Assembly (NCBI RefSeq): GCF_022808775.1
Contig: NZ_JAKZLA010000010.1
Coordinates: 1 to 45,667, forward strand
Direction: 5' to 3'
Source of the DNA: Geothrix terrae
Lineage (GTDB): Bacteria; Acidobacteriota; Holophagae; Holophagales; Holophagaceae
Length of the DNA: 45,667 bases
In this document: in pieces, positions 1 to 45,667 of the stretch
Numbering within the stretch: the first letter of the stretch is position 1
Layout of the letters: every line of letters starts with the position of its first letter
Program-made: the position numbers and the translations under genes
Notes under the pieces: generated by a model
What the model was told of the DNA's origin: nothing
The model's database searches: none
The model's input: the letters and a program-made list of their open reading frames with translations, nothing else

Positions 1-146
1 CTCAAAGGCTTCCTATCTTCTATCCGGTTTTCAAAGACGCCCACCGCGTTTCTACACGGTCCAGAAGAACCTTCCAGCCCTTCCCGGCACTCCGCAGCCT
101 CAACTGCGCAGGACATTCAGACTAACACCCCAGACCGAAAGCGCAA
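1..146 (-). promoter_or_regulatory. Probable rRNA-operon promoter and leader (minus strand)
   Basis: Read on the minus strand, TTGCGC (146-141) and TAGTCT (124-119) are separated by 16 bases, a plausible sigma-70 promoter pointing left. Further down, at 38-28, is GTCTTTGAAAA, which resembles the boxA/antitermination string found in rRNA leaders and 16S-23S spacers of many bacteria. I infer that an rRNA operon begins, or its spacer lies, just left of position 1. No mature rRNA or tRNA sequence is inside the window, so this is not proven. Confidence 0.35.
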
Positions 147-234
147 GAGGAATTTTCACGGGGACACCTGGAATCCGTTGGGGCCAGCCGGAATGCGCCG
201 ATCCCTGCCGTAGAATCGAAGGCCGGGAGGGCGC

Positions 235-1581
235 GTGATTCATATCGTGGGGGCGGGTCTGGCCGGATCGGAAGCCGCATGGCAGCTGGCTTCGCGAGGG
301 CACGACGTCCGTCTGACGGAAATGCGCCCCCGTTGGGCAACCCCGGCCCATACGACCGATCGGGCCGCGGAGATGGTCTGCTCCAACTCCTTCAAGAGCG
401 ACGACCCGGATTCGGCCACAGGCATCCTGAAGGCCGAAATGCGGCGCATGGACTCTCTCATCCTCCGCTGCGCCGAGACCACGCGCGTGCCCGCGGGGAA
501 CAGCCTGGCGGTGGACCGGGAGGCCTTCTCCCAATCCGTCACCGAGGCGCTGAAGTCGCACCCCCGCATCCAGTGGGAAGAGGCCCAGATCGTGGCCCCG
601 GAAGCAGGCGTCCCGACCATCCTCGCCACCGGCCCACTGACCGCGGACCCGCTCGCGGACTGGCTTGCGCAGCACACAGGCACGACCCGGCTGCACTTCT
701 ACGACGCCATCGCACCGATCGTGGAGCGCCAGAGCATCGACATGGGCATCGCCTGGATGGCGGCCCGCTACGACAAGGGGGGCGCCGACTTCATCAACTG
801 CCCTCTCGACAAGGCACAGTACGAGCGGTTCCTGGACGCCCTGCTCAGCGCCGAGCGCGTTCCCCTTCACGAGGTGGACACGCCCTATTTCGAGGCCTGC
901 CTTCCCATCGAGGTCATGGCCGATCGCGGCCGGGAAACCCTGCGACACGGGCCCATGAAGCCCATGGGACTGGATGACCCGCGCACCGGGCGGTGGCCCC
1001 ACGCCGTGGTCCAGCTCCGCCAGGACACCCTCGCAGGGGAGCTCTTCAACCTGGTGGGATTCCAGACCCGCCTGAAATGGGGCGCCCAGAAAGAGGTCTT
1101 CCGGCTGATCCCGGGCCTGGAAAACGCGGAGTTCGCCCGCTTCGGGAGCATCCACAGGAATACCTACGTGCAGGCCCCGGCGGTGCTCGATGCGACACTT
1201 GCTGTCAAATCCATCCCCGATCTCTGGATCGCCGGGCAGCTCTCCGGCGTCGAGGGCTACCTGGAATCCGCCGCGGGCGGCCTCGCCGCCGCATTCGCCA
1301 CAGATCGAGCCGTGCGCGGCCTGGCCCCCATGCCGTTCCCGCCGGACACCATGCTCGGCAGCTTGCTGCACTACCTGGCCCACGCCTCCAGCGTGGATTT
1401 CGGACCGACCAACGCCATGCTGGGGTTGCTGCCGCCGCTCCCCGAGGGCCTCCTGGACCTGCGCACCCTCAAACGCGCGGGTGGGACCCGGGCCGTGAAG
1501 TCCGCCAAGGGCCGTGCCCATCGGGAGCGGGCGCTCCATTCACTGGAACAGCATCTGATCCTCGCCGGAGGCCTGCCATGA
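235..1581 (+). CDS. trmFO: TrmFO, folate/FAD-dependent tRNA U54 C5-methyltransferase
   Basis: Forms ribothymidine at position 54 in the T-loop of tRNAs in the cytoplasm, using methylene-tetrahydrofolate as carbon donor and FADH2 as reductant. The 448-residue length is normal for the family. Visible signatures are an N-terminal FAD-binding Rossmann motif (GAGLAGSEAA, about residues 5-14), the family block MVCSNSFKSDDP near residue 47, and a C-terminal GQLSGVEGYLESAAGGL block that closes the flavin site. The start is GTG at 235, preceded by the purine-rich GGGAGG. TAGAAT at 211-216 could be the -10 box. The TGA stop overlaps the next ATG (ATGA), so the downstream gene is probably co-translated. 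It diverges from the presumed rRNA promoter on its left. Confidence 0.96.
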   Translation: MIHIVGAGLAGSEAAWQLASRGHDVRLTEMRPRWATPAHTTDRAAEMVCSNSFKSDDPDSATGILKAEMRRMDSLILRCAETTRVPAGNSLAVDREAFSQSVTEALKSHPRIQWEEAQIVAPEAGVPTILATGPLTADPLADWLAQHTGTTRLHFYDAIAPIVERQSIDMGIAWMAARYDKGGADFINCPLDKAQYERFLDALLSAERVPLHEVDTPYFEACLPIEVMADRGRETLRHGPMKPMGLDDPRTGRWPHAVVQLRQDTLAGELFNLVGFQTRLKWGAQKEVFRLIPGLENAEFARFGSIHRNTYVQAPAVLDATLAVKSIPDLWIAGQLSGVEGYLESAAGGLAAAFATDRAVRGLAPMPFPPDTMLGSLLHYLAHASSVDFGPTNAMLGLLPPLPEGLLDLRTLKRAGGTRAVKSAKGRAHRERALHSLEQHLILAGGLP

Positions 1582-2909
1582 AGCGACCCGCCCTCGCCCT
1601 GGGGGCCGCCACCCTGATCCTCGCCTTCGGAAGCGGGGCCTGGTGGCTGACCCGCCGGGCCCCGGGATCCCCGCCCCAGGAAGAGGCCCTGGAGCCCTTC
1701 CGTTCCGAGCCGATGCGCGTCGGCCAGCTCATTGACCTCCAGCCTCCGTCCATGCCCCTCAGGAGTGTCCGATGGACTCTGCCCCTCCCGGGGGGCGTGG
1801 CCGTGGCCCAGATCCTGACCCAGACCGGCCGGCAGCAGGCGGTGCTCTTCCAGCAGGGCGTGCCTGGCCCGGTCTTCTCCCTGCCGGAGCCTCCGGGCGT
1901 GCCCGATGGATTCTTCCGGTTCGCGGACCTGGCAGATGCGGCCCTGGCGCCGGATGACGCCCTGGTCCTGCTCTACCGCAGCTCGACGGACCCCGCCTCG
2001 CCATCGCTGGTCCTGGCCTGCGACCTGCATTCCCAGCAAATCCGTTGGTCCCTCCGCGCGCCCGGCGAGCACCTGGCCTTGTCCGAGGACCACCGCAGCG
2101 TGTTCCTCTTCGGAGCCTCGACACCCGTGGGCATCCTCGAACTGGTCGGTCGTCCCGGCCAGCCGAAACCCGCCTCCACCTCGGTGGACCTTCCACCGGA
2201 GGTGAAGACGGTTTCCAACCTCCTCCCGGTCGGCCGCCGCGCCTTCGTGGTGGCCCATGACTCGGGACTCTCGACCTGGCGTGATGGAGCCTGGACCCAC
2301 GTGCCGGCTCCGGCACCCTCGCCCCTCGGGTTTCCCCAGGGGCTTGGCAGGGTCGCCGGCGATGCGAAGGGCGGCTGGTGGCAGCCCGAACCTGGCGTGC
2401 TGATTCCCCTGGGCCCAGGCGCGAAACCCGGCCCATCGCGCGACCTGAAGGCCCTCCTTCCTGACCCATCGAGCCTGGATGCAAGCCTGCTCCAGCTGCT
2501 GGGCGAGGAACCAGACGGCCATCTGTGGTTCGGCTTGATGCGACCCACCCTTCCCGCGCCGGCTCCCATGCCGGATCCCACACCGGCCACGCCTCCTGCC
2601 CCGGACGATTCGGGCCAGGTTCTCCCGACACCCGCCCTCCCTCCGGCGACGACCGCCACCCTTCAGCCTTCGCGGGAAGACTGGGAGGCCTACCTCGGCA
2701 AGGGACTGGATCGCCTGTACCTATGGAAACCCGGCGAGGAGCGCATGAAGGTGGTGTCCATCGCGGACGCCTGGAAACGGCTGACGCCGCCCCCGAGCGC
2801 CTCCGCCTTCCCCGGACTCGGGAACCTGCGTCCCGAGGCCGGAGCCCTGCTCTGTGGCGGCCCCGACCGCATCTGGTGGCTTCCGTTGAAGGCCCTCCGA
2901 CCCCGGTGA
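1578..2909 (+). CDS. Hypothetical membrane-anchored periplasmic protein
   Basis: 443 residues, starting at the ATG that overlaps the trmFO stop by four bases. An N-terminal hydrophobic segment (about residues 6-24) followed by TRR looks like an uncleaved membrane anchor or signal peptide, placing the rest in the periplasm. The body has repeated short strands with W/F-rich turns (for example GGWWQPEPGV and DGHLWFGLM), which suggests a beta-propeller or other beta-rich fold. Residues about 321-350 form a Pro/Ala/Thr-rich linker, after which a short domain ends the protein. I do not recognise the family. Sharing an operon with trmFO does not by itself indicate a link to tRNA modification. Confidence 0.75.
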   Translation: MKRPALALGAATLILAFGSGAWWLTRRAPGSPPQEEALEPFRSEPMRVGQLIDLQPPSMPLRSVRWTLPLPGGVAVAQILTQTGRQQAVLFQQGVPGPVFSLPEPPGVPDGFFRFADLADAALAPDDALVLLYRSSTDPASPSLVLACDLHSQQIRWSLRAPGEHLALSEDHRSVFLFGASTPVGILELVGRPGQPKPASTSVDLPPEVKTVSNLLPVGRRAFVVAHDSGLSTWRDGAWTHVPAPAPSPLGFPQGLGRVAGDAKGGWWQPEPGVLIPLGPGAKPGPSRDLKALLPDPSSLDASLLQLLGEEPDGHLWFGLMRPTLPAPAPMPDPTPATPPAPDDSGQVLPTPALPPATTATLQPSREDWEAYLGKGLDRLYLWKPGEERMKVVSIADAWKRLTPPPSASAFPGLGNLRPEAGALLCGGPDRIWWLPLKALRPR

Positions 2910-2911
2910 CC

Positions 2912-3169
2912 TCAGCGCCCCTGGAGCTTCCCCTGGGGTTTCTCGTTGGCTAGGTGCTCGCGGATCAGGCCTTCAGCCACCGCCCCCTCATCGGGATGAT
3001 AGGTTCCCGCCTCCAACTGGCGCTTGAGGACCTTGAGCTTCTCGGCGCGCACATCCGGCGTCTCAGCCAGCACCTCGTGGGCCACTTCGACGAGATGGTC
3101 AGCGGTGGCATCCCCTGAGCCTGTGCCCTTGTGGCTGCCATCCTTGCGCGATCTGCCCTGGTTGCTCAT
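2912..3169 (-). CDS. flgM: FlgM-like anti-sigma-28 factor
   Basis: 85 residues. The C-terminal half carries the FlgM signature: RAEKLKVLKRQLEAGTYHPD followed by a helix containing AEGLIREHL, matching the usual R-x-EKV-x2-LK-x2-I-x2-GTY-x-(I/V)D pattern. FlgM binds and inhibits sigma-28 (FliA) until the flagellar hook is complete. The N-terminal half is polar and low in complexity, as expected for an intrinsically disordered FlgM. I chose ATG 3169, with AAGGGG upstream, over an upstream ATG lying inside prmC. It follows prmC on the same strand after 46 bases. No flagellar gene is in the window. It could instead be a small stress-type regulator sharing the FlgM fold. Confidence 0.68.
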   Translation of the reverse strand: MSNQGRSRKDGSHKGTGSGDATADHLVEVAHEVLAETPDVRAEKLKVLKRQLEAGTYHPDEGAVAEGLIREHLANEKPQGKLQGR

Positions 3170-3215
3170 GCGCTCGCCCCTTGACGGTGCCTTATCGGCA
3201 CGCAGTTGCCCCAAC

Positions 3216-4109
3216 TCAAGTGCCCGGTCCCATTTTTTTGGCTCCCGAGACGGCCGAGCGATCATCCGCGAGGCTCGATGCGCTCAAGGCCACGAGGATC
3301 CGGTCATGGCCGGCCAGATCCTGATGCACCATCGCCTTGGGCCATCCCACTCCCATCGCCCGCCGGCACAGCTCGCCGCCCTGGCCCGCCCCGATCTCCA
3401 GCAGGCAGGCCGATGCCTGGCGCACGCGGGCTTGTTCCAGCAGGCGGGTCGACAGAGCCAATCCCCGGTCCGGGGCGAAGAGGGCCGAAGCGGGCTCGAA
3501 CGCCAGTTCCCGCTGGAGGCTCGGCTCGTCCGCGGGATCCACGTAGGGCAGGTTCGCCACCACCAGGCCCAGGGGATCGGGAACCGGATCCAGGAGGCTG
3601 CCCTCGAAGAAAGTCACGGGCGCGCCCAGGGCGGCGATGTTCTCCCGGGCCACCGCCAAGGCGCCGGGACTCAGATCCGAAGCGGACACCTGCCAATCCG
3701 TCTCCAGGGCCAGGCTCGCGGCGATGATGCCGCTGCCCGTACCCACATCCACGCATCGGCTCACCCCAAGACGCGTCCCCACGTCGAGGGCGGCCTCCAC
3801 CAGCAGTTCGGTCTCGGGGCGCGGGATCAGCGTCTCCCGGGTGACCTTGAAGCGCCGGTCCCGGAAGAAGCACCATCCCAGGATGTAGGCCCAGGGTTCG
3901 CCCGTCCTCCGCCGGCGCACCCAGGTGCTCACCTGCGCGCGCACCTCGTCGGGCACAAGGTCGCCACCATGGGCGGCCATCCAGGACCGGGGGAGGCCCA
4001 GCCCCTCCTCGAACCAGCGGAGGCTTTCGGCATGGGCCTCTGCATGATCCAGGAACTCGGCCAAGGCGGCGCCCAGATCGAGGCGGAGCTGTCGGTACGT
4101 CTGGACCAT
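3216..4109 (-). CDS. prmC: PrmC, release factor glutamine N5-methyltransferase
   Basis: Uses S-adenosylmethionine to methylate the glutamine of the GGQ motif in peptide-chain release factors RF1 and RF2, which is needed for efficient termination. The 297 residues show an N-terminal helical substrate-recognition domain, the family linker with GEPWAYILGW and TLIPRPETELLVE, the SAM-binding motif VDVGTGSGIIA, and the catalytic loop. That loop reads ANLPYVD where the family normally has NPPY, so the first proline is replaced by leucine. prfA is not adjacent. The ATG at 4109 is preceded by GGAGGG and also by TAGGCT exactly six bases upstream. FlgM-like follows on the same strand. Confidence 0.92.
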   Translation of the reverse strand: MVQTYRQLRLDLGAALAEFLDHAEAHAESLRWFEEGLGLPRSWMAAHGGDLVPDEVRAQVSTWVRRRRTGEPWAYILGWCFFRDRRFKVTRETLIPRPETELLVEAALDVGTRLGVSRCVDVGTGSGIIAASLALETDWQVSASDLSPGALAVARENIAALGAPVTFFEGSLLDPVPDPLGLVVANLPYVDPADEPSLQRELAFEPASALFAPDRGLALSTRLLEQARVRQASACLLEIGAGQGGELCRRAMGVGWPKAMVHQDLAGHDRILVALSASSLADDRSAVSGAKKMGPGT

Positions 4110-4115
4110 CCCTCC

Positions 4116-4121
4116 AGCCTA
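4116..4121 (-). promoter_or_regulatory. -10-like hexamer TAGGCT, six bases before prmC
   Basis: TAGGCT on the minus strand ends six bases before the prmC ATG. This is the geometry of leaderless promoters. A GGAGGG Shine-Dalgarno-like sequence fills the gap, so either mode of initiation is possible. Confidence 0.3.
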
Positions 4122-4167
4122 GCCGCCTTCGCCCAACGATCCTTCCCCCATGCGCAGGGGCGGCATA

Positions 4168-4220
4168 AGAGGCCGTAACGAAATAGCCGGGAATGCACCG
4201 GCTATTTCGTTACGGCCCCT
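4168..4220. terminator. Perfect 20-bp hairpin between fumarase and prmC
   Basis: Arms 4171-4190 and 4198-4217 are perfectly complementary over 20 bp around the 7-base loop gaatgca. Two more pairs follow after one mismatch. It lies after the fumarase stop and before prmC, both on the minus strand. There is no U-tract on either strand, so a classical Rho-independent terminator is not certain. An mRNA 3'-end stabiliser, an operator or a REP-like element are alternatives. Confidence 0.6.
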
Positions 4221-4255
4221 AAGCGCGGGAGGGATGGTTCCAGAATGCTCGACGC

Positions 4256-4834
4256 TCAGGCCATCAAGGCCTTGGCACGCTCCTGGCTCTGCTGGGCGAC
4301 GATCTCGTGGAGGCTGCCGCCGTGGCTGTCCATGGTGACCACCAGCGGGAAATCCTCCACCTCGATGATCCAGAAGGCTTCCGGGCTGCCGAACTCCTCC
4401 AGCATCTTCACGTCCACCACGCGCTTGCAGCGCTCGGCCAGCAGGCTGCCGGCCCCGCCCGTGGCGTGGAGGTAGACGGCCCCGGTCTTCTGGAGGCCCT
4501 CACTGGTCTTCTTGCCCATGCCGCCCTTGCCGATGACGCCGCGGACCTTGTAGGTCTCGATGACGTCGGCCTGGTAGGGCTCCTCGCGGATGGAGGTGGT
4601 GGGCCCGGCCGCCACGAAGCTGTAGTGGCCGTCCTCGTGCTTCTTCACGACGGGGCCGCAGTGGTAGATGACCATGTTCTCGAGGATGGGCTTCAGCCAC
4701 TCGGGCTTCTGCTCCTTCATGTACTTGTGGCCCATGTCGCGGCTGAGGACGACGCGGCCGTTGAGCAGCACTTCGTCGCCGACCTTGAGCTGGCGGATCT
4801 GGTCTTCGGTGATGGGGGTGGTGAGACGGATCAT
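4256..4834 (-). CDS. fumB: Class I fumarate hydratase, beta subunit
   Basis: C-terminal half of the oxygen-sensitive [4Fe-4S] fumarase, which interconverts fumarate and malate in the TCA cycle or its reductive branch. In this organism it is a separate polypeptide, as in the two-subunit fumarases and tartrate dehydratases. The 192 residues contain the beta-domain blocks VLLNGRVVLSRDMGHKY, YHCGPVV, AAGPTTSIREEPY and VIGKGGMGKKT. The ATG at 4834 lies 21 bases after the alpha-subunit stop, so the two are surely one operon. L(+)-tartrate dehydratase beta is the main alternative. Fumarase is preferred because no tartrate genes are near. Confidence 0.9.
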   Translation of the reverse strand: MIRLTTPITEDQIRQLKVGDEVLLNGRVVLSRDMGHKYMKEQKPEWLKPILENMVIYHCGPVVKKHEDGHYSFVAAGPTTSIREEPYQADVIETYKVRGVIGKGGMGKKTSEGLQKTGAVYLHATGGAGSLLAERCKRVVDVKMLEEFGSPEAFWIIEVEDFPLVVTMDSHGGSLHEIVAQQSQERAKALMA

Positions 4835-4855
4835 GTTGGGCCTCGTCGTCGCGGA

Positions 4856-5836
4856 TCAGTCGAAGGACACTTCGCCGTTGGTCTTGAGCGTGATCGAGCC
4901 CCGGCGGCTGCTCCAGCACATGTAGCTGATGGAGACGTAGAAGCTGGCCGGATGGCGGTACATCTCCTCGGCCATGACGCCCAGCACGGTGGTGTTGCCG
5001 CCGTAGCCCATGGGACCGATGCCCAGGGTGTTGAGATCGGCGGTGATCTCCTTCTCGAAGGCGTCCATCTTGGGATCGGGGTTCGAGGTGCCGAGCTTGC
5101 GGAGGATCAGCTCCTTGCTCTTCTCGTAGCTGCTGACGCGGTCCCCGCCGATGGCCACGCCAAGGATGCCGGGGCTGCAGCCCTGGCCCTGGGCCTTCAC
5201 CACGGCGTCGATGATGCACTTGCGCACGCCCTTGATGTCGCGGCCCGCGCCGATGGCGGCGTCCGGCAGGCGGTACTGGGCGCCCACGTTCTCGCAGCCC
5301 CCGCCCTTCTGCATGACGGCGATCTCGACTTCCGGCTTGTCCCACTCCTCGAAGTGGACGGCCGGGTGGCCCTCATGGAAGGGATCCATGTTGGTGCCTG
5401 TGTTCTTGCCGCTGAGGGCCTCCACGCAGTTGGGGCGCAGCCAGGAGCGCTTGGTGGCCTCCGCCACGGCCGCCCGGATCTGCTGCTTGGCGGCCCGCTG
5501 GCTCAAGCCGAAGGGGTGGCGCACCCAGACGATGATGGTGCCCGTGTCCTGGCAGAGGGGCGTCACGTGGCCATCCGCGAGGATGATGTTGCGCACCATG
5601 TCGTTCAAGGTGTTGAAGGCCCGGCTGCCCTCTTCTTCGGCGTCGCGGCCCTTCACGAGGGCGTCGATCACGTCCTGTGGCAGGCGGCTGGTGCTGCGGC
5701 GGAGCAGTTCCAGCATGGGCAGGGTGAGATCCAGGGACTTGAGGTCCTTGAGATTGGGCTTCCACCCGGCGGGCAGCACGGACTTGGACGCCACCACCTC
5801 GTTGGAGGTCAGGGTGGGAATGACGCATTCGGACAT
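4856..5836 (-). CDS. fumA: Class I fumarate hydratase, alpha subunit
   Basis: Catalytic [4Fe-4S]-binding subunit of the two-subunit hydro-lyase. The 326 residues hold the three expected cluster cysteines: C95 in PLCQDTGT, C181 in GGGCENVG and C220 in GQGCSPG. The KNTGTNMDPF substrate loop is at about residues 144-153. It is somewhat longer than many archaeal-type alpha subunits, mostly at the N terminus. A clear CCGGAGGG ribosome-binding site precedes ATG 5836. The gene diverges from the DsrE-family gene across about 130 bases. Oxygen-labile fumarase fits an anaerobic or facultative lifestyle, but this is inference. Confidence 0.92.
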   Translation of the reverse strand: MSECVIPTLTSNEVVASKSVLPAGWKPNLKDLKSLDLTLPMLELLRRSTSRLPQDVIDALVKGRDAEEEGSRAFNTLNDMVRNIILADGHVTPLCQDTGTIIVWVRHPFGLSQRAAKQQIRAAVAEATKRSWLRPNCVEALSGKNTGTNMDPFHEGHPAVHFEEWDKPEVEIAVMQKGGGCENVGAQYRLPDAAIGAGRDIKGVRKCIIDAVVKAQGQGCSPGILGVAIGGDRVSSYEKSKELILRKLGTSNPDPKMDAFEKEITADLNTLGIGPMGYGGNTTVLGVMAEEMYRHPASFYVSISYMCWSSRRGSITLKTNGEVSFD

Positions 5837-5967
5837 GGGCCCTCCGGAATCCAGACCCCCATCATCCGCCCGCCGAAGCCGAGTCTCAAGTGATCAATGC
5901 CCGGTTCCCCTGCCACCGGCGTGGAACCCCTCTCCAGGTATCCTGGGGCCTCGTCCGCGGGGCCACC

Positions 5968-6321
5968 ATGAGCAAGATCCTCTTCATCCTCAACGATCCT
6001 CCCTACGGCACCGAGCGCAGCTACAACGGACTGCGCCTGGCGGGGGCCACCGCCAAGCGTGAGGGTGCCGACGTGCGCGTCTTCCTCATGGGTGACGCCG
6101 CTGCCTGCGCCAAGAGAGGCCAGAAGACTCCTGATGGATACTACAACCTGGAGCGCATGCTGAAGGGTGTCACCACCCGCCACGGCCTCGTCGGCGTCTG
6201 CGGCACCTGCATGGACGCCAGGGGCCTCACCCAGGCTGAGCTGGCCGAGGACTGCCGGCGGAGCACCCTGGAGGAACTGGCCGACTGGACGCTGTGGGCG
6301 GACCAGGTGCTGGTCTTCTAG
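5968..6321 (+). CDS. DsrE/DsrF-family sulfur-relay-like protein
   Basis: 117-residue cytoplasmic protein with the DsrE-like alpha/beta fold: N-terminal strand KILFILNDPPYGTE, a helix, the strand ADVRVFLMGDAAACA, and a C-terminal LEELADWTLWADQVLVF block. Conserved cysteines are C47 and the pair C78-x-x-C81 in GVCGTCMDARG, the usual sulfur-carrier site of the family. The start is ATG 5968; an in-frame ATG 78 bases upstream has no conserved sequence behind it. The family includes sulfur-transfer proteins and many members of unknown role. It sits eight bases before a cysteine-rich CopZ-N-like gene, so the pair is likely one transcript dealing with sulfur, thiols or metals. Confidence 0.85.
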   Translation: MSKILFILNDPPYGTERSYNGLRLAGATAKREGADVRVFLMGDAAACAKRGQKTPDGYYNLERMLKGVTTRHGLVGVCGTCMDARGLTQAELAEDCRRSTLEELADWTLWADQVLVF

Positions 6322-6329
6322 GCACCGCT

Positions 6330-6620
6330 ATGGGAGCTGCGGGCGAACCCCGATTCTGCGCGTGTTGCGGCGGATCCGAAGCCCCGGCCCCGAAGGGGGC
6401 GGAGGCGACCCCGCTCCTCTGCTACTGCTTCGGCCACAGCCTGGAGAGCTTGCGCGCGGAGTGGGAGGCCACCGGTCGCCTGGATTCGGTGGAGACCATC
6501 CGAAGCGCCGTGAGGGAGGGTCGCTGCCGGTGCGAGACCCTGAATCCTTCCGGAGCCTGCTGCCTGGGGGACGTGCTGAGGGCCGCCCAGGCCATCCGGG
6601 TCGGGGGCTCGCTGCGCTGA
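6330..6620 (+). CDS. CopZ N-terminal-like [2Fe-2S]/zinc-binding protein
   Basis: 96 residues with nine cysteines: C10, C12, C13, C31, C33, C66, C68, C77 and C78. The order CACCG, then LLCYCFGHSLESL, then GRCRCETLNPSGACCLGDV matches the BFD-like N-terminal module of archaeal-type CopZ, which holds a [2Fe-2S] cluster and a zinc ion. The C-terminal HMA copper-chaperone domain of full CopZ is missing, so this is a stand-alone module. The start is ATG 6330, just after the DsrE stop. Likely a small redox or metal-handling protein partnered with the DsrE-family protein. Substrate unknown. It ends only three bases from the convergent holA stop. Confidence 0.75.
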   Translation: MGAAGEPRFCACCGGSEAPAPKGAEATPLLCYCFGHSLESLRAEWEATGRLDSVETIRSAVREGRCRCETLNPSGACCLGDVLRAAQAIRVGGSLR

Positions 6621-6623
6621 AGG

Positions 6624-7643
6624 TCAGCGTCCCCAGGCCCGGCACAGGGCGAGGGTGAGGTCCAGCAGGGGCGCTTCGCTCCGGGAGATGGCCAGGCCCT
6701 TGAGGTCCCGCTCGCACTGGTTCAGGCGGCCCAGCAGGGCCCGTACGCCCTTTGGCTTCAGCTTGTCGAAGGCGCCACGGTAGCCATCCATCAGGAAGCC
6801 CTGCTTGGGGGAAAGTCCCAGGGCGGCCGTCAGCTCGGATCCCTTGAGCCCCGCCGCCTGGGCTTCGGCATACCGCAGCAGGCGGTCCACCTCTCGGCGC
6901 GCCTGGCCGAGCAGCATCAAGGGCTCGTCCCCGTCTTCCAGGGCCATGCGGAGGGCCCTCAGGGCTCCGGCCGCGTCCCCCTTCTGCCAGGCGCCGGACC
7001 AGGCGAAGGCCTTCTGCTCTGCCAGCCGGAAGGTCACCTGGTCCACCATGGCCTCGGTCACCCGCCGGTCCTCCGCCAACAGATCCAGCACTTCCAGGGC
7101 CCGCTTGAGCAGGCCGGGTTTCCCGCCCTGGCGCTGGGCCAGCAGGGTGGCGGCCGCCCCCTGGAGGGACAGGCCCAGGCGCCGGGCCTCGACCTCGATG
7201 AACCCGGGGATCTCGGCGGCCTCCAGGGCCCCCACCTTGAGGATGCGTCCTGCCTTGGCCCAGTCCGTCCAAGGTTTGGCGCCCAGGGCCTTGCCCGGGG
7301 CGGCCGGCAGGGTGGTCCAGGCCACCAGCAGCAGGTTCACGCCCTGGGGGGGCTTCTCGAGGAGGGTTTTCACCGCCCCTGGCAGATCCTTCGCCCGGGC
7401 GAAGAGGTTGTCCGCGGCGGGGACGACCACCGTGCGGGCCTCGGCCCCCAGGGGGGCGGCTTCCTGGAGGGCGGCCACCACCTCGGCCCAGGGACACCCC
7501 TCGGTGCAGATCGTCAGCGTGAAGTCGGCCCACTCCGGGTCCACGTGCCGGGCCTTCCAGTCCTCCACGGCCTTCCGCCGTCCGTCGCCATCCTCGCCGT
7601 GGACCAGGGCGAAGGCGTGGTCCACCCAGGCCGGGGCCGCCAT
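6624..7643 (-). CDS. holA: DNA polymerase III delta subunit
   Basis: Delta subunit of the clamp loader, which opens the beta sliding clamp during DNA replication. The 339-residue length and the three-domain layout fit HolA: a degenerate AAA+ N-terminal domain with VNLLLVAW in the Walker B-like position, a short middle domain, and an all-helical C-terminal collar domain containing GDAAGALRALRMALEDGDEP. As expected for delta, there is no usable Walker A motif. ATG 7643 overlaps the lptE stop by one base (TGATG), an arrangement often seen for lptE-holA pairs in proteobacteria, so the genes are probably co-translated. Confidence 0.92.
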   Translation of the reverse strand: MAAPAWVDHAFALVHGEDGDGRRKAVEDWKARHVDPEWADFTLTICTEGCPWAEVVAALQEAAPLGAEARTVVVPAADNLFARAKDLPGAVKTLLEKPPQGVNLLLVAWTTLPAAPGKALGAKPWTDWAKAGRILKVGALEAAEIPGFIEVEARRLGLSLQGAAATLLAQRQGGKPGLLKRALEVLDLLAEDRRVTEAMVDQVTFRLAEQKAFAWSGAWQKGDAAGALRALRMALEDGDEPLMLLGQARREVDRLLRYAEAQAAGLKGSELTAALGLSPKQGFLMDGYRGAFDKLKPKGVRALLGRLNQCERDLKGLAISRSEAPLLDLTLALCRAWGR

Positions 7644-8200
7644 CAGTCCGTGCCTTCCAGCAGCTGGGTGAGGAAGCTCTCGGCGAAGTCGTCCGCCAGA
7701 CTCTCGAGCACCTGGAGCTCCCGGCTGTCGAAGCTGGCGAAGTTCTGGTCCACCCGGTACTGGTTCGAGAACGTCATGCCGCGCCGGGACAGCACCACCG
7801 CGCCGGTCTGGCCATCCAGCAACTCCACGCTGGCCACCACGGCCACCTCCACGCGGGAGGCAGACCCGGCGCTGGCTTTCAGCTTGTCATTGCCCAGGGA
7901 CAGGCCCAGGGGCCGGGAGGTGTAGCCCTCCAGCGTGCCCTGGAGCACCCAGCGGGAAGGCTCGCCGGCTCCCACCAGACGCCAGGGGCTGGCCGCCACG
8001 ATGCGGTTCTCCAGCGCCTTGGTGAAGCGGTCCTCCAGCCCCAGCCGGGGGGTCAGGTTGCGGAACCGCGCCAAGCGGATCGTCTCCCCCTGCTTCGCCC
8101 AGGCCACCGGCCGGGGCTGCCGGTCCAGGCGGTGGTACCCGCAGGCCAGGAAGACCACAAGCATCAGAGCGGAAAGGACAAAGCGGAACGCAGAGGGCAC
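7643..8200 (-). CDS. lptE: LPS-assembly lipoprotein LptE
   Basis: Plugs the LptD barrel at the outer membrane and helps deliver lipopolysaccharide to the cell surface. With a GTG start at 8200 the product has 185 residues, beginning MPSAFRF, then a hydrophobic stretch and a lipobox ending FLAC, followed by the GYHR segment typical of LptE. AGGAT lies about six bases before this GTG, and the hpt stop is seven bases upstream. An in-frame ATG at 8230 overlaps hpt and would put ten extra residues before the signal peptide. The body has the alternating strand/helix pattern of the family (TLEGYTSRP, RVEVAVVASVELLD). Position next to holA supports the call. Confidence 0.83.
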   Translation of the reverse strand: MPSAFRFVLSALMLVVFLACGYHRLDRQPRPVAWAKQGETIRLARFRNLTPRLGLEDRFTKALENRIVAASPWRLVGAGEPSRWVLQGTLEGYTSRPLGLSLGNDKLKASAGSASRVEVAVVASVELLDGQTGAVVLSRRGMTFSNQYRVDQNFASFDSRELQVLESLADDFAESFLTQLLEGTD

Positions 8201-8207
8201 GGAGATC

Positions 8208-8729
8208 CTAGGGATGGTAGATGCCCACATAAGGCAGGTTGCGGAGTTTGCCGTCGAAGTCAAGGCCGTAGCCGACCACGAAGTGGTCCTCGATGGTGAA
8301 GCCGATGTAGTCCACGGGGACCTCGACCTTGCGGCGGCTGGGCTTGTCCAGGAGGGTGCAGATCTTGAGGCTGAGAGGCTCCCGGTCATGGAGCAGGTTG
8401 CGGACCTTGAAGAGGGTGAGGCCGGTGTCCACGATGTCCTCGACCACCAGGGCATGCCTCCCCTGGATGGAGCGGTCGAGGTCCTTGAGGATATGCACCT
8501 CGCCGGTGCTTTCCGTGCCCGCCCCGTAGCTGGACACCTGCATGAAGCTCACATCGATGTCCAAGTCCATGGCCCGCACGAGATCCGCGAAGAAGGGGAA
8601 CACCCCGTTCAAGAGCCCGATCACCACCAGGTCCTGGCCCGCATAGTCCCTGGACAGCTGAGCCCCCAGTTCCTGGACCCGGGTCCGGATCTGCCCCTCC
8701 GTGAGCAGCGGGCTGATGCGATCGCGCAT
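8208..8729 (-). CDS. hpt: Hypoxanthine phosphoribosyltransferase
   Basis: Purine-salvage enzyme joining hypoxanthine or guanine to PRPP to give IMP or GMP. The 173 residues include the PRPP-binding motif VVEDIVDTGLTL, the flexible-loop region VSFMQVSSYG, the IGLLNGVFPFFADL block and the C-terminal DYIGFTIEDHFVVGYGLD substrate segment. ATG 8729 is preceded by a strong AGGAG. It is the first gene of the hpt-lptE-holA unit and diverges from the ECF sigma gene. Confidence 0.95.
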   Translation of the reverse strand: MRDRISPLLTEGQIRTRVQELGAQLSRDYAGQDLVVIGLLNGVFPFFADLVRAMDLDIDVSFMQVSSYGAGTESTGEVHILKDLDRSIQGRHALVVEDIVDTGLTLFKVRNLLHDREPLSLKICTLLDKPSRRKVEVPVDYIGFTIEDHFVVGYGLDFDGKLRNLPYVGIYHP

Positions 8730-8753
8730 GGAAACTCCTGAAAGGGATGGGCT

Positions 8754-8766
8754 GGAACGACGTTCC
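8754..8766. promoter_or_regulatory. Palindrome in the hpt/sigma-factor divergent region
   Basis: GGAACGACGTTCC is a perfect palindrome with 6-bp arms around one central base, lying between the divergent hpt and ECF sigma genes. GGAAC is also the usual -35 core of ECF promoters, but I could not find a convincing -10 at the right distance. It could be an operator or autoregulatory promoter, or chance. Confidence 0.25.
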
Positions 8767-8855
8767 GAGGTCATTTCCATTCAACCCCAGAAGGCCTTCC
8801 GGGGTCCATCCGATGACGGCGTATTTCTCCACGAACCCCGGCGCCGGAGACTACG

Positions 8856-9503
8856 ATGATGGCGGTTGCCACCTTGAACGACCCCCTGATGCCCCAGCCG
8901 GCCCCCCGGGCCGTCGACCGGATCCCCGATCCGGCCTCGCCCTACCATACGCCGGAGGTGCTGGCCTGGGTGGAAGCCGCCCAGCAGGGCGACCAGGCCG
9001 CCTTCGCCAACCTGGTGCGTCTGTTCTCCCGGGACGTCTACGGCAAGGCCTTCTCCATCCTCAGGAACCACCAGGACGCCGACGACGTCGTGCAGGAGAC
9101 CTTCATCCGGGTCTTCCGGGCCCTCCCGGGCTTCCGCTTCGAGTCTTCCTTCCGCACCTGGCTCATCACCATCGCCACACGTCAGGCCCTGAACTTCCGG
9201 GAACGGATGGCCCGCGAGCACGAGAGCCTCGATGGCCCGGAGGGCACGCTGGACCACCCCGCCCTTCGCGTCGAGGAAAGCCAGGTGGCCGCCTTCCTGG
9301 ACCAGGAGGCCCGGCGCCTCCTGCACGAGGCCCTGCCCAAATTGCCCCGCCGCCAGAAGGAAGCTCTCACGCTGAAGCTGCAGCACGACTGGAAATACGA
9401 GCAGATCGCGGCGCAGATGGGCACCTCCGTGGGCAGCGTGAAGGCCCACATCTTCCATGCCATCCAGAACCTCACCCGCCATGTCAAAGGAGGCCGAGCA
9501 TGA
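8856..9503 (+). CDS. ECF (RpoE-like) RNA polymerase sigma factor
   Basis: 215-residue sigma-70-family factor of the extracytoplasmic-function group. Region 2 (about residues 45-115) has FANLVRLFSRDVYGKAF, the DADDVVQETFIRVFR helix and the SSFRTWLITIATRQALN promoter-melting segment. Region 4 (about 150-205) has LPRRQKEALTLKLQHDWKY and an SVGSVKAHIFHA recognition helix. ATG 8856 is preceded by GGAG; a second ATG follows directly and could also be used. The stop overlaps the next gene by four bases. With the downstream ZAS anti-sigma factor and Spy-like protein it forms a likely envelope-stress module. Confidence 0.93.
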   Translation: MMAVATLNDPLMPQPAPRAVDRIPDPASPYHTPEVLAWVEAAQQGDQAAFANLVRLFSRDVYGKAFSILRNHQDADDVVQETFIRVFRALPGFRFESSFRTWLITIATRQALNFRERMAREHESLDGPEGTLDHPALRVEESQVAAFLDQEARRLLHEALPKLPRRQKEALTLKLQHDWKYEQIAAQMGTSVGSVKAHIFHAIQNLTRHVKGGRA

Positions 9504-10006
9504 CCGCCGAGCCCCTGCCCCTCCCCGAAGCCTGCGTCTCGACCCTGTCCGCCATCGAGACCACCCCTCTGGATCCCGGCGCCGCCGCGGAGGCCCACAT
9601 GAAGTCCTGCACCGCCTGCGCCGAGGCCCGGATCCAATACCTGGCCCTGGAGGACAGCCCTGAGGTGCTGGTGCCCTCCGGCTACTTCGAGCGTCTCCCC
9701 GGCCGCATTCTCCGGAAGCTGCCCGTCCGTCCGGCCCTGCATCACCGACTGGGCCCCCTGGCCTGGGCTGCGGCGGCGGGCCTGCTCATGGCCGTGGGTG
9801 CCGGCGCTTTCCTGGCCGGGCGCGCGAACCGGACGCCCTACGTGGAGGCCAACCTGCCCCGGCAACCCGATATCCTCGAGGTCTCCACCACCGATACACC
9901 CTTCCACAACGGCGAGGAGGAGGCCGCCCAGGTGCAGGCCCTCAGTCCAGAGGAGATGAAGGCCCTCCTGGAGCGCCTGGATGCCGCTCCGGCGCCGACG
10001 AGGTGA
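9500..10006 (+). CDS. Membrane anti-sigma factor with ZAS zinc motif
   Basis: 168 residues. The N terminus has an HxxxCxxC zinc anti-sigma motif (H33, C37, C40, in AHMKSCTAC), followed by a segment typical of sigma-binding domains, one transmembrane helix at about residues 86-107, and a roughly 60-residue periplasmic tail ending in an acidic helix. Its ATG overlaps the sigma-factor stop (ATGA), the standard arrangement for a cognate pair. It should hold the ECF factor at the inner membrane until a periplasmic signal, or redox change at the zinc site, releases it. No other protease or sensor gene is adjacent. Confidence 0.85.
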   Translation: MTAEPLPLPEACVSTLSAIETTPLDPGAAAEAHMKSCTACAEARIQYLALEDSPEVLVPSGYFERLPGRILRKLPVRPALHHRLGPLAWAAAAGLLMAVGAGAFLAGRANRTPYVEANLPRQPDILEVSTTDTPFHNGEEEAAQVQALSPEEMKALLERLDAAPAPTR

Positions 10007-10009
10007 TGC

Positions 10010-10519
10010 ATGTCCCGATCGACCCTTTTCCTGACCATCCTGCTGCTCGCCGGCCTGCCCATGTGGGCCCAGGCGGAGGACGATCGACCGCTGGTCCGCT
10101 TCCGCATGGAGCAGCTGCAGCAGACCGTCGGTCTTCCCGAGGATCAGGCCCGGGCCGTGGTGGAGCGCTGGTCCCGCTATGACCGCGAGCAGTTCGACAA
10201 GACCCAGCAGATCCAACAGATCCGTCGCAAGTTCAATGACATCCTCCTGGGACCCGGAACCGAGGACGAAAAGAACGCCAAGGTCCGGCCCCTCCTCGAT
10301 CAGTTCGTGGAGCTGCGCCGCCAGCAGGCGGATCTCAAGTTCAAGTTCGAGGAGGACATCCGCGCCCGCCTGAGCCCCGCCCAGCAGGTCCGCCTCATCA
10401 CCCACGTGGAGGAGATGCAGCGGCGCATGGTGGAAGCCCTGAGACAGGGCGGGGTGGCCGGTCGTCCGGGATTGCTGCGCCCCGGTCTGGGCGGCGGCAT
10501 GCGGCGGGGAGGCCGCTGA
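10010..10519 (+). CDS. Spy/CpxP/ZraP-like periplasmic protein
   Basis: 169 residues with a Sec signal peptide (about 1-22, ending WAQAE). The mature part is almost entirely charged alpha-helix with a repeated LxxxQ pattern, including LSPAQQVRLITHVEEMQRRM, as in the LTxxQ proteins Spy, CpxP and ZraP. The C terminus is Gly/Arg-rich. In other bacteria such proteins act as periplasmic chaperones or as stress or metal regulators of a sensor. Lying three bases after the anti-sigma gene, it probably modulates that pathway. Its stop codon directly abuts the convergent rnj stop with no gap. Confidence 0.72.
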   Translation: MSRSTLFLTILLLAGLPMWAQAEDDRPLVRFRMEQLQQTVGLPEDQARAVVERWSRYDREQFDKTQQIQQIRRKFNDILLGPGTEDEKNAKVRPLLDQFVELRRQQADLKFKFEEDIRARLSPAQQVRLITHVEEMQRRMVEALRQGGVAGRPGLLRPGLGGGMRRGGR

Positions 10520-12247
10520 TCAGACTCCAGGAGCCTCGAGGACCACGGGGATGACCAGGGGCCGCGTCTGGGTGGTCTTGCGGATGACGCGTCGCAGGGC
10601 CAGGCGCAGGGTGTCCCGCAGCGCCTCGCCATCCTTCCGGATCTCCGGCGGCGCCTCCTCGTAGGTTTTCCGGGCCACACCCGCCAGCAGCTCCGTGTAG
10701 GCCTCGTCATCGGACAGCACCACGAAGCCACGGCTGAGGATGGTGGGATCGGCCACAAGGTCGCCAGTTTGCGGGTCCACCAGCAGGGTGGCGAACACCA
10801 CGCCATCCTCCTGGAGGATGAGGCGGTCCTTCACCACGCGGGCATCCACCATGTGGTCCACGCCCTCGCTGACGAAGCACTTGCCCACGGGGACGGCCCC
10901 GGGCATGTCCACGCGGTCCTCCCCGAACAGCCGCAGGCAGAGGCCGCCATCCAGCAGCGAGATGCGATCCGGGGCCCAGCCCAGCGAGGCGGCGAGCTTC
11001 CCGTGGGCCCGCAGGTTCCGATAGGTGCCGTGCACGGGCACCATCTGCGCGGGGCGCACGGCGCGGATGAGGTCCGCCAGCTCGTCGCGGCTGCCATGGC
11101 CCGAGGCATGCACGGGCCCCAGGCCCTCGAGCGACGTTTCGGCGCCGAGGCGCTCGGCCTCGTCCAGCATCCGCGAGATGGCCACCTCGTTGCCGGGGAT
11201 GGCGCGGGCGCTCACCACCAGGCGGTCGCCGGGCTGGATGGGCAGGCCCTTCACCTCCCGGCGCAGCAGGCGCGCCAGGCCGCTCATGGGCTCGCCCTGG
11301 CTGCCGGTGCAGAGCACCAGCAGCTCGTCGGGATCGAACAGGTGGGCATCCTTCGGATCGGTGAGGAGATCGTCCGGCAGGGATAGGCGCTTCAGGGAGC
11401 GGGCCAGGGCCAGGTTCCGGTCGAGGCTGCGCCCCAGCAGCACCACCCGGCGCCGGAACTCGTAGGCCAGGTCGATCAGCGTCTGGAGCCGGTGGATGTT
11501 GGAGCTGAAGGTGGTGACGAAGAGCCGCCCCTTGGTCTGCTCGAACGCAGCTTCCAGGCCCTCCCGGCAGGCGGACTCCGACGGGGAGCGGCCCGGACGG
11601 CCCACGTTGGTCGAATCCGCCATGAGCAGGCGCACGCCGGCATCGCCCAAGGCCTTCAGACGGTCCATGCCCGTGTGGCGACCGTCGAGCGGGTCCGGAT
11701 CGATCTTGAAATCGCCGGAGTGCACCAGCACACCCTGGGGGGTGTGAAGCACCAGGGCGCAGGCATCGGGGATGCTGTGGGTGACAGGAATCCACTCGGC
11801 CTCGATCTCGCCACCATCCTCATCATGGCCCACCTTCACGCGGCCGTAGTCCAGCACCGGGTGGAGCAGGCTGGGATCGATCCCGTGCTCGCGGAGCTTG
11901 CCCTCCACCAGGCCCAACGTGAAGGCCGTGCCGTACACGGGCACGGGCCAGCGGCGCAGGAAGTAGGGCAGCGCGCCGATGTGGTCTTCGTGGCCGTGGG
12001 TGAGCAGCACCGCCTGGAGCCGATCCGCGAAGGGCTCCAGGTAGGCGAAGTCCGGCACGATGGAATCGATGCCCGGCTGGTCGTCCGAGGGGAAGAGCTG
12101 GCCGCAGTCCACCAGGAAGAGGCTGCGGGCGCTATGCACCACCAGGGCGTTCATGCCGAACTCACCGAGCCCGCCGATGGGGATCAGCCGCAGCTCGTCG
12201 TCAGCAGGGACCTCGGTCCAGGTTGTGAATTCGGGCGCGACGGGCAT
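10520..12247 (-). CDS. rnj: Ribonuclease J
   Basis: Metallo-beta-lactamase/beta-CASP ribonuclease with endonuclease and 5'-3' exonuclease activities, acting in mRNA decay and rRNA maturation. With ATG 12247 the product has 575 residues. The signature LTHGHEDHIGALPY supplies zinc ligands H84, H86, D88 and H89. Other visible blocks are IPIGGLGEFGMN at the N terminus, ADSTNVGRPG, the beta-CASP domain with VTTFSSNIHRLQ, and the HASGHGSRDEL and PVHGTYRNLRAHG motifs. The start overlaps the rsmA stop by one base (TGATG). A longer frame reading into rsmA has no RNase J similarity and is rejected. Co-expression with rsmA suits a joint rRNA-maturation role. Confidence 0.95.
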   Translation of the reverse strand: MPVAPEFTTWTEVPADDELRLIPIGGLGEFGMNALVVHSARSLFLVDCGQLFPSDDQPGIDSIVPDFAYLEPFADRLQAVLLTHGHEDHIGALPYFLRRWPVPVYGTAFTLGLVEGKLREHGIDPSLLHPVLDYGRVKVGHDEDGGEIEAEWIPVTHSIPDACALVLHTPQGVLVHSGDFKIDPDPLDGRHTGMDRLKALGDAGVRLLMADSTNVGRPGRSPSESACREGLEAAFEQTKGRLFVTTFSSNIHRLQTLIDLAYEFRRRVVLLGRSLDRNLALARSLKRLSLPDDLLTDPKDAHLFDPDELLVLCTGSQGEPMSGLARLLRREVKGLPIQPGDRLVVSARAIPGNEVAISRMLDEAERLGAETSLEGLGPVHASGHGSRDELADLIRAVRPAQMVPVHGTYRNLRAHGKLAASLGWAPDRISLLDGGLCLRLFGEDRVDMPGAVPVGKCFVSEGVDHMVDARVVKDRLILQEDGVVFATLLVDPQTGDLVADPTILSRGFVVLSDDEAYTELLAGVARKTYEEAPPEIRKDGEALRDTLRLALRRVIRKTTQTRPLVIPVVLEAPGV

Positions 12248-13056
12248 CACGATGGGAACACCTCCGGGTGCGATTGGATGAGTTGGCGCGTGGCCATCAG
12301 CCACTCCGCGGGCGCGATGACTTCCGCGCGAAGCGCTGGAGCCAGTCCCACGCTCGAAAGGGTTTCCGCCGGAAGGAGGCCCTGCCAATTGTTCGCGAGG
12401 GTCTTCCGCCGGTGCCCGAAGGAGCGGTGCAGCACCGTGAGCAGGGCCCGGCGCTCGGCCAGGCTGGGGGCATCCGCCCTGGGGTCGAACTGCACCACGG
12501 CGGAATCCACCTTGGGAGCCGGGCGGAAGGAGCCGGGCCCCAGCTTCACCAGGCGGGTCAACCGCGCGCAGAGCTGCGCCAACACCGACAGCGGCCCGTA
12601 GGCCTTGGTGCCCGGCTCGCCCATGAGCTTCTGGGCCACCTCCAGCTGGAACATGAGCGCCATGCGATCCCAGGGGATGCCCTCCGTGAGCAGCCGCGCC
12701 AGGATCGGCGTCGCCGCGTTGTAGGGGAGGTTCCCCACCACGGACCAGGGGTCACCCTCCGGCAAGAGCAGCTGCACGGCATCGCCCTCCAGCAGATGGA
12801 AATGGGGCACGGCCGAGAAGCGTTCCCGCAGCAGGGCGCAGGCCTCCGGATCCAGGTCCACCGCCCACAGGGGCCGGCCGTCCGCCAGCAGGCGCTCCGT
12901 CAGCACCCCGGGACCCGGCCCGATCTCCAACAGCCGCGGCGCCTTGGAACCCAGCGCCGCCCCCACGATGGTGGCGATGGCCCCCTCGTTCACCAGAAAG
13001 TTCTGACCGAGCCGCTTTTTTGCCCGGAGTCTCGGAAGCTGGGCGGATTCGGACAC
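12247..13056 (-). CDS. rsmA: RsmA/KsgA, 16S rRNA adenine dimethyltransferase
   Basis: Dimethylates the two adjacent adenines of the 3'-terminal helix 45 of 16S rRNA, a late 30S-assembly checkpoint. The 269 residues show the N-terminal KKRLGQNFLVN motif, SAM motif LLEIGPGPGVLTERL, the catalytic VVGNLPYNAATPIL loop and the C-terminal RRKTLANNW segment. The start is GTG 13056 with no clear Shine-Dalgarno sequence; TAACCT ends five bases upstream, consistent with a leaderless mRNA. It is the first gene of the rsmA-rnj operon. Confidence 0.95.
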   Translation of the reverse strand: MSESAQLPRLRAKKRLGQNFLVNEGAIATIVGAALGSKAPRLLEIGPGPGVLTERLLADGRPLWAVDLDPEACALLRERFSAVPHFHLLEGDAVQLLLPEGDPWSVVGNLPYNAATPILARLLTEGIPWDRMALMFQLEVAQKLMGEPGTKAYGPLSVLAQLCARLTRLVKLGPGSFRPAPKVDSAVVQFDPRADAPSLAERRALLTVLHRSFGHRRKTLANNWQGLLPAETLSSVGLAPALRAEVIAPAEWLMATRQLIQSHPEVFPS

Positions 13057-13061
13057 GATTC

Positions 13062-13067
13062 AGGTTA
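13062..13067 (-). promoter_or_regulatory. -10-like TAACCT, five bases before rsmA
   Basis: On the minus strand TAACCT is followed by five bases and then the rsmA GTG. There is no Shine-Dalgarno sequence in the gap. The geometry fits a transcript starting at or next to the start codon. Confidence 0.4.
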
Positions 13068-13103
13068 ACACGGGGATCTTTCGATCCATGGCGGCCGCGA
13101 ACA

Positions 13104-13126
13104 GTGTGTATTCTTTTTATACACAC
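13104..13126. promoter_or_regulatory. 8-bp inverted repeat upstream of the minor-pilin operon
   Basis: GTGTGTAT (13104-13111) and ATACACAC (13119-13126) pair perfectly around a T-rich 7-base loop. It sits between rsmA (minus) and the pilin operon (plus), about 35 bases before the proposed pilin -35 box. It may be an operator. The T's are in the loop rather than after the stem, so it is not a standard terminator. Confidence 0.35.
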
Positions 13127-13159
13127 CCTCAACCAAGCGTGAATCCCGAGGACTCGCTC

Positions 13160-13187
13160 TCGACACAAGCGCTCAATTAAATAGATT
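13160..13187 (+). promoter_or_regulatory. Candidate sigma-70 promoter of the minor-pilin operon
   Basis: TCGACA (13160-13165) and TAGATT (13182-13187) are spaced by 16 bases in a notably AT-rich stretch and would start transcription near 13194, about 47 bases before the first pilin ATG. No sigma-54 GG/GC pair was recognised. Confidence 0.35.
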
Positions 13188-13240
13188 TAATAAAACAGAG
13201 GCTTCCGGCCACACTCACCTACCATTCCTTCGAGGCGCCT

Positions 13241-13945
13241 ATGGACCCCATTTCCAATCATCGTTCTCCAATCCGAGGATATTCCCTCATCGAGCTGATT
13301 GTGGTGCTCGCCATCATTGGGGTACTGGCTCTGGCAAGCATTTCCTCGCTTGGACCCAAGTCCCCTAAAGCGACCCGTGCGGTCCTCCTGGATCTGAGAA
13401 ATGCCCTTCAGAATGCCCGGCAATCCGCCATTTCCAGCGGCAAGACCGTGCGGATCCGACTCGAGAACGTCTCCGGCCAATGGCAATTCAGGGCCATGGA
13501 CACCTCCCTTGCGGAAGCCAACGCGATCGCGACGTTCTTTTCCGATACCCTGCCCCTGAAGCCCCTGACCTACTGCTCTCTGGCCACGGCCTTTCAGGAC
13601 CTCCCGACGACTTCCACGGCGGTCACCTCCTTATCTCCCGCGAATTCATATGGTTTCGGGGCCTCCGCCGTGGCTGGGGCCTGGACACAATGCCTCACGG
13701 GCTCCTCGCAGTATGGATTCAGCCCCACCGGCTCCACGGTCCAGCTCGCGGGGCCCTCGCCCAATCCGACGGTCAGCGTCGCGAATGGAGGTTTCTGGGT
13801 GGGGGTGGTCGGCACCACACCGAACACCAGCGGGGTGCCTTACGGCGTCGTCCTCGTGACGGAACAGGGACAGATCGTCACCTACTACAAGGGAGACTCC
13901 CAGTTGGATGACACCCCTGAGAACAAATGGAAACGTTTGGAGTAG
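13241..13945 (+). CDS. fimT: FimT/GspH-type minor pseudopilin
   Basis: 234 residues. The class III prepilin leader ends at G13 before YSLIELIVVLAIIGVLALAS, with the required glutamate at +5, so PilD-type peptidase should cleave and N-methylate it. The following helix and the LRNALQNARQSAISSGKTVRI segment are typical of FimT/GspH/FimU, which help prime type IV pilus assembly. The C-terminal globular part is long and Ser/Thr/Gly-rich, with two cysteines (in TYCS and TQCL) that could form a disulfide. It is the first of five genes in the order fimT-pilV-pilW-pilX-pilY1. Confidence 0.88.
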   Translation: MDPISNHRSPIRGYSLIELIVVLAIIGVLALASISSLGPKSPKATRAVLLDLRNALQNARQSAISSGKTVRIRLENVSGQWQFRAMDTSLAEANAIATFFSDTLPLKPLTYCSLATAFQDLPTTSTAVTSLSPANSYGFGASAVAGAWTQCLTGSSQYGFSPTGSTVQLAGPSPNPTVSVANGGFWVGVVGTTPNTSGVPYGVVLVTEQGQIVTYYKGDSQLDDTPENKWKRLE

Positions 13946-13950
13946 AGAAA

Positions 13951-14496
13951 ATGAACAACCCCCGACCCTCACGTTCAGCGCACGCATCGGCTCAGGGATT
14001 CTCGATGATCGAGTTGATGCTGGTGGCCTTCATCCTGGCCGTAGGCCTGCTCGGGCTACTGAGTCTTCAGGTCGTCTCCATCGCCAGCGGAGGCCAATCC
14101 CGTCTGAGAGGCACGGCGACCATCCTCGCCCATAACCTGCTGGATCGCGCCGTGGCCGAAGGGCTGATCTCCGCCGCTGAACGGTACGACAGTGGGAACG
14201 GAACTATCACTTCCACAGGTTGGACCTTCATCGATCCGGTTGGCCTCACACCAGCCACTTCTTCGGGCGGCACCAACTTCTATTACGATGTCCAGGGCAA
14301 TGCCGTGGCGGCCGCGGATCCGAGCCTGGTCTATACGGTCAGCTGGCAGCGCATGCCGGGGATGATCGGAAGCAACGTGCTGGCGATGCAGCCGTTCGTC
14401 GTGAACGTTCAGTGGAACGAAGCCGTCAAGACTTCAAATGGGACCACGTCCATCCAGACGCACTACTTCTCGGCGAGCCGAAATGTCCGCATCTGA
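13951..14496 (+). CDS. pilV: PilV-like minor pilin
   Basis: 181 residues from ATG 13951, with the fimT stop five bases upstream. The leader ends in G before FSMIELMLVAFILAVGLLGL, which has the +5 glutamate and the AVGLLGLLSLQ pattern characteristic of PilV. The remainder is a beta-rich globular domain. An earlier in-frame ATG at 13927 overlaps fimT and is less likely because GAGTAGAG precedes 13951. It overlaps the start of pilW by 14 bases, so translation is probably coupled. Confidence 0.87.
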   Translation: MNNPRPSRSAHASAQGFSMIELMLVAFILAVGLLGLLSLQVVSIASGGQSRLRGTATILAHNLLDRAVAEGLISAAERYDSGNGTITSTGWTFIDPVGLTPATSSGGTNFYYDVQGNAVAAADPSLVYTVSWQRMPGMIGSNVLAMQPFVVNVQWNEAVKTSNGTTSIQTHYFSASRNVRI

Positions 14497-15667
14497 GTCA
14501 TCTCCGAATGTCCGTCGTTCCCGCGGCTTCTCTTTGATCGAGATGCTGGTAGCCGTCGCGTTTCTTTCAATCCTCATGGCGGGCATGTTCAAAGTCTTCG
14601 CCTCGAGCACCTCTGCATTCATGGCAGGTATGGAAACCATGGGGGTCCAGCGCAACACCCGCTGGGGATTGAACCTGTTGCAGGACGAAATCCTGGAGGC
14701 AGGTTTCCTGTTTCCTGTACGTTCTGCTCCGGGCGGGCTCATGGCAGGCGAAAGCTTCCAGCCCCCGCTGCTGATGCAGGCCACGGACTACATTCCGACC
14801 GGCGCCCCGGCCAATGTCCCTGTTGACGAGCTGCAGATGGTCATGGACGTTCCTCTGGATGTCCAAGGGCAATCGTCAGACACCATCGCCTTCGGTGCCA
14901 GCCAGTTCCCCGCCACCATCCCAACAGGGGCAGGGGTGATCCAGGCGGGGGACATGCTCTTCATCCAAGACGCCGGCGCGGAATTTCCGACCATCAGCGC
15001 GAAACCTGGAAGCGGGACCAACGTCACCATCCACCTACAGGCCTCGGAAAGCGCCGGGATTGATCCGAACACCGGCACCCCGCTGAACACCATGAGCCCG
15101 ACGGGCGGATTCAAATTCCAGCACGCCAAGGGAATGCCCTTTTCAGTGATCCGGCCGACCCAGATCATCCGATTCACCGTGGTCCCCCGGGCCTTGGATC
15201 CCGCCGATCCAAATACCATGGTCCCCTGTCTCGTCCGCCAGTCGAAGCCACTCGTTCCCGGCGAGATCTGGGCTCCGAACAAGAATGTCCCCACTGCGGA
15301 CGAGCAGATTCTTCTGGAGAATGTGACCGGGTTTGCCGTGGATTGGAGCATTGACGGGGGGAAGACCTGGCTGCGAGCCTCGGGCGCCGGGAATGAGTGG
15401 AAAGACATCCGGGGAGCCCTCGACGCGGCGATCAAAGGAAGTCCAAGCCATTTCATCAAGCAATCGGGCGGAGTCGACAACCCGACCCTACCCATGTGGA
15501 CCCTCTACACGCCGATTTTGATCCGCATCGACCTGACCACCCGTTCAGTCATGCGGCGGACGGAATTCAGCGCCGACAGCACGGCGGCAAATCCCAAAGT
15601 CGACTACCGCACCCGGAGGGAGACCATCCTGCTCTCCCCGCGGAATTGCGGGATCGGCCTTAATTAA
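14483..15667 (+). CDS. pilW: PilW-like minor pilin
   Basis: 394 residues from ATG 14483. The prepilin site is RG before FSLIEMLVAVAFLSILMAGM, with E at +5. The conserved post-helix segment NTRWGLNLLQDEILEAGFLF matches PilW. It is larger than the other minor pilins, as usual for PilW. The C-terminal region contains a strand-rich domain and ends with RRETILLSPRN, resembling the end of PilW proteins. It is part of the priming complex that is thought to sit at the pilus tip under PilY1. Confidence 0.87.
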   Translation: MSASESSPNVRRSRGFSLIEMLVAVAFLSILMAGMFKVFASSTSAFMAGMETMGVQRNTRWGLNLLQDEILEAGFLFPVRSAPGGLMAGESFQPPLLMQATDYIPTGAPANVPVDELQMVMDVPLDVQGQSSDTIAFGASQFPATIPTGAGVIQAGDMLFIQDAGAEFPTISAKPGSGTNVTIHLQASESAGIDPNTGTPLNTMSPTGGFKFQHAKGMPFSVIRPTQIIRFTVVPRALDPADPNTMVPCLVRQSKPLVPGEIWAPNKNVPTADEQILLENVTGFAVDWSIDGGKTWLRASGAGNEWKDIRGALDAAIKGSPSHFIKQSGGVDNPTLPMWTLYTPILIRIDLTTRSVMRRTEFSADSTAANPKVDYRTRRETILLSPRNCGIGLN

Positions 15668-15678
15668 GGATTGCGACC

Positions 15679-16251
15679 ATGAGTCATCCAAAACCATCCA
15701 GGTATCAAGAATCAGGTGGAATCGCCATTCTGATGGCCCTCATCCTGCTGAGCGTCGCGGCCGTGGTCACCGTGAGCCTCAGCCGTTCGGCCATCCGCGA
15801 GGCCCTCATCACCAGCAACGAATCCACCGGTCGAAAAGCCTATGAAATGGCAGACTCCGGCATCGACTATCTCATCACCTGGAGCAACACTCCCTACGTG
15901 ACGGCGCCATCCCCCACGGCGGAGATGATCGCGACCCAGTACCAGGCACTCTTGAACGCCATCGACCCGTCCAACAACTCCTTCACCGGCATGGATCCCG
16001 ACGGCACGATCAAGGTCACATTGTTGGCCTCGAACATCGGCGGGGACCTGACGCCAGGTACCTCAGGGTACCTGCAGACGAACAGCGTCGTTCAACCCGC
16101 CTTCGACCTGGAACTCCGTTACCTGGGTCATCCTTTTTCCACCTATAAGTCAAAAGGCCCGGCCTTCTTCATCGCCCGCAGCACAGGCAGGGCCAATATC
16201 GCAAACACCGGCCAGTCCTTCATCTCCCGTCGCGAAGCACTCGTCTACTGA
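15679..16251 (+). CDS. pilX: PilX-like minor pilin
   Basis: 190 residues. The hydrophobic helix GGIAILMALILLSVAAVVTV begins after a short polar leader and is followed by RSAIREALITSNESTGRKAYEMADSGIDY, which fits the PilX N-terminal family: an AE-less variant in which ADSGID takes the place of the usual AEAGI(D/E). The processing glycine is followed by G-I-A rather than F-T, and the usual +5 glutamate is absent, as in other PilX/GspK-like proteins. It lies between pilW and pilY1. Confidence 0.8.
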   Translation: MSHPKPSRYQESGGIAILMALILLSVAAVVTVSLSRSAIREALITSNESTGRKAYEMADSGIDYLITWSNTPYVTAPSPTAEMIATQYQALLNAIDPSNNSFTGMDPDGTIKVTLLASNIGGDLTPGTSGYLQTNSVVQPAFDLELRYLGHPFSTYKSKGPAFFIARSTGRANIANTGQSFISRREALVY

Positions 16252-16264
16252 GTCGAGGGAAACC

Positions 16265-19200
16265 ATGTCCAACGTACGCACTGCCCTTCTGTCCGGCCTG
16301 CTCTTGATCCTGGGCTCGAGCCTCAAAGCCCAGGTGGAACCCCAGCTCAGAACCAGGACCGACACCCTGGATGTTTACAAATCAGACGCCGGACAATCGG
16401 CGGTCGTCTGCCTCATGGACTTCAGCACCCTCAGCCGAGCGGTGTATGAGCCAGCAATCTACCTCACCAATAACGGCCGCAACCAGTACATCGCCAACGC
16501 TGGCGTGCCCGGCATCAATTGTAACAACATTGTTCAGGGCAAGGATTATGGCTATATTTTCCTGCTCAAAAAGGGGACGACCGAAGTCCGGCTTTACAGA
16601 TGGCCACAGAGCCAGGACTTCTATAACGGGAATGGGCATGGCCCTGCCGCCACAGCCGTTATTGGAACTCCCTATCAATTTTCCGGGAGCAGCAACACAC
16701 AGTCCAAGGCGAGCGTTACCACGGGTTCCTCGGACGCGGACACCATTGCCCACATCACGCACGTCCGGTTCACCATCAACGGGCGCAGCGTGGATCTTCC
16801 ATGTCCCTCCCAGATCTGGGACTCCCCCTACTCGGCTGATTCCAGCAACCCGCGCCGCCCCAGCAATTCCGGTATCGCCAATTTCCAACATACCCAAGCC
16901 GGATCGGACGGCCCCCATTACGATCCCTGGTCTGAGGCGAATCTGAGCGGTACGAACCCAGCTTCGGGATCGGACCTTCAGAACATTCCCGATGGTTATG
17001 TGCCAATCGGCAACTTCTATTATCCCTTTGATTACATGGCGTGGATTTTCGGATCCAAAGAGATCGGGAACGGATTCTGCTGGTCTACCGCCCCAACCTC
17101 CGGCAACTATGCCTCGCCCACCGGCTATGCGGTTCCCGCTGCGACGGAACAGACGACGGTCCCCGGAATGAGCGGCAAGGTCACGGCAGAGGGCTGGTTC
17201 AACGGACTGCCCGTGATGGCCAGGTACCAGGCACTGAAGATGGCGGCCATCAACGTCTTCTTGGACTACGTGGGGAAGGTGAACATCGTCTATCGCTATG
17301 TGGATGGGCGTGTCGACAACCCGCTCAACTCCGAGGAGGGCATCGACTGGGGCAACGTGGGCCCGGTAGACAACAACCCGTCCCAGAGCAGTCTGTGGAA
17401 CGACGTAACCATCAGGAACCGGAAGTATCTTCGCAAGCTCACCAATGATGCGAGCACTGGCGTGTCCACCAACGCCACAAGCCTTCAGCTCATGGGCCCT
17501 TCCGGATGGAGCCAGGTCTACCTCCAGGCCCCGAAAACCTACGACGCGCTGAATGATTTCATCGAGGCCACCGGCAACAACGATCCCTGCAAATTGAGCG
17601 GTGGGACCATGGATCCGCGGACCCCGCAGCCCTGGGCATACGCTTTGGCCAACACCTACTATCGGACGACCGTCGAGCCCACGAAACACAGCATGACGGA
17701 CATTTTCCCCGCCTCGTCGGCCACGTGTCCCGGCCAGAAATACGTGATCATGTTCCCAACCGGTGGGTTCACGGATTCGACCGGCATCGGCTCACCCACA
17801 AGCATCACCGAAGACGCCGCCATTGCTTATGGCAGCAAGCAGGGGGCCATCCCTTCCGGCGTCGGAGGAGGCGTCCCCCAGATCAACGGCAATTATCCAG
17901 GGGCCCCGCTTTGCCAAGGCCCCAGCGCCACCGGATCCCTCACCCCGGGGAGCATTTCCTTCCATCCCGCGGCCCTGGCTTCTGTCGCGGCGTTCGCTGA
18001 AGCCACGACCAATACGTCTTCCCATTGGGGCGCTCCCTGGGAAATCGCCCCGGGCACCACCCGAAGCTCGGCGAACCCGGGCCTTCAGACACTGGTTGTG
18101 AGCGTGGGCATTCCCGGGAGCGTCTACTGCGGGTCTTCCCACAACCTTCGCAGCGCTTCGGCTCAGTTCTTCCGCATCGCCCAGTGGTCGGATCCAACCC
18201 GAAAGGACCTGGGATACGGCAAGTGGTATTCCGACAAGCCAGGCTATGACACCTCCGTCGTGGATCCCACCAACCCCGGCCAGGTCCATTACTACCCTTC
18301 AGGAAGTCCGACCCAGCTGGAGGATAATTTCAGGAACGCTGTCGCCTATATCGTGGCCGGTTCCGCCTCCCTGTCGGCCCCCGCAACCCCCTCGACCGGT
18401 GCCCGCGTCACCACCCAGGCCTACTTCGGCATTTTCCGGACCAGCCGCACGCCGGTCTGGTCGGGCAACCTCTTTTCCGTCGGACTCAAGAGGAGCCTCA
18501 ATGCCGCAGGGACAACGGAAGTCCTGTCCTTCTACGATTCCCAGAGCCGGAACACCATTGCCTCCTATACCCCCACCGATGCTCTGAATCAGCCCCTTCT
18601 GGACAACTCAGGCCAACCCATCGTGATCACGGGAACCAATGATTTCGATCACCGGCACCTCTGGTCCGCCTTCGACATTTTCGGTGCCTACCTCAGCACG
18701 GATTACTCCAATGGCGTGCCGCCCTACACCGACGGCGTCGCAGGAGGCAGCGGGCTGCTTTGGAGCCAGCGGAACGTATACACCCTGAACGGTTCAGCCT
18801 TGGCAAGATTCGCCTCAGACAACACCACCCTGGTGAATGCCCTCGTCGCTCAGTTCACCGCGGCGGGCTACACGCCTACACCCACCACGGCTTCCGTCCA
18901 GAAATTCATCAATTTCATCCGCGGACAGCACAGGAATCCCACCTACGCCGCCACCAACAACCGCATCGACATCATGGGAGATATCGTCAATTCCTCGCCT
19001 CTGGCCATCGAGCTCGGATCGGACAACATCCGAGATCTGCCATCCTCCATCGCCTGGCCCAGCACGGGCACAGACCCGCATGTGAGGCTCGTTCTGGTGG
19101 GAACGAACATGGGGCAGCTCCACTGCTTCGTGGAATCCGCTTCCACGGATGCCGACGGCTACGTAAAGGCGAAGGCCACTGAAGCCTGGTCCTTCATCCC

Positions 19201-20863
19201 ACCCGATGTGCTGAACACCCTCTATCAGGTCTACCTGAACGATGGCGTCAACGATGTGTTTCCTCATACCTATACGGTTGACGGGAACCCCGCGCTGTTC
19301 TGGGAGGACGTTCCTCCCTCCGGCTCACCCATTGGAAACACACGCGTAGACGCTACGGAAGACGCCATCATCGTCTTCGGCATGCGAAAAGGCGCAAGAA
19401 GCTATTACGCGCTTTCCCTGAGTGGAACCGGTGGCACCCCGGGGCTTCCCAAATTCATGTGGAAGCTCGATCCGCAGACCTCAACGATCGATACGGTCAA
19501 GAGAATGGGTGCGAGCACCGCAACCCCCGTCTTCACTTACATCAGCACCGACGGGACGCTGGCCACGAAAACAGCGGTGTGCTTCCTCCCTGGCGGCTAT
19601 GCCAACCCCGAAATCAATGCCCGTTATCGCGTCAGAACCAACCCGCCCATCACTTCGAGCCAGGGGATGGGGCGATCCATGCTCGCCTTGGACCCTCGGA
19701 CGGGCACCATCCTCAAGACTTGGGATTGGTCTGGAGATGCCAAAGTCGGCGCCATCCCTTCCGCCGTTTCTCCCCTTGGAATCTTTTTGGGCTACCCGCT
19801 GGTCCATCGCATCTACTTCGCGGACATGAAGGGCAATGTGATGGCCTTGGACTCCGCCTCACTCAGTGGTGCGGACCCAGCCAACGGATACCCGGGAGGA
19901 TTCCGCCTGGACACCAGCATCATGAACAACTGGAGAGCGACGCCGCGGTTCATCTACAGCAATTCCGCCTTCCGCTTCAGCACACGGCCAGAGACAAGCC
20001 TTCTGGACAGCGGTTATCCGGTCCCCGCCGTGAAATTGGGCAATCCTCCTCCTTCACAGCCGAATTTCGCTCCCATGACGGCCATGGTCGCCATCGGATC
20101 CGGCGATTGGAACAACCCAACGGACGCGGATGAATCTGTCTCAGATGGGACCATCACGCTCAAGAGCTATCCATCCCTTACCAATCGCATGCTTGTTTTT
20201 GCGGATCGGCAGGATAGTAATAACCAAGGGACGGATACATCAGGCATTCCAGAGAGCAGCCTTCAAGAAATCAAGGATACAAGTGACCTTAACTTTAATT
20301 GGACCATCAGCTATACCAATGACAATGGGAAGGTGACACCGGGTGACCCCAATTACCTTTTTGCGAATAGTACAGGTTATTACTACGATCTTCTGAATGG
20401 CTCCCTGCCAGGTCAGGCCTATCTGGACACCACGCATGACAAAGTGCTCGTCAGCCCTTTGATCAAGCAGAATTCCATCTTCTTCTCCATTTTCAACATC
20501 AATGGGAATTCGGGTTACAAGTGCTCCTCGAATGCCTTCACCAGGACATTCCGTGAATGCGACATACTTCGTCCCTTGGGTATTTCGAGCCAGAGCAAGC
20601 TCGAGGCCTCGACGCTCGTGGGCGACACGGACACCCTCAACCGGAGTTCAGATTCCTGCAGCGGATTGGCCTTCTTCTTCAATTCCCTGGCCAGCGAGAT
20701 GACGGATACGGGAGATCGGGTGATTCAAGGCGGTGCCGTCACGGCTGCCTCGACGACCTCCTTCAATCAGCAGACAGGATCCAACACAGCCTCGCTGCAA
20801 AATGTCCGAGACACTTCCAAGCAGGCAGGACTCAAGCTCCGTTCCTGGCGCGTGGTCCGATAA
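16265..20863 (+). CDS. pilY1: PilY1-like type IV pilus tip adhesin
   Basis: 1532 residues with a Sec signal peptide (about 1-22, ending LKAQ). Residues about 48-60 (VVCLMDFSTLS) and 490-505 (KYVIMFPTGGFTDS) line up with the first and later segments of a von Willebrand A domain, but the metal-site motif DxSxS reads DFSTL, so it is degenerate. Residues about 710-760 contain QAYFGIFRTSRTPVWSGNL, and 935-1330 form the PilY1 C-terminal beta-propeller, with LVLVGTNMGQLHCFVES, TYTVDGNPALFW and the STDADG loop that may bind calcium. PilY1 controls pilus extension and surface attachment. The last 500 bases are clearly less GC-rich. A strong terminator follows. Confidence 0.85.
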   Translation: MSNVRTALLSGLLLILGSSLKAQVEPQLRTRTDTLDVYKSDAGQSAVVCLMDFSTLSRAVYEPAIYLTNNGRNQYIANAGVPGINCNNIVQGKDYGYIFLLKKGTTEVRLYRWPQSQDFYNGNGHGPAATAVIGTPYQFSGSSNTQSKASVTTGSSDADTIAHITHVRFTINGRSVDLPCPSQIWDSPYSADSSNPRRPSNSGIANFQHTQAGSDGPHYDPWSEANLSGTNPASGSDLQNIPDGYVPIGNFYYPFDYMAWIFGSKEIGNGFCWSTAPTSGNYASPTGYAVPAATEQTTVPGMSGKVTAEGWFNGLPVMARYQALKMAAINVFLDYVGKVNIVYRYVDGRVDNPLNSEEGIDWGNVGPVDNNPSQSSLWNDVTIRNRKYLRKLTNDASTGVSTNATSLQLMGPSGWSQVYLQAPKTYDALNDFIEATGNNDPCKLSGGTMDPRTPQPWAYALANTYYRTTVEPTKHSMTDIFPASSATCPGQKYVIMFPTGGFTDSTGIGSPTSITEDAAIAYGSKQGAIPSGVGGGVPQINGNYPGAPLCQGPSATGSLTPGSISFHPAALASVAAFAEATTNTSSHWGAPWEIAPGTTRSSANPGLQTLVVSVGIPGSVYCGSSHNLRSASAQFFRIAQWSDPTRKDLGYGKWYSDKPGYDTSVVDPTNPGQVHYYPSGSPTQLEDNFRNAVAYIVAGSASLSAPATPSTGARVTTQAYFGIFRTSRTPVWSGNLFSVGLKRSLNAAGTTEVLSFYDSQSRNTIASYTPTDALNQPLLDNSGQPIVITGTNDFDHRHLWSAFDIFGAYLSTDYSNGVPPYTDGVAGGSGLLWSQRNVYTLNGSALARFASDNTTLVNALVAQFTAAGYTPTPTTASVQKFINFIRGQHRNPTYAATNNRIDIMGDIVNSSPLAIELGSDNIRDLPSSIAWPSTGTDPHVRLVLVGTNMGQLHCFVESASTDADGYVKAKATEAWSFIPPDVLNTLYQVYLNDGVNDVFPHTYTVDGNPALFWEDVPPSGSPIGNTRVDATEDAIIVFGMRKGARSYYALSLSGTGGTPGLPKFMWKLDPQTSTIDTVKRMGASTATPVFTYISTDGTLATKTAVCFLPGGYANPEINARYRVRTNPPITSSQGMGRSMLALDPRTGTILKTWDWSGDAKVGAIPSAVSPLGIFLGYPLVHRIYFADMKGNVMALDSASLSGADPANGYPGGFRLDTSIMNNWRATPRFIYSNSAFRFSTRPETSLLDSGYPVPAVKLGNPPPSQPNFAPMTAMVAIGSGDWNNPTDADESVSDGTITLKSYPSLTNRMLVFADRQDSNNQGTDTSGIPESSLQEIKDTSDLNFNWTISYTNDNGKVTPGDPNYLFANSTGYYYDLLNGSLPGQAYLDTTHDKVLVSPLIKQNSIFFSIFNINGNSGYKCSSNAFTRTFRECDILRPLGISSQSKLEASTLVGDTDTLNRSSDSCSGLAFFFNSLASEMTDTGDRVIQGGAVTAASTTSFNQQTGSNTASLQNVRDTSKQAGLKLRSWRVVR

Positions 20864-20883
20864 GGATCTCCACTTGTCCAACC

Positions 20884-20909
20884 AAGGGGCCCCTTCGGGG
20901 GCCCTTTTT
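20884..20909 (+). terminator. Rho-independent terminator after pilY1
   Basis: A 10-bp GC-rich stem (one G-T pair) closed by a C(TTCG)G tetraloop and followed by a run of T's, 20 bases after the pilY1 stop. It ends at the convergent priA stop codon and may work in both directions. Confidence 0.9.
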
Positions 20910-23180
20910 CTATCCGAACTGGATGGGATCCCGGTCCAGGCTGATGGGTCCTGAAGGTTCCAAAGGGTGGCGCGCAAGGACTTCACCCAGGGCGCCGCGG
21001 GTGCCCTTGAGCAGCAGGTGCATGCGCCAGCGGTCGCGCACGCGGGGCACGGGGGCCTCCAGGGGACCGAGCACCCGCAAACCCGGGACGGTCAGGTGCT
21101 GCCGGAAGGCCTCGAGGGCTTCGCGGGCTTCCTTCGGGGTGTCCGCCTCGGCGCGGTAGAGGCTGAGGGCCGTGAAGGGCGGGTAGCCCAGACCCTCGCG
21201 GAAGGGCAGCTCCGAGGCCGCGAAACCTTCGAAGTCTTGGGCCAGGGCGAAGGTGATGGCCGGGTGCTCCGGCGAGTAGGTCTGCAGGATCACGCGGCCC
21301 GGCAGCTCGGCCCGGCCCGCGCGGCCCGCCACCTGGGTGAGCAGCTGGAAGGTGCGCTCCGAGGCCCGGAAGTCCGCCACCTTCAGGCCCTGGTCCGCGT
21401 TGAGCACGCCCACCAGGGTGAGCTTGGGGAAGGTGTGGCCCTTGGCCAGCATCTGAGTGCCCACCAGGATATCCACCTCGCCGGTCTCGGCGGCCAGCAG
21501 GCCCGCCTCGAAGGAGCCCCGACGGCGCGTGGTGTCCCGGTCCAGGCGCAGGATGCGGGCGGCGGGGAAGAGCTGGTTCAGGTGCTCCTCCACCTGTTCC
21601 GTGCCCTCGCCCACGCCCCGCAGGTGATCGGCCCCACAGTCAGGGCAGGCCTCCGGCGGCACGGTCTCGTGTCCGCAGAGGTGGCAGCGGAGGCGGAAGT
21701 CACCCCGGTGGTAGGTGAGGGAGATCGCGCAGTGGGGGCAACCGAGCGTCCTGCCGCAGGCCCGGCACATCCAGAAGTTCTCGTAGCCCCGGCGGTTCAG
21801 TAGGAGCAGGGCCTGCTCGCCTTTGGCCAGGACGTCCGTGAGGGCCCGCATCAGCGGCGGCGCGAGGATGACCTTGCGCCGCATCTCCCGGTAGGCATCC
21901 CGCAGATCCACGACCTCTACGGCCGGAAGGGTGATGCCCGCGGGTCGCTGCTTCAGCTGGAGCAGCCGGTAGCGGCCCGCCTGGGCGGCCTGCCAGCTCT
22001 CCAGACTGGGCGTCGCGCTGCCCAGCACGATGGGGCAGCCTTCGAGCTGGGCGCGCTTGATGGCCAGATCCCGGGCGTGGATGCGGGGATGCTCCTCGGA
22101 CTTGTAGGAGCCCTCGTGCTCCTCGTCCACCACGACGAGCCCGATGTCCCGCAGGGGGGCCATCACCGCGTTCCGCACGCCCACGAAGAGATCCGCCCCG
22201 TTGAAGAGCAGCCGAACCACGTCACCGTGCTTCTCGCCGGCGTTCAGGCCCGCGTGGCCCACGGCGATGCGGCCGGGAAAGCGGGCCTCCAGGCGATCCA
22301 GAAGCCGGGCCGTGAGGCCGATCTCCGGTACCAGCCAGAGCACCCGCCGGCCGGCGGCCAGCACCCGCTCCGCCAGGGCAAGGTAGACCTCGGTCTTACC
22401 CGAGCCTGTGACGCCCTGGAGCAGGTGGACGCCGAAGGTCCCGAGACCTACGGCTTCCAGGGCCGCCCGCTGCTCGTCATTGAGGACCACGGTGCGGTCC
22501 GCGCCGGCCTCCCGGCGCTGGGCCAGCAGGTCCACCCGTTTCATCCGTTCGAGGAGGCCACGCTTCTCCAGGGTGCCCAGCACGGAGGGGCCGACGCCCG
22601 CAGCCTCCAGCAGCTCCGGCTCCATGAGGGCGCCGCCGGCCTCCTCCAGGGCCAGCAGGATCTTCGCCTGGGCGGGCGTCACCCGGGGCGGATGGGGCGC
22701 GCCGGTGAGGCGCACCTCTGTGAAACCGGCGCCCCGCAGCAGGGGCCGGTGCAGCAGCGTGGGCAGGATGGACGGATCCCGGTGCCAGGCCTCGCCCAGA
22801 TCCGCCAGCACGCCCCAGGCACCTCGGTCGCGGTGGAACGATAGCCGCTGGCCGTCCTCGTCCGCCTCCCAATGGGGCAGCAGGGCCTGGGGCAGGCTCA
22901 GGGGTAGAAGGTGGGCCTCCAGGCAGCCGTAGTAGCGGGCGGCGAAGGCCTGCAGCTCCCGCAGCTTCGGCGGCAGCAGGGGGAAGGGATCGATCACGGC
23001 CTCCACCGGGCGCAGCTTCGCCGCGGGAGGCGCGGGATCCGGCCCCATGGCGAGCCCCACCGCCAGGCTGTTCCGCACCCTCACCTGCACCCGCACGCCG
23101 GCCGGCAGGCCCTCTGGCGCCAGGTAGGTGAGCGGCGGCAGGGGACGGTTGAGCTGGATGCGGACCGGGACGAGGGTCAT
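20910..23180 (-). CDS. priA: PriA, primosomal replication-restart helicase
   Basis: Superfamily 2 3'-5' DNA helicase that recognises stalled or repaired forks and reloads the replisome. The 756 residues contain the N-terminal 3'-DNA-binding domain, Walker A GVTGSGKTEVYLALAE, Walker B with VVVDEEHEGSYK, helicase motif LGSATPSLESW, a zinc domain with eight cysteines in four CxxC pairs (CRACG, CPHC, CHLCG, CPDCG), and late motifs GTQMLAKGHTFPKLTL and QVAGRAGRAELPG. Its ATG overlaps the stop of the upstream gene by four bases. Confidence 0.96.
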   Translation of the reverse strand: MTLVPVRIQLNRPLPPLTYLAPEGLPAGVRVQVRVRNSLAVGLAMGPDPAPPAAKLRPVEAVIDPFPLLPPKLRELQAFAARYYGCLEAHLLPLSLPQALLPHWEADEDGQRLSFHRDRGAWGVLADLGEAWHRDPSILPTLLHRPLLRGAGFTEVRLTGAPHPPRVTPAQAKILLALEEAGGALMEPELLEAAGVGPSVLGTLEKRGLLERMKRVDLLAQRREAGADRTVVLNDEQRAALEAVGLGTFGVHLLQGVTGSGKTEVYLALAERVLAAGRRVLWLVPEIGLTARLLDRLEARFPGRIAVGHAGLNAGEKHGDVVRLLFNGADLFVGVRNAVMAPLRDIGLVVVDEEHEGSYKSEEHPRIHARDLAIKRAQLEGCPIVLGSATPSLESWQAAQAGRYRLLQLKQRPAGITLPAVEVVDLRDAYREMRRKVILAPPLMRALTDVLAKGEQALLLLNRRGYENFWMCRACGRTLGCPHCAISLTYHRGDFRLRCHLCGHETVPPEACPDCGADHLRGVGEGTEQVEEHLNQLFPAARILRLDRDTTRRRGSFEAGLLAAETGEVDILVGTQMLAKGHTFPKLTLVGVLNADQGLKVADFRASERTFQLLTQVAGRAGRAELPGRVILQTYSPEHPAITFALAQDFEGFAASELPFREGLGYPPFTALSLYRAEADTPKEAREALEAFRQHLTVPGLRVLGPLEAPVPRVRDRWRMHLLLKGTRGALGEVLARHPLEPSGPISLDRDPIQFG

Positions 23181-24403
23181 CGGCCCTTCGCGGCGAGGGC
23201 GCCCCAGCGGGCCGCGAGGTCGGGGCGGTTCAGCCGCGTGGCAAGGTCCCGGGCCTTTCCCGGAAGGCCAGGCCAGCTCACCACCTCCGCCGCCTCGTTC
23301 AGGGCCTGGTCGGCGGCTCCGATGTCTCCCTGGGAGACCAGGGTCTCCAGCAGGAGGCCGAGACCCCAGTCCCAGGAGATGGCGTTGTTCCCCAATTGCA
23401 TCTGCCCATCCAGGACGCCGTCCCGGAGGTCATTCCAACGGGGTTCCAGGACCTCCCGGATCGCCGTCCAGTCGCTGCGGGCTTTCGCGTCCTTCAGATA
23501 CGCCTCGAAGATGCCCTGGGGCGGCCAGAACCCCGGCGGCGTTCCGGGCAAGGCCGGAATGGTGGCGAGCAGGGGCTGGAGGGGCCACCCGCCGCACTTC
23601 TGCGCGGCGGCGATCCAGAGCTGCCAGGTGGCGAAGCTCTCCGGCGACCGGCGCAGCAGCTCCTCCAGGGTCGCCTTGTGCCGTGTGAGCACCGCGATCA
23701 TGGACGGGGAGTGCTCCGCCGCAGACCTCCGGATCCGAAGGCCGAGCAGGTATCCCAGGGATCCATCGGGAGCGCCGCCGGCCTCGCGGAGGCTGGTGTC
23801 CAGCTGCTGGGCCGCCGCAGCCCATATCTTCAGGTCCGCCTCGGGATCGAGCGGCTTCACGGGGGCCGGCTCCGAAGGCGCCGGCGTGGGTCCGGGAAGG
23901 TTCAGGGCCTTCTGCGTCCGCCGGGTCGCCACAGCGAGGTATTCCTGGCACAGCGCCGAACGCGCATCCAGGCGGTCCGGGTTCTGCCGGAGGAAGGCCT
24001 CCAGTTCCTGTGCCCGGGAAGAGATCCCAGCCTGCTCCACCGCCCGGCCCAGCGCCCCGGGCATGGGAGTCTCGGCCCCCTCGGCCTTCACGCGGCCCTT
24101 CGCATCCACCAGGGCCCAGTGGGCCCCCTTCGCCCAGCCGAAGCGCTCCCGGAGGACGGGCGCAAGCGCATCCGGCTTCTTCCCACCCGCCACCACCTTC
24201 AGGGGCAGGTTCAGCAGGATCATCGGTTCCTCGTCCAGGGCCGATCGCATGCCCGCGCCCCAGGCAGCCCCTTCATCCTCCAGGACCAGCCAGGTGCCGA
24301 ACCGGTTCCGCTTCAGTTCCCGGTCGAAGGCTCCCGTGGGAGATGTGGGCGGGCGCTGGGCCAGCAAAAGGGCGGGCAGCAACAGCAGCATCAAACCGCG
24401 CAT
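23177..24403 (-). CDS. Hypothetical exported protein upstream of priA
   Basis: 408 residues from ATG 24403, which has GGAG eight bases before it. The N-terminal signal peptide is MRGLMLLLLPALLLAQ. The first 110 residues (WLVLEDEG, PMILLNLPLKVV, AHWALVDAKGRVKAEG) weakly resemble a thioredoxin-like fold without a CxxC motif. The rest is helical with many aromatic and Ala/Leu residues, reminiscent of TPR-like repeats. A Pro-rich linker lies near residue 175. I do not recognise the family. It overlaps priA by four bases, but a secreted protein is unlikely to act with PriA. It diverges from tsaD. Confidence 0.7.
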   Translation of the reverse strand: MRGLMLLLLPALLLAQRPPTSPTGAFDRELKRNRFGTWLVLEDEGAAWGAGMRSALDEEPMILLNLPLKVVAGGKKPDALAPVLRERFGWAKGAHWALVDAKGRVKAEGAETPMPGALGRAVEQAGISSRAQELEAFLRQNPDRLDARSALCQEYLAVATRRTQKALNLPGPTPAPSEPAPVKPLDPEADLKIWAAAAQQLDTSLREAGGAPDGSLGYLLGLRIRRSAAEHSPSMIAVLTRHKATLEELLRRSPESFATWQLWIAAAQKCGGWPLQPLLATIPALPGTPPGFWPPQGIFEAYLKDAKARSDWTAIREVLEPRWNDLRDGVLDGQMQLGNNAISWDWGLGLLLETLVSQGDIGAADQALNEAAEVVSWPGLPGKARDLATRLNRPDLAARWGALAAKGR

Positions 24404-24426
24404 GGGGAGGGCTCCAGGTGCCAAGT

Positions 24427-24432
24427 TACACT
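24427..24432 (+). promoter_or_regulatory. -10-like TACACT, six bases before tsaD
   Basis: TACACT is followed by six bases and the tsaD ATG, with no Shine-Dalgarno sequence. This predicts transcription starting at or beside the A of the start codon. No good -35 hexamer is visible at the usual distance. Confidence 0.45.
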
Positions 24433-24438
24433 ATCCGG

Positions 24439-25461
24439 ATGCTGATCCTCGGCCTGGAATCCTCCTGCGACGACTGCTCCGCCGCGGTGGTGGAGGAGAC
24501 GGCCGCGGGCCCCGTGCTGAGGTCCCTGGTGCGGGAGAGCCAGGACGCCATCCACGGCCCCTTTGGAGGCGTGGTGCCCGAACTGGCGGCGCGGGAGCAC
24601 CTGCTGCAGGTGCGCGCGGTCATGGGCGGGGCCCTGGCGCAGGCCGGAATCGGATGGAAGGACCTGGACCGCATCGCCGTCACCCGCGGGCCCGGCCTCG
24701 TCGGCAGCCTGCTGGCCACCTTCAGCGCCAGCAAGGCCCTGGCCTGGCGGGAAGGAATCCCATGGGTGGGGGTCCACCACCTCCTGGGGCACCTCAACGC
24801 GGCCCGCTTCGCCGCGCCGGACCTGCCTTTTCCAGCCCTGGCGCTGCTGGTCTCCGGCGGCCACACTCACCTCTACCTGGCGAAGGACTGGACCTGGCTC
24901 CAGCTCCTTCAGAAAACACGTGATGACGCGGCGGGCGAGGCCTTCGACAAGGCCGCCCGCATGCTGAATCTGGGCTATCCCGGCGGCCCGGTGGTGGACG
25001 CCTGCGCCCGCACCGCGAGCAAGGCCGCGGACCCCTTCACGCCGCCGAAGTTCCGCGACGGCAAGGCCTCCTGGAGCTTCTCGGGCCTCAAGACCGCCGT
25101 GAAGCTGCGCGTGGAGCGGAGCCCGCGCCTGGCCTCGGCGGGGGCTGACGATCCCGAGGTCCAGGGGCTCTGCCGCAGCCTTCAGGAGGCCATCAGCACC
25201 TGGCTGCTGAAGCCCGTACCCACACTGGCCGAGGAGCATGGCGCCAAGAGCCTCGTGATCAGCGGCGGCGTGGCTTGCAACTCGAGGCTGCGCGCCGACG
25301 CGGCGGCTCTGGCCGCCCGGGCCGGCCTGATCCTGGCCATCCCCGAACCGCGCCTCTGCACGGACAACGGCGCCATGATCGCCGCCGCGGGCGCCCTGCT
25401 GGAACCGGACGCCGAGCCCTGGATCCAGAACGCCGACGCCGACCTCAAGCTTGGAGCCTGA
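24439..25461 (+). CDS. tsaD: TsaD, tRNA threonylcarbamoyladenosine transferase subunit
   Basis: Transfers the threonylcarbamoyl group to A37 of ANN-decoding tRNAs, with TsaB and TsaE. The 340 residues show the ASKHA fold: LGLESSCDD at the N terminus, VTRGPGLVGSL, the metal ligands H114 and H118 in VHHLLGHLNAA, SGGHTHLYL, GEAFDKAARMLNLGYPGG, and the late SGGVACNSRLR and CTDNGAMIA motifs. The N-terminal block reads ESSCDDC where the family usually has ESSCDET. The gatC start lies just after its stop. The start is ATG 24439; upstream in-frame codons overlap the divergent gene and show no similarity. Confidence 0.96.
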   Translation: MLILGLESSCDDCSAAVVEETAAGPVLRSLVRESQDAIHGPFGGVVPELAAREHLLQVRAVMGGALAQAGIGWKDLDRIAVTRGPGLVGSLLATFSASKALAWREGIPWVGVHHLLGHLNAARFAAPDLPFPALALLVSGGHTHLYLAKDWTWLQLLQKTRDDAAGEAFDKAARMLNLGYPGGPVVDACARTASKAADPFTPPKFRDGKASWSFSGLKTAVKLRVERSPRLASAGADDPEVQGLCRSLQEAISTWLLKPVPTLAEEHGAKSLVISGGVACNSRLRADAAALAARAGLILAIPEPRLCTDNGAMIAAAGALLEPDAEPWIQNADADLKLGA

Positions 25462-25462
25462 C

Positions 25463-25747
25463 ATGGACGTCACCCGCGAGGATGTGCTGCGCTGCGCCGC
25501 CCTGGCCCACCTGAGCCTGCGGGAGGAGGAGATCGAGCCCATGCGGCTGGCCATGGCCCGCATGCTCACCCATGCGGCCAGCCTGGATGACCTTCCGCTG
25601 GATGACGTGGAACCGATGTTCCAGGCCCTGGCCCGCCCCCTGCCCCGCCGCGAGGACGAACCGTGGGACACCTTCACGCAGGCCCAGGCCCTGGCCAACG
25701 CACCCCAACAGGACCTGGGGCACTTCGTCGTCCCCAGGGTGCTGTGA
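25463..25747 (+). CDS. gatC: GatC, Asp-tRNA(Asn)/Glu-tRNA(Gln) amidotransferase subunit C
   Basis: 94 residues, the normal GatC size. GatC stabilises the GatAB amidotransferase that converts misacylated Glu-tRNA(Gln) or Asp-tRNA(Asn). The N-terminal helix VTREDVLRCAALAHLSLREE corresponds to the GatC core, and DDLPLDDVEPMFQAL matches the conserved D-V-x-P segment. The C terminus has the R-E-D-E-P and LGHFVVPRVL motifs. The ATG lies one base after the tsaD stop. gatA and gatB are not in the window, so the amidotransferase genes are split. Confidence 0.9.
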   Translation: MDVTREDVLRCAALAHLSLREEEIEPMRLAMARMLTHAASLDDLPLDDVEPMFQALARPLPRREDEPWDTFTQAQALANAPQQDLGHFVVPRVL

Positions 25748-25753
25748 CCAACA

Positions 25754-25783
25754 GGGAAGCGGCCCCTGCTGGAGCCGCTTCCC
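25754..25783. terminator. 10-bp hairpin after gatC
   Basis: GGGAAGCGGC (25754-25763) and GCCGCTTCCC (25774-25783) pair perfectly, six bases after the gatC stop and before the convergent receptor gene. There is no T-run. GTGGGGCCCC follows directly; the same ten bases also occur, as reverse complement, near 45520. Confidence 0.55.
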
Positions 25784-25801
25784 GTGGGGCCCCTATCTGG
25801 A

Positions 25802-28519
25802 TCAGAAGCTGTAGCGGACGCCGAAACGGACCGAGCGCGGCGCCTGGAAGGTGGTGGGAGCCTTGAAGTAGGGGTTCGTCTGGCCCACGTCGAGGCCGCT
25901 GAAGTTGTACCGCTGGTCCACCGCCGTGGCGCTCTGGCTGTTGAGCACATTGGTGACGTCGAGCGAGAGCCGGACCTGCTGTTTGGCGACGACCTTGAAG
26001 GTGTAGCCCAGGTTCAGGTCCAGGCGGCTGGTGTCCGCGGTGCGCCCTTCGGAGCCCCGGGGCGTGAGGAAGAGCTCGTACCGGGTGTAGGGGAAGGGCT
26101 GCACCTGGTCCGCAAAGCCGAGGCGGTTGATCGGAGTCCCTGTGGCGTAGGTGAACGAGGCGCCGAGGCTGAGGCCGAAGTCCCACTCGTAGTAGCCGTT
26201 CGCCTTGACCTGATGGGTGCGGTCGCCGCTGAGCCGCCCCTCGCTGTTGACCATGAAGGCGGGCTCGTCGAAGGCCGAGTTGATGTTCGGATCAAGCTGC
26301 CCGGTTCCGTCCGGTCCACCGACCCCCTGGTAGGCGCCTTCGTAGTTGCCGTCCAGCTTGCTCCAGAGGTACGAGGCCTGCCACGTGTAGTGGTCCGCGT
26401 ATTTCCTCTGCACACTGACTTCCACGCCCTTGTAGTCGCGGGTGGCCCGGGGGTACTGCTTGCCGGTCTGGCTGGTTCCGGGATTCATGATGAAGTAGTC
26501 GCCCAGGGGGCTGTTCACGTCGAGGGAATCCTCGATGGCCCGGCCCACGTAGCGCCGGATGTACTTGGCGCCGAGAACATAGTTGGAGGCCACGGTCGTC
26601 TCGGCCCCCAGGATGAGTTCATCCGAGTACTGACCCTTGAGATCGGGATCCACGGGCTCGATGTACGACCCGACGATGGAGCTGGTGCCCGCGGCGGGAT
26701 CCGGGACCAGGCTGGTGGGGCTGAAGTTGAAGATGGTGGGATTGCTCTCGTCGCTGAAGGAGCGGATGACGAGATCGAGGGGCACCTGCTCGTAGAAGCG
26801 CGACAGGCTCATGTACACCTTGTCCTGCCCCTTCCCGGCCCAGTCCCAGATGACGCCAAGGCGGGGGGCCCACTGGTCCTTCAGATCGATCTTGGTGGCC
26901 CCATGCTGGTCCTTGATCTTGGTGGTGTCGAGGCGGACGCCCAAGTTGAAGGTGAGGGCCGGGGTGGCGGACCACTTGTCCTGGACGAAGTAGCCCGCGC
27001 TCTCGTGCTTCGGAGAGGCGTTGAAGATGATGCTGGGGGCGTTGTTCACGTCCGCGCCGGCGATGGTCCAGTAGTAGTGGGAATAAGTGCCGTTGCCGTA
27101 GTCCGTGACCTGCTGGCCGCCCGAATACCCGCGGTGGATGGTGGCCTTATCGGTCTGGAGGTCGAACCCGCCCTTGAGCTCGTGCGGCCCGAGGTACCAG
27201 GTGAGTGAACCCGAGACGTTGGTGCGGGTGAAGTCCTTGTCGTCGTAGCGGCCAAACCCCCCGCTGTTCCGCTGGGTGGTGTTGTCCACGGTCTGGATGA
27301 GCGTGGCCCCGGCGCCCGTGGGCAGGACGGAATTCTTCTCCTCGTGCTGGCTGGCCTGGAGCTGCACGAACCAGGACTGGCCGGTCAGCTCATAGCGCAG
27401 GCTCAGGTCTGTGCCGCCGATCTTGTGCTCACCATCCCAGGTGGTGGAGGGTCCCTGAGGATCCTTCACGGCCCCCGTGACCTTCTCGGGATCGCCGAGG
27501 AGTGAGGCGATGAGGGTCTGGTTCTCGGCAAGTCGCCAGGTGAGCTTCAGCGCGTACAGGTCGCGGGTGGAATCCGTGGGGGCCTTCAGACCCAAGTCGG
27601 GGCCCGGCACCCGCACCTGGGATTCCTGCGAGTTGGTGCGCCGGTCATAGGCGGCGAAGAACCAGAGCTTGTCCTTGATGATCGGGCCGCCGACGTCGAA
27701 ACCGAATTCCGAGGTGCGGTTCTCCAGGAGGAGGGGCTTCTGGCGGAGGTTGGCATCGTCCGTGTGCCGGTTCCCGCTCTTGAAGGCCCGGCCCTCGGAA
27801 TAGGCGAACACGTCCCCCGAGAATTCGTTGCCACCCGACTTGGTGATGACGTTGATGATGCCGCCGGTGGCCTTGCCGTATTCCGCCTCGTACCCGCCGG
27901 TCTTGACCTGGAATTCCTGCACGAACTCCTGGGGGATCTTCTTGCCCTGGGTCCCGAACTCCACGTTGGTGGTATTGATGCCGTCCACCACGAAGTTGTT
28001 CTCGGCACCGGAGGAGCCATAGACCTTGAAGCCCGCGTTGTCCTGGGACACACCGGGCGCAAGGAGTGCGACATTGGCGAAATCGCGGGTGGTAGGCAGC
28101 TTCAGGATGGCCTCGCTGGTGTAGTTGCTGCCGGCGGTGGTGGCCTTCAGGTCCACGGTTGCATTGGCGTCCGTCACTTCCACGGTCGCCGTCGCGATGG
28201 ATTTCAGAGTCAGATCGACCGTGGCGGTGCGGTCCAGGCCGACCTGGATTTGCGCCTTCGCGGCGTTCAGGCCCTCCTTGGTGGCGGTGATGGTGCAGAG
28301 CCCAGGCGGAAGCAGGCCGATGCGATAGGTGCCGGACTCATCCGTGGTGGTGGAGCGGCCACCCTGGATCCCCGCCCCGCTGACGGACACGGTGGCGCCG
28401 ACGACTGGACGTCCCTTCGGATCCACCACGCGCCCCTGCAGGGACCCCGTGGTTTGGGCCGAGAGGATGGCTCCGGAGGCTAGAAGCAGGGTCAGATAGC
28501 GCATGCGACGGCTGGCCAT
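25802..28519 (-). CDS. TonB-dependent receptor with carboxypeptidase-regulatory-like domain (Oar-like)
   Basis: 905 residues from ATG 28519, which has GGAG eight bases upstream. A signal peptide ends near LSAQ. Residues about 27-110 are a carboxypeptidase-regulatory-like beta-sandwich (GSLQGRVVDPKGRPVVGATV, DESGTYRIGLLPPG). The plug follows at about 120-240 (LPTTRDFANVALLAPGVSQ, NNFVVDGINTTNVEFG, GGIINVITKSGGNEF), then a 22-strand-type barrel ending in the beta-signal FGVRYSF with terminal phenylalanine. Such receptors take up large or scarce substrates across the outer membrane using TonB energy and are strongly expanded in acidobacteria. No SusD partner or transporter is adjacent, so the substrate is unknown. 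Confidence 0.93.
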   Translation of the reverse strand: MASRRMRYLTLLLASGAILSAQTTGSLQGRVVDPKGRPVVGATVSVSGAGIQGGRSTTTDESGTYRIGLLPPGLCTITATKEGLNAAKAQIQVGLDRTATVDLTLKSIATATVEVTDANATVDLKATTAGSNYTSEAILKLPTTRDFANVALLAPGVSQDNAGFKVYGSSGAENNFVVDGINTTNVEFGTQGKKIPQEFVQEFQVKTGGYEAEYGKATGGIINVITKSGGNEFSGDVFAYSEGRAFKSGNRHTDDANLRQKPLLLENRTSEFGFDVGGPIIKDKLWFFAAYDRRTNSQESQVRVPGPDLGLKAPTDSTRDLYALKLTWRLAENQTLIASLLGDPEKVTGAVKDPQGPSTTWDGEHKIGGTDLSLRYELTGQSWFVQLQASQHEEKNSVLPTGAGATLIQTVDNTTQRNSGGFGRYDDKDFTRTNVSGSLTWYLGPHELKGGFDLQTDKATIHRGYSGGQQVTDYGNGTYSHYYWTIAGADVNNAPSIIFNASPKHESAGYFVQDKWSATPALTFNLGVRLDTTKIKDQHGATKIDLKDQWAPRLGVIWDWAGKGQDKVYMSLSRFYEQVPLDLVIRSFSDESNPTIFNFSPTSLVPDPAAGTSSIVGSYIEPVDPDLKGQYSDELILGAETTVASNYVLGAKYIRRYVGRAIEDSLDVNSPLGDYFIMNPGTSQTGKQYPRATRDYKGVEVSVQRKYADHYTWQASYLWSKLDGNYEGAYQGVGGPDGTGQLDPNINSAFDEPAFMVNSEGRLSGDRTHQVKANGYYEWDFGLSLGASFTYATGTPINRLGFADQVQPFPYTRYELFLTPRGSEGRTADTSRLDLNLGYTFKVVAKQQVRLSLDVTNVLNSQSATAVDQRYNFSGLDVGQTNPYFKAPTTFQAPRSVRFGVRYSF

Positions 28520-28584
28520 GGCCGCTCCAAAAGGAATGGCCACCATCGGATGGCCAGGTTCAAAAGAGAAGTGGCTTCATCATG

Positions 28585-28598
28585 GACATTTGAATGTC
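28585..28598. promoter_or_regulatory. Palindrome upstream of the TonB receptor
   Basis: GACATTTGAATGTC has perfect 6-bp arms around TG, 66 bases before the receptor start in an AT-rich 218-base gap. It may be a binding site for a dimeric regulator. A second, looser pair (ACAAA and TTTGT) lies near 28635-28655. No regulator gene is adjacent. Confidence 0.3.
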
Positions 28599-28737
28599 TA
28601 CATCAAGTAAAATTTCCAGGCCGTCTATTAATGATACAAAGATCATCATTTGTGTCGGCACGGGTATCTAGCTGAACCAAGACAAGATCAGCCGACCCGA
28701 CCGCTCGGATTCCTGTATCGGATCATCGAGTTCCGTC

Positions 28738-29325
28738 TTACCAGTCCCCGCCAGAGTCGCCGCCGGAATCCCCGCCGCCCCAGTCGCTTCCGCCACCGGA
28801 ATCGCCCCAATCGCCGCCGCTGGACTCGCCCCAGTCGCTGGAGCCGCCGCCGGAAGCGCCGCCGCCCCCCCAGCCGTCATCGCCGCTCTGCCCGTCGTGG
28901 TGGTGATTTCCGCCACCCATCATGCTCCCGATCATCATGCCGGTGAGCAGGCCGCCCATGCCGCCGCCCGGCTGGCCATAGCCGCCCTGCTGCATGGGAG
29001 CCGCTCCCTGCAGGGGCGCATCCAGACCCAGGCGCCGTCGCGCGGAGGGCGGCAGCTCCTCGTCCTTGAGGGTCTGCACGCCGGCCAGGGCGCCGCAGTA
29101 GCCGCAGGTCCACTTCACGGCCCGGAGACCATCCCATTCCTGGACCATCTTGTCGCCCGTGGCGCCGCAGGCGGGGCACTTGGGATAAGGGCATGGAAAG
29201 GTGTGGGGTTCCAGCGGCGCGGTCGGGAGGGCGCGGCGGGAGGCGCCAAGCTGCTCGGGACGGTCCTTCTTCCCGCGGAGGACGAAGAAGAGCACGATGC
29301 CGATGATGAGGATGATCCAGAACAT
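28738..29325 (-). CDS. Membrane-anchored zinc-ribbon protein with Gly/Trp/Asp-rich tail
   Basis: 195 residues. An N-terminal transmembrane helix (MFWIILIIGIVLFFVL) is followed by a basic segment and a zinc ribbon with cysteine pairs in KCPACGATG and WTCGYCG. Next comes a GGGMGGLLTGMMIGSMMGGG stretch with an HHHD cluster, and finally about 60 residues built almost only of G, S, D and W, with WGDSGGG-type units. Similar Gly-rich tails occur in TPM-domain/YgcG-type membrane proteins, but no TPM domain is present. The role is unknown. It lies upstream of the TonB receptor on the same strand, 218 bases away, and diverges from anmK. Confidence 0.78.
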   Translation of the reverse strand: MFWIILIIGIVLFFVLRGKKDRPEQLGASRRALPTAPLEPHTFPCPYPKCPACGATGDKMVQEWDGLRAVKWTCGYCGALAGVQTLKDEELPPSARRRLGLDAPLQGAAPMQQGGYGQPGGGMGGLLTGMMIGSMMGGGNHHHDGQSGDDGWGGGGASGGGSSDWGESSGGDWGDSGGGSDWGGGDSGGDSGGDW

Positions 29326-29382
29326 GGGAACCCCTGGGGAACCTCAAGGGTACCCCGAAACCCCAAGGCGGTACTTGCTGGC

Positions 29383-30516
29383 ATGATCAGCACCATGCGT
29401 TCCCGCATCCCGCTCCCGGAGGACCGCCCCTGGCGCGTGCTGGGCCTCATGTCCGGCACCAGCGCCGACGGCGTGGATGTGGTGGCGGTGGAAGTGGACC
29501 CCGGGGGCTTCGAAGCCGGGCGGCCCTTCCTGGCGCTGCTGGGCCATCATCCGGCGCCCTATCCCGAGGCCATGAAGGAGGCGGTCCTCGCGGCCGCGTC
29601 GAACCGGCTGGCCCCCGCGGAACTTTGCATCCTCCAGCGGCGCCTGGGGGACCACCACGCCCGCGCCGCGGCGGAGCTCTGCGCGACCCTGGGCCTGGAG
29701 CCCGACCTGGCTTCGCTCCACGGCCAGACCGTCCAGCACCGGCCTGCGGAGGGCGCCACCCTCCAGCTGGCGGACCCCTACGTGCTGGTCGAGGCCCTGG
29801 GTTGCCCTGTGGTGTGGGACCTTCGCCGCCGCGACATGGCCCTGGGCGGCCAGGGCGCTCCGCTGGTGCCCCTGCCCGAGCGCTGGCTGCGGGGCCCGGA
29901 ACCCTGGCTGGCCCTGAACCTGGGCGGCATCGCGAACCTGGCCTACTGGGACGGCCATCGGCTCCGCGCCTGGGACACGGGTCCGGGCATGTCACTCCTG
30001 GACCTCGCCGCCCGCCGCTGGCTCGGCCTGGCCTTCGACCCCGGAGGCGCCTCGGCCACCGGAGAGGCGCATCCCGACCTGCTGGAACGATGGCTGTCCC
30101 ATCCGCACTTCCAAGGGGCGCCTCCCAAATCCACCGGTCGGGAAGTCTTCGGCGAGGCCTGGCTCGAGGCGGAGGCCGGAGGACTGGAGGGACTTCCTCT
30201 CGAGGATCGCCTGGCCACCCTCGCGGCGTTCAGCGCCGAGGCCGTGGCGCGGGAGGCGGCGCGTCTCAAACCCCTGGCGGCCGGTGCCCGCGGCCTGGTG
30301 AGCGGTGGCGGGGCCCTGCACGGTCGCCTGCGCGCGGAGCTGGCCTCCCGCCTGCCGCTGCCCCTCGAAGATGACGCGGCCTTCCCCCCGGGCGCCCGGG
30401 AGGCCGCGAGCTGGGCCCTGCTCGGCGCGGCCAGCGCCCTGGGCCTGCCCGGGAACCTGCCGGAGGTGACCGGCGCCGCGCGGCCCGTGGTGCTCGGAAG
30501 CTGGGTCTGGCCGTGA
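29383..30516 (+). CDS. anmK: Anhydro-N-acetylmuramic acid kinase
   Basis: Phosphorylates and opens 1,6-anhydro-MurNAc released by lytic transglycosylases, feeding cell-wall sugar back to metabolism. The ASKHA-fold signatures are VLGLMSGTSADGVDVVAVEV, LHGQTVQHRP, LADPYVLVEALGCPVVWDLR, LNLGGIANL, DTGPGMSLLD and LVSGGGALHG. With ATG 29383 it has 377 residues; ATG 29395 (373 residues) is equally possible and neither has a strong Shine-Dalgarno sequence. TACTTG ends five bases before 29383. The stop overlaps the GTG of the transglutaminase gene by four bases. Confidence 0.94.
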   Translation: MISTMRSRIPLPEDRPWRVLGLMSGTSADGVDVVAVEVDPGGFEAGRPFLALLGHHPAPYPEAMKEAVLAAASNRLAPAELCILQRRLGDHHARAAAELCATLGLEPDLASLHGQTVQHRPAEGATLQLADPYVLVEALGCPVVWDLRRRDMALGGQGAPLVPLPERWLRGPEPWLALNLGGIANLAYWDGHRLRAWDTGPGMSLLDLAARRWLGLAFDPGGASATGEAHPDLLERWLSHPHFQGAPPKSTGREVFGEAWLEAEAGGLEGLPLEDRLATLAAFSAEAVAREAARLKPLAAGARGLVSGGGALHGRLRAELASRLPLPLEDDAAFPPGAREAASWALLGAASALGLPGNLPEVTGAARPVVLGSWVWP

Positions 30517-32504
30517 GGCTCGCCCGCTGGATCGACCACCTGCCTCTCTGGGTGGCCTTCGGCGCGGCCGTGTCCACGGACATCTACGAGCCCGGCGAAC
30601 TGGCAGTCATGGCCCTTCCCCTGGTGGCGGCGGCCGTGGTGGAGGCCCTGCGCTGGGATCTGGGCCGGCACCACCGCTGGCTGGAGGCTGGCGCCCTGGT
30701 CTTCTTCCTGGCCGATCTCGCCCGGGGCCGGGGCATCTTCCCGGTGGCCATCCACACCCTGTTCGTGCTGGCGGGCATGAGGCTGGTCCTGCCCAGGGCC
30801 TTGCCGCAACGCCGCCAGCTGGTGCTCATGGGCTTCCTGCTCTTCCTCACCACGGCCGTCAGCACCACGGATCTGGTGTTCCTGGCCTGGGCCCTGCTTT
30901 GGCTTGGATCCGCCGCGGCGGCGCTGCTCCAGCAGAGCTGGGAAGGCTCCGCCAGCCTGCGCCGCGGTGTGCTTTCCCCGCCGCCCTATGCCCGCATCCC
31001 CGGCTGGATCGGCGCCACCCTGCTGATCGGCGCCACCTTCTTCCTCATCCTACCCCGCCTCCAGGCCGGGTTCCGCCCCGCGGCGTTCATGGGAACCGCG
31101 TCAGCCGCGGGCCGGGCGGGTTTCGGGGACCAGGTGGACCTGGCCGGCGGTGGCCCCATCGAACCCAATCCCGAGGTGGTCCTGCGCATCGCTCCGCCTT
31201 CGGGCACGGACCCGGCGACCGTGCCGGGATTGGATCTGTTGCGCGGCCTGGCGCTGGAGACGGTCCAGGGCCCGCGCTGGAGCGTCTGGGACCAGACACC
31301 CGCCGGTGGGAGGGGCCCGCAGGGTGGAGCCGGCGCCGGACGGGCGGAGTTCCTGTTCTATCCCAGCGCCCAGGGCATCCTCACCCTGCCCTACGGAACC
31401 ACGGGTCTGGCTCCCGACATGCCCCTGCGCCGCGGCGGAGGGGGCAGCATCCGCTGGCGGTTCCCCCGGACCAGCCCCATGCCCCTGGAGGTGACCTGGA
31501 TCCCTGGGGACGCCGGTCCGGCGGAGGCCGCGCTGTCCTCCCGGCGGCTTGAGCACCTGCTTGAGCTGGGGCCCGAACATGAGGCCGCCCGGCGCTGGAG
31601 CCTGCGCCTGGCGCCGGGCATCCTGCCCACACCGGAGCTGGCCCGGACCCTGGAGCGGTCCCTGCGCGGATTCCGCTATACGCTCGACAACCCCTCCGGC
31701 CGGGCCGCGAATCCTCTGGAGGATTTCCTGGACCGCACCCAGGCCGGCCACTGCGAGTACTTCGCCTCGGCCATGGCCCTGATGCTGCGGGCCCGGGGCG
31801 TGCCCGCCCGGGTGGTGAACGGCTTCCGCCTGGGCCCCTGGATTCCCGAGGGCGGCTACTTCCGCGTGAGCCAGGACCAGGCCCACAGCTGGGTGGAGTA
31901 CTGGGATCAGGGCCGCTGGCAGGTGGCGGATCCCACACCGGCCGCCGCGGGCCTGGATCCCCGGGAAAGCCAGCCCAGCCTTGGCTTTCTCTCGCGCTGG
32001 CTCGACACGCTGCGCTACGAGTGGGACCGCCATGTGGTGCGCTTCTCGGACCAGGACCAGGTGGCAGGCCTCTCCTGGATCCAGGCGCGGATCCAGGGGT
32101 GGGAGTGGCGCTGGAAGGCGCCGTCCGCCCGCCTGTCCTGGGGCCTCGCCCTGGCGGCCGCCGCCTGGATCGCCTGGCGGACACGACGGTTCTGGCGGCC
32201 CACGCCAGCGGGCCCGGGGGCCGTCCGGGCCCTGCGCCCCCTGCTGGCCCGGACCCGGCGCGTGGCCGCCCCCCTGGCCGGCGAGACGGCTAGGGCGTGG
32301 CTGCTGCGGCTCGCCACCCTGCGGCCCGAGCGCGCCGGCACCCTGCTGGAGCTCGCGGGCCGGGTGGACGCCGAGGTCTACGGCGGCCGGAACGGCGCGG
32401 CCTCCGCCATGGCGAAGGCGGAGGCCGCAGCCTGGCGGGGCTGGAAGGCTAGTGTTCCTCCAGGGGGGACCGCCCGGTCGCACTCAACCTCGGGGAACCA
32501 TTGA
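30513..32504 (+). CDS. TgpA-like membrane transglutaminase (DUF3488 + transglutaminase core)
   Basis: 663 residues with a GTG start overlapping the anmK stop (GTGA). About six N-terminal transmembrane helices (residues 10-190) form the DUF3488 part. A periplasmic region leads to a transglutaminase-like core with the full triad: cysteine in AGHCEYFASAMALMLRARG, histidine in QAHSWVEYW and aspartate in WQVADPTP. One more transmembrane helix (LSWGLALAAAAWIAWR) and a cytoplasmic C-terminal domain (DUF4129-like position) follow. TgpA of Pseudomonas has this layout and is essential there; its substrate is unsettled. Coupling to anmK suggests a cell-envelope role. The last roughly 15 residues overlap an inverted repeat and may not be conserved. 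Confidence 0.9.
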   Translation: MRLARWIDHLPLWVAFGAAVSTDIYEPGELAVMALPLVAAAVVEALRWDLGRHHRWLEAGALVFFLADLARGRGIFPVAIHTLFVLAGMRLVLPRALPQRRQLVLMGFLLFLTTAVSTTDLVFLAWALLWLGSAAAALLQQSWEGSASLRRGVLSPPPYARIPGWIGATLLIGATFFLILPRLQAGFRPAAFMGTASAAGRAGFGDQVDLAGGGPIEPNPEVVLRIAPPSGTDPATVPGLDLLRGLALETVQGPRWSVWDQTPAGGRGPQGGAGAGRAEFLFYPSAQGILTLPYGTTGLAPDMPLRRGGGGSIRWRFPRTSPMPLEVTWIPGDAGPAEAALSSRRLEHLLELGPEHEAARRWSLRLAPGILPTPELARTLERSLRGFRYTLDNPSGRAANPLEDFLDRTQAGHCEYFASAMALMLRARGVPARVVNGFRLGPWIPEGGYFRVSQDQAHSWVEYWDQGRWQVADPTPAAAGLDPRESQPSLGFLSRWLDTLRYEWDRHVVRFSDQDQVAGLSWIQARIQGWEWRWKAPSARLSWGLALAAAAWIAWRTRRFWRPTPAGPGAVRALRPLLARTRRVAAPLAGETARAWLLRLATLRPERAGTLLELAGRVDAEVYGGRNGAASAMAKAEAAAWRGWKASVPPGGTARSHSTSGNH

Positions 32505-32547
32505 CGCTGAGTCGGCGAGCGGCCTCTGCGCCCCCCCTGGAACCCCC

Positions 32548-32580
32548 GCATCGAACGCGGGCAGAGCCCGCGTTCGATGC
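32548..32580. terminator. 15-bp perfect hairpin between convergent genes
   Basis: GCATCGAACGCGGGC (32548-32562) pairs perfectly with 32566-32580 around an AGA loop, 24 bases before the slipin stop on the other strand. There is no T-run. Position between convergent genes favours a bidirectional terminator. Confidence 0.6.
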
Positions 32581-32603
32581 CGTTCTCGTGGATGGTCAGG
32601 TCC

Positions 32604-33374
32604 TTACTTCGTGAACTTCTCGAAGGCCTTCATGAACTCCATGGGCAGCGGGAAGACGATGGTGCTGTTCTTCTCCGTGGCGATCTCCGCCAGGGTCTGC
32701 AGGTAGCGCATCTGGATAGCCGTGGGGTTCTCGCTGATCTTGTTGGCGGCCTCCAGCAGCTGCTGACTGGCCATCAGCTCGCCTTCCGCGGCGATGATCT
32801 TCGCCCGCTTCTCGCGCTCCGCCTCGGCCTGCTTGCCCATGGCCCGCTGGATCTGCTCGGGCAGGTCCACGCTCTTCAGTTCCACGCTGGTGACCTCGAT
32901 GCCCCAGGGTTCGGTGGAGCGGTCGATGATCTCCCGCAGGCGCTGGCTCAGCTTCTCCCGGTCCGCCAGCAGTTCGTCCAGCGTGACCTCGCCCAGGATG
33001 CTGCGCAGCGTGGTCTGGGCCATCTGGCTGGTGGCGTAGTAGTAGTTCTCCACACCCACGATGGCCGCCTTGGGATCCAGCACCTTGAAGTAGACGACGG
33101 CGCTCACCTTCAGGCTCACGTTGTCACGGGTGATGATGTCCTGGCTGGGGACGTCCATCACGACGGTGCGCAGGCTCACGGTCACGGCTGTCTGGAAGGG
33201 CCGCCACACGAAGCAGAGGCCGGGCCCCTTGGGTTTGTCCTCCACCTTGCCGAGGGTGAAGACCACCAGCCGCTCGTACTCGTTCACCACCTTGAGGCAG
33301 GCGAAGAAGTAGATCAGCAGGACGAGCGCGATCGGGCCGAAACAGCCGAACGAGGTGGCGAACAGATCTGGCAT
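32604..33374 (-). CDS. Slipin/stomatin-like SPFH (band 7) protein
   Basis: 256 residues. One N-terminal membrane helix (about residues 12-30, IALVLLIYFFACLKVV) is followed by an SPFH domain with YERLVVFTLGKVEDKPKGPG, the TVVMDVPSQDIITRDNVSL block and LRSILGEVTLDELL. A coiled-coil (REKLSQRLREIID through EAEREKRAKIIAAEGE) ends in the conserved AIQMRYLQTLAEIATEKNST segment, which marks the bacterial slipin group. These form ring-like oligomers that organise membrane microdomains and proteases. The usual NfeD partner is not adjacent. ATG 33374 has GGAGG upstream. It diverges from a small barrel protein gene. Confidence 0.93.
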   Translation of the reverse strand: MPDLFATSFGCFGPIALVLLIYFFACLKVVNEYERLVVFTLGKVEDKPKGPGLCFVWRPFQTAVTVSLRTVVMDVPSQDIITRDNVSLKVSAVVYFKVLDPKAAIVGVENYYYATSQMAQTTLRSILGEVTLDELLADREKLSQRLREIIDRSTEPWGIEVTSVELKSVDLPEQIQRAMGKQAEAEREKRAKIIAAEGELMASQQLLEAANKISENPTAIQMRYLQTLAEIATEKNSTIVFPLPMEFMKAFEKFTK

Positions 33375-33474
33375 CAGTGGCCTCCGGAGGGATGCCCATC
33401 ATGCCACCAGAGAAAGCCGGGAAAGACAACCCGCTTCTCAGCTATCCTTTGGGCGGTTTCTTCCAGGAGGGCAT

Positions 33475-34074
33475 ATGAACGCGAAGATCCTGGCACTTCT
33501 GTTTGCGGCTGGAACCGGCCTGACAGCGCAGTCCACCACCCTGAACGGGGGCCTTCAGGCGGGCCTCGGCTTCCCCGTCGGCGACTTCGCCGACAAAAAG
33601 GAGGGGGGCTACTACCTCGGGGCCAACGAGGGCCTCGGTGTCCACTTCGGGGGGCACATCGACTTCAACTTCACCCAGCACCATCAGATGCGCCTGGTCC
33701 TCAACGCGAACGGGTTCGCGAGCAAGGAGCAGACGATCTTCGGGAGCACGCAGCAGAACCGGTTCGGCGTGGCCCAGTTCGGAGCGGACTACGTCTTCAA
33801 CGCCACCTCGCCGTCCCTGGGAGGCTACTTCCTCGTGGGCCTGAACGTGAACAAGGTGAAGGCCACCTACGAGCTCGCGGGCTTCCCGGACGTGGAGGCG
33901 AACCAATCCGGCCGCATCGGCGTCCGCATCGGCGGGGGCTACACCTTCTCGCGCGTCTTCAGCCTCGAGGGCCATCTCAACAGCGTGTCGGTGGAGAAGA
34001 ACGGCGCCGACGGCCTGGGCATGGACTCGATCAGCTGGCTCGCCGTGAGCGCCGTCTTCCGGTTCGGCCGATAG
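33475..34074 (+). CDS. Small outer-membrane beta-barrel protein
   Basis: 199 residues from ATG 33475 with a strong AGGAGG. The signal peptide ends near GLTAQ. The mature protein alternates amphipathic strands and turns (GGLQAGLGFPVGDFADKKEG, HHQMRLVLNANGF, NRFGVAQFGADYVFN, GYFLVGLNV, GRIGVRIGGGYTFSRVFSLEG), consistent with an 8-stranded barrel of the OmpA/OmpW-like opacity-protein class. It ends in AVFRFGR rather than a terminal aromatic residue. Substrate or role unknown. The stop is one base away from the convergent hydrolase stop; GTTCGG and CCGAAC (34062-34087) flank the junction as a weak hairpin. Confidence 0.78.
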   Translation: MNAKILALLFAAGTGLTAQSTTLNGGLQAGLGFPVGDFADKKEGGYYLGANEGLGVHFGGHIDFNFTQHHQMRLVLNANGFASKEQTIFGSTQQNRFGVAQFGADYVFNATSPSLGGYFLVGLNVNKVKATYELAGFPDVEANQSGRIGVRIGGGYTFSRVFSLEGHLNSVSVEKNGADGLGMDSISWLAVSAVFRFGR

Positions 34075-34075
34075 C

Positions 34076-34699
34076 TTATTTCCGAACGAAAGGATTGTTC
34101 TCCGCCTCCTCACCGAGGGTGGTGGCGGGCCCATGCCCCGGGATCACCAGCGTGGCGCCCTCCAGGACGTAGAGCTCGCGGCGGATGCTCTGCTCCAGGG
34201 CCTCCCAGCTCCCGCCCCAGAGGTCCGTGCGGCCTACCCCCCCGCGGAAGAGGGTGTCGCCGGCCAGCAGCACTTGGCCCATCTCAAAGGTGCCGTGGAA
34301 GCAGCAGGAACCCGGCGTGTGGCCCGGGGTGTGCAGGGTGGCGAGCTCCATGTGCCGGTCCCCGGCGTTCAGGCCCGTCATCTCGGGCTGGGGGATGGCC
34401 GGCATGCCGAACATCGCGGTCTGCTGGGCCAGGGCCTCGATGAGAAAGGTGTCGTCCCCGTGCAGGTGGGCGGGACACTGCCATAGGTCCTGCAGTTCCT
34501 TCGTGGCGCCCACGTGGTCGAAGTGGGCGTGGGTGTGCAGGAGGGCCGTCACCCGGAAACCCAGGGCCTCCACGCGCTTCCGGATCTTCGGCGCGTCGCC
34601 GCCCGGGTCCACCACCACGCCCCGGCTCGTGTCCGGATCCCACAGCAGGGAGCAGTTGCAGCCCAGCGGGCCCACGGGGAAGGTCTCGAGGTTCAGCAT
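34076..34699 (-). CDS. Glyoxalase II-like metallo-beta-lactamase-fold hydrolase
   Basis: 207 residues. The metal-binding motif is HTHAHFDHVG, followed by the later ligand histidine in LHTPGHTPGS, aspartate in LLAGDTLF and histidine in VIPGHGPAT. The short length and the GPLGCNCSLLWDPDT N terminus match the YcbL/GloB-like subgroup, which hydrolyse S-D-lactoylglutathione or related thioesters, though many members are uncharacterised. GACAAT ends six bases before ATG 34699; GAAGGG lies between and could be a Shine-Dalgarno sequence. It diverges from uvrC over 54 bases. Confidence 0.87.
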   Translation of the reverse strand: MLNLETFPVGPLGCNCSLLWDPDTSRGVVVDPGGDAPKIRKRVEALGFRVTALLHTHAHFDHVGATKELQDLWQCPAHLHGDDTFLIEALAQQTAMFGMPAIPQPEMTGLNAGDRHMELATLHTPGHTPGSCCFHGTFEMGQVLLAGDTLFRGGVGRTDLWGGSWEALEQSIRRELYVLEGATLVIPGHGPATTLGEEAENNPFVRK

Positions 34700-34705
34700 C
34701 CCTTC

Positions 34706-34711
34706 ATTGTC
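34706..34711 (-). promoter_or_regulatory. -10-like GACAAT, six bases before the MBL hydrolase
   Basis: On the minus strand GACAAT is followed by six bases and the ATG. It lacks the initial T of a consensus -10, but the spacing matches the other leaderless candidates in this window. Confidence 0.3.
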
Positions 34712-34742
34712 CCCGATCCGCCAAGGACCGGCAGGCGGTCGC

Positions 34743-34748
34743 TACACT
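34743..34748 (+). promoter_or_regulatory. -10-like TACACT, five bases before uvrC
   Basis: TACACT is followed by five bases and the uvrC GTG, with no Shine-Dalgarno sequence between. The same hexamer has the same role before tsaD. Confidence 0.45.
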
Positions 34749-34753
34749 GGGTC

Positions 34754-36580
34754 GTGGCCGCCATCCGGAACAACCTCGACAAGTCCCCCGCCCTCCAGCG
34801 CAAGCTGTCGGACCTGCCCCTGCGCCCGGGTTGCTACCTCTACCGCGACCAGAAGGGGAACCTGCTCTACATCGGCAAGGCCAAGGTGCTGCGGAACCGG
34901 GTGAAGTCCTATTTCCAGAACAAGCACCTGGACGCCAAGACGCGCCGGCTCGTGGCCCGCATCTGGGACCTGGAGTTCATCGTCTGCGAGACGGAGCTCG
35001 AGGCCCTGGTGCTGGAGAACAACCTCATCAACGAGCATCTGCCGCCCTTCAACATCCTGCTGCGGGACGACAAGAGCTACCCCTACGTGAAGCTCACCTG
35101 GAAGGAGGCCTTCCCGAAGGTCTTCGTCACGCGCAAGGTGCGGAAGGACGGCGGCCTCTACTACGGCCCCTTCTTCCCCGCCAGCACGGCCTACCGCACG
35201 GCGGAGCTGGTGTACCGCTTCTTCCAGATCCGCGACTGCGACATCGACATCGACGGCAAGCGCGGCCGGGCCTGCCTGAAGTACCAGCTCCACCGCTGCA
35301 CGGCCCCCTGCATCGCCGCCGTGAGCCAGGAGGCCTACCGGGAGCAGGCCAAGGAGGCGCGGCTCTTCCTGGAGGGCAAGCGCGACGAGCTGAAGGCGCG
35401 CCTGGAAGCCGCCATGTGGAAGGCCGCCGAGGCCGCGGCCTTCGAGCAGGCCGCCCAGCACCGCGACGCCCTCCAGCAGGTGGATGCCTGGTTCACGCGG
35501 CAGAAAGCCGCCAGCCCCAACCTGGAGGACCTGGACGTGTACGGCAGCGCCGTGCTGGACGGCCGGGCCTGCGTCCACCGCCTCATGCTGCGGGATGGCC
35601 GCATGATGGGGCGCCAAGAATACGTGCTGAATGAGGTCGAGGCCTTCGACGGCGCAGTGCTGGCCCAGGTGCTCCAGCGCGTCTACAGCGCTGATCCCGT
35701 GCCCGGCCGCATCCTGGCCGAGGTGGAGCCGGAGGACGTCGAGCTGCTGCGGGACTGGCTGGGCGGCATGCGCGGATCGCGGCCCCAGATCCAGGTGCCG
35801 AAGAAGGGCGAGAAGGTGGACCTGCTGGCCATGGCCCAGGAGAACGCGCGGCTGGCCCTGGAGCGCAAGTTCGAGCCGGCCCGCCTCAACGAGGCCGTGC
35901 TGGAGGGCCTGCAGGCCTTCCTGGGCCTCAGCCACCTGCCCCGGCGCATCGAGTGCTTCGACATCAGCCACGGCCAGGGCCGCGAGGTGGTGGCCAGCTG
36001 CGTGGTGTTCAGCGAGGGCGCGCCCGACAAGGCCCGCTACCGCCGCTTCAAGATGACGAACGAGCAGAACGATGACTTCGCCAACATGCACGAAGCCGTC
36101 ACGCGCCGTTACAAGCGCATGCGGGACGAGGGGCAGGAATTCCCCGACCTGGTGCTGATCGATGGCGGCCTGGGACAGCTCCATGCGGCCGAGGCCGCCC
36201 TGAGGGACCTGGGCATTGATCAGCTGGAGCTGGGCAGCTTGGCCAAGAAGGAGGAACTGGTCTTCCGGCCAGGCTCCAGCGAGCCCCTGCGCATCCCCAA
36301 GACATCCCCCGTGCTGCAGCTGCTCCAGCGCATCCGCGACGAGGCCCACCGCTTCGCCATCACCTACCACCGGGCCCTGCGGGCCAAGCGCACGCTCCAG
36401 ACCGAGCTCACGCAGATCCCCGGCATCGGCCCCGCCACGGCGAAGAAACTGCTCCAGACCTTCGGCAGCGCCGCCCGGGTGCGGGAGGCCAGCGAGGCCG
36501 ACCTGGCGCAGGCGGTGGGCCCGGCCGCCACAGGGCGCATCGAGGCATGGAAGCGCGCCCGTCCGGGCGATAGCATCTGA
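34754..36580 (+). CDS. uvrC: UvrC, excinuclease ABC subunit C
   Basis: Makes the two incisions around a DNA lesion in nucleotide excision repair, with UvrA and UvrB. The 608 residues from GTG 34754 comprise the GIY-YIG nuclease (GCYLYRDQKGNLLYIGKAKV), a cysteine cluster (CLKYQLHRCTAPC) typical of many UvrCs, the UVR motif region near residues 205-240, the RNase H-like 5' nuclease (IECFDISHGQG, DLVLIDGGLGQLHAA) and tandem helix-hairpin-helix motifs (LTQIPGIGPATAKKLLQTFG). No longer N-terminal extension is conserved. The GTG start and the -10-like box suggest a leaderless transcript. Confidence 0.96.
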   Translation: MAAIRNNLDKSPALQRKLSDLPLRPGCYLYRDQKGNLLYIGKAKVLRNRVKSYFQNKHLDAKTRRLVARIWDLEFIVCETELEALVLENNLINEHLPPFNILLRDDKSYPYVKLTWKEAFPKVFVTRKVRKDGGLYYGPFFPASTAYRTAELVYRFFQIRDCDIDIDGKRGRACLKYQLHRCTAPCIAAVSQEAYREQAKEARLFLEGKRDELKARLEAAMWKAAEAAAFEQAAQHRDALQQVDAWFTRQKAASPNLEDLDVYGSAVLDGRACVHRLMLRDGRMMGRQEYVLNEVEAFDGAVLAQVLQRVYSADPVPGRILAEVEPEDVELLRDWLGGMRGSRPQIQVPKKGEKVDLLAMAQENARLALERKFEPARLNEAVLEGLQAFLGLSHLPRRIECFDISHGQGREVVASCVVFSEGAPDKARYRRFKMTNEQNDDFANMHEAVTRRYKRMRDEGQEFPDLVLIDGGLGQLHAAEAALRDLGIDQLELGSLAKKEELVFRPGSSEPLRIPKTSPVLQLLQRIRDEAHRFAITYHRALRAKRTLQTELTQIPGIGPATAKKLLQTFGSAARVREASEADLAQAVGPAATGRIEAWKRARPGDSI

Positions 36581-36597
36581 GCTCGTCCGGAGCCCCG

Positions 36598-37512
36598 ATG
36601 ATGAAGCACCTCGCCCTTCTCCCGCTGATCTGCCTGGGGTTGTCCGCTCAGGAGGATCCGTTCGACCTCGACCTTCCCCAACTCGCCACCCTCACGCGCG
36701 TGGCCATCGGGGGGTACGATCAGGCGTTCTCCGATGGCTACGGCCGGTGGAAGGGCTGGACGCTCGAAGGCACCATCTACCCCACCCGCGGCGGGCCCTG
36801 GCAGCTTGCAGCCGTGGGGTTCGACCGGCCCGAGGGCAAGGGGACGCTCTTCTCCGTGGGCAAGTACCTGCTCATCGGCAAGGCCTCTTCGATCTACCTG
36901 GGCGTCAGCGGCGGCACCAACACGGACATCCTGCCGAGAGGCCGGGTGGATGTGGGTCTCCACCTGGACGTCACCCACGGATGGAAGGTGGATCTCGCAG
37001 GCGCGCTCAGCCGCTTCGACGGGGACCAGGAGGTCCGGCTGTTCCAGGCGGGCCCCGGCTATCAGGACCGGTCCTGGAGCGCCTCCGTCTGGTACCAGCG
37101 GCTCCAGTACGAACCCTACGGGGATTCCGATGACGGCTGCATCATGAACCTCAGGTTCGGCGGAAACGATCTCGCCGTGTGGCACAACCTGCGGCTGGCC
37201 TGGGGGCGGGGCATCATCGAAAGCACCGCCTCCGGGGGCGGTCTCGCCTCCACGACCACGGCCATGACCACGGGCGGCAGCGGATACGGAGGCCGGTTCG
37301 GATATGGCGGCGCCGGCTCGTCCATGATGGGCGGCACGACGGGCGTCACGACCTCCCTTCTTGGCGCCCGTCCCCAGGAGCGCCTCGCCAGCCTCTCGGG
37401 GCACTGGCCGCTGAACCCATCTCTGGCCCTGAAGGCGGAAGCCACCTGGGGCGAGAAAGCCTCGACCTACCACTTCTGGGGCGGCAGCCTGCAGGTGGTG
37501 GTCACCTTCTGA
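36598..37512 (+). CDS. Outer-membrane beta-barrel protein (possibly YaiO-like)
   Basis: 304 residues with a signal peptide ending GLSAQ. The mature protein has regular amphipathic strands (TLEGTIYPTRGGPWQLAAV, SSIYLGVSGGTN, GRVDVGLHLDV, SWSASVWYQRLQYEP, DLAVWHNLRLAWG) and ends in a beta-signal LQVVVTF with terminal phenylalanine. The pattern resembles YaiO-family barrels. Residues about 210-260 are an unusual Gly/Thr/Ser/Met-rich loop (TTGGSGYGGRFGYGGAGSSM), probably extracellular. It follows uvrC after 17 bases, but GGAG before ATG 36598 and the different function suggest independent translation. Function unknown. Confidence 0.75.
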   Translation: MMKHLALLPLICLGLSAQEDPFDLDLPQLATLTRVAIGGYDQAFSDGYGRWKGWTLEGTIYPTRGGPWQLAAVGFDRPEGKGTLFSVGKYLLIGKASSIYLGVSGGTNTDILPRGRVDVGLHLDVTHGWKVDLAGALSRFDGDQEVRLFQAGPGYQDRSWSASVWYQRLQYEPYGDSDDGCIMNLRFGGNDLAVWHNLRLAWGRGIIESTASGGGLASTTTAMTTGGSGYGGRFGYGGAGSSMMGGTTGVTTSLLGARPQERLASLSGHWPLNPSLALKAEATWGEKASTYHFWGGSLQVVVTF

Positions 37513-37515
37513 GGC

Positions 37516-38019
37516 CTACTTCGCGGCCCCCATCTGGAGCCTGGAGAGATCCTCGCGGGCCGCGTCGCTGCCTTTCTCCGCCGCCTGGCGGTACCAATGG
37601 AGGCCCTTCTCACGGTCCTGCGGAACGTTGAGACCGTAGTAGTACATCACGCCGAGCATCCGCATGGCGTGGACATCCCCGGCCTGGGCCTGATCCAGGT
37701 AGGCCCGGATCGCGTCCGGCGCTCCCGCCTCCGGGGCCCTGCCCTGGGGCTTGGGCACTCCGAGCTCCGGTCCCCGCGAGGACAGCAGGAGCGCGGCTCC
37801 CCCCAGCGCGAGAATGCCGCCGAAGCCCAGGAGCAGTTTCCAGGTCCGCGGCCGTGAAGCACCTTCGGGGGCGCCCGGCGTTTGCGTCTGACCGGAGGTC
37901 CCGGTCTGGATGGAGATCTTCTGCGTTCGCTGGACCGGATCGGACGTCACAGGCAGGACCAGCTTGTGGGTCTGGTCCGGGGCGCCTTCCTGGCCTGGCC
38001 GCGTCTCGTGTTCACTCAT
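37516..38019 (-). CDS. Single-pass membrane protein with Sel1-like repeats
   Basis: 167 residues from ATG 38019 (AGGGGGG upstream). A polar cytoplasmic N terminus of about 60 residues is followed by one transmembrane helix (WKLLLGFGGILALGGAALLL). The periplasmic C terminus carries Sel1-like repeats (AQAGDVHAMRMLGVMYYYGL, then DREKGLHWYRQAAEKGSDAA). Sel1 repeats mediate protein-protein contacts. The partner is unknown. It is convergent with the barrel protein gene and separated by about 50 bases from the membrane protein gene upstream. Confidence 0.8.
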   Translation of the reverse strand: MSEHETRPGQEGAPDQTHKLVLPVTSDPVQRTQKISIQTGTSGQTQTPGAPEGASRPRTWKLLLGFGGILALGGAALLLSSRGPELGVPKPQGRAPEAGAPDAIRAYLDQAQAGDVHAMRMLGVMYYYGLNVPQDREKGLHWYRQAAEKGSDAAREDLSRLQMGAAK

Positions 38020-38069
38020 GGGGCCCCCCTGGATCTCGACTGGCGACACTCAGGATAATGCCAGGCGGC

Positions 38070-38543
38070 TCACATGCCCCCCCCGGGACCCGGTTCCAGG
38101 GGTTTCGCCCAGTGGCGGAGCCGGGGGGCGAAGGCCAGGAACAGGAGCGGGGACAGCACGATGAAGCCGAACACGTGCCGCGGAGCGTAGGCCCCCACGA
38201 GCAGCCAGTACACCAGTCCGTAGAGGCTGCTCAGCTCGAACAGCGCCGCGTAGAGCAGGGTCTCGCGGAGGATCACCCCGGCCTGCTGCGGGACGGGGAC
38301 CCCGGGAAAGGCCTTCAGCACGGCTCCGCGCCGCCAGAGCACCCAGGCGGCGGAGAATAAGACCAAGCCGGTAAAGAGATGGCCCACTTGGAGATAAGTT
38401 CCCTCCGGCGGATGGCTTCCGGGGGGTAAGAGGCCGGACAGGATCAGGGCCCCGACGAGGATGGGCGTGCCCAGGCAGAGGGCCAGCCCGACGAGGCTGG
38501 CTTGGCGGCAAGCCGCCCGGAGGTGCTCGGGCGCCTCGGTCAC
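38070..38543 (-). CDS. Hypothetical four-helix membrane protein
   Basis: 157 residues with four hydrophobic helices, at about 14-38 (ASLVGLALCLGTPILVGAL), 50-70 (YLQVGHLFTGLVLFSAAWVL), 88-115 (GVILRETLLYAALFELSSLY) and 120-140 (HVFGFIVLSPLLFLAFAPRL). Glutamate and histidine residues lie within or next to the helices. I do not recognise the family. It overlaps scpA by four bases (ATGA) and is therefore probably translated together with it, although a functional link to chromosome condensation is not obvious. Confidence 0.75.
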   Translation of the reverse strand: MTEAPEHLRAACRQASLVGLALCLGTPILVGALILSGLLPPGSHPPEGTYLQVGHLFTGLVLFSAAWVLWRRGAVLKAFPGVPVPQQAGVILRETLLYAALFELSSLYGLVYWLLVGAYAPRHVFGFIVLSPLLFLAFAPRLRHWAKPLEPGPGGGM

Positions 38544-39355
38544 GCGGCCTCGGAGGCCTTGACGCGGATCTCCCCGAACGCCTCACCCTGGACCAGGGAG
38601 ATGCGGCCGGTCCGCACCAGCTCCAGCAGGGCCAGGAAGGTCAGCACCAGCTCCTCCCGGGTCCGCGCCGGGCCCAGCAGGCCCTGGAAGGGCTTCCACA
38701 GCCCATCCTGGAGGTCACGGAGCACCTCCATCACCCGCTGCTCCAGCGTCTTGGGCTGGGTCCGCACCTCCACCGGCGGCGGCGGAAGAAGTCGCTTGAG
38801 GGCTTCGCGGTAGGCGCCGAGCAGGTCGAACAGCGTGGCCCGGATGGGTTCGTCCTCCACGCGCTTGTGGTCTTCCAGGTCCAGGCCCGGAGCGAAGGCC
38901 ACCTTCTGCCAGACGGACTCGCGATCCGACAGGACCAGGGCGGCGGCCTTCACCTGCTGGTAGTCCAGCAGGCGCTGCACCAGCGCCTCGCGGGGATCCT
39001 CTTCGCCCGATTCCTGGGGCGGACGGGGCAGCATGAGCCGCGACTTGATCTGCAGCAGCTGGGCCGCCATGGCCACGAACTCCGCCGCGATCTCCAGATT
39101 CAGCTCCTCCATGAGCTTGAGGTATTCCATGTACTGCCGCGTGACCTCCGCCATGGGCAGATTCAGGATGTCCAGTTTCTGCTCGTGGATGAGGTGCAGA
39201 AGCAGGTCCAGGGGCCCTTCGAAGGCCGACAGATGGAGCGCCAGCCCGCGGAATTTCGTCTCGAAGCCCTTGGGTGGCTCGAACGTCTTCGAGGCCTCCG
39301 GCGCGGGCGCACCTTCAGCCACGGATTCGGGAATTTCCTGGGGGGTGTCGGACAT
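38540..39355 (-). CDS. scpA: ScpA, segregation and condensation protein A
   Basis: Kleisin subunit that bridges the two SMC heads, working with ScpB in chromosome condensation and segregation. The 271 residues contain the N-terminal kleisin signature FEGPLDLLLHLIHEQKLDI, the following helix LEIAAEFVAMAAQLLQIKSR, an acidic linker, and the C-terminal winged-helix segment (TREELVLTFLALLELVRTGR). An extra N-terminal extension of about 40 residues is Pro/Glu-rich. TAGAAT ends six bases before ATG 39355 with no Shine-Dalgarno sequence. scpB is not adjacent in the window. Confidence 0.95.
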   Translation of the reverse strand: MSDTPQEIPESVAEGAPAPEASKTFEPPKGFETKFRGLALHLSAFEGPLDLLLHLIHEQKLDILNLPMAEVTRQYMEYLKLMEELNLEIAAEFVAMAAQLLQIKSRLMLPRPPQESGEEDPREALVQRLLDYQQVKAAALVLSDRESVWQKVAFAPGLDLEDHKRVEDEPIRATLFDLLGAYREALKRLLPPPPVEVRTQPKTLEQRVMEVLRDLQDGLWKPFQGLLGPARTREELVLTFLALLELVRTGRISLVQGEAFGEIRVKASEAA

Positions 39356-39361
39356 GGGTTC

Positions 39362-39367
39362 ATTCTA
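39362..39367 (-). promoter_or_regulatory. -10-like TAGAAT, six bases before scpA
   Basis: On the minus strand TAGAAT is followed by GAACCC and the scpA ATG. It is close to the -10 consensus and there is no ribosome-binding site in the gap, consistent with leaderless transcription. Confidence 0.45.
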
Positions 39368-39415
39368 GCCGAATCCCGTGTTTTCCCGGCCCTTGGCAAG
39401 GCAATCTCCAGCTGC

Positions 39416-39496
39416 GGATGAACACAGATAAACGCAGATATAAAAGGAAGATGGCTGGTTCCATTTGAATCCATCCGTGTTCATCTGTGTCCATCC
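39416..39496. repeat. Imperfect inverted-repeat element between scpA and lipA
   Basis: Left arm 39416-39439 and right arm 39473-39496 are inverted repeats of 24 bases with four mismatches, separated by 33 AT-richer bases. The arms consist of GATGAACACAGAT-type units, which are themselves near-repeats of one another. Similar strings (GAACACAGATAAAC) are, to my knowledge, common as short dispersed intergenic repeats in unrelated bacterial genomes. There is no coding capacity. The right arm ends directly at an alternative lipA ATG (39497). Confidence 0.7.
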
Positions 39497-39523
39497 ATGG
39501 CCATTCGTCCACAATGGAAGGCC

Positions 39524-40408
39524 ATGGCTCGCCCTCCCGTCCTCCCCGGTCCCCGTCCCGATTGGCTGAAGATCCGCGTGCCAGCGCCGGAGGTGGTGGC
39601 GGAGGTCGAGGGGCTCATCCGCGAACAGCGGCTGGTGACGGTCTGCGAGGAGGCCCGCTGCCCCAACCTGCACGAGTGCTGGGGCGTCCACCGCACGGCC
39701 ACCTTCATGCTCATGGGCGACATCTGCACCCGGCACTGCGGCTTCTGCAACGTGGGCAAGGGCCGCCCGGGCGAGCTGGACCCGGGGGAACCCCAGCGCG
39801 TGGCCGAAGCCGTCGCCCGCCTGGGCCTGAAGTTCGCGGTGGTCACCTCCGTGAACCGCGACGACCTTCCGGACGGGGGGTCCGCACACTTCGCCGCCAC
39901 CATCCAGTGGATCCGCACCCTGTCGCCCCACTGCGGAGTGGAGGTGCTCATCCCCGACTTCCGCGGCCGCGAGGCGGATCTGCTTGCGGTGCTGGAGGCC
40001 CGGCCCGATGTGCTGAACCACAACGTCGAGACGGTGCCCCACCTCTACCGGCGGGTGCGGCCGGACGCAGACTACGCCCAGAGCCTCACGGTGCTCCGCC
40101 GGACGGCGGAGTGGCGCGATGTCCACGCCCCGGCCATGCGGGTGAAGAGCGGCATCATGGTGGGCCTGGGCGAAACGCCCGACCAGGTGCTCGAGCTGAT
40201 GGCCGACTGGCGGAAGAGCCGCGTGGACATCGCCACCATCGGCCAGTACCTCCCGCCCTCGGAGCTGCACCTGCCCCTGGACCGCTTCGTGGAACCGGCC
40301 GAGTTCGACCTGTACCGCCAGAAGGGCCTGGAGATGGGCTTCCAGCGGGTGGAGTCCGCCCCACTCGTGCGGTCCAGCTACCACGCGAAGGAGAGCTTCG
40401 AGGGCTAA
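39524..40408 (+). CDS. lipA: Lipoyl synthase
   Basis: Radical SAM enzyme that inserts two sulfurs into the octanoyl chain on lipoyl domains. With ATG 39524 it has 294 residues; an ATG at 39497 would add nine residues read from the edge of the repeat element. GGAAG lies just before 39524. Visible are the auxiliary-cluster cysteines (CEEARCPNLHECW), the radical SAM motif CTRHCGFCNV, the VVTSVNRDDLPDGGS block, NHNVETVPHLYRRVRP, KSGIMVGLGET, and the C-terminal RSSYHA serine that ligates the auxiliary cluster. lipB is not adjacent. It is convergent with a gene encoding a GcvH-like domain. Confidence 0.95.
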   Translation: MARPPVLPGPRPDWLKIRVPAPEVVAEVEGLIREQRLVTVCEEARCPNLHECWGVHRTATFMLMGDICTRHCGFCNVGKGRPGELDPGEPQRVAEAVARLGLKFAVVTSVNRDDLPDGGSAHFAATIQWIRTLSPHCGVEVLIPDFRGREADLLAVLEARPDVLNHNVETVPHLYRRVRPDADYAQSLTVLRRTAEWRDVHAPAMRVKSGIMVGLGETPDQVLELMADWRKSRVDIATIGQYLPPSELHLPLDRFVEPAEFDLYRQKGLEMGFQRVESAPLVRSSYHAKESFEG

Positions 40409-40424
40409 GCCCCCGAAGCTCTCC
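40390..40424. terminator. Hairpin with the lipA stop codon as loop
   Basis: The 16-base arms 40390-40405 and 40409-40424 pair with one A-C mismatch. The three-base loop is the lipA TAA. It lies between convergent lipA and the response-regulator gene and probably acts as a bidirectional terminator, although no T-run follows. Confidence 0.65.
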
Positions 40425-40449
40425 CGCTCTCCCGACAGACGGCCGAGGC

Positions 40450-41571
40450 TCAGACCCGGGCGTGTTCGCTCTGCCCCAGGAACTGCTTCTCGAAGGTGGA
40501 CCAGTCCAGGGTGCCGGCGGCCAGGGGTTCCTCGGCCGTGCGGAAGCGGGTGATCTCATCCTGGTACCAGTCGATGACGGGCTGGCCGATCTTGAGGGCC
40601 GGCAGCTCGCCCGCCAGGTCGCTGGGCGTCATCAGGCAGACCCAGCCGCGATCGTAGGGACTGTGCATGAGGTCGGAGGGCGTGGAGAGGAGACCCTCAT
40701 TGTGGTGCTCGACGCTACCGCTGAGCGGCGCGATCACGTGGACTTCGCCGGAGGCACCCTTCAAGGTGAACAGGATGTCGCCCTGCCGAACCTTCTTCCC
40801 CCGTTCCGGGAGCACCACGCCCTTCACCGAGCCGAGGGCCTTCCGCACGAAGTCGTCGATGCCCACGCGGATCTGACCCTCGGGCTCGATGCGCACCCAG
40901 GCGTGGCCTGTGGACAGGAACGCGCCGCCGGGAACGCAGAACTCGCTGGCGGACAGGACCTCGGCCATCTCCGGGGCCACCACGCGCACATTCGGGCGCC
41001 GCTGGGCCTCGATGCGGGCCTCGCGCTTGATGAGGATCTTCTTCGCGAACTCGGCCAGCTCATCGGCGGTGAAGGGCTTCTGGACGTATTCACAAGCCCC
41101 GAACTGGAGGGTCTGCACCGCGGTGTCGATGCTGCCATAGCCGGTGATCACCACCACATCCAGGTCCGGCCGGAGATGCTTGGCCGCCTTCACCACATCC
41201 ACGCCATCCATATCCGGCATCTTGAGGTCCGTGAAGAGGAAGTCGTAGTCGTGACGCTGGATCAGGCCCAGAGCCTCGGGACCGTGCTCGACGGTGTCCA
41301 CGCTGAAGCCTTCGAGCACCAGGATCCGCCGGAAGGAGTCCAGCACCACCGCCTCGTCATCCACCGCCAGGATCCTGGCCTTGGGGTTGGGGACCTCCAC
41401 GCGCTTCAGGCTCTTGGCCTCGTAGGTGAAGTCGAGGTGGATGGCGGTGTTCAGCACGGCTTCCCGAGCCTGACGCTCACGCTTCTCCCGCATGCGGCGG
41501 AGGCTCGTGCGCACCAGGAAGTCGATGCCCACGAAGGCGACGAACATGAAAAGGATCAGCAGGGCGGTCAT
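40450..41571 (-). CDS. Membrane-anchored response regulator fused to a GcvH-like domain
   Basis: 373 residues. An N-terminal hydrophobic helix (residues 2-20) would tether it to the membrane, followed by a basic linker. A receiver domain spans about 65-185: acidic pair D71/D72, phosphoacceptor D115 in FTDLKMP, T143 and K165. Residues about 220-318 match glycine-cleavage H protein: HAWVRIEPEGQIRVGIDDF, APLSGSVEHHNEGL, PYDRGW. The position of the lipoylated lysine, eight residues before P282, is S274, so lipoylation is not expected. There is no DNA-binding domain. It lies nine bases after the kinase stop, which overlaps an AGGAGG ribosome-binding site. Probably a protein-protein output within a membrane redox module. 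Confidence 0.88.
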   Translation of the reverse strand: MTALLILFMFVAFVGIDFLVRTSLRRMREKRERQAREAVLNTAIHLDFTYEAKSLKRVEVPNPKARILAVDDEAVVLDSFRRILVLEGFSVDTVEHGPEALGLIQRHDYDFLFTDLKMPDMDGVDVVKAAKHLRPDLDVVVITGYGSIDTAVQTLQFGACEYVQKPFTADELAEFAKKILIKREARIEAQRRPNVRVVAPEMAEVLSASEFCVPGGAFLSTGHAWVRIEPEGQIRVGIDDFVRKALGSVKGVVLPERGKKVRQGDILFTLKGASGEVHVIAPLSGSVEHHNEGLLSTPSDLMHSPYDRGWVCLMTPSDLAGELPALKIGQPVIDWYQDEITRFRTAEEPLAAGTLDWSTFEKQFLGQSEHARV

Positions 41572-41580
41572 GGGAACCTC

Positions 41581-43113
41581 CTAGGTGGTGGTGGGAATGG
41601 GGAGTGGTCCGGTGCCCTCGCCGGGGCCGGCGGACGCGGGGATGCGGAGGGTGAAGCAGGTGCCCTGGCCGGGATCGCTGTGGACCTCCAGGGCTCCGCC
41701 GTGGGCTTCCACGATGCCCCAGCTCACCGCGAGGCCCAGGCCCGTGCCGTGGCTCCCCTTGGTCGTGTAGAACGGTTCGAAGATGCGCGGCAGGTCTTCC
41801 GCCGGGATGCCACGACCGTTGTCCTGGACGAGCATTTCCACCGAGCCATCTGTGCCGGCCCGCGTGGTGAGCTTGATGGTGCCACCCTCGCCGTTGATGG
41901 CATCCCCGGCGTTCAGCAACAGATTCACCGCCACCTGCTGGATCTGATTCGCGTCCGCGTGGACCACGGGAAGCTGCGGAGCCAGGTCCAGCGACAGGTC
42001 CACCTGGTTCAGGGACAGCTGGGTCATCACCACGGACACGGCCCGCCGCACCACCTCATTCAGGTCCATGGGCTTGCGGGCAGGCGGCGTGGGTCGGGCG
42101 AAGTCGAGCAAACCGCGGATGATCCCGCGGCACCGGACGGTCTCACGCACGATCACATCCAGGTCATCGCAGGAATCCTTGTCGCCATCCAGCCGCTTGC
42201 GCAGCAGGGATGCGTAGCTCAGCACCCCCGTCAGCGGATTGTTGATCTCGTGGGCCACGCCAGCGGCCAGCCGTCCCACGGAGGCCAGCTTGTCCGCCTG
42301 GGCCAGCTGCCGCTGGGTCTCGGCCAGCCGCTGGGACATGGTGTTGAAGGCGCCGGCCAGTTCCCCCAGCTCGTGGTTGCCGCTCACGGGGATGGTGGTG
42401 CCGAGGTCCCCCTCGCCCACCCGGCGGGTGCCCGCCACGAGGGCCGCCACGGGCTTGACCACCAGGCTCCGGTTGAGGAACCAGAGGATCAGTCCGCCCG
42501 CCAGGATGGCCACGGTGGCGGAGACCACCATCAGCGTCCGGCTGTGGCTGATCTCGCGGTCCACCTCGGCCAGGGAGACGTTCACATCAAGGACCCCCAG
42601 CAGGCTCTGCTTCTCGCTGTGGGCATGGCAGGCCGCCGTCGAGCAGGACGGTTCATTGGGGATGGGGTTGATGAGCCCCAGGATGCGGGTCCCATCCTGA
42701 GCGCGAAAGGTGCGGGCCCGGGCCTGGATGCCGAGGCGCTCCAGGGGGCGTCCCTCGGCGTGGCAGGCGTAGCAGGCCTCGCCGCGGATATCCAGGCTGG
42801 TGCCGATCTCCTCCTCCGCCGAGGAGAACATGATGCGACCCTCCTTGTTGAACACCCGCACCTTCCGGATGCCCTCCCCACGCAGGTCGCCCACCGCCCG
42901 GATCTGGCGGTGCAGGTTCTCTCGCCGATTCTCCAGCATGTCGAAGTGGGTGGCGCTCTTGATGGTCTCGCTGAGCTGGTCGGCGCTGCGGGTGCGTTCG
43001 GCGAGGAGCTGGGCCGTGTGGGATCGGAGGACGGCGAAGGCCATGCCTCCGATCACCACCGCGGTCGCGAAGCCGGCGCCCAGGACGAGCCGCGTGCCGA
43101 TTCGGGTTCGCAT
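41581..43113 (-). CDS. Sensor histidine kinase with periplasmic c-type heme motifs
   Basis: 510 residues. Transmembrane helices at about 9-29 and 193-213 bracket a periplasmic domain with two heme-attachment motifs: C114-x2-C117-H118 (CYACH) and C157-x4-C162-H163 (CSTAACH). HAMP follows at about 214-267, then the HisKA domain with phospho-accepting H288 in VAHEINNPL. The HATPase has N-box NLLLNAGDAI (catalytic N401), DNGRGI at 431-436 and GTGLGL at 456-461. It probably senses periplasmic redox state or a heme ligand. It starts one base after the nrfD-like stop with AGGAGG and precedes its likely response regulator. There is no catalytic anomaly in the kinase core. Confidence 0.92.
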   Translation of the reverse strand: MRTRIGTRLVLGAGFATAVVIGGMAFAVLRSHTAQLLAERTRSADQLSETIKSATHFDMLENRRENLHRQIRAVGDLRGEGIRKVRVFNKEGRIMFSSAEEEIGTSLDIRGEACYACHAEGRPLERLGIQARARTFRAQDGTRILGLINPIPNEPSCSTAACHAHSEKQSLLGVLDVNVSLAEVDREISHSRTLMVVSATVAILAGGLILWFLNRSLVVKPVAALVAGTRRVGEGDLGTTIPVSGNHELGELAGAFNTMSQRLAETQRQLAQADKLASVGRLAAGVAHEINNPLTGVLSYASLLRKRLDGDKDSCDDLDVIVRETVRCRGIIRGLLDFARPTPPARKPMDLNEVVRRAVSVVMTQLSLNQVDLSLDLAPQLPVVHADANQIQQVAVNLLLNAGDAINGEGGTIKLTTRAGTDGSVEMLVQDNGRGIPAEDLPRIFEPFYTTKGSHGTGLGLAVSWGIVEAHGGALEVHSDPGQGTCFTLRIPASAGPGEGTGPLPIPTTT

Positions 43114-43114
43114 G

Positions 43115-44293
43115 CTAGCTCCTCCTGGAGAGCTCCTTGGCGCCAGCGACCGGACCCTCGGGGAAGACTGAGAAGGTGCGGACGGCGAAGGCGAAGACCG
43201 CCATGCCGATGGCTACGAGGCCGAGGGAGACGGTGATCTCCATGGCCGAGGGGAGGTAGCGGGTGCCGGAAGCCGCCTCCATGCCCGTGATGCTCACGTT
43301 GAGGCGGTTCATGACGAACCCGAGCACCGCGAGGAAGGCGCCGGCCACCAGCCAATCGGGATTCGTGCGCAGCTTCCGGAAGGACATCAGCACCACAGGC
43401 AGCACCACGCCCAGCGCGAACTCGACGAGGAACATGCGTCCTTCATAGCTGAGATCGAAGATCGTCCCGAACGCATGGTTGCGGGCGATCCCCTGCAGCC
43501 GCATGAGGCCGTAGATGCCGAGCGCCACCACCATGCCCCGGGCCAGGGGCTCCAGGAGATCCATCTCCAGGTGGCGGTGGAAGGCCCGCTTGCTGAGGTA
43601 GGATTCCAGGACGATCATGCCGATGCCCGCCCCGATGGCCGAAATGTAGAAGTGCAGCGGCAGCATCGGTGAATACCAGAGCGGGTGCAGCTTGCTGGGG
43701 ACGATGAGGTAGAGGGAGCCCAGCGAGGATTGGTGGAGGGTCGAGAGGATCACGCCGAGGATGACCAGGGGTGTGATGAGCTGGTGGATGAACTTCGCCG
43801 GCGTGTGGAAGCCGAAGTACTCGAAGACCACCGGGGAGAACTCCACCGCCAGCACCGTGGTGTAGAGCATCACGCACCAGGCCACCTCGAACATGACCGA
43901 GTGCGTGTTCCAGTAGACGATGGCATGCCAGATGCGCCAAGGCTGGCCCAAGTCCAGCAGCAGCGCCACGATCACGAACGCATAGCCCAGGAAGCCCGTG
44001 AGGATGGTGGGGCGGACGATGGGCTCGTAGCGGCGCAGGTTGAAGAGATGGACCACCGCCGTGAGGGTGAATGCGCCGGCGGCCAGGCCCACGCCGCAGA
44101 GGAGGTCGAAGCCGATCCAGAGACCCCAGGGGAACTGGTCGCTCAGATTGGTGACGGCGCCCAACCCTTTGGTATAGCGGATCACGGACACGGCGCAGAA
44201 CGCGAGGAAGAGGATCACGAATACCGCGGTCCAGAAGCCGGGCCGGAAGCGGCGTCCGGCCAGCGTGGCGGGCGTGGTGAGCGTGGTGTTCAT
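43115..44293 (-). CDS. NrfD/HybB/PsrC-type membrane quinone-interacting subunit
   Basis: 392 residues from ATG 44293 (GGAGG upstream), with about ten transmembrane helices. The blocks QFPWGLWIGFDLLCGVGLAAG and LGQPWRIWHAIVYWNTHSV and the late FMNRLNVSITGME segment place it nearest the ten-helix HybB branch. Such proteins exchange electrons between quinone and a partner iron-sulfur subunit and may translocate protons. The ATG overlaps the ferredoxin stop by four bases. No molybdopterin or multiheme catalytic subunit is next to it, which is unusual. Confidence 0.92.
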   Translation of the reverse strand: MNTTLTTPATLAGRRFRPGFWTAVFVILFLAFCAVSVIRYTKGLGAVTNLSDQFPWGLWIGFDLLCGVGLAAGAFTLTAVVHLFNLRRYEPIVRPTILTGFLGYAFVIVALLLDLGQPWRIWHAIVYWNTHSVMFEVAWCVMLYTTVLAVEFSPVVFEYFGFHTPAKFIHQLITPLVILGVILSTLHQSSLGSLYLIVPSKLHPLWYSPMLPLHFYISAIGAGIGMIVLESYLSKRAFHRHLEMDLLEPLARGMVVALGIYGLMRLQGIARNHAFGTIFDLSYEGRMFLVEFALGVVLPVVLMSFRKLRTNPDWLVAGAFLAVLGFVMNRLNVSITGMEAASGTRYLPSAMEITVSLGLVAIGMAVFAFAVRTFSVFPEGPVAGAKELSRRS

Positions 44294-45069
44294 GACCGGT
44301 CCTCCCGTCCGTGGCCTTGCCCGTCGCGGCCGTTCCCGTTTCCATTGGCCGTGGCCTTCGCCACCTCCTCCCGCCGGGCGGTGATCCAGTGCACCCCGTA
44401 GAGGAAGACGGCCCATACCGCGACGAAGTCCGGGATGTTGGACAGCACCTGCCAGGTCTTCATGGCCGGAGGCTCTCCGGGCAGGTTGGACTTCAGCCCC
44501 AGCTTGTCGAAGGGCACGTTGGAGATCATCAGGACCGACGTGCCGCCGGCCTCCGTGAGCCCGTAGATGTGGTCGACGTAGGCGCCGGGCTTCTGGCGGA
44601 TGCGCGTCCGGGCCTCCCAGATCAAATCCTCCTTCTTCCCGAAGATGGTGGCCTCCGCCGGACAGGCCTCCGCACAGGCGGTGGGTTTGCCCTCCTTGAG
44701 GCGGCCCGCGCACATGATGCACTTGCCGACCACGGGCACGGGCCGATCCCACTGGTACTTCGGGATCTCGAAGGGGCAGGCCATCATGCAGTAACGGCAG
44801 CCCATGCAGCGCTCGGCATCGTAGACCACGGGGCCTTCCGGCGTCTTCTTCAGGGCGCCCACGGGGCAGACGGAGGCGCAGGTGGGCACTTCGCAGTGCA
44901 TGCACAGGCGCCGCACGTTGAGGCCCTCCCGCTCCTGGACCGTGGTCCAGGTGTAGGCCGTCAACACCTCCTCTACCTTCCCCGGTAGCTTGTTCTGCTC
45001 CTTGCAGGCGGAGCTGCAGGCGCCGCATCCGATGCAGCGCGTCGCGTCAAAGAGAAGGCCCATGCCCAT
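44290..45069 (-). CDS. HybA/DsrO/PsrB-like four-cluster ferredoxin with C-terminal membrane helix
   Basis: 259 residues from ATG 45069, chosen because AGGAG lies five bases upstream; ATG 45063 is an alternative. Four [4Fe-4S] sets are visible: C12/15/18/22, C56/59/64/68, C88/91/94/98 and C117/120/132/136. One hydrophobic helix lies at about 214-229 (DFVAVWAVFLYGVHWIT), followed by a polar Asn/Gly/Arg-rich tail. HybA-type proteins normally carry a Tat signal. Here the first cysteine motif starts at residue 12 and no twin-arginine leader exists in any plausible start, so the clusters probably face the cytoplasm. It is the first gene of the four-gene redox operon. Confidence 0.9.
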   Translation of the reverse strand: MGMGLLFDATRCIGCGACSSACKEQNKLPGKVEEVLTAYTWTTVQEREGLNVRRLCMHCEVPTCASVCPVGALKKTPEGPVVYDAERCMGCRYCMMACPFEIPKYQWDRPVPVVGKCIMCAGRLKEGKPTACAEACPAEATIFGKKEDLIWEARTRIRQKPGAYVDHIYGLTEAGGTSVLMISNVPFDKLGLKSNLPGEPPAMKTWQVLSNIPDFVAVWAVFLYGVHWITARREEVAKATANGNGNGRDGQGHGREDRS

Positions 45070-45093
45070 GGGTTCTCCTGCTTTTTCAAGGTG

Positions 45094-45112
45094 CCCGGGA
45101 GACATTCCCGGG
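45094..45112. promoter_or_regulatory. Hairpin in the redox-operon leader
   Basis: CCCGGGA and TCCCGGG pair perfectly around a 5-base loop, 24 bases before the ferredoxin start codon. It could be an operator or an mRNA stem influencing translation. Confidence 0.35.
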
Positions 45113-45194
45113 GATTCGGAAGAAGCATCCATTCGGCCGGAAACATAGTCAACCCCTTGGTAGCAATTAAAAATGACGATGTTGTCTCATATAA

Positions 45195-45219
45195 GAAAAA
45201 AGCCTCGACTTTGCGAGGC
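45195..45219 (-). terminator. Minus-strand Rho-independent terminator
   Basis: On the minus strand, GCCTCG-CAAAGT-CGAGGC is followed by six T's. It lies upstream of the redox operon, 365 bases beyond the groEL terminator, and no recognised gene lies between them. Confidence 0.75.
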
Positions 45220-45306
45220 AGTTCCCAGGAACGGCGCGGGTTATGCCCTCCGGATGTTCCCGCCAGCCCACCCCATCGGGACAGATTTTCCCTTTCCGGC
45301 CCTCAG

Positions 45307-45327
45307 CCCCCCTTCGGGTGGGGTTTT
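45307..45327 (+). terminator. Possible plus-strand terminator
   Basis: CCCCCC, a TTCG loop and GGTGGGG (one bulged T) are followed by TTTT on the plus strand. No plus-strand gene precedes it, so its role is unclear. Confidence 0.4.
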
Positions 45328-45382
45328 GTCACATCGCAACGTATTCTTGGGACGTCAAAGTCCCCTTTATTTCACCTTGAAA

Positions 45383-45416
45383 CGAGAGACGCCCCGCAAT
45401 CGCGGGGCGTCTCTCG
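45383..45416. terminator. 15-bp perfect hairpin
   Basis: CGAGAGACGCCCCGC and its exact reverse complement surround the loop AATC. On the minus strand only TTTC follows, so it is at best a weak terminator. Confidence 0.55.
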
Positions 45417-45465
45417 GACAGCGGACAGCTGATGGCTGACGGCTCTTATTACAATGTCTTCCATG

Positions 45466-45508
45466 TCGCGACCATGTGGGTCGCGAAGCAGGCTCCAGTG
45501 GAGCCTGC
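45466..45508. repeat. Two adjacent perfect hairpins, REP-like
   Basis: TCGCGACC/GGTCGCGA (45466-45486, loop ATGTG) is followed at once by GCAGGCTCC/GGAGCCTGC (45488-45508, loop AGT). GCGAAGC recurs at 45483-45489 and 45507-45513, and the following GGGGCCCCAC is the reverse complement of GTGGGGCCCC found after gatC. This suggests a dispersed intergenic repeat. Confidence 0.5.
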
Positions 45509-45583
45509 GAAGCGGGGCCCCACAGGGAGCGAATCACCATCGTCGGAGAAGCCCTCCAAGCTCTCATCTCTCCCTGCATCACC

Positions 45584-45611
45584 AAAAAGGCCCCGCAACC
45601 GCGGGGCCTTT
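45584..45611 (-). terminator. groEL Rho-independent terminator
   Basis: On the minus strand, AAAGGCCCCGC and GCGGGGCCTTT pair over 11 bp around GGTT and the stem runs into a TTTTT tract, about 25 bases after the groEL stop. Confidence 0.9.
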
Positions 45612-45635
45612 CCACGAACCGCAAGTCGCGGCTGA

Positions 45636-45667
45636 TCAATACATGTCTTCCATGCCGCCCATGCCGG
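45636..45667 (-). CDS. groL: GroEL chaperonin, C-terminal end (partial)
   Basis: Only the last ten codons are inside the window: a frame ending GMGGMEDMY and TGA. The Gly-Met repeat tail is the hallmark of the GroEL C terminus, which lines the bottom of the folding chamber. The usual bacterial ending is (GGM)n with a short variable close, so EDMY is a lineage-specific ending. The gene continues beyond the right edge. The call rests on the tail and the strong terminator alone. Confidence 0.75.
   Translation of the reverse strand, partial: GMGGMEDMY

Follow-up and report, generated by a model that had tools for sequence, protein, structure and literature searches.

A membrane-anchored response regulator with a lysine-less H-protein-like domain, encoded with a heme-motif kinase and an HmcBC-type module in Geothrix terrae

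The last gene of an operon-like run in the window (the whole 45,667-nucleotide stretch of Geothrix terrae DNA analysed here) encodes a membrane-anchored response regulator, RR-GcvH, whose C-terminal domain is confirmed by structure modelling and alignment to be an H-protein fold lacking the lipoyl lysine. We propose, with about an even chance of being right, that RR-GcvH is a phosphorylation-switched docking subunit of the HmcBC-type quinone module encoded in the same run, and thereby infer heme binding, kinase-to-RR phosphotransfer, HmcBC binding and an effect on electron flow. The two-component system would be aimed at a respiratory complex and not at a promoter. The neighbouring kinase, carrying two covalent periplasmic hemes, would sense the redox state there and phosphorylate D115 of RR-GcvH, tethered at the inner face of the membrane; phosphorylation would alter the docking of the H-protein-like domain on HmcB-HmcC, from the cytoplasmic side or at the membrane helices, and the altered docking would speed up or slow down the passage of electrons between menaquinone and the iron-sulfur clusters of HmcB. 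The H-protein fold would have been retained as a docking body, and the lipoyl arm lost.

The four genes follow one another on the minus strand in the order HmcB, HmcC (NrfD family), histidine kinase and RR-GcvH (Table 1), the HmcB and HmcC frames overlapping, with gaps of 1 base between HmcC and kinase and 9 bases between kinase and RR-GcvH. Besides the single C-terminal hydrophobic tail of HmcB, we observed two hydrophobic segments in the kinase (residues 10-28 and 194-212). The best NCBIfam matches of HmcB (256.6 bits, cut-off 420) and HmcC (344.5 bits, cut-off 550) are both below cut-off. A chaperonin gene lies upstream of the operon in the related loci L003 and L013, and a lipoyl synthase gene, lipA, is found at window 39497-40408, convergent to the RR-GcvH gene. 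The sigma-70 scan of 40300-45667 gave 0 promoter-like sites against 0.5 expected, and the Rfam scan of 38500-45667 found no family at gathering level. Sigma-54 control of the operon was rejected, the whole window containing 11 matches against 18.8 expected and none upstream of hmcB.

Table 1. Features of the Geothrix terrae operon (window positions) and of the related Nitrospirota loci.
Feature	Position	Strand	Basis
Membrane-anchored response regulator (RR-GcvH) with lysine-less GcvH-like C-terminal domain	40450..41571	minus	373 aa ORF
N-terminal membrane helix, residues 2-20	41512..41568	minus	hydrophobic segment prediction
Receiver domain, residues 67-174	41050..41373	minus	Pfam Response_reg, E 2.9e-27
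Phospho-acceptor D115 codon	41227..41229	minus	residue position and alignment
GcvH-like (H-protein fold) domain, residues 222-320	40612..40908	minus	Pfam GCV_H 2.6e-15, structure model
S274 codon, at the lipoyl-lysine position of true H-proteins	40750..40752	minus	alignment
C-terminal helix LKIGQPVIDWYQDEI..., residues 326-346	40534..40596	minus	W335 in 29/29 anchored rows
Histidine kinase: periplasmic sensor, HAMP, HisKA, HATPase_c	41581..43113	minus	Pfam
Heme-c motif CYACH, kinase residues 114-118	42760..42774	minus	translation; near-identical relative
Second heme-c-like motif CSTAACH (CX4CH), kinase residues 157-163	42625..42645	minus	translation; near-identical relative
HmcC/HybB-like NrfD-family membrane protein	43115..44299	minus	10 hydrophobic segments; profile match; start codon chosen inside longer open frame
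HmcB-like ferredoxin	44290..45132	minus	16 Cys, C-terminal hydrophobic tail, without Tat signal
RR-NuoE loci	L052-L055, L058, L060-L064, L067-L070, L076, L077, L080 (e.g. L058:6801-7730)		

The receiver of RR-GcvH is intact. The residues that a first-pass annotation had named, D71/D72, D115, T143 and K165, are present at these positions and are identical in all 29 membrane-anchored rows of our 38-row alignment A1. The membrane helix proposed by the same annotation coincides with the hydrophobic segment at residues 2-20, the helix spanning residues 2-43 in the AlphaFold model; Asp17, which lies close to where the hydrophobic segment ends on the cytoplasmic side, does not vary among the 29 anchored rows, and an Asp is kept in 48/48 distinct membrane-anchored RR-GcvH N-termini read by eye. 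The protein is thus probably held in the membrane, and the receiver of the anchored form must sit in the cytoplasm. N-terminal helices compared with Pfam and NCBIfam gave nothing above cut-off. The full-length model (pLDDT 83.5, pTM 0.50) does not fix the mutual placement of anchor, receiver and C-terminal domain. It had also been claimed that the protein has no DNA-binding or enzymatic output, and indeed Pfam at E<=1 finds neither kind of domain; the other signals are two weak barrel-sandwich domain matches, below their cut-offs. In the region beyond the receiver, W225, G237, P282, N291 and W310 are invariant in all 38 rows, as is W335 in the anchored ones, and the window protein also contains C212 and C312; a pair of conserved cysteines is a trait of LbpA, the lipoate-binding proteins considered below.

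The proposed likeness of the C-terminus to GcvH holds both at the level of the Pfam match and of the predicted structure. The domain model (residues 204-360, AlphaFold from an alignment of 30 domain sequences, mean pLDDT 84.2) adopts an H-protein fold, superposing on 3a8i_E with a target-normalised TM of 0.94 and an rmsd of 1.1 (TM 0.94 also for 3ab9). Foldseek against the PDB returned 22 matches at E<=0.001, which are H-proteins, the 22nd being GcvH-L (matches were identified by title, and the chains of LIAS complexes by sequence comparison instead); the closest solved chains by sequence are likewise H-proteins (1onl_A, 1.4e-13). The score for TIGR00527, 57.5 bits, is under the cut-off of 115.85. 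We then compared RR-GcvH with the true GcvH of the same genome, which is encoded elsewhere (G000:C1), beside a gcvT recognised by reading; no glycine-cleavage partner gene is found among the identified neighbours of the window RR-GcvH. The interval G264-P282 has 17 residues in both proteins, and in this gap-free alignment the tenth residue of the core is the K of ESVK in the true GcvH and S274 in RR-GcvH, so that S274 does occupy the lipoyl-lysine position, as annotated at first.

The loss of the lysine extends over the family. Among the aligned RR-GcvH homologues we found no conserved lysine at or near the lipoyl site: the position is A in 17, T in 16, S in 8, L in 5, E in 4, D in 2, G in 1 and K in 1 of the 54 alignable receiver-GcvH segments, a set that omits 23 of the 77 distinct RR segments whose core is not 17 residues long or is mis-anchored, and a MAFFT alignment over all 77 gives Lys in 2. 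The receiver-less GcvH-like segments, true GcvH aside, have Lys in 1/27 (the lysine-column sample comprises 105 distinct out of 130 segments). As a control, 18 loci were taken by profile match alone, and Lys is present in 17/17 GcvH-sized frames, the 18th locus, L145, being a Nitrospirota RR-GcvH without lysine. The hairpin is less conserved than the rest of the domain in the anchored RR proteins (2.24 vs 3.03 bits) and in the receiver-less GcvH-like proteins (1.67 vs 2.32 bits), whereas it is more conserved in the 18 control loci (3.29 vs 2.85 bits); the two values are close in the Nitrospirota RR-GcvH (3.12 vs 3.32 bits), in which the lysine column is G in 8/8 rows. We rejected K271 as an overlooked lipoyl lysine: in the alignment it falls on the Glu of ESVK, and its column has K in 21, R in 5 and E, I and N in one each of the 29 anchored rows.

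The kinase encoded next to RR-GcvH carries CYACH and CSTAACH, both located between its two membrane segments, a predicted two-heme sensor on which the first-pass annotation was silent. A CX2CH motif together with a second CX3-5CH motif (nearly all CX4CH) is found in 81 of the 83 kinases resembling it in the fetched loci, with a spacing of ~43 residues in most of them, and 65/83 display the strict H-box pattern. These motifs suggest that the periplasmic sensor would bind heme covalently. Note that the window kinase matches Mcp40H-20_sensor weakly (E 0.0029), below the cut-off.

We next consider how constantly these genes occur together. From the best 80 of 394 matches, 78 related loci were obtained, and the cluster was counted in those 39 loci among L003-L051 whose sequence extends 3.9 kb or more upstream of the RR. 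Of these anchored RR-GcvH loci, 38/39 contain both HmcB and HmcC, and 38/39 a kinase. L047 has neither HmcBC nor kinase, and comes from the same MAG isolate (bog_363) as L045, where the full set is present with HmcBC downstream of the RR. The loci with the full set include two from MAGs, of Spirochaetia (L046) and Gammaproteobacteria (L049), where it is accompanied by multiheme cytochromes and another RR-GcvH gene (truncated at the locus end in L049). Closer to the window, a match at E<=1e-70 is present in 26/26 genomes searched of the genus, and one at E<=1e-55 in 6/13 other genomes of the family. The partnership with the NrfD protein and the ferredoxin that the first-pass annotation had put forward is therefore strengthened by genomic context across phyla; physical interaction would be a further step, which we propose by inference.

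The association persists where the HmcBC genes differ. In L016/L017 (DISPLACEMENT), kinase and RR are 77-79% identical to those of the window and HmcB/HmcC only 47-50%, and the sole HmcC of these genomes (E<=1e-20) is the 47% homologue, adjoining the orthologous kinase-RR pair. G. limicola holds both HmcC types, the 87% orthologue beside the RR and the 48% type elsewhere. In 4/26 genus genomes (G087, G244, G252 and G372), the single HmcC match (E<=1e-40), one of the weaker-scoring type, is found on the contig of the RR within ~4 kb; as the contig numbers and coordinates of G244 and G252 match those of the L016/L017 genomes, the total is probably about four genomes, not six. A distant HmcC beside the same kinase-RR pair may be read as selection to keep HmcBC adjoining kinase and RR. 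The window's genome itself has a second, diverged HmcC-like gene, G000:C9:351619-352686, and in some relatives it is an HmcC scoring like this copy that adjoins the heme kinase and RR-GcvH.

The possible contacts depend on where HmcB resides relative to the membrane. HmcB is without a Tat signal in the Holophagaceae loci and in L111, L112, L117, L118, L127 and L129; its clusters may then be cytoplasmic and within reach of the GcvH-like domain. In 11 loci, including L046, L049 and L114, HmcB has a Tat signal (counted by reading, leaving out L123, whose motif is inside an over-long start); there, the Fe-S part should be periplasmic, so that a cytoplasmic GcvH-like domain could contact only HmcC or the membrane helices. 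According to the available text of one study, another signal-less tail-anchored ferredoxin is thought to be exported with its hydrogenase partner (PMC10924467). No gene for a hydrogenase partner was seen in the window operon, and the window HmcB might conceivably be exported by hitchhiking on a protein encoded elsewhere. As to the direction of electron transfer, the available text of PMC6303296 describes QrcABCD as electrogenic and HmcC as closely related to QrcD, and calls the direction for HmcC uncertain.

RR-GcvH belongs to a larger family, much of it devoid of receivers. Searching 396 Acidobacteriota genomes with the domain profile yields, besides true GcvH, many longer GcvH-like frames, often in tandem. 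In 20 regions picked from strong matches, not at random (L111-L130), the GcvH-like genes are without receiver in 16 (L111-L119, L124-L130) and with receiver in 4 (L120-L123). The idea of a distinctive response-regulator output type was too narrow, since many lysine-less GcvH-like proteins of HmcBC/kinase clusters have no receiver. Their N-termini vary between an Asp-type anchor as in the window protein (the L129 protein, for example, has such a helix), other anchors, and a Cys motif without clear anchor; reading 20 receiver-less proteins with a hydrophobic N-terminal segment, we found a late Asp in 10 and a Glu in 1. The Cys motif, CVWMLAGIVDYKLCDRDYECEQC (C-WM-AG--YKLCDR-[YF]-C--C), is a possible metal or Fe-S site, carried by L111:7649-8698, L112:7131-8168, L113:7833-8702, L118:9110-9883, L130:7983-8726 and partly by L117:9574-10326; three such N-termini tried against Pfam gave no match above cut-off.

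HmcB and HmcC are both present in 17 of the 20 regions and a related kinase in 17, with both in 15 and neither in L126; L113 and L125 have the kinase without HmcBC, and L119 and L128 HmcBC without a kinase match. All but one of the 17 regional kinases (L115's) are among the heme-motif kinases, and L129's is without the CX2CH motif. In L116 and L128, hmcC and a cytochrome gene are interleaved with the receiver-less genes. Several regions encode another receiver protein after the kinase, and the one tried with Pfam (L111:1124-2485) is of the sigma-54 NtrC type. HmcC-like (NrfD) proteins with three CXXCH motifs are encoded at L111:4191-5798, L112:3705-5300, L117:7968-9542 and L118:7426-9102, and that of L111 has a C-terminal cytochrome c7 domain (Pfam).

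At the level of whole genomes, in 357 genomes outside the window's family (GcvH-like E<=2e-25, HmcC E<=1e-40), HmcC is found in 52/58 genomes with a strong GcvH-like match vs 43/299 others (Fisher p 2.6e-29, kinship ignored), the 58 including some RR-bearing genomes and weaker matches being scored as absent. HmcC lies within 10 kb of the GcvH-like match in at least 40/58 genomes, with a median start distance of 1.9 kb. An HmcC match is absent in 6/58, and in 18/58 none is within 10 kb among the matches listed, many genomes being fragmented; the HmcC of G330, present in L121, is outside those matches.

The tree, built from 71 domain sequences with a midpoint root for drawing only, was relied on for three groups: the anchored RR (97/94), true GcvH (97/89) and eight Nitrospirota RR-GcvH on a very long branch (100/100). 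The 13 true-GcvH sequences were, all but L001, chosen by their ESxK motif. The anchored RR clade groups with proteins that lack a receiver and mostly have the Asp-type anchor (88/84, not starred), and the soluble RR-GcvH of L046 and L120 branch beside true GcvH, on long branches. Judging from this placement, the fusion of a receiver to a lysine-less H-protein probably happened two or more times; repeated receiver loss would be a less simple alternative. At E<=1e-28, 4/149 Spirochaetota genomes match, with a large RR-type frame only in the genome of L046, and 23/118 Nitrospirota genomes match, all in GcvH-sized frames of 130-180 aa. The anchored RR-GcvH is thus rare in both phyla, with the note that this threshold leaves out the diverged Nitrospirota type.

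That Nitrospirota type is a soluble RR-GcvH, most often of ~255 aa, found in 17 loci. The same kind of kinase is present in 16/17 (the contig of L063 is short), with further receivers nearby. In 17/17, BLAST to L058 identifies a second fusion, RR-NuoE, of a receiver to a NuoE-like [2Fe-2S] thioredoxin-like domain, which comes directly after RR-GcvH in 16 loci and 2.5 kb away in one. A four-Cys pattern is present in 16 RR-NuoE, the remaining one being truncated at the locus end, and Pfam confirms the fusion in L058 and L077; in L058, NuoF-like and molybdopterin/NuoG-like genes come after. In L058, L061, L077 and L080, the loci that were drawn gene by gene, no HmcBC match is found near RR-GcvH. 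These four loci thus show that a receiver can be joined to an enzyme subunit alongside RR-GcvH even where HmcBC is not in the vicinity.

Direct, phosphorylation-dependent action on the complex is favoured by the absence of a DNA-binding output, the tether, the intact receiver and the joint presence of the heme kinase and HmcBC genes in a single run, as well as by the related receiver-less proteins, whose genes occupy subunit-like positions in HmcBC clusters. The main rival is an adaptor role, in which the GcvH-like domain binds the heme kinase or NtrC-type partners to set the kinase/phosphatase balance or keep the regulator at the membrane, HmcBC being merely a regulated or neighbouring pair. 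We consider this rather unlikely, yet it stays the main rival because kinase and GcvH-like gene are also found without HmcBC, as in L113 and L125 and in the four drawn Nitrospirota loci; the kinase also accompanies nearly every anchored RR and 17 of the 20 fetched GcvH-like loci, and the kinase-RR pair is intact where HmcC is of the distant type. An adaptor of the kinase is, however, not what L119 and L128 would suggest, where HmcBC occurs with no kinase match, nor the subunit-like interleaving of receiver-less genes with hmcC and the cytochrome gene in L116 and L128.

A transcriptional output, by which the domain would sequester or recruit another regulator and so act on gene expression, is improbable: other Acidobacteriota often have a receiver protein after the kinase, of which the NtrC type in L111 is an example, but the window operon has no NtrC gene and no sigma-54-like site upstream of hmcB. 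Stand-alone receivers acting as phosphate sinks are known, and RR-GcvH could likewise be a phosphate sink or membrane-held brake in which the receiver alone matters and the GcvH-like domain is a partnerless leftover fold. The drift of the lysine hairpin would fit such a role, to which we nonetheless give little credence, as the invariant residues of the domain (the five in all A1 rows and W335 in the anchored ones) and its existence without receiver in 16 of the 20 fetched loci speak against it. Lipoylation at another lysine (e.g. K271), or a non-covalent lipoate relay, is very unlikely: a convergent lipA lies just downstream in 34 of the 43 related loci whose sequence continues for 2 kb or more on that side, but no lysine is kept at or near the site, lipA is not detected in L111-L130, L046, L047 or L049, and the genome's true GcvH beside gcvT would need lipA in any case. 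We rejected a functional link between lipA and RR-GcvH, the convergent arrangement being restricted to close relatives and probably reflecting synteny.

Returning to the docking-subunit reading, we tentatively extend it, at somewhat below even chances, to a broader scheme in which receivers were grafted onto respiratory-enzyme subunits and a heme kinase gates electron flow directly through phosphorylation, in Holophagaceae by way of a membrane-tethered, lysine-less H-protein acting on HmcBC, and separately in Nitrospirota by way of NuoE together with a lysine-less H-protein. Two-component outputs usually act on DNA, second messengers or motors, and the genus Geothrix includes iron reducers. 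If RR-GcvH acts on a quinone-linked complex, it would couple the redox state outside the cytoplasm directly and rapidly to respiratory flow in Geothrix, and an H-protein without cofactor would add a new kind of subunit to redox complexes. The choice between quinone-linked electron routes in Acidobacteriota also becomes testable. In any case, the fold of a swinging-arm carrier survives here without the arm, within a family that occurs across Acidobacteriota and for which we came upon no name; in the literature covered, which excludes most subscription journals, we found no description of a GcvH-like response regulator or of lysine-less GcvH-like proteins with HmcBC.

Several known systems resemble parts of this one. 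Like the Hmc complex of Desulfovibrio, in the available text of PMC10924467, the window operon combines a tail-anchored ferredoxin with a HybB/NrfD-type quinone protein, and the D. vulgaris hmc locus also holds the regulator genes rrf1 and rrf2 (PMC10924467). It differs in that its four genes include no HmcD, HmcE or HmcF and no gene for the 16-heme cytochrome HmcA, and in that its HmcB is without Tat signal; the main text on the Hmc complex makes no mention of 'glycine cleavage' (PMC10924467). For the kinase, the available text of PMC3460858 offers the Geobacter chemoreceptors GSU0582 and GSU0935, which have covalent heme in a periplasmic sensor; these sensors have one heme each, whereas here the kinases have both a CX2CH and a CX4CH motif. 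The RR-GcvH domain shares with GcvH (PF01597, TIGR00527) its fold and ~30% identity, gap-free around the lipoyl hairpin, but it lacks the lipoyl lysine, adds a C-terminal Trp helix, a membrane helix and a receiver, is not encoded beside gcvT in the window and forms a separate branch of the tree. GcvH-L of Streptococcus pyogenes (PDB 5a35) similarly reuses the H-protein fold in a signalling setting, being encoded in a macrodomain/sirtuin operon; it is without receiver or anchor, retains the lipoyl lysine and is 17% identical to the RR-GcvH domain. LbpA of Hdr-like sulfur oxidation is, like RR-GcvH, a GcvH-like protein tied to a redox system and not to glycine cleavage, but its lysine is strictly conserved in 95 proteins according to the available text of PMC6067878, whereas RR-GcvH has lost it.
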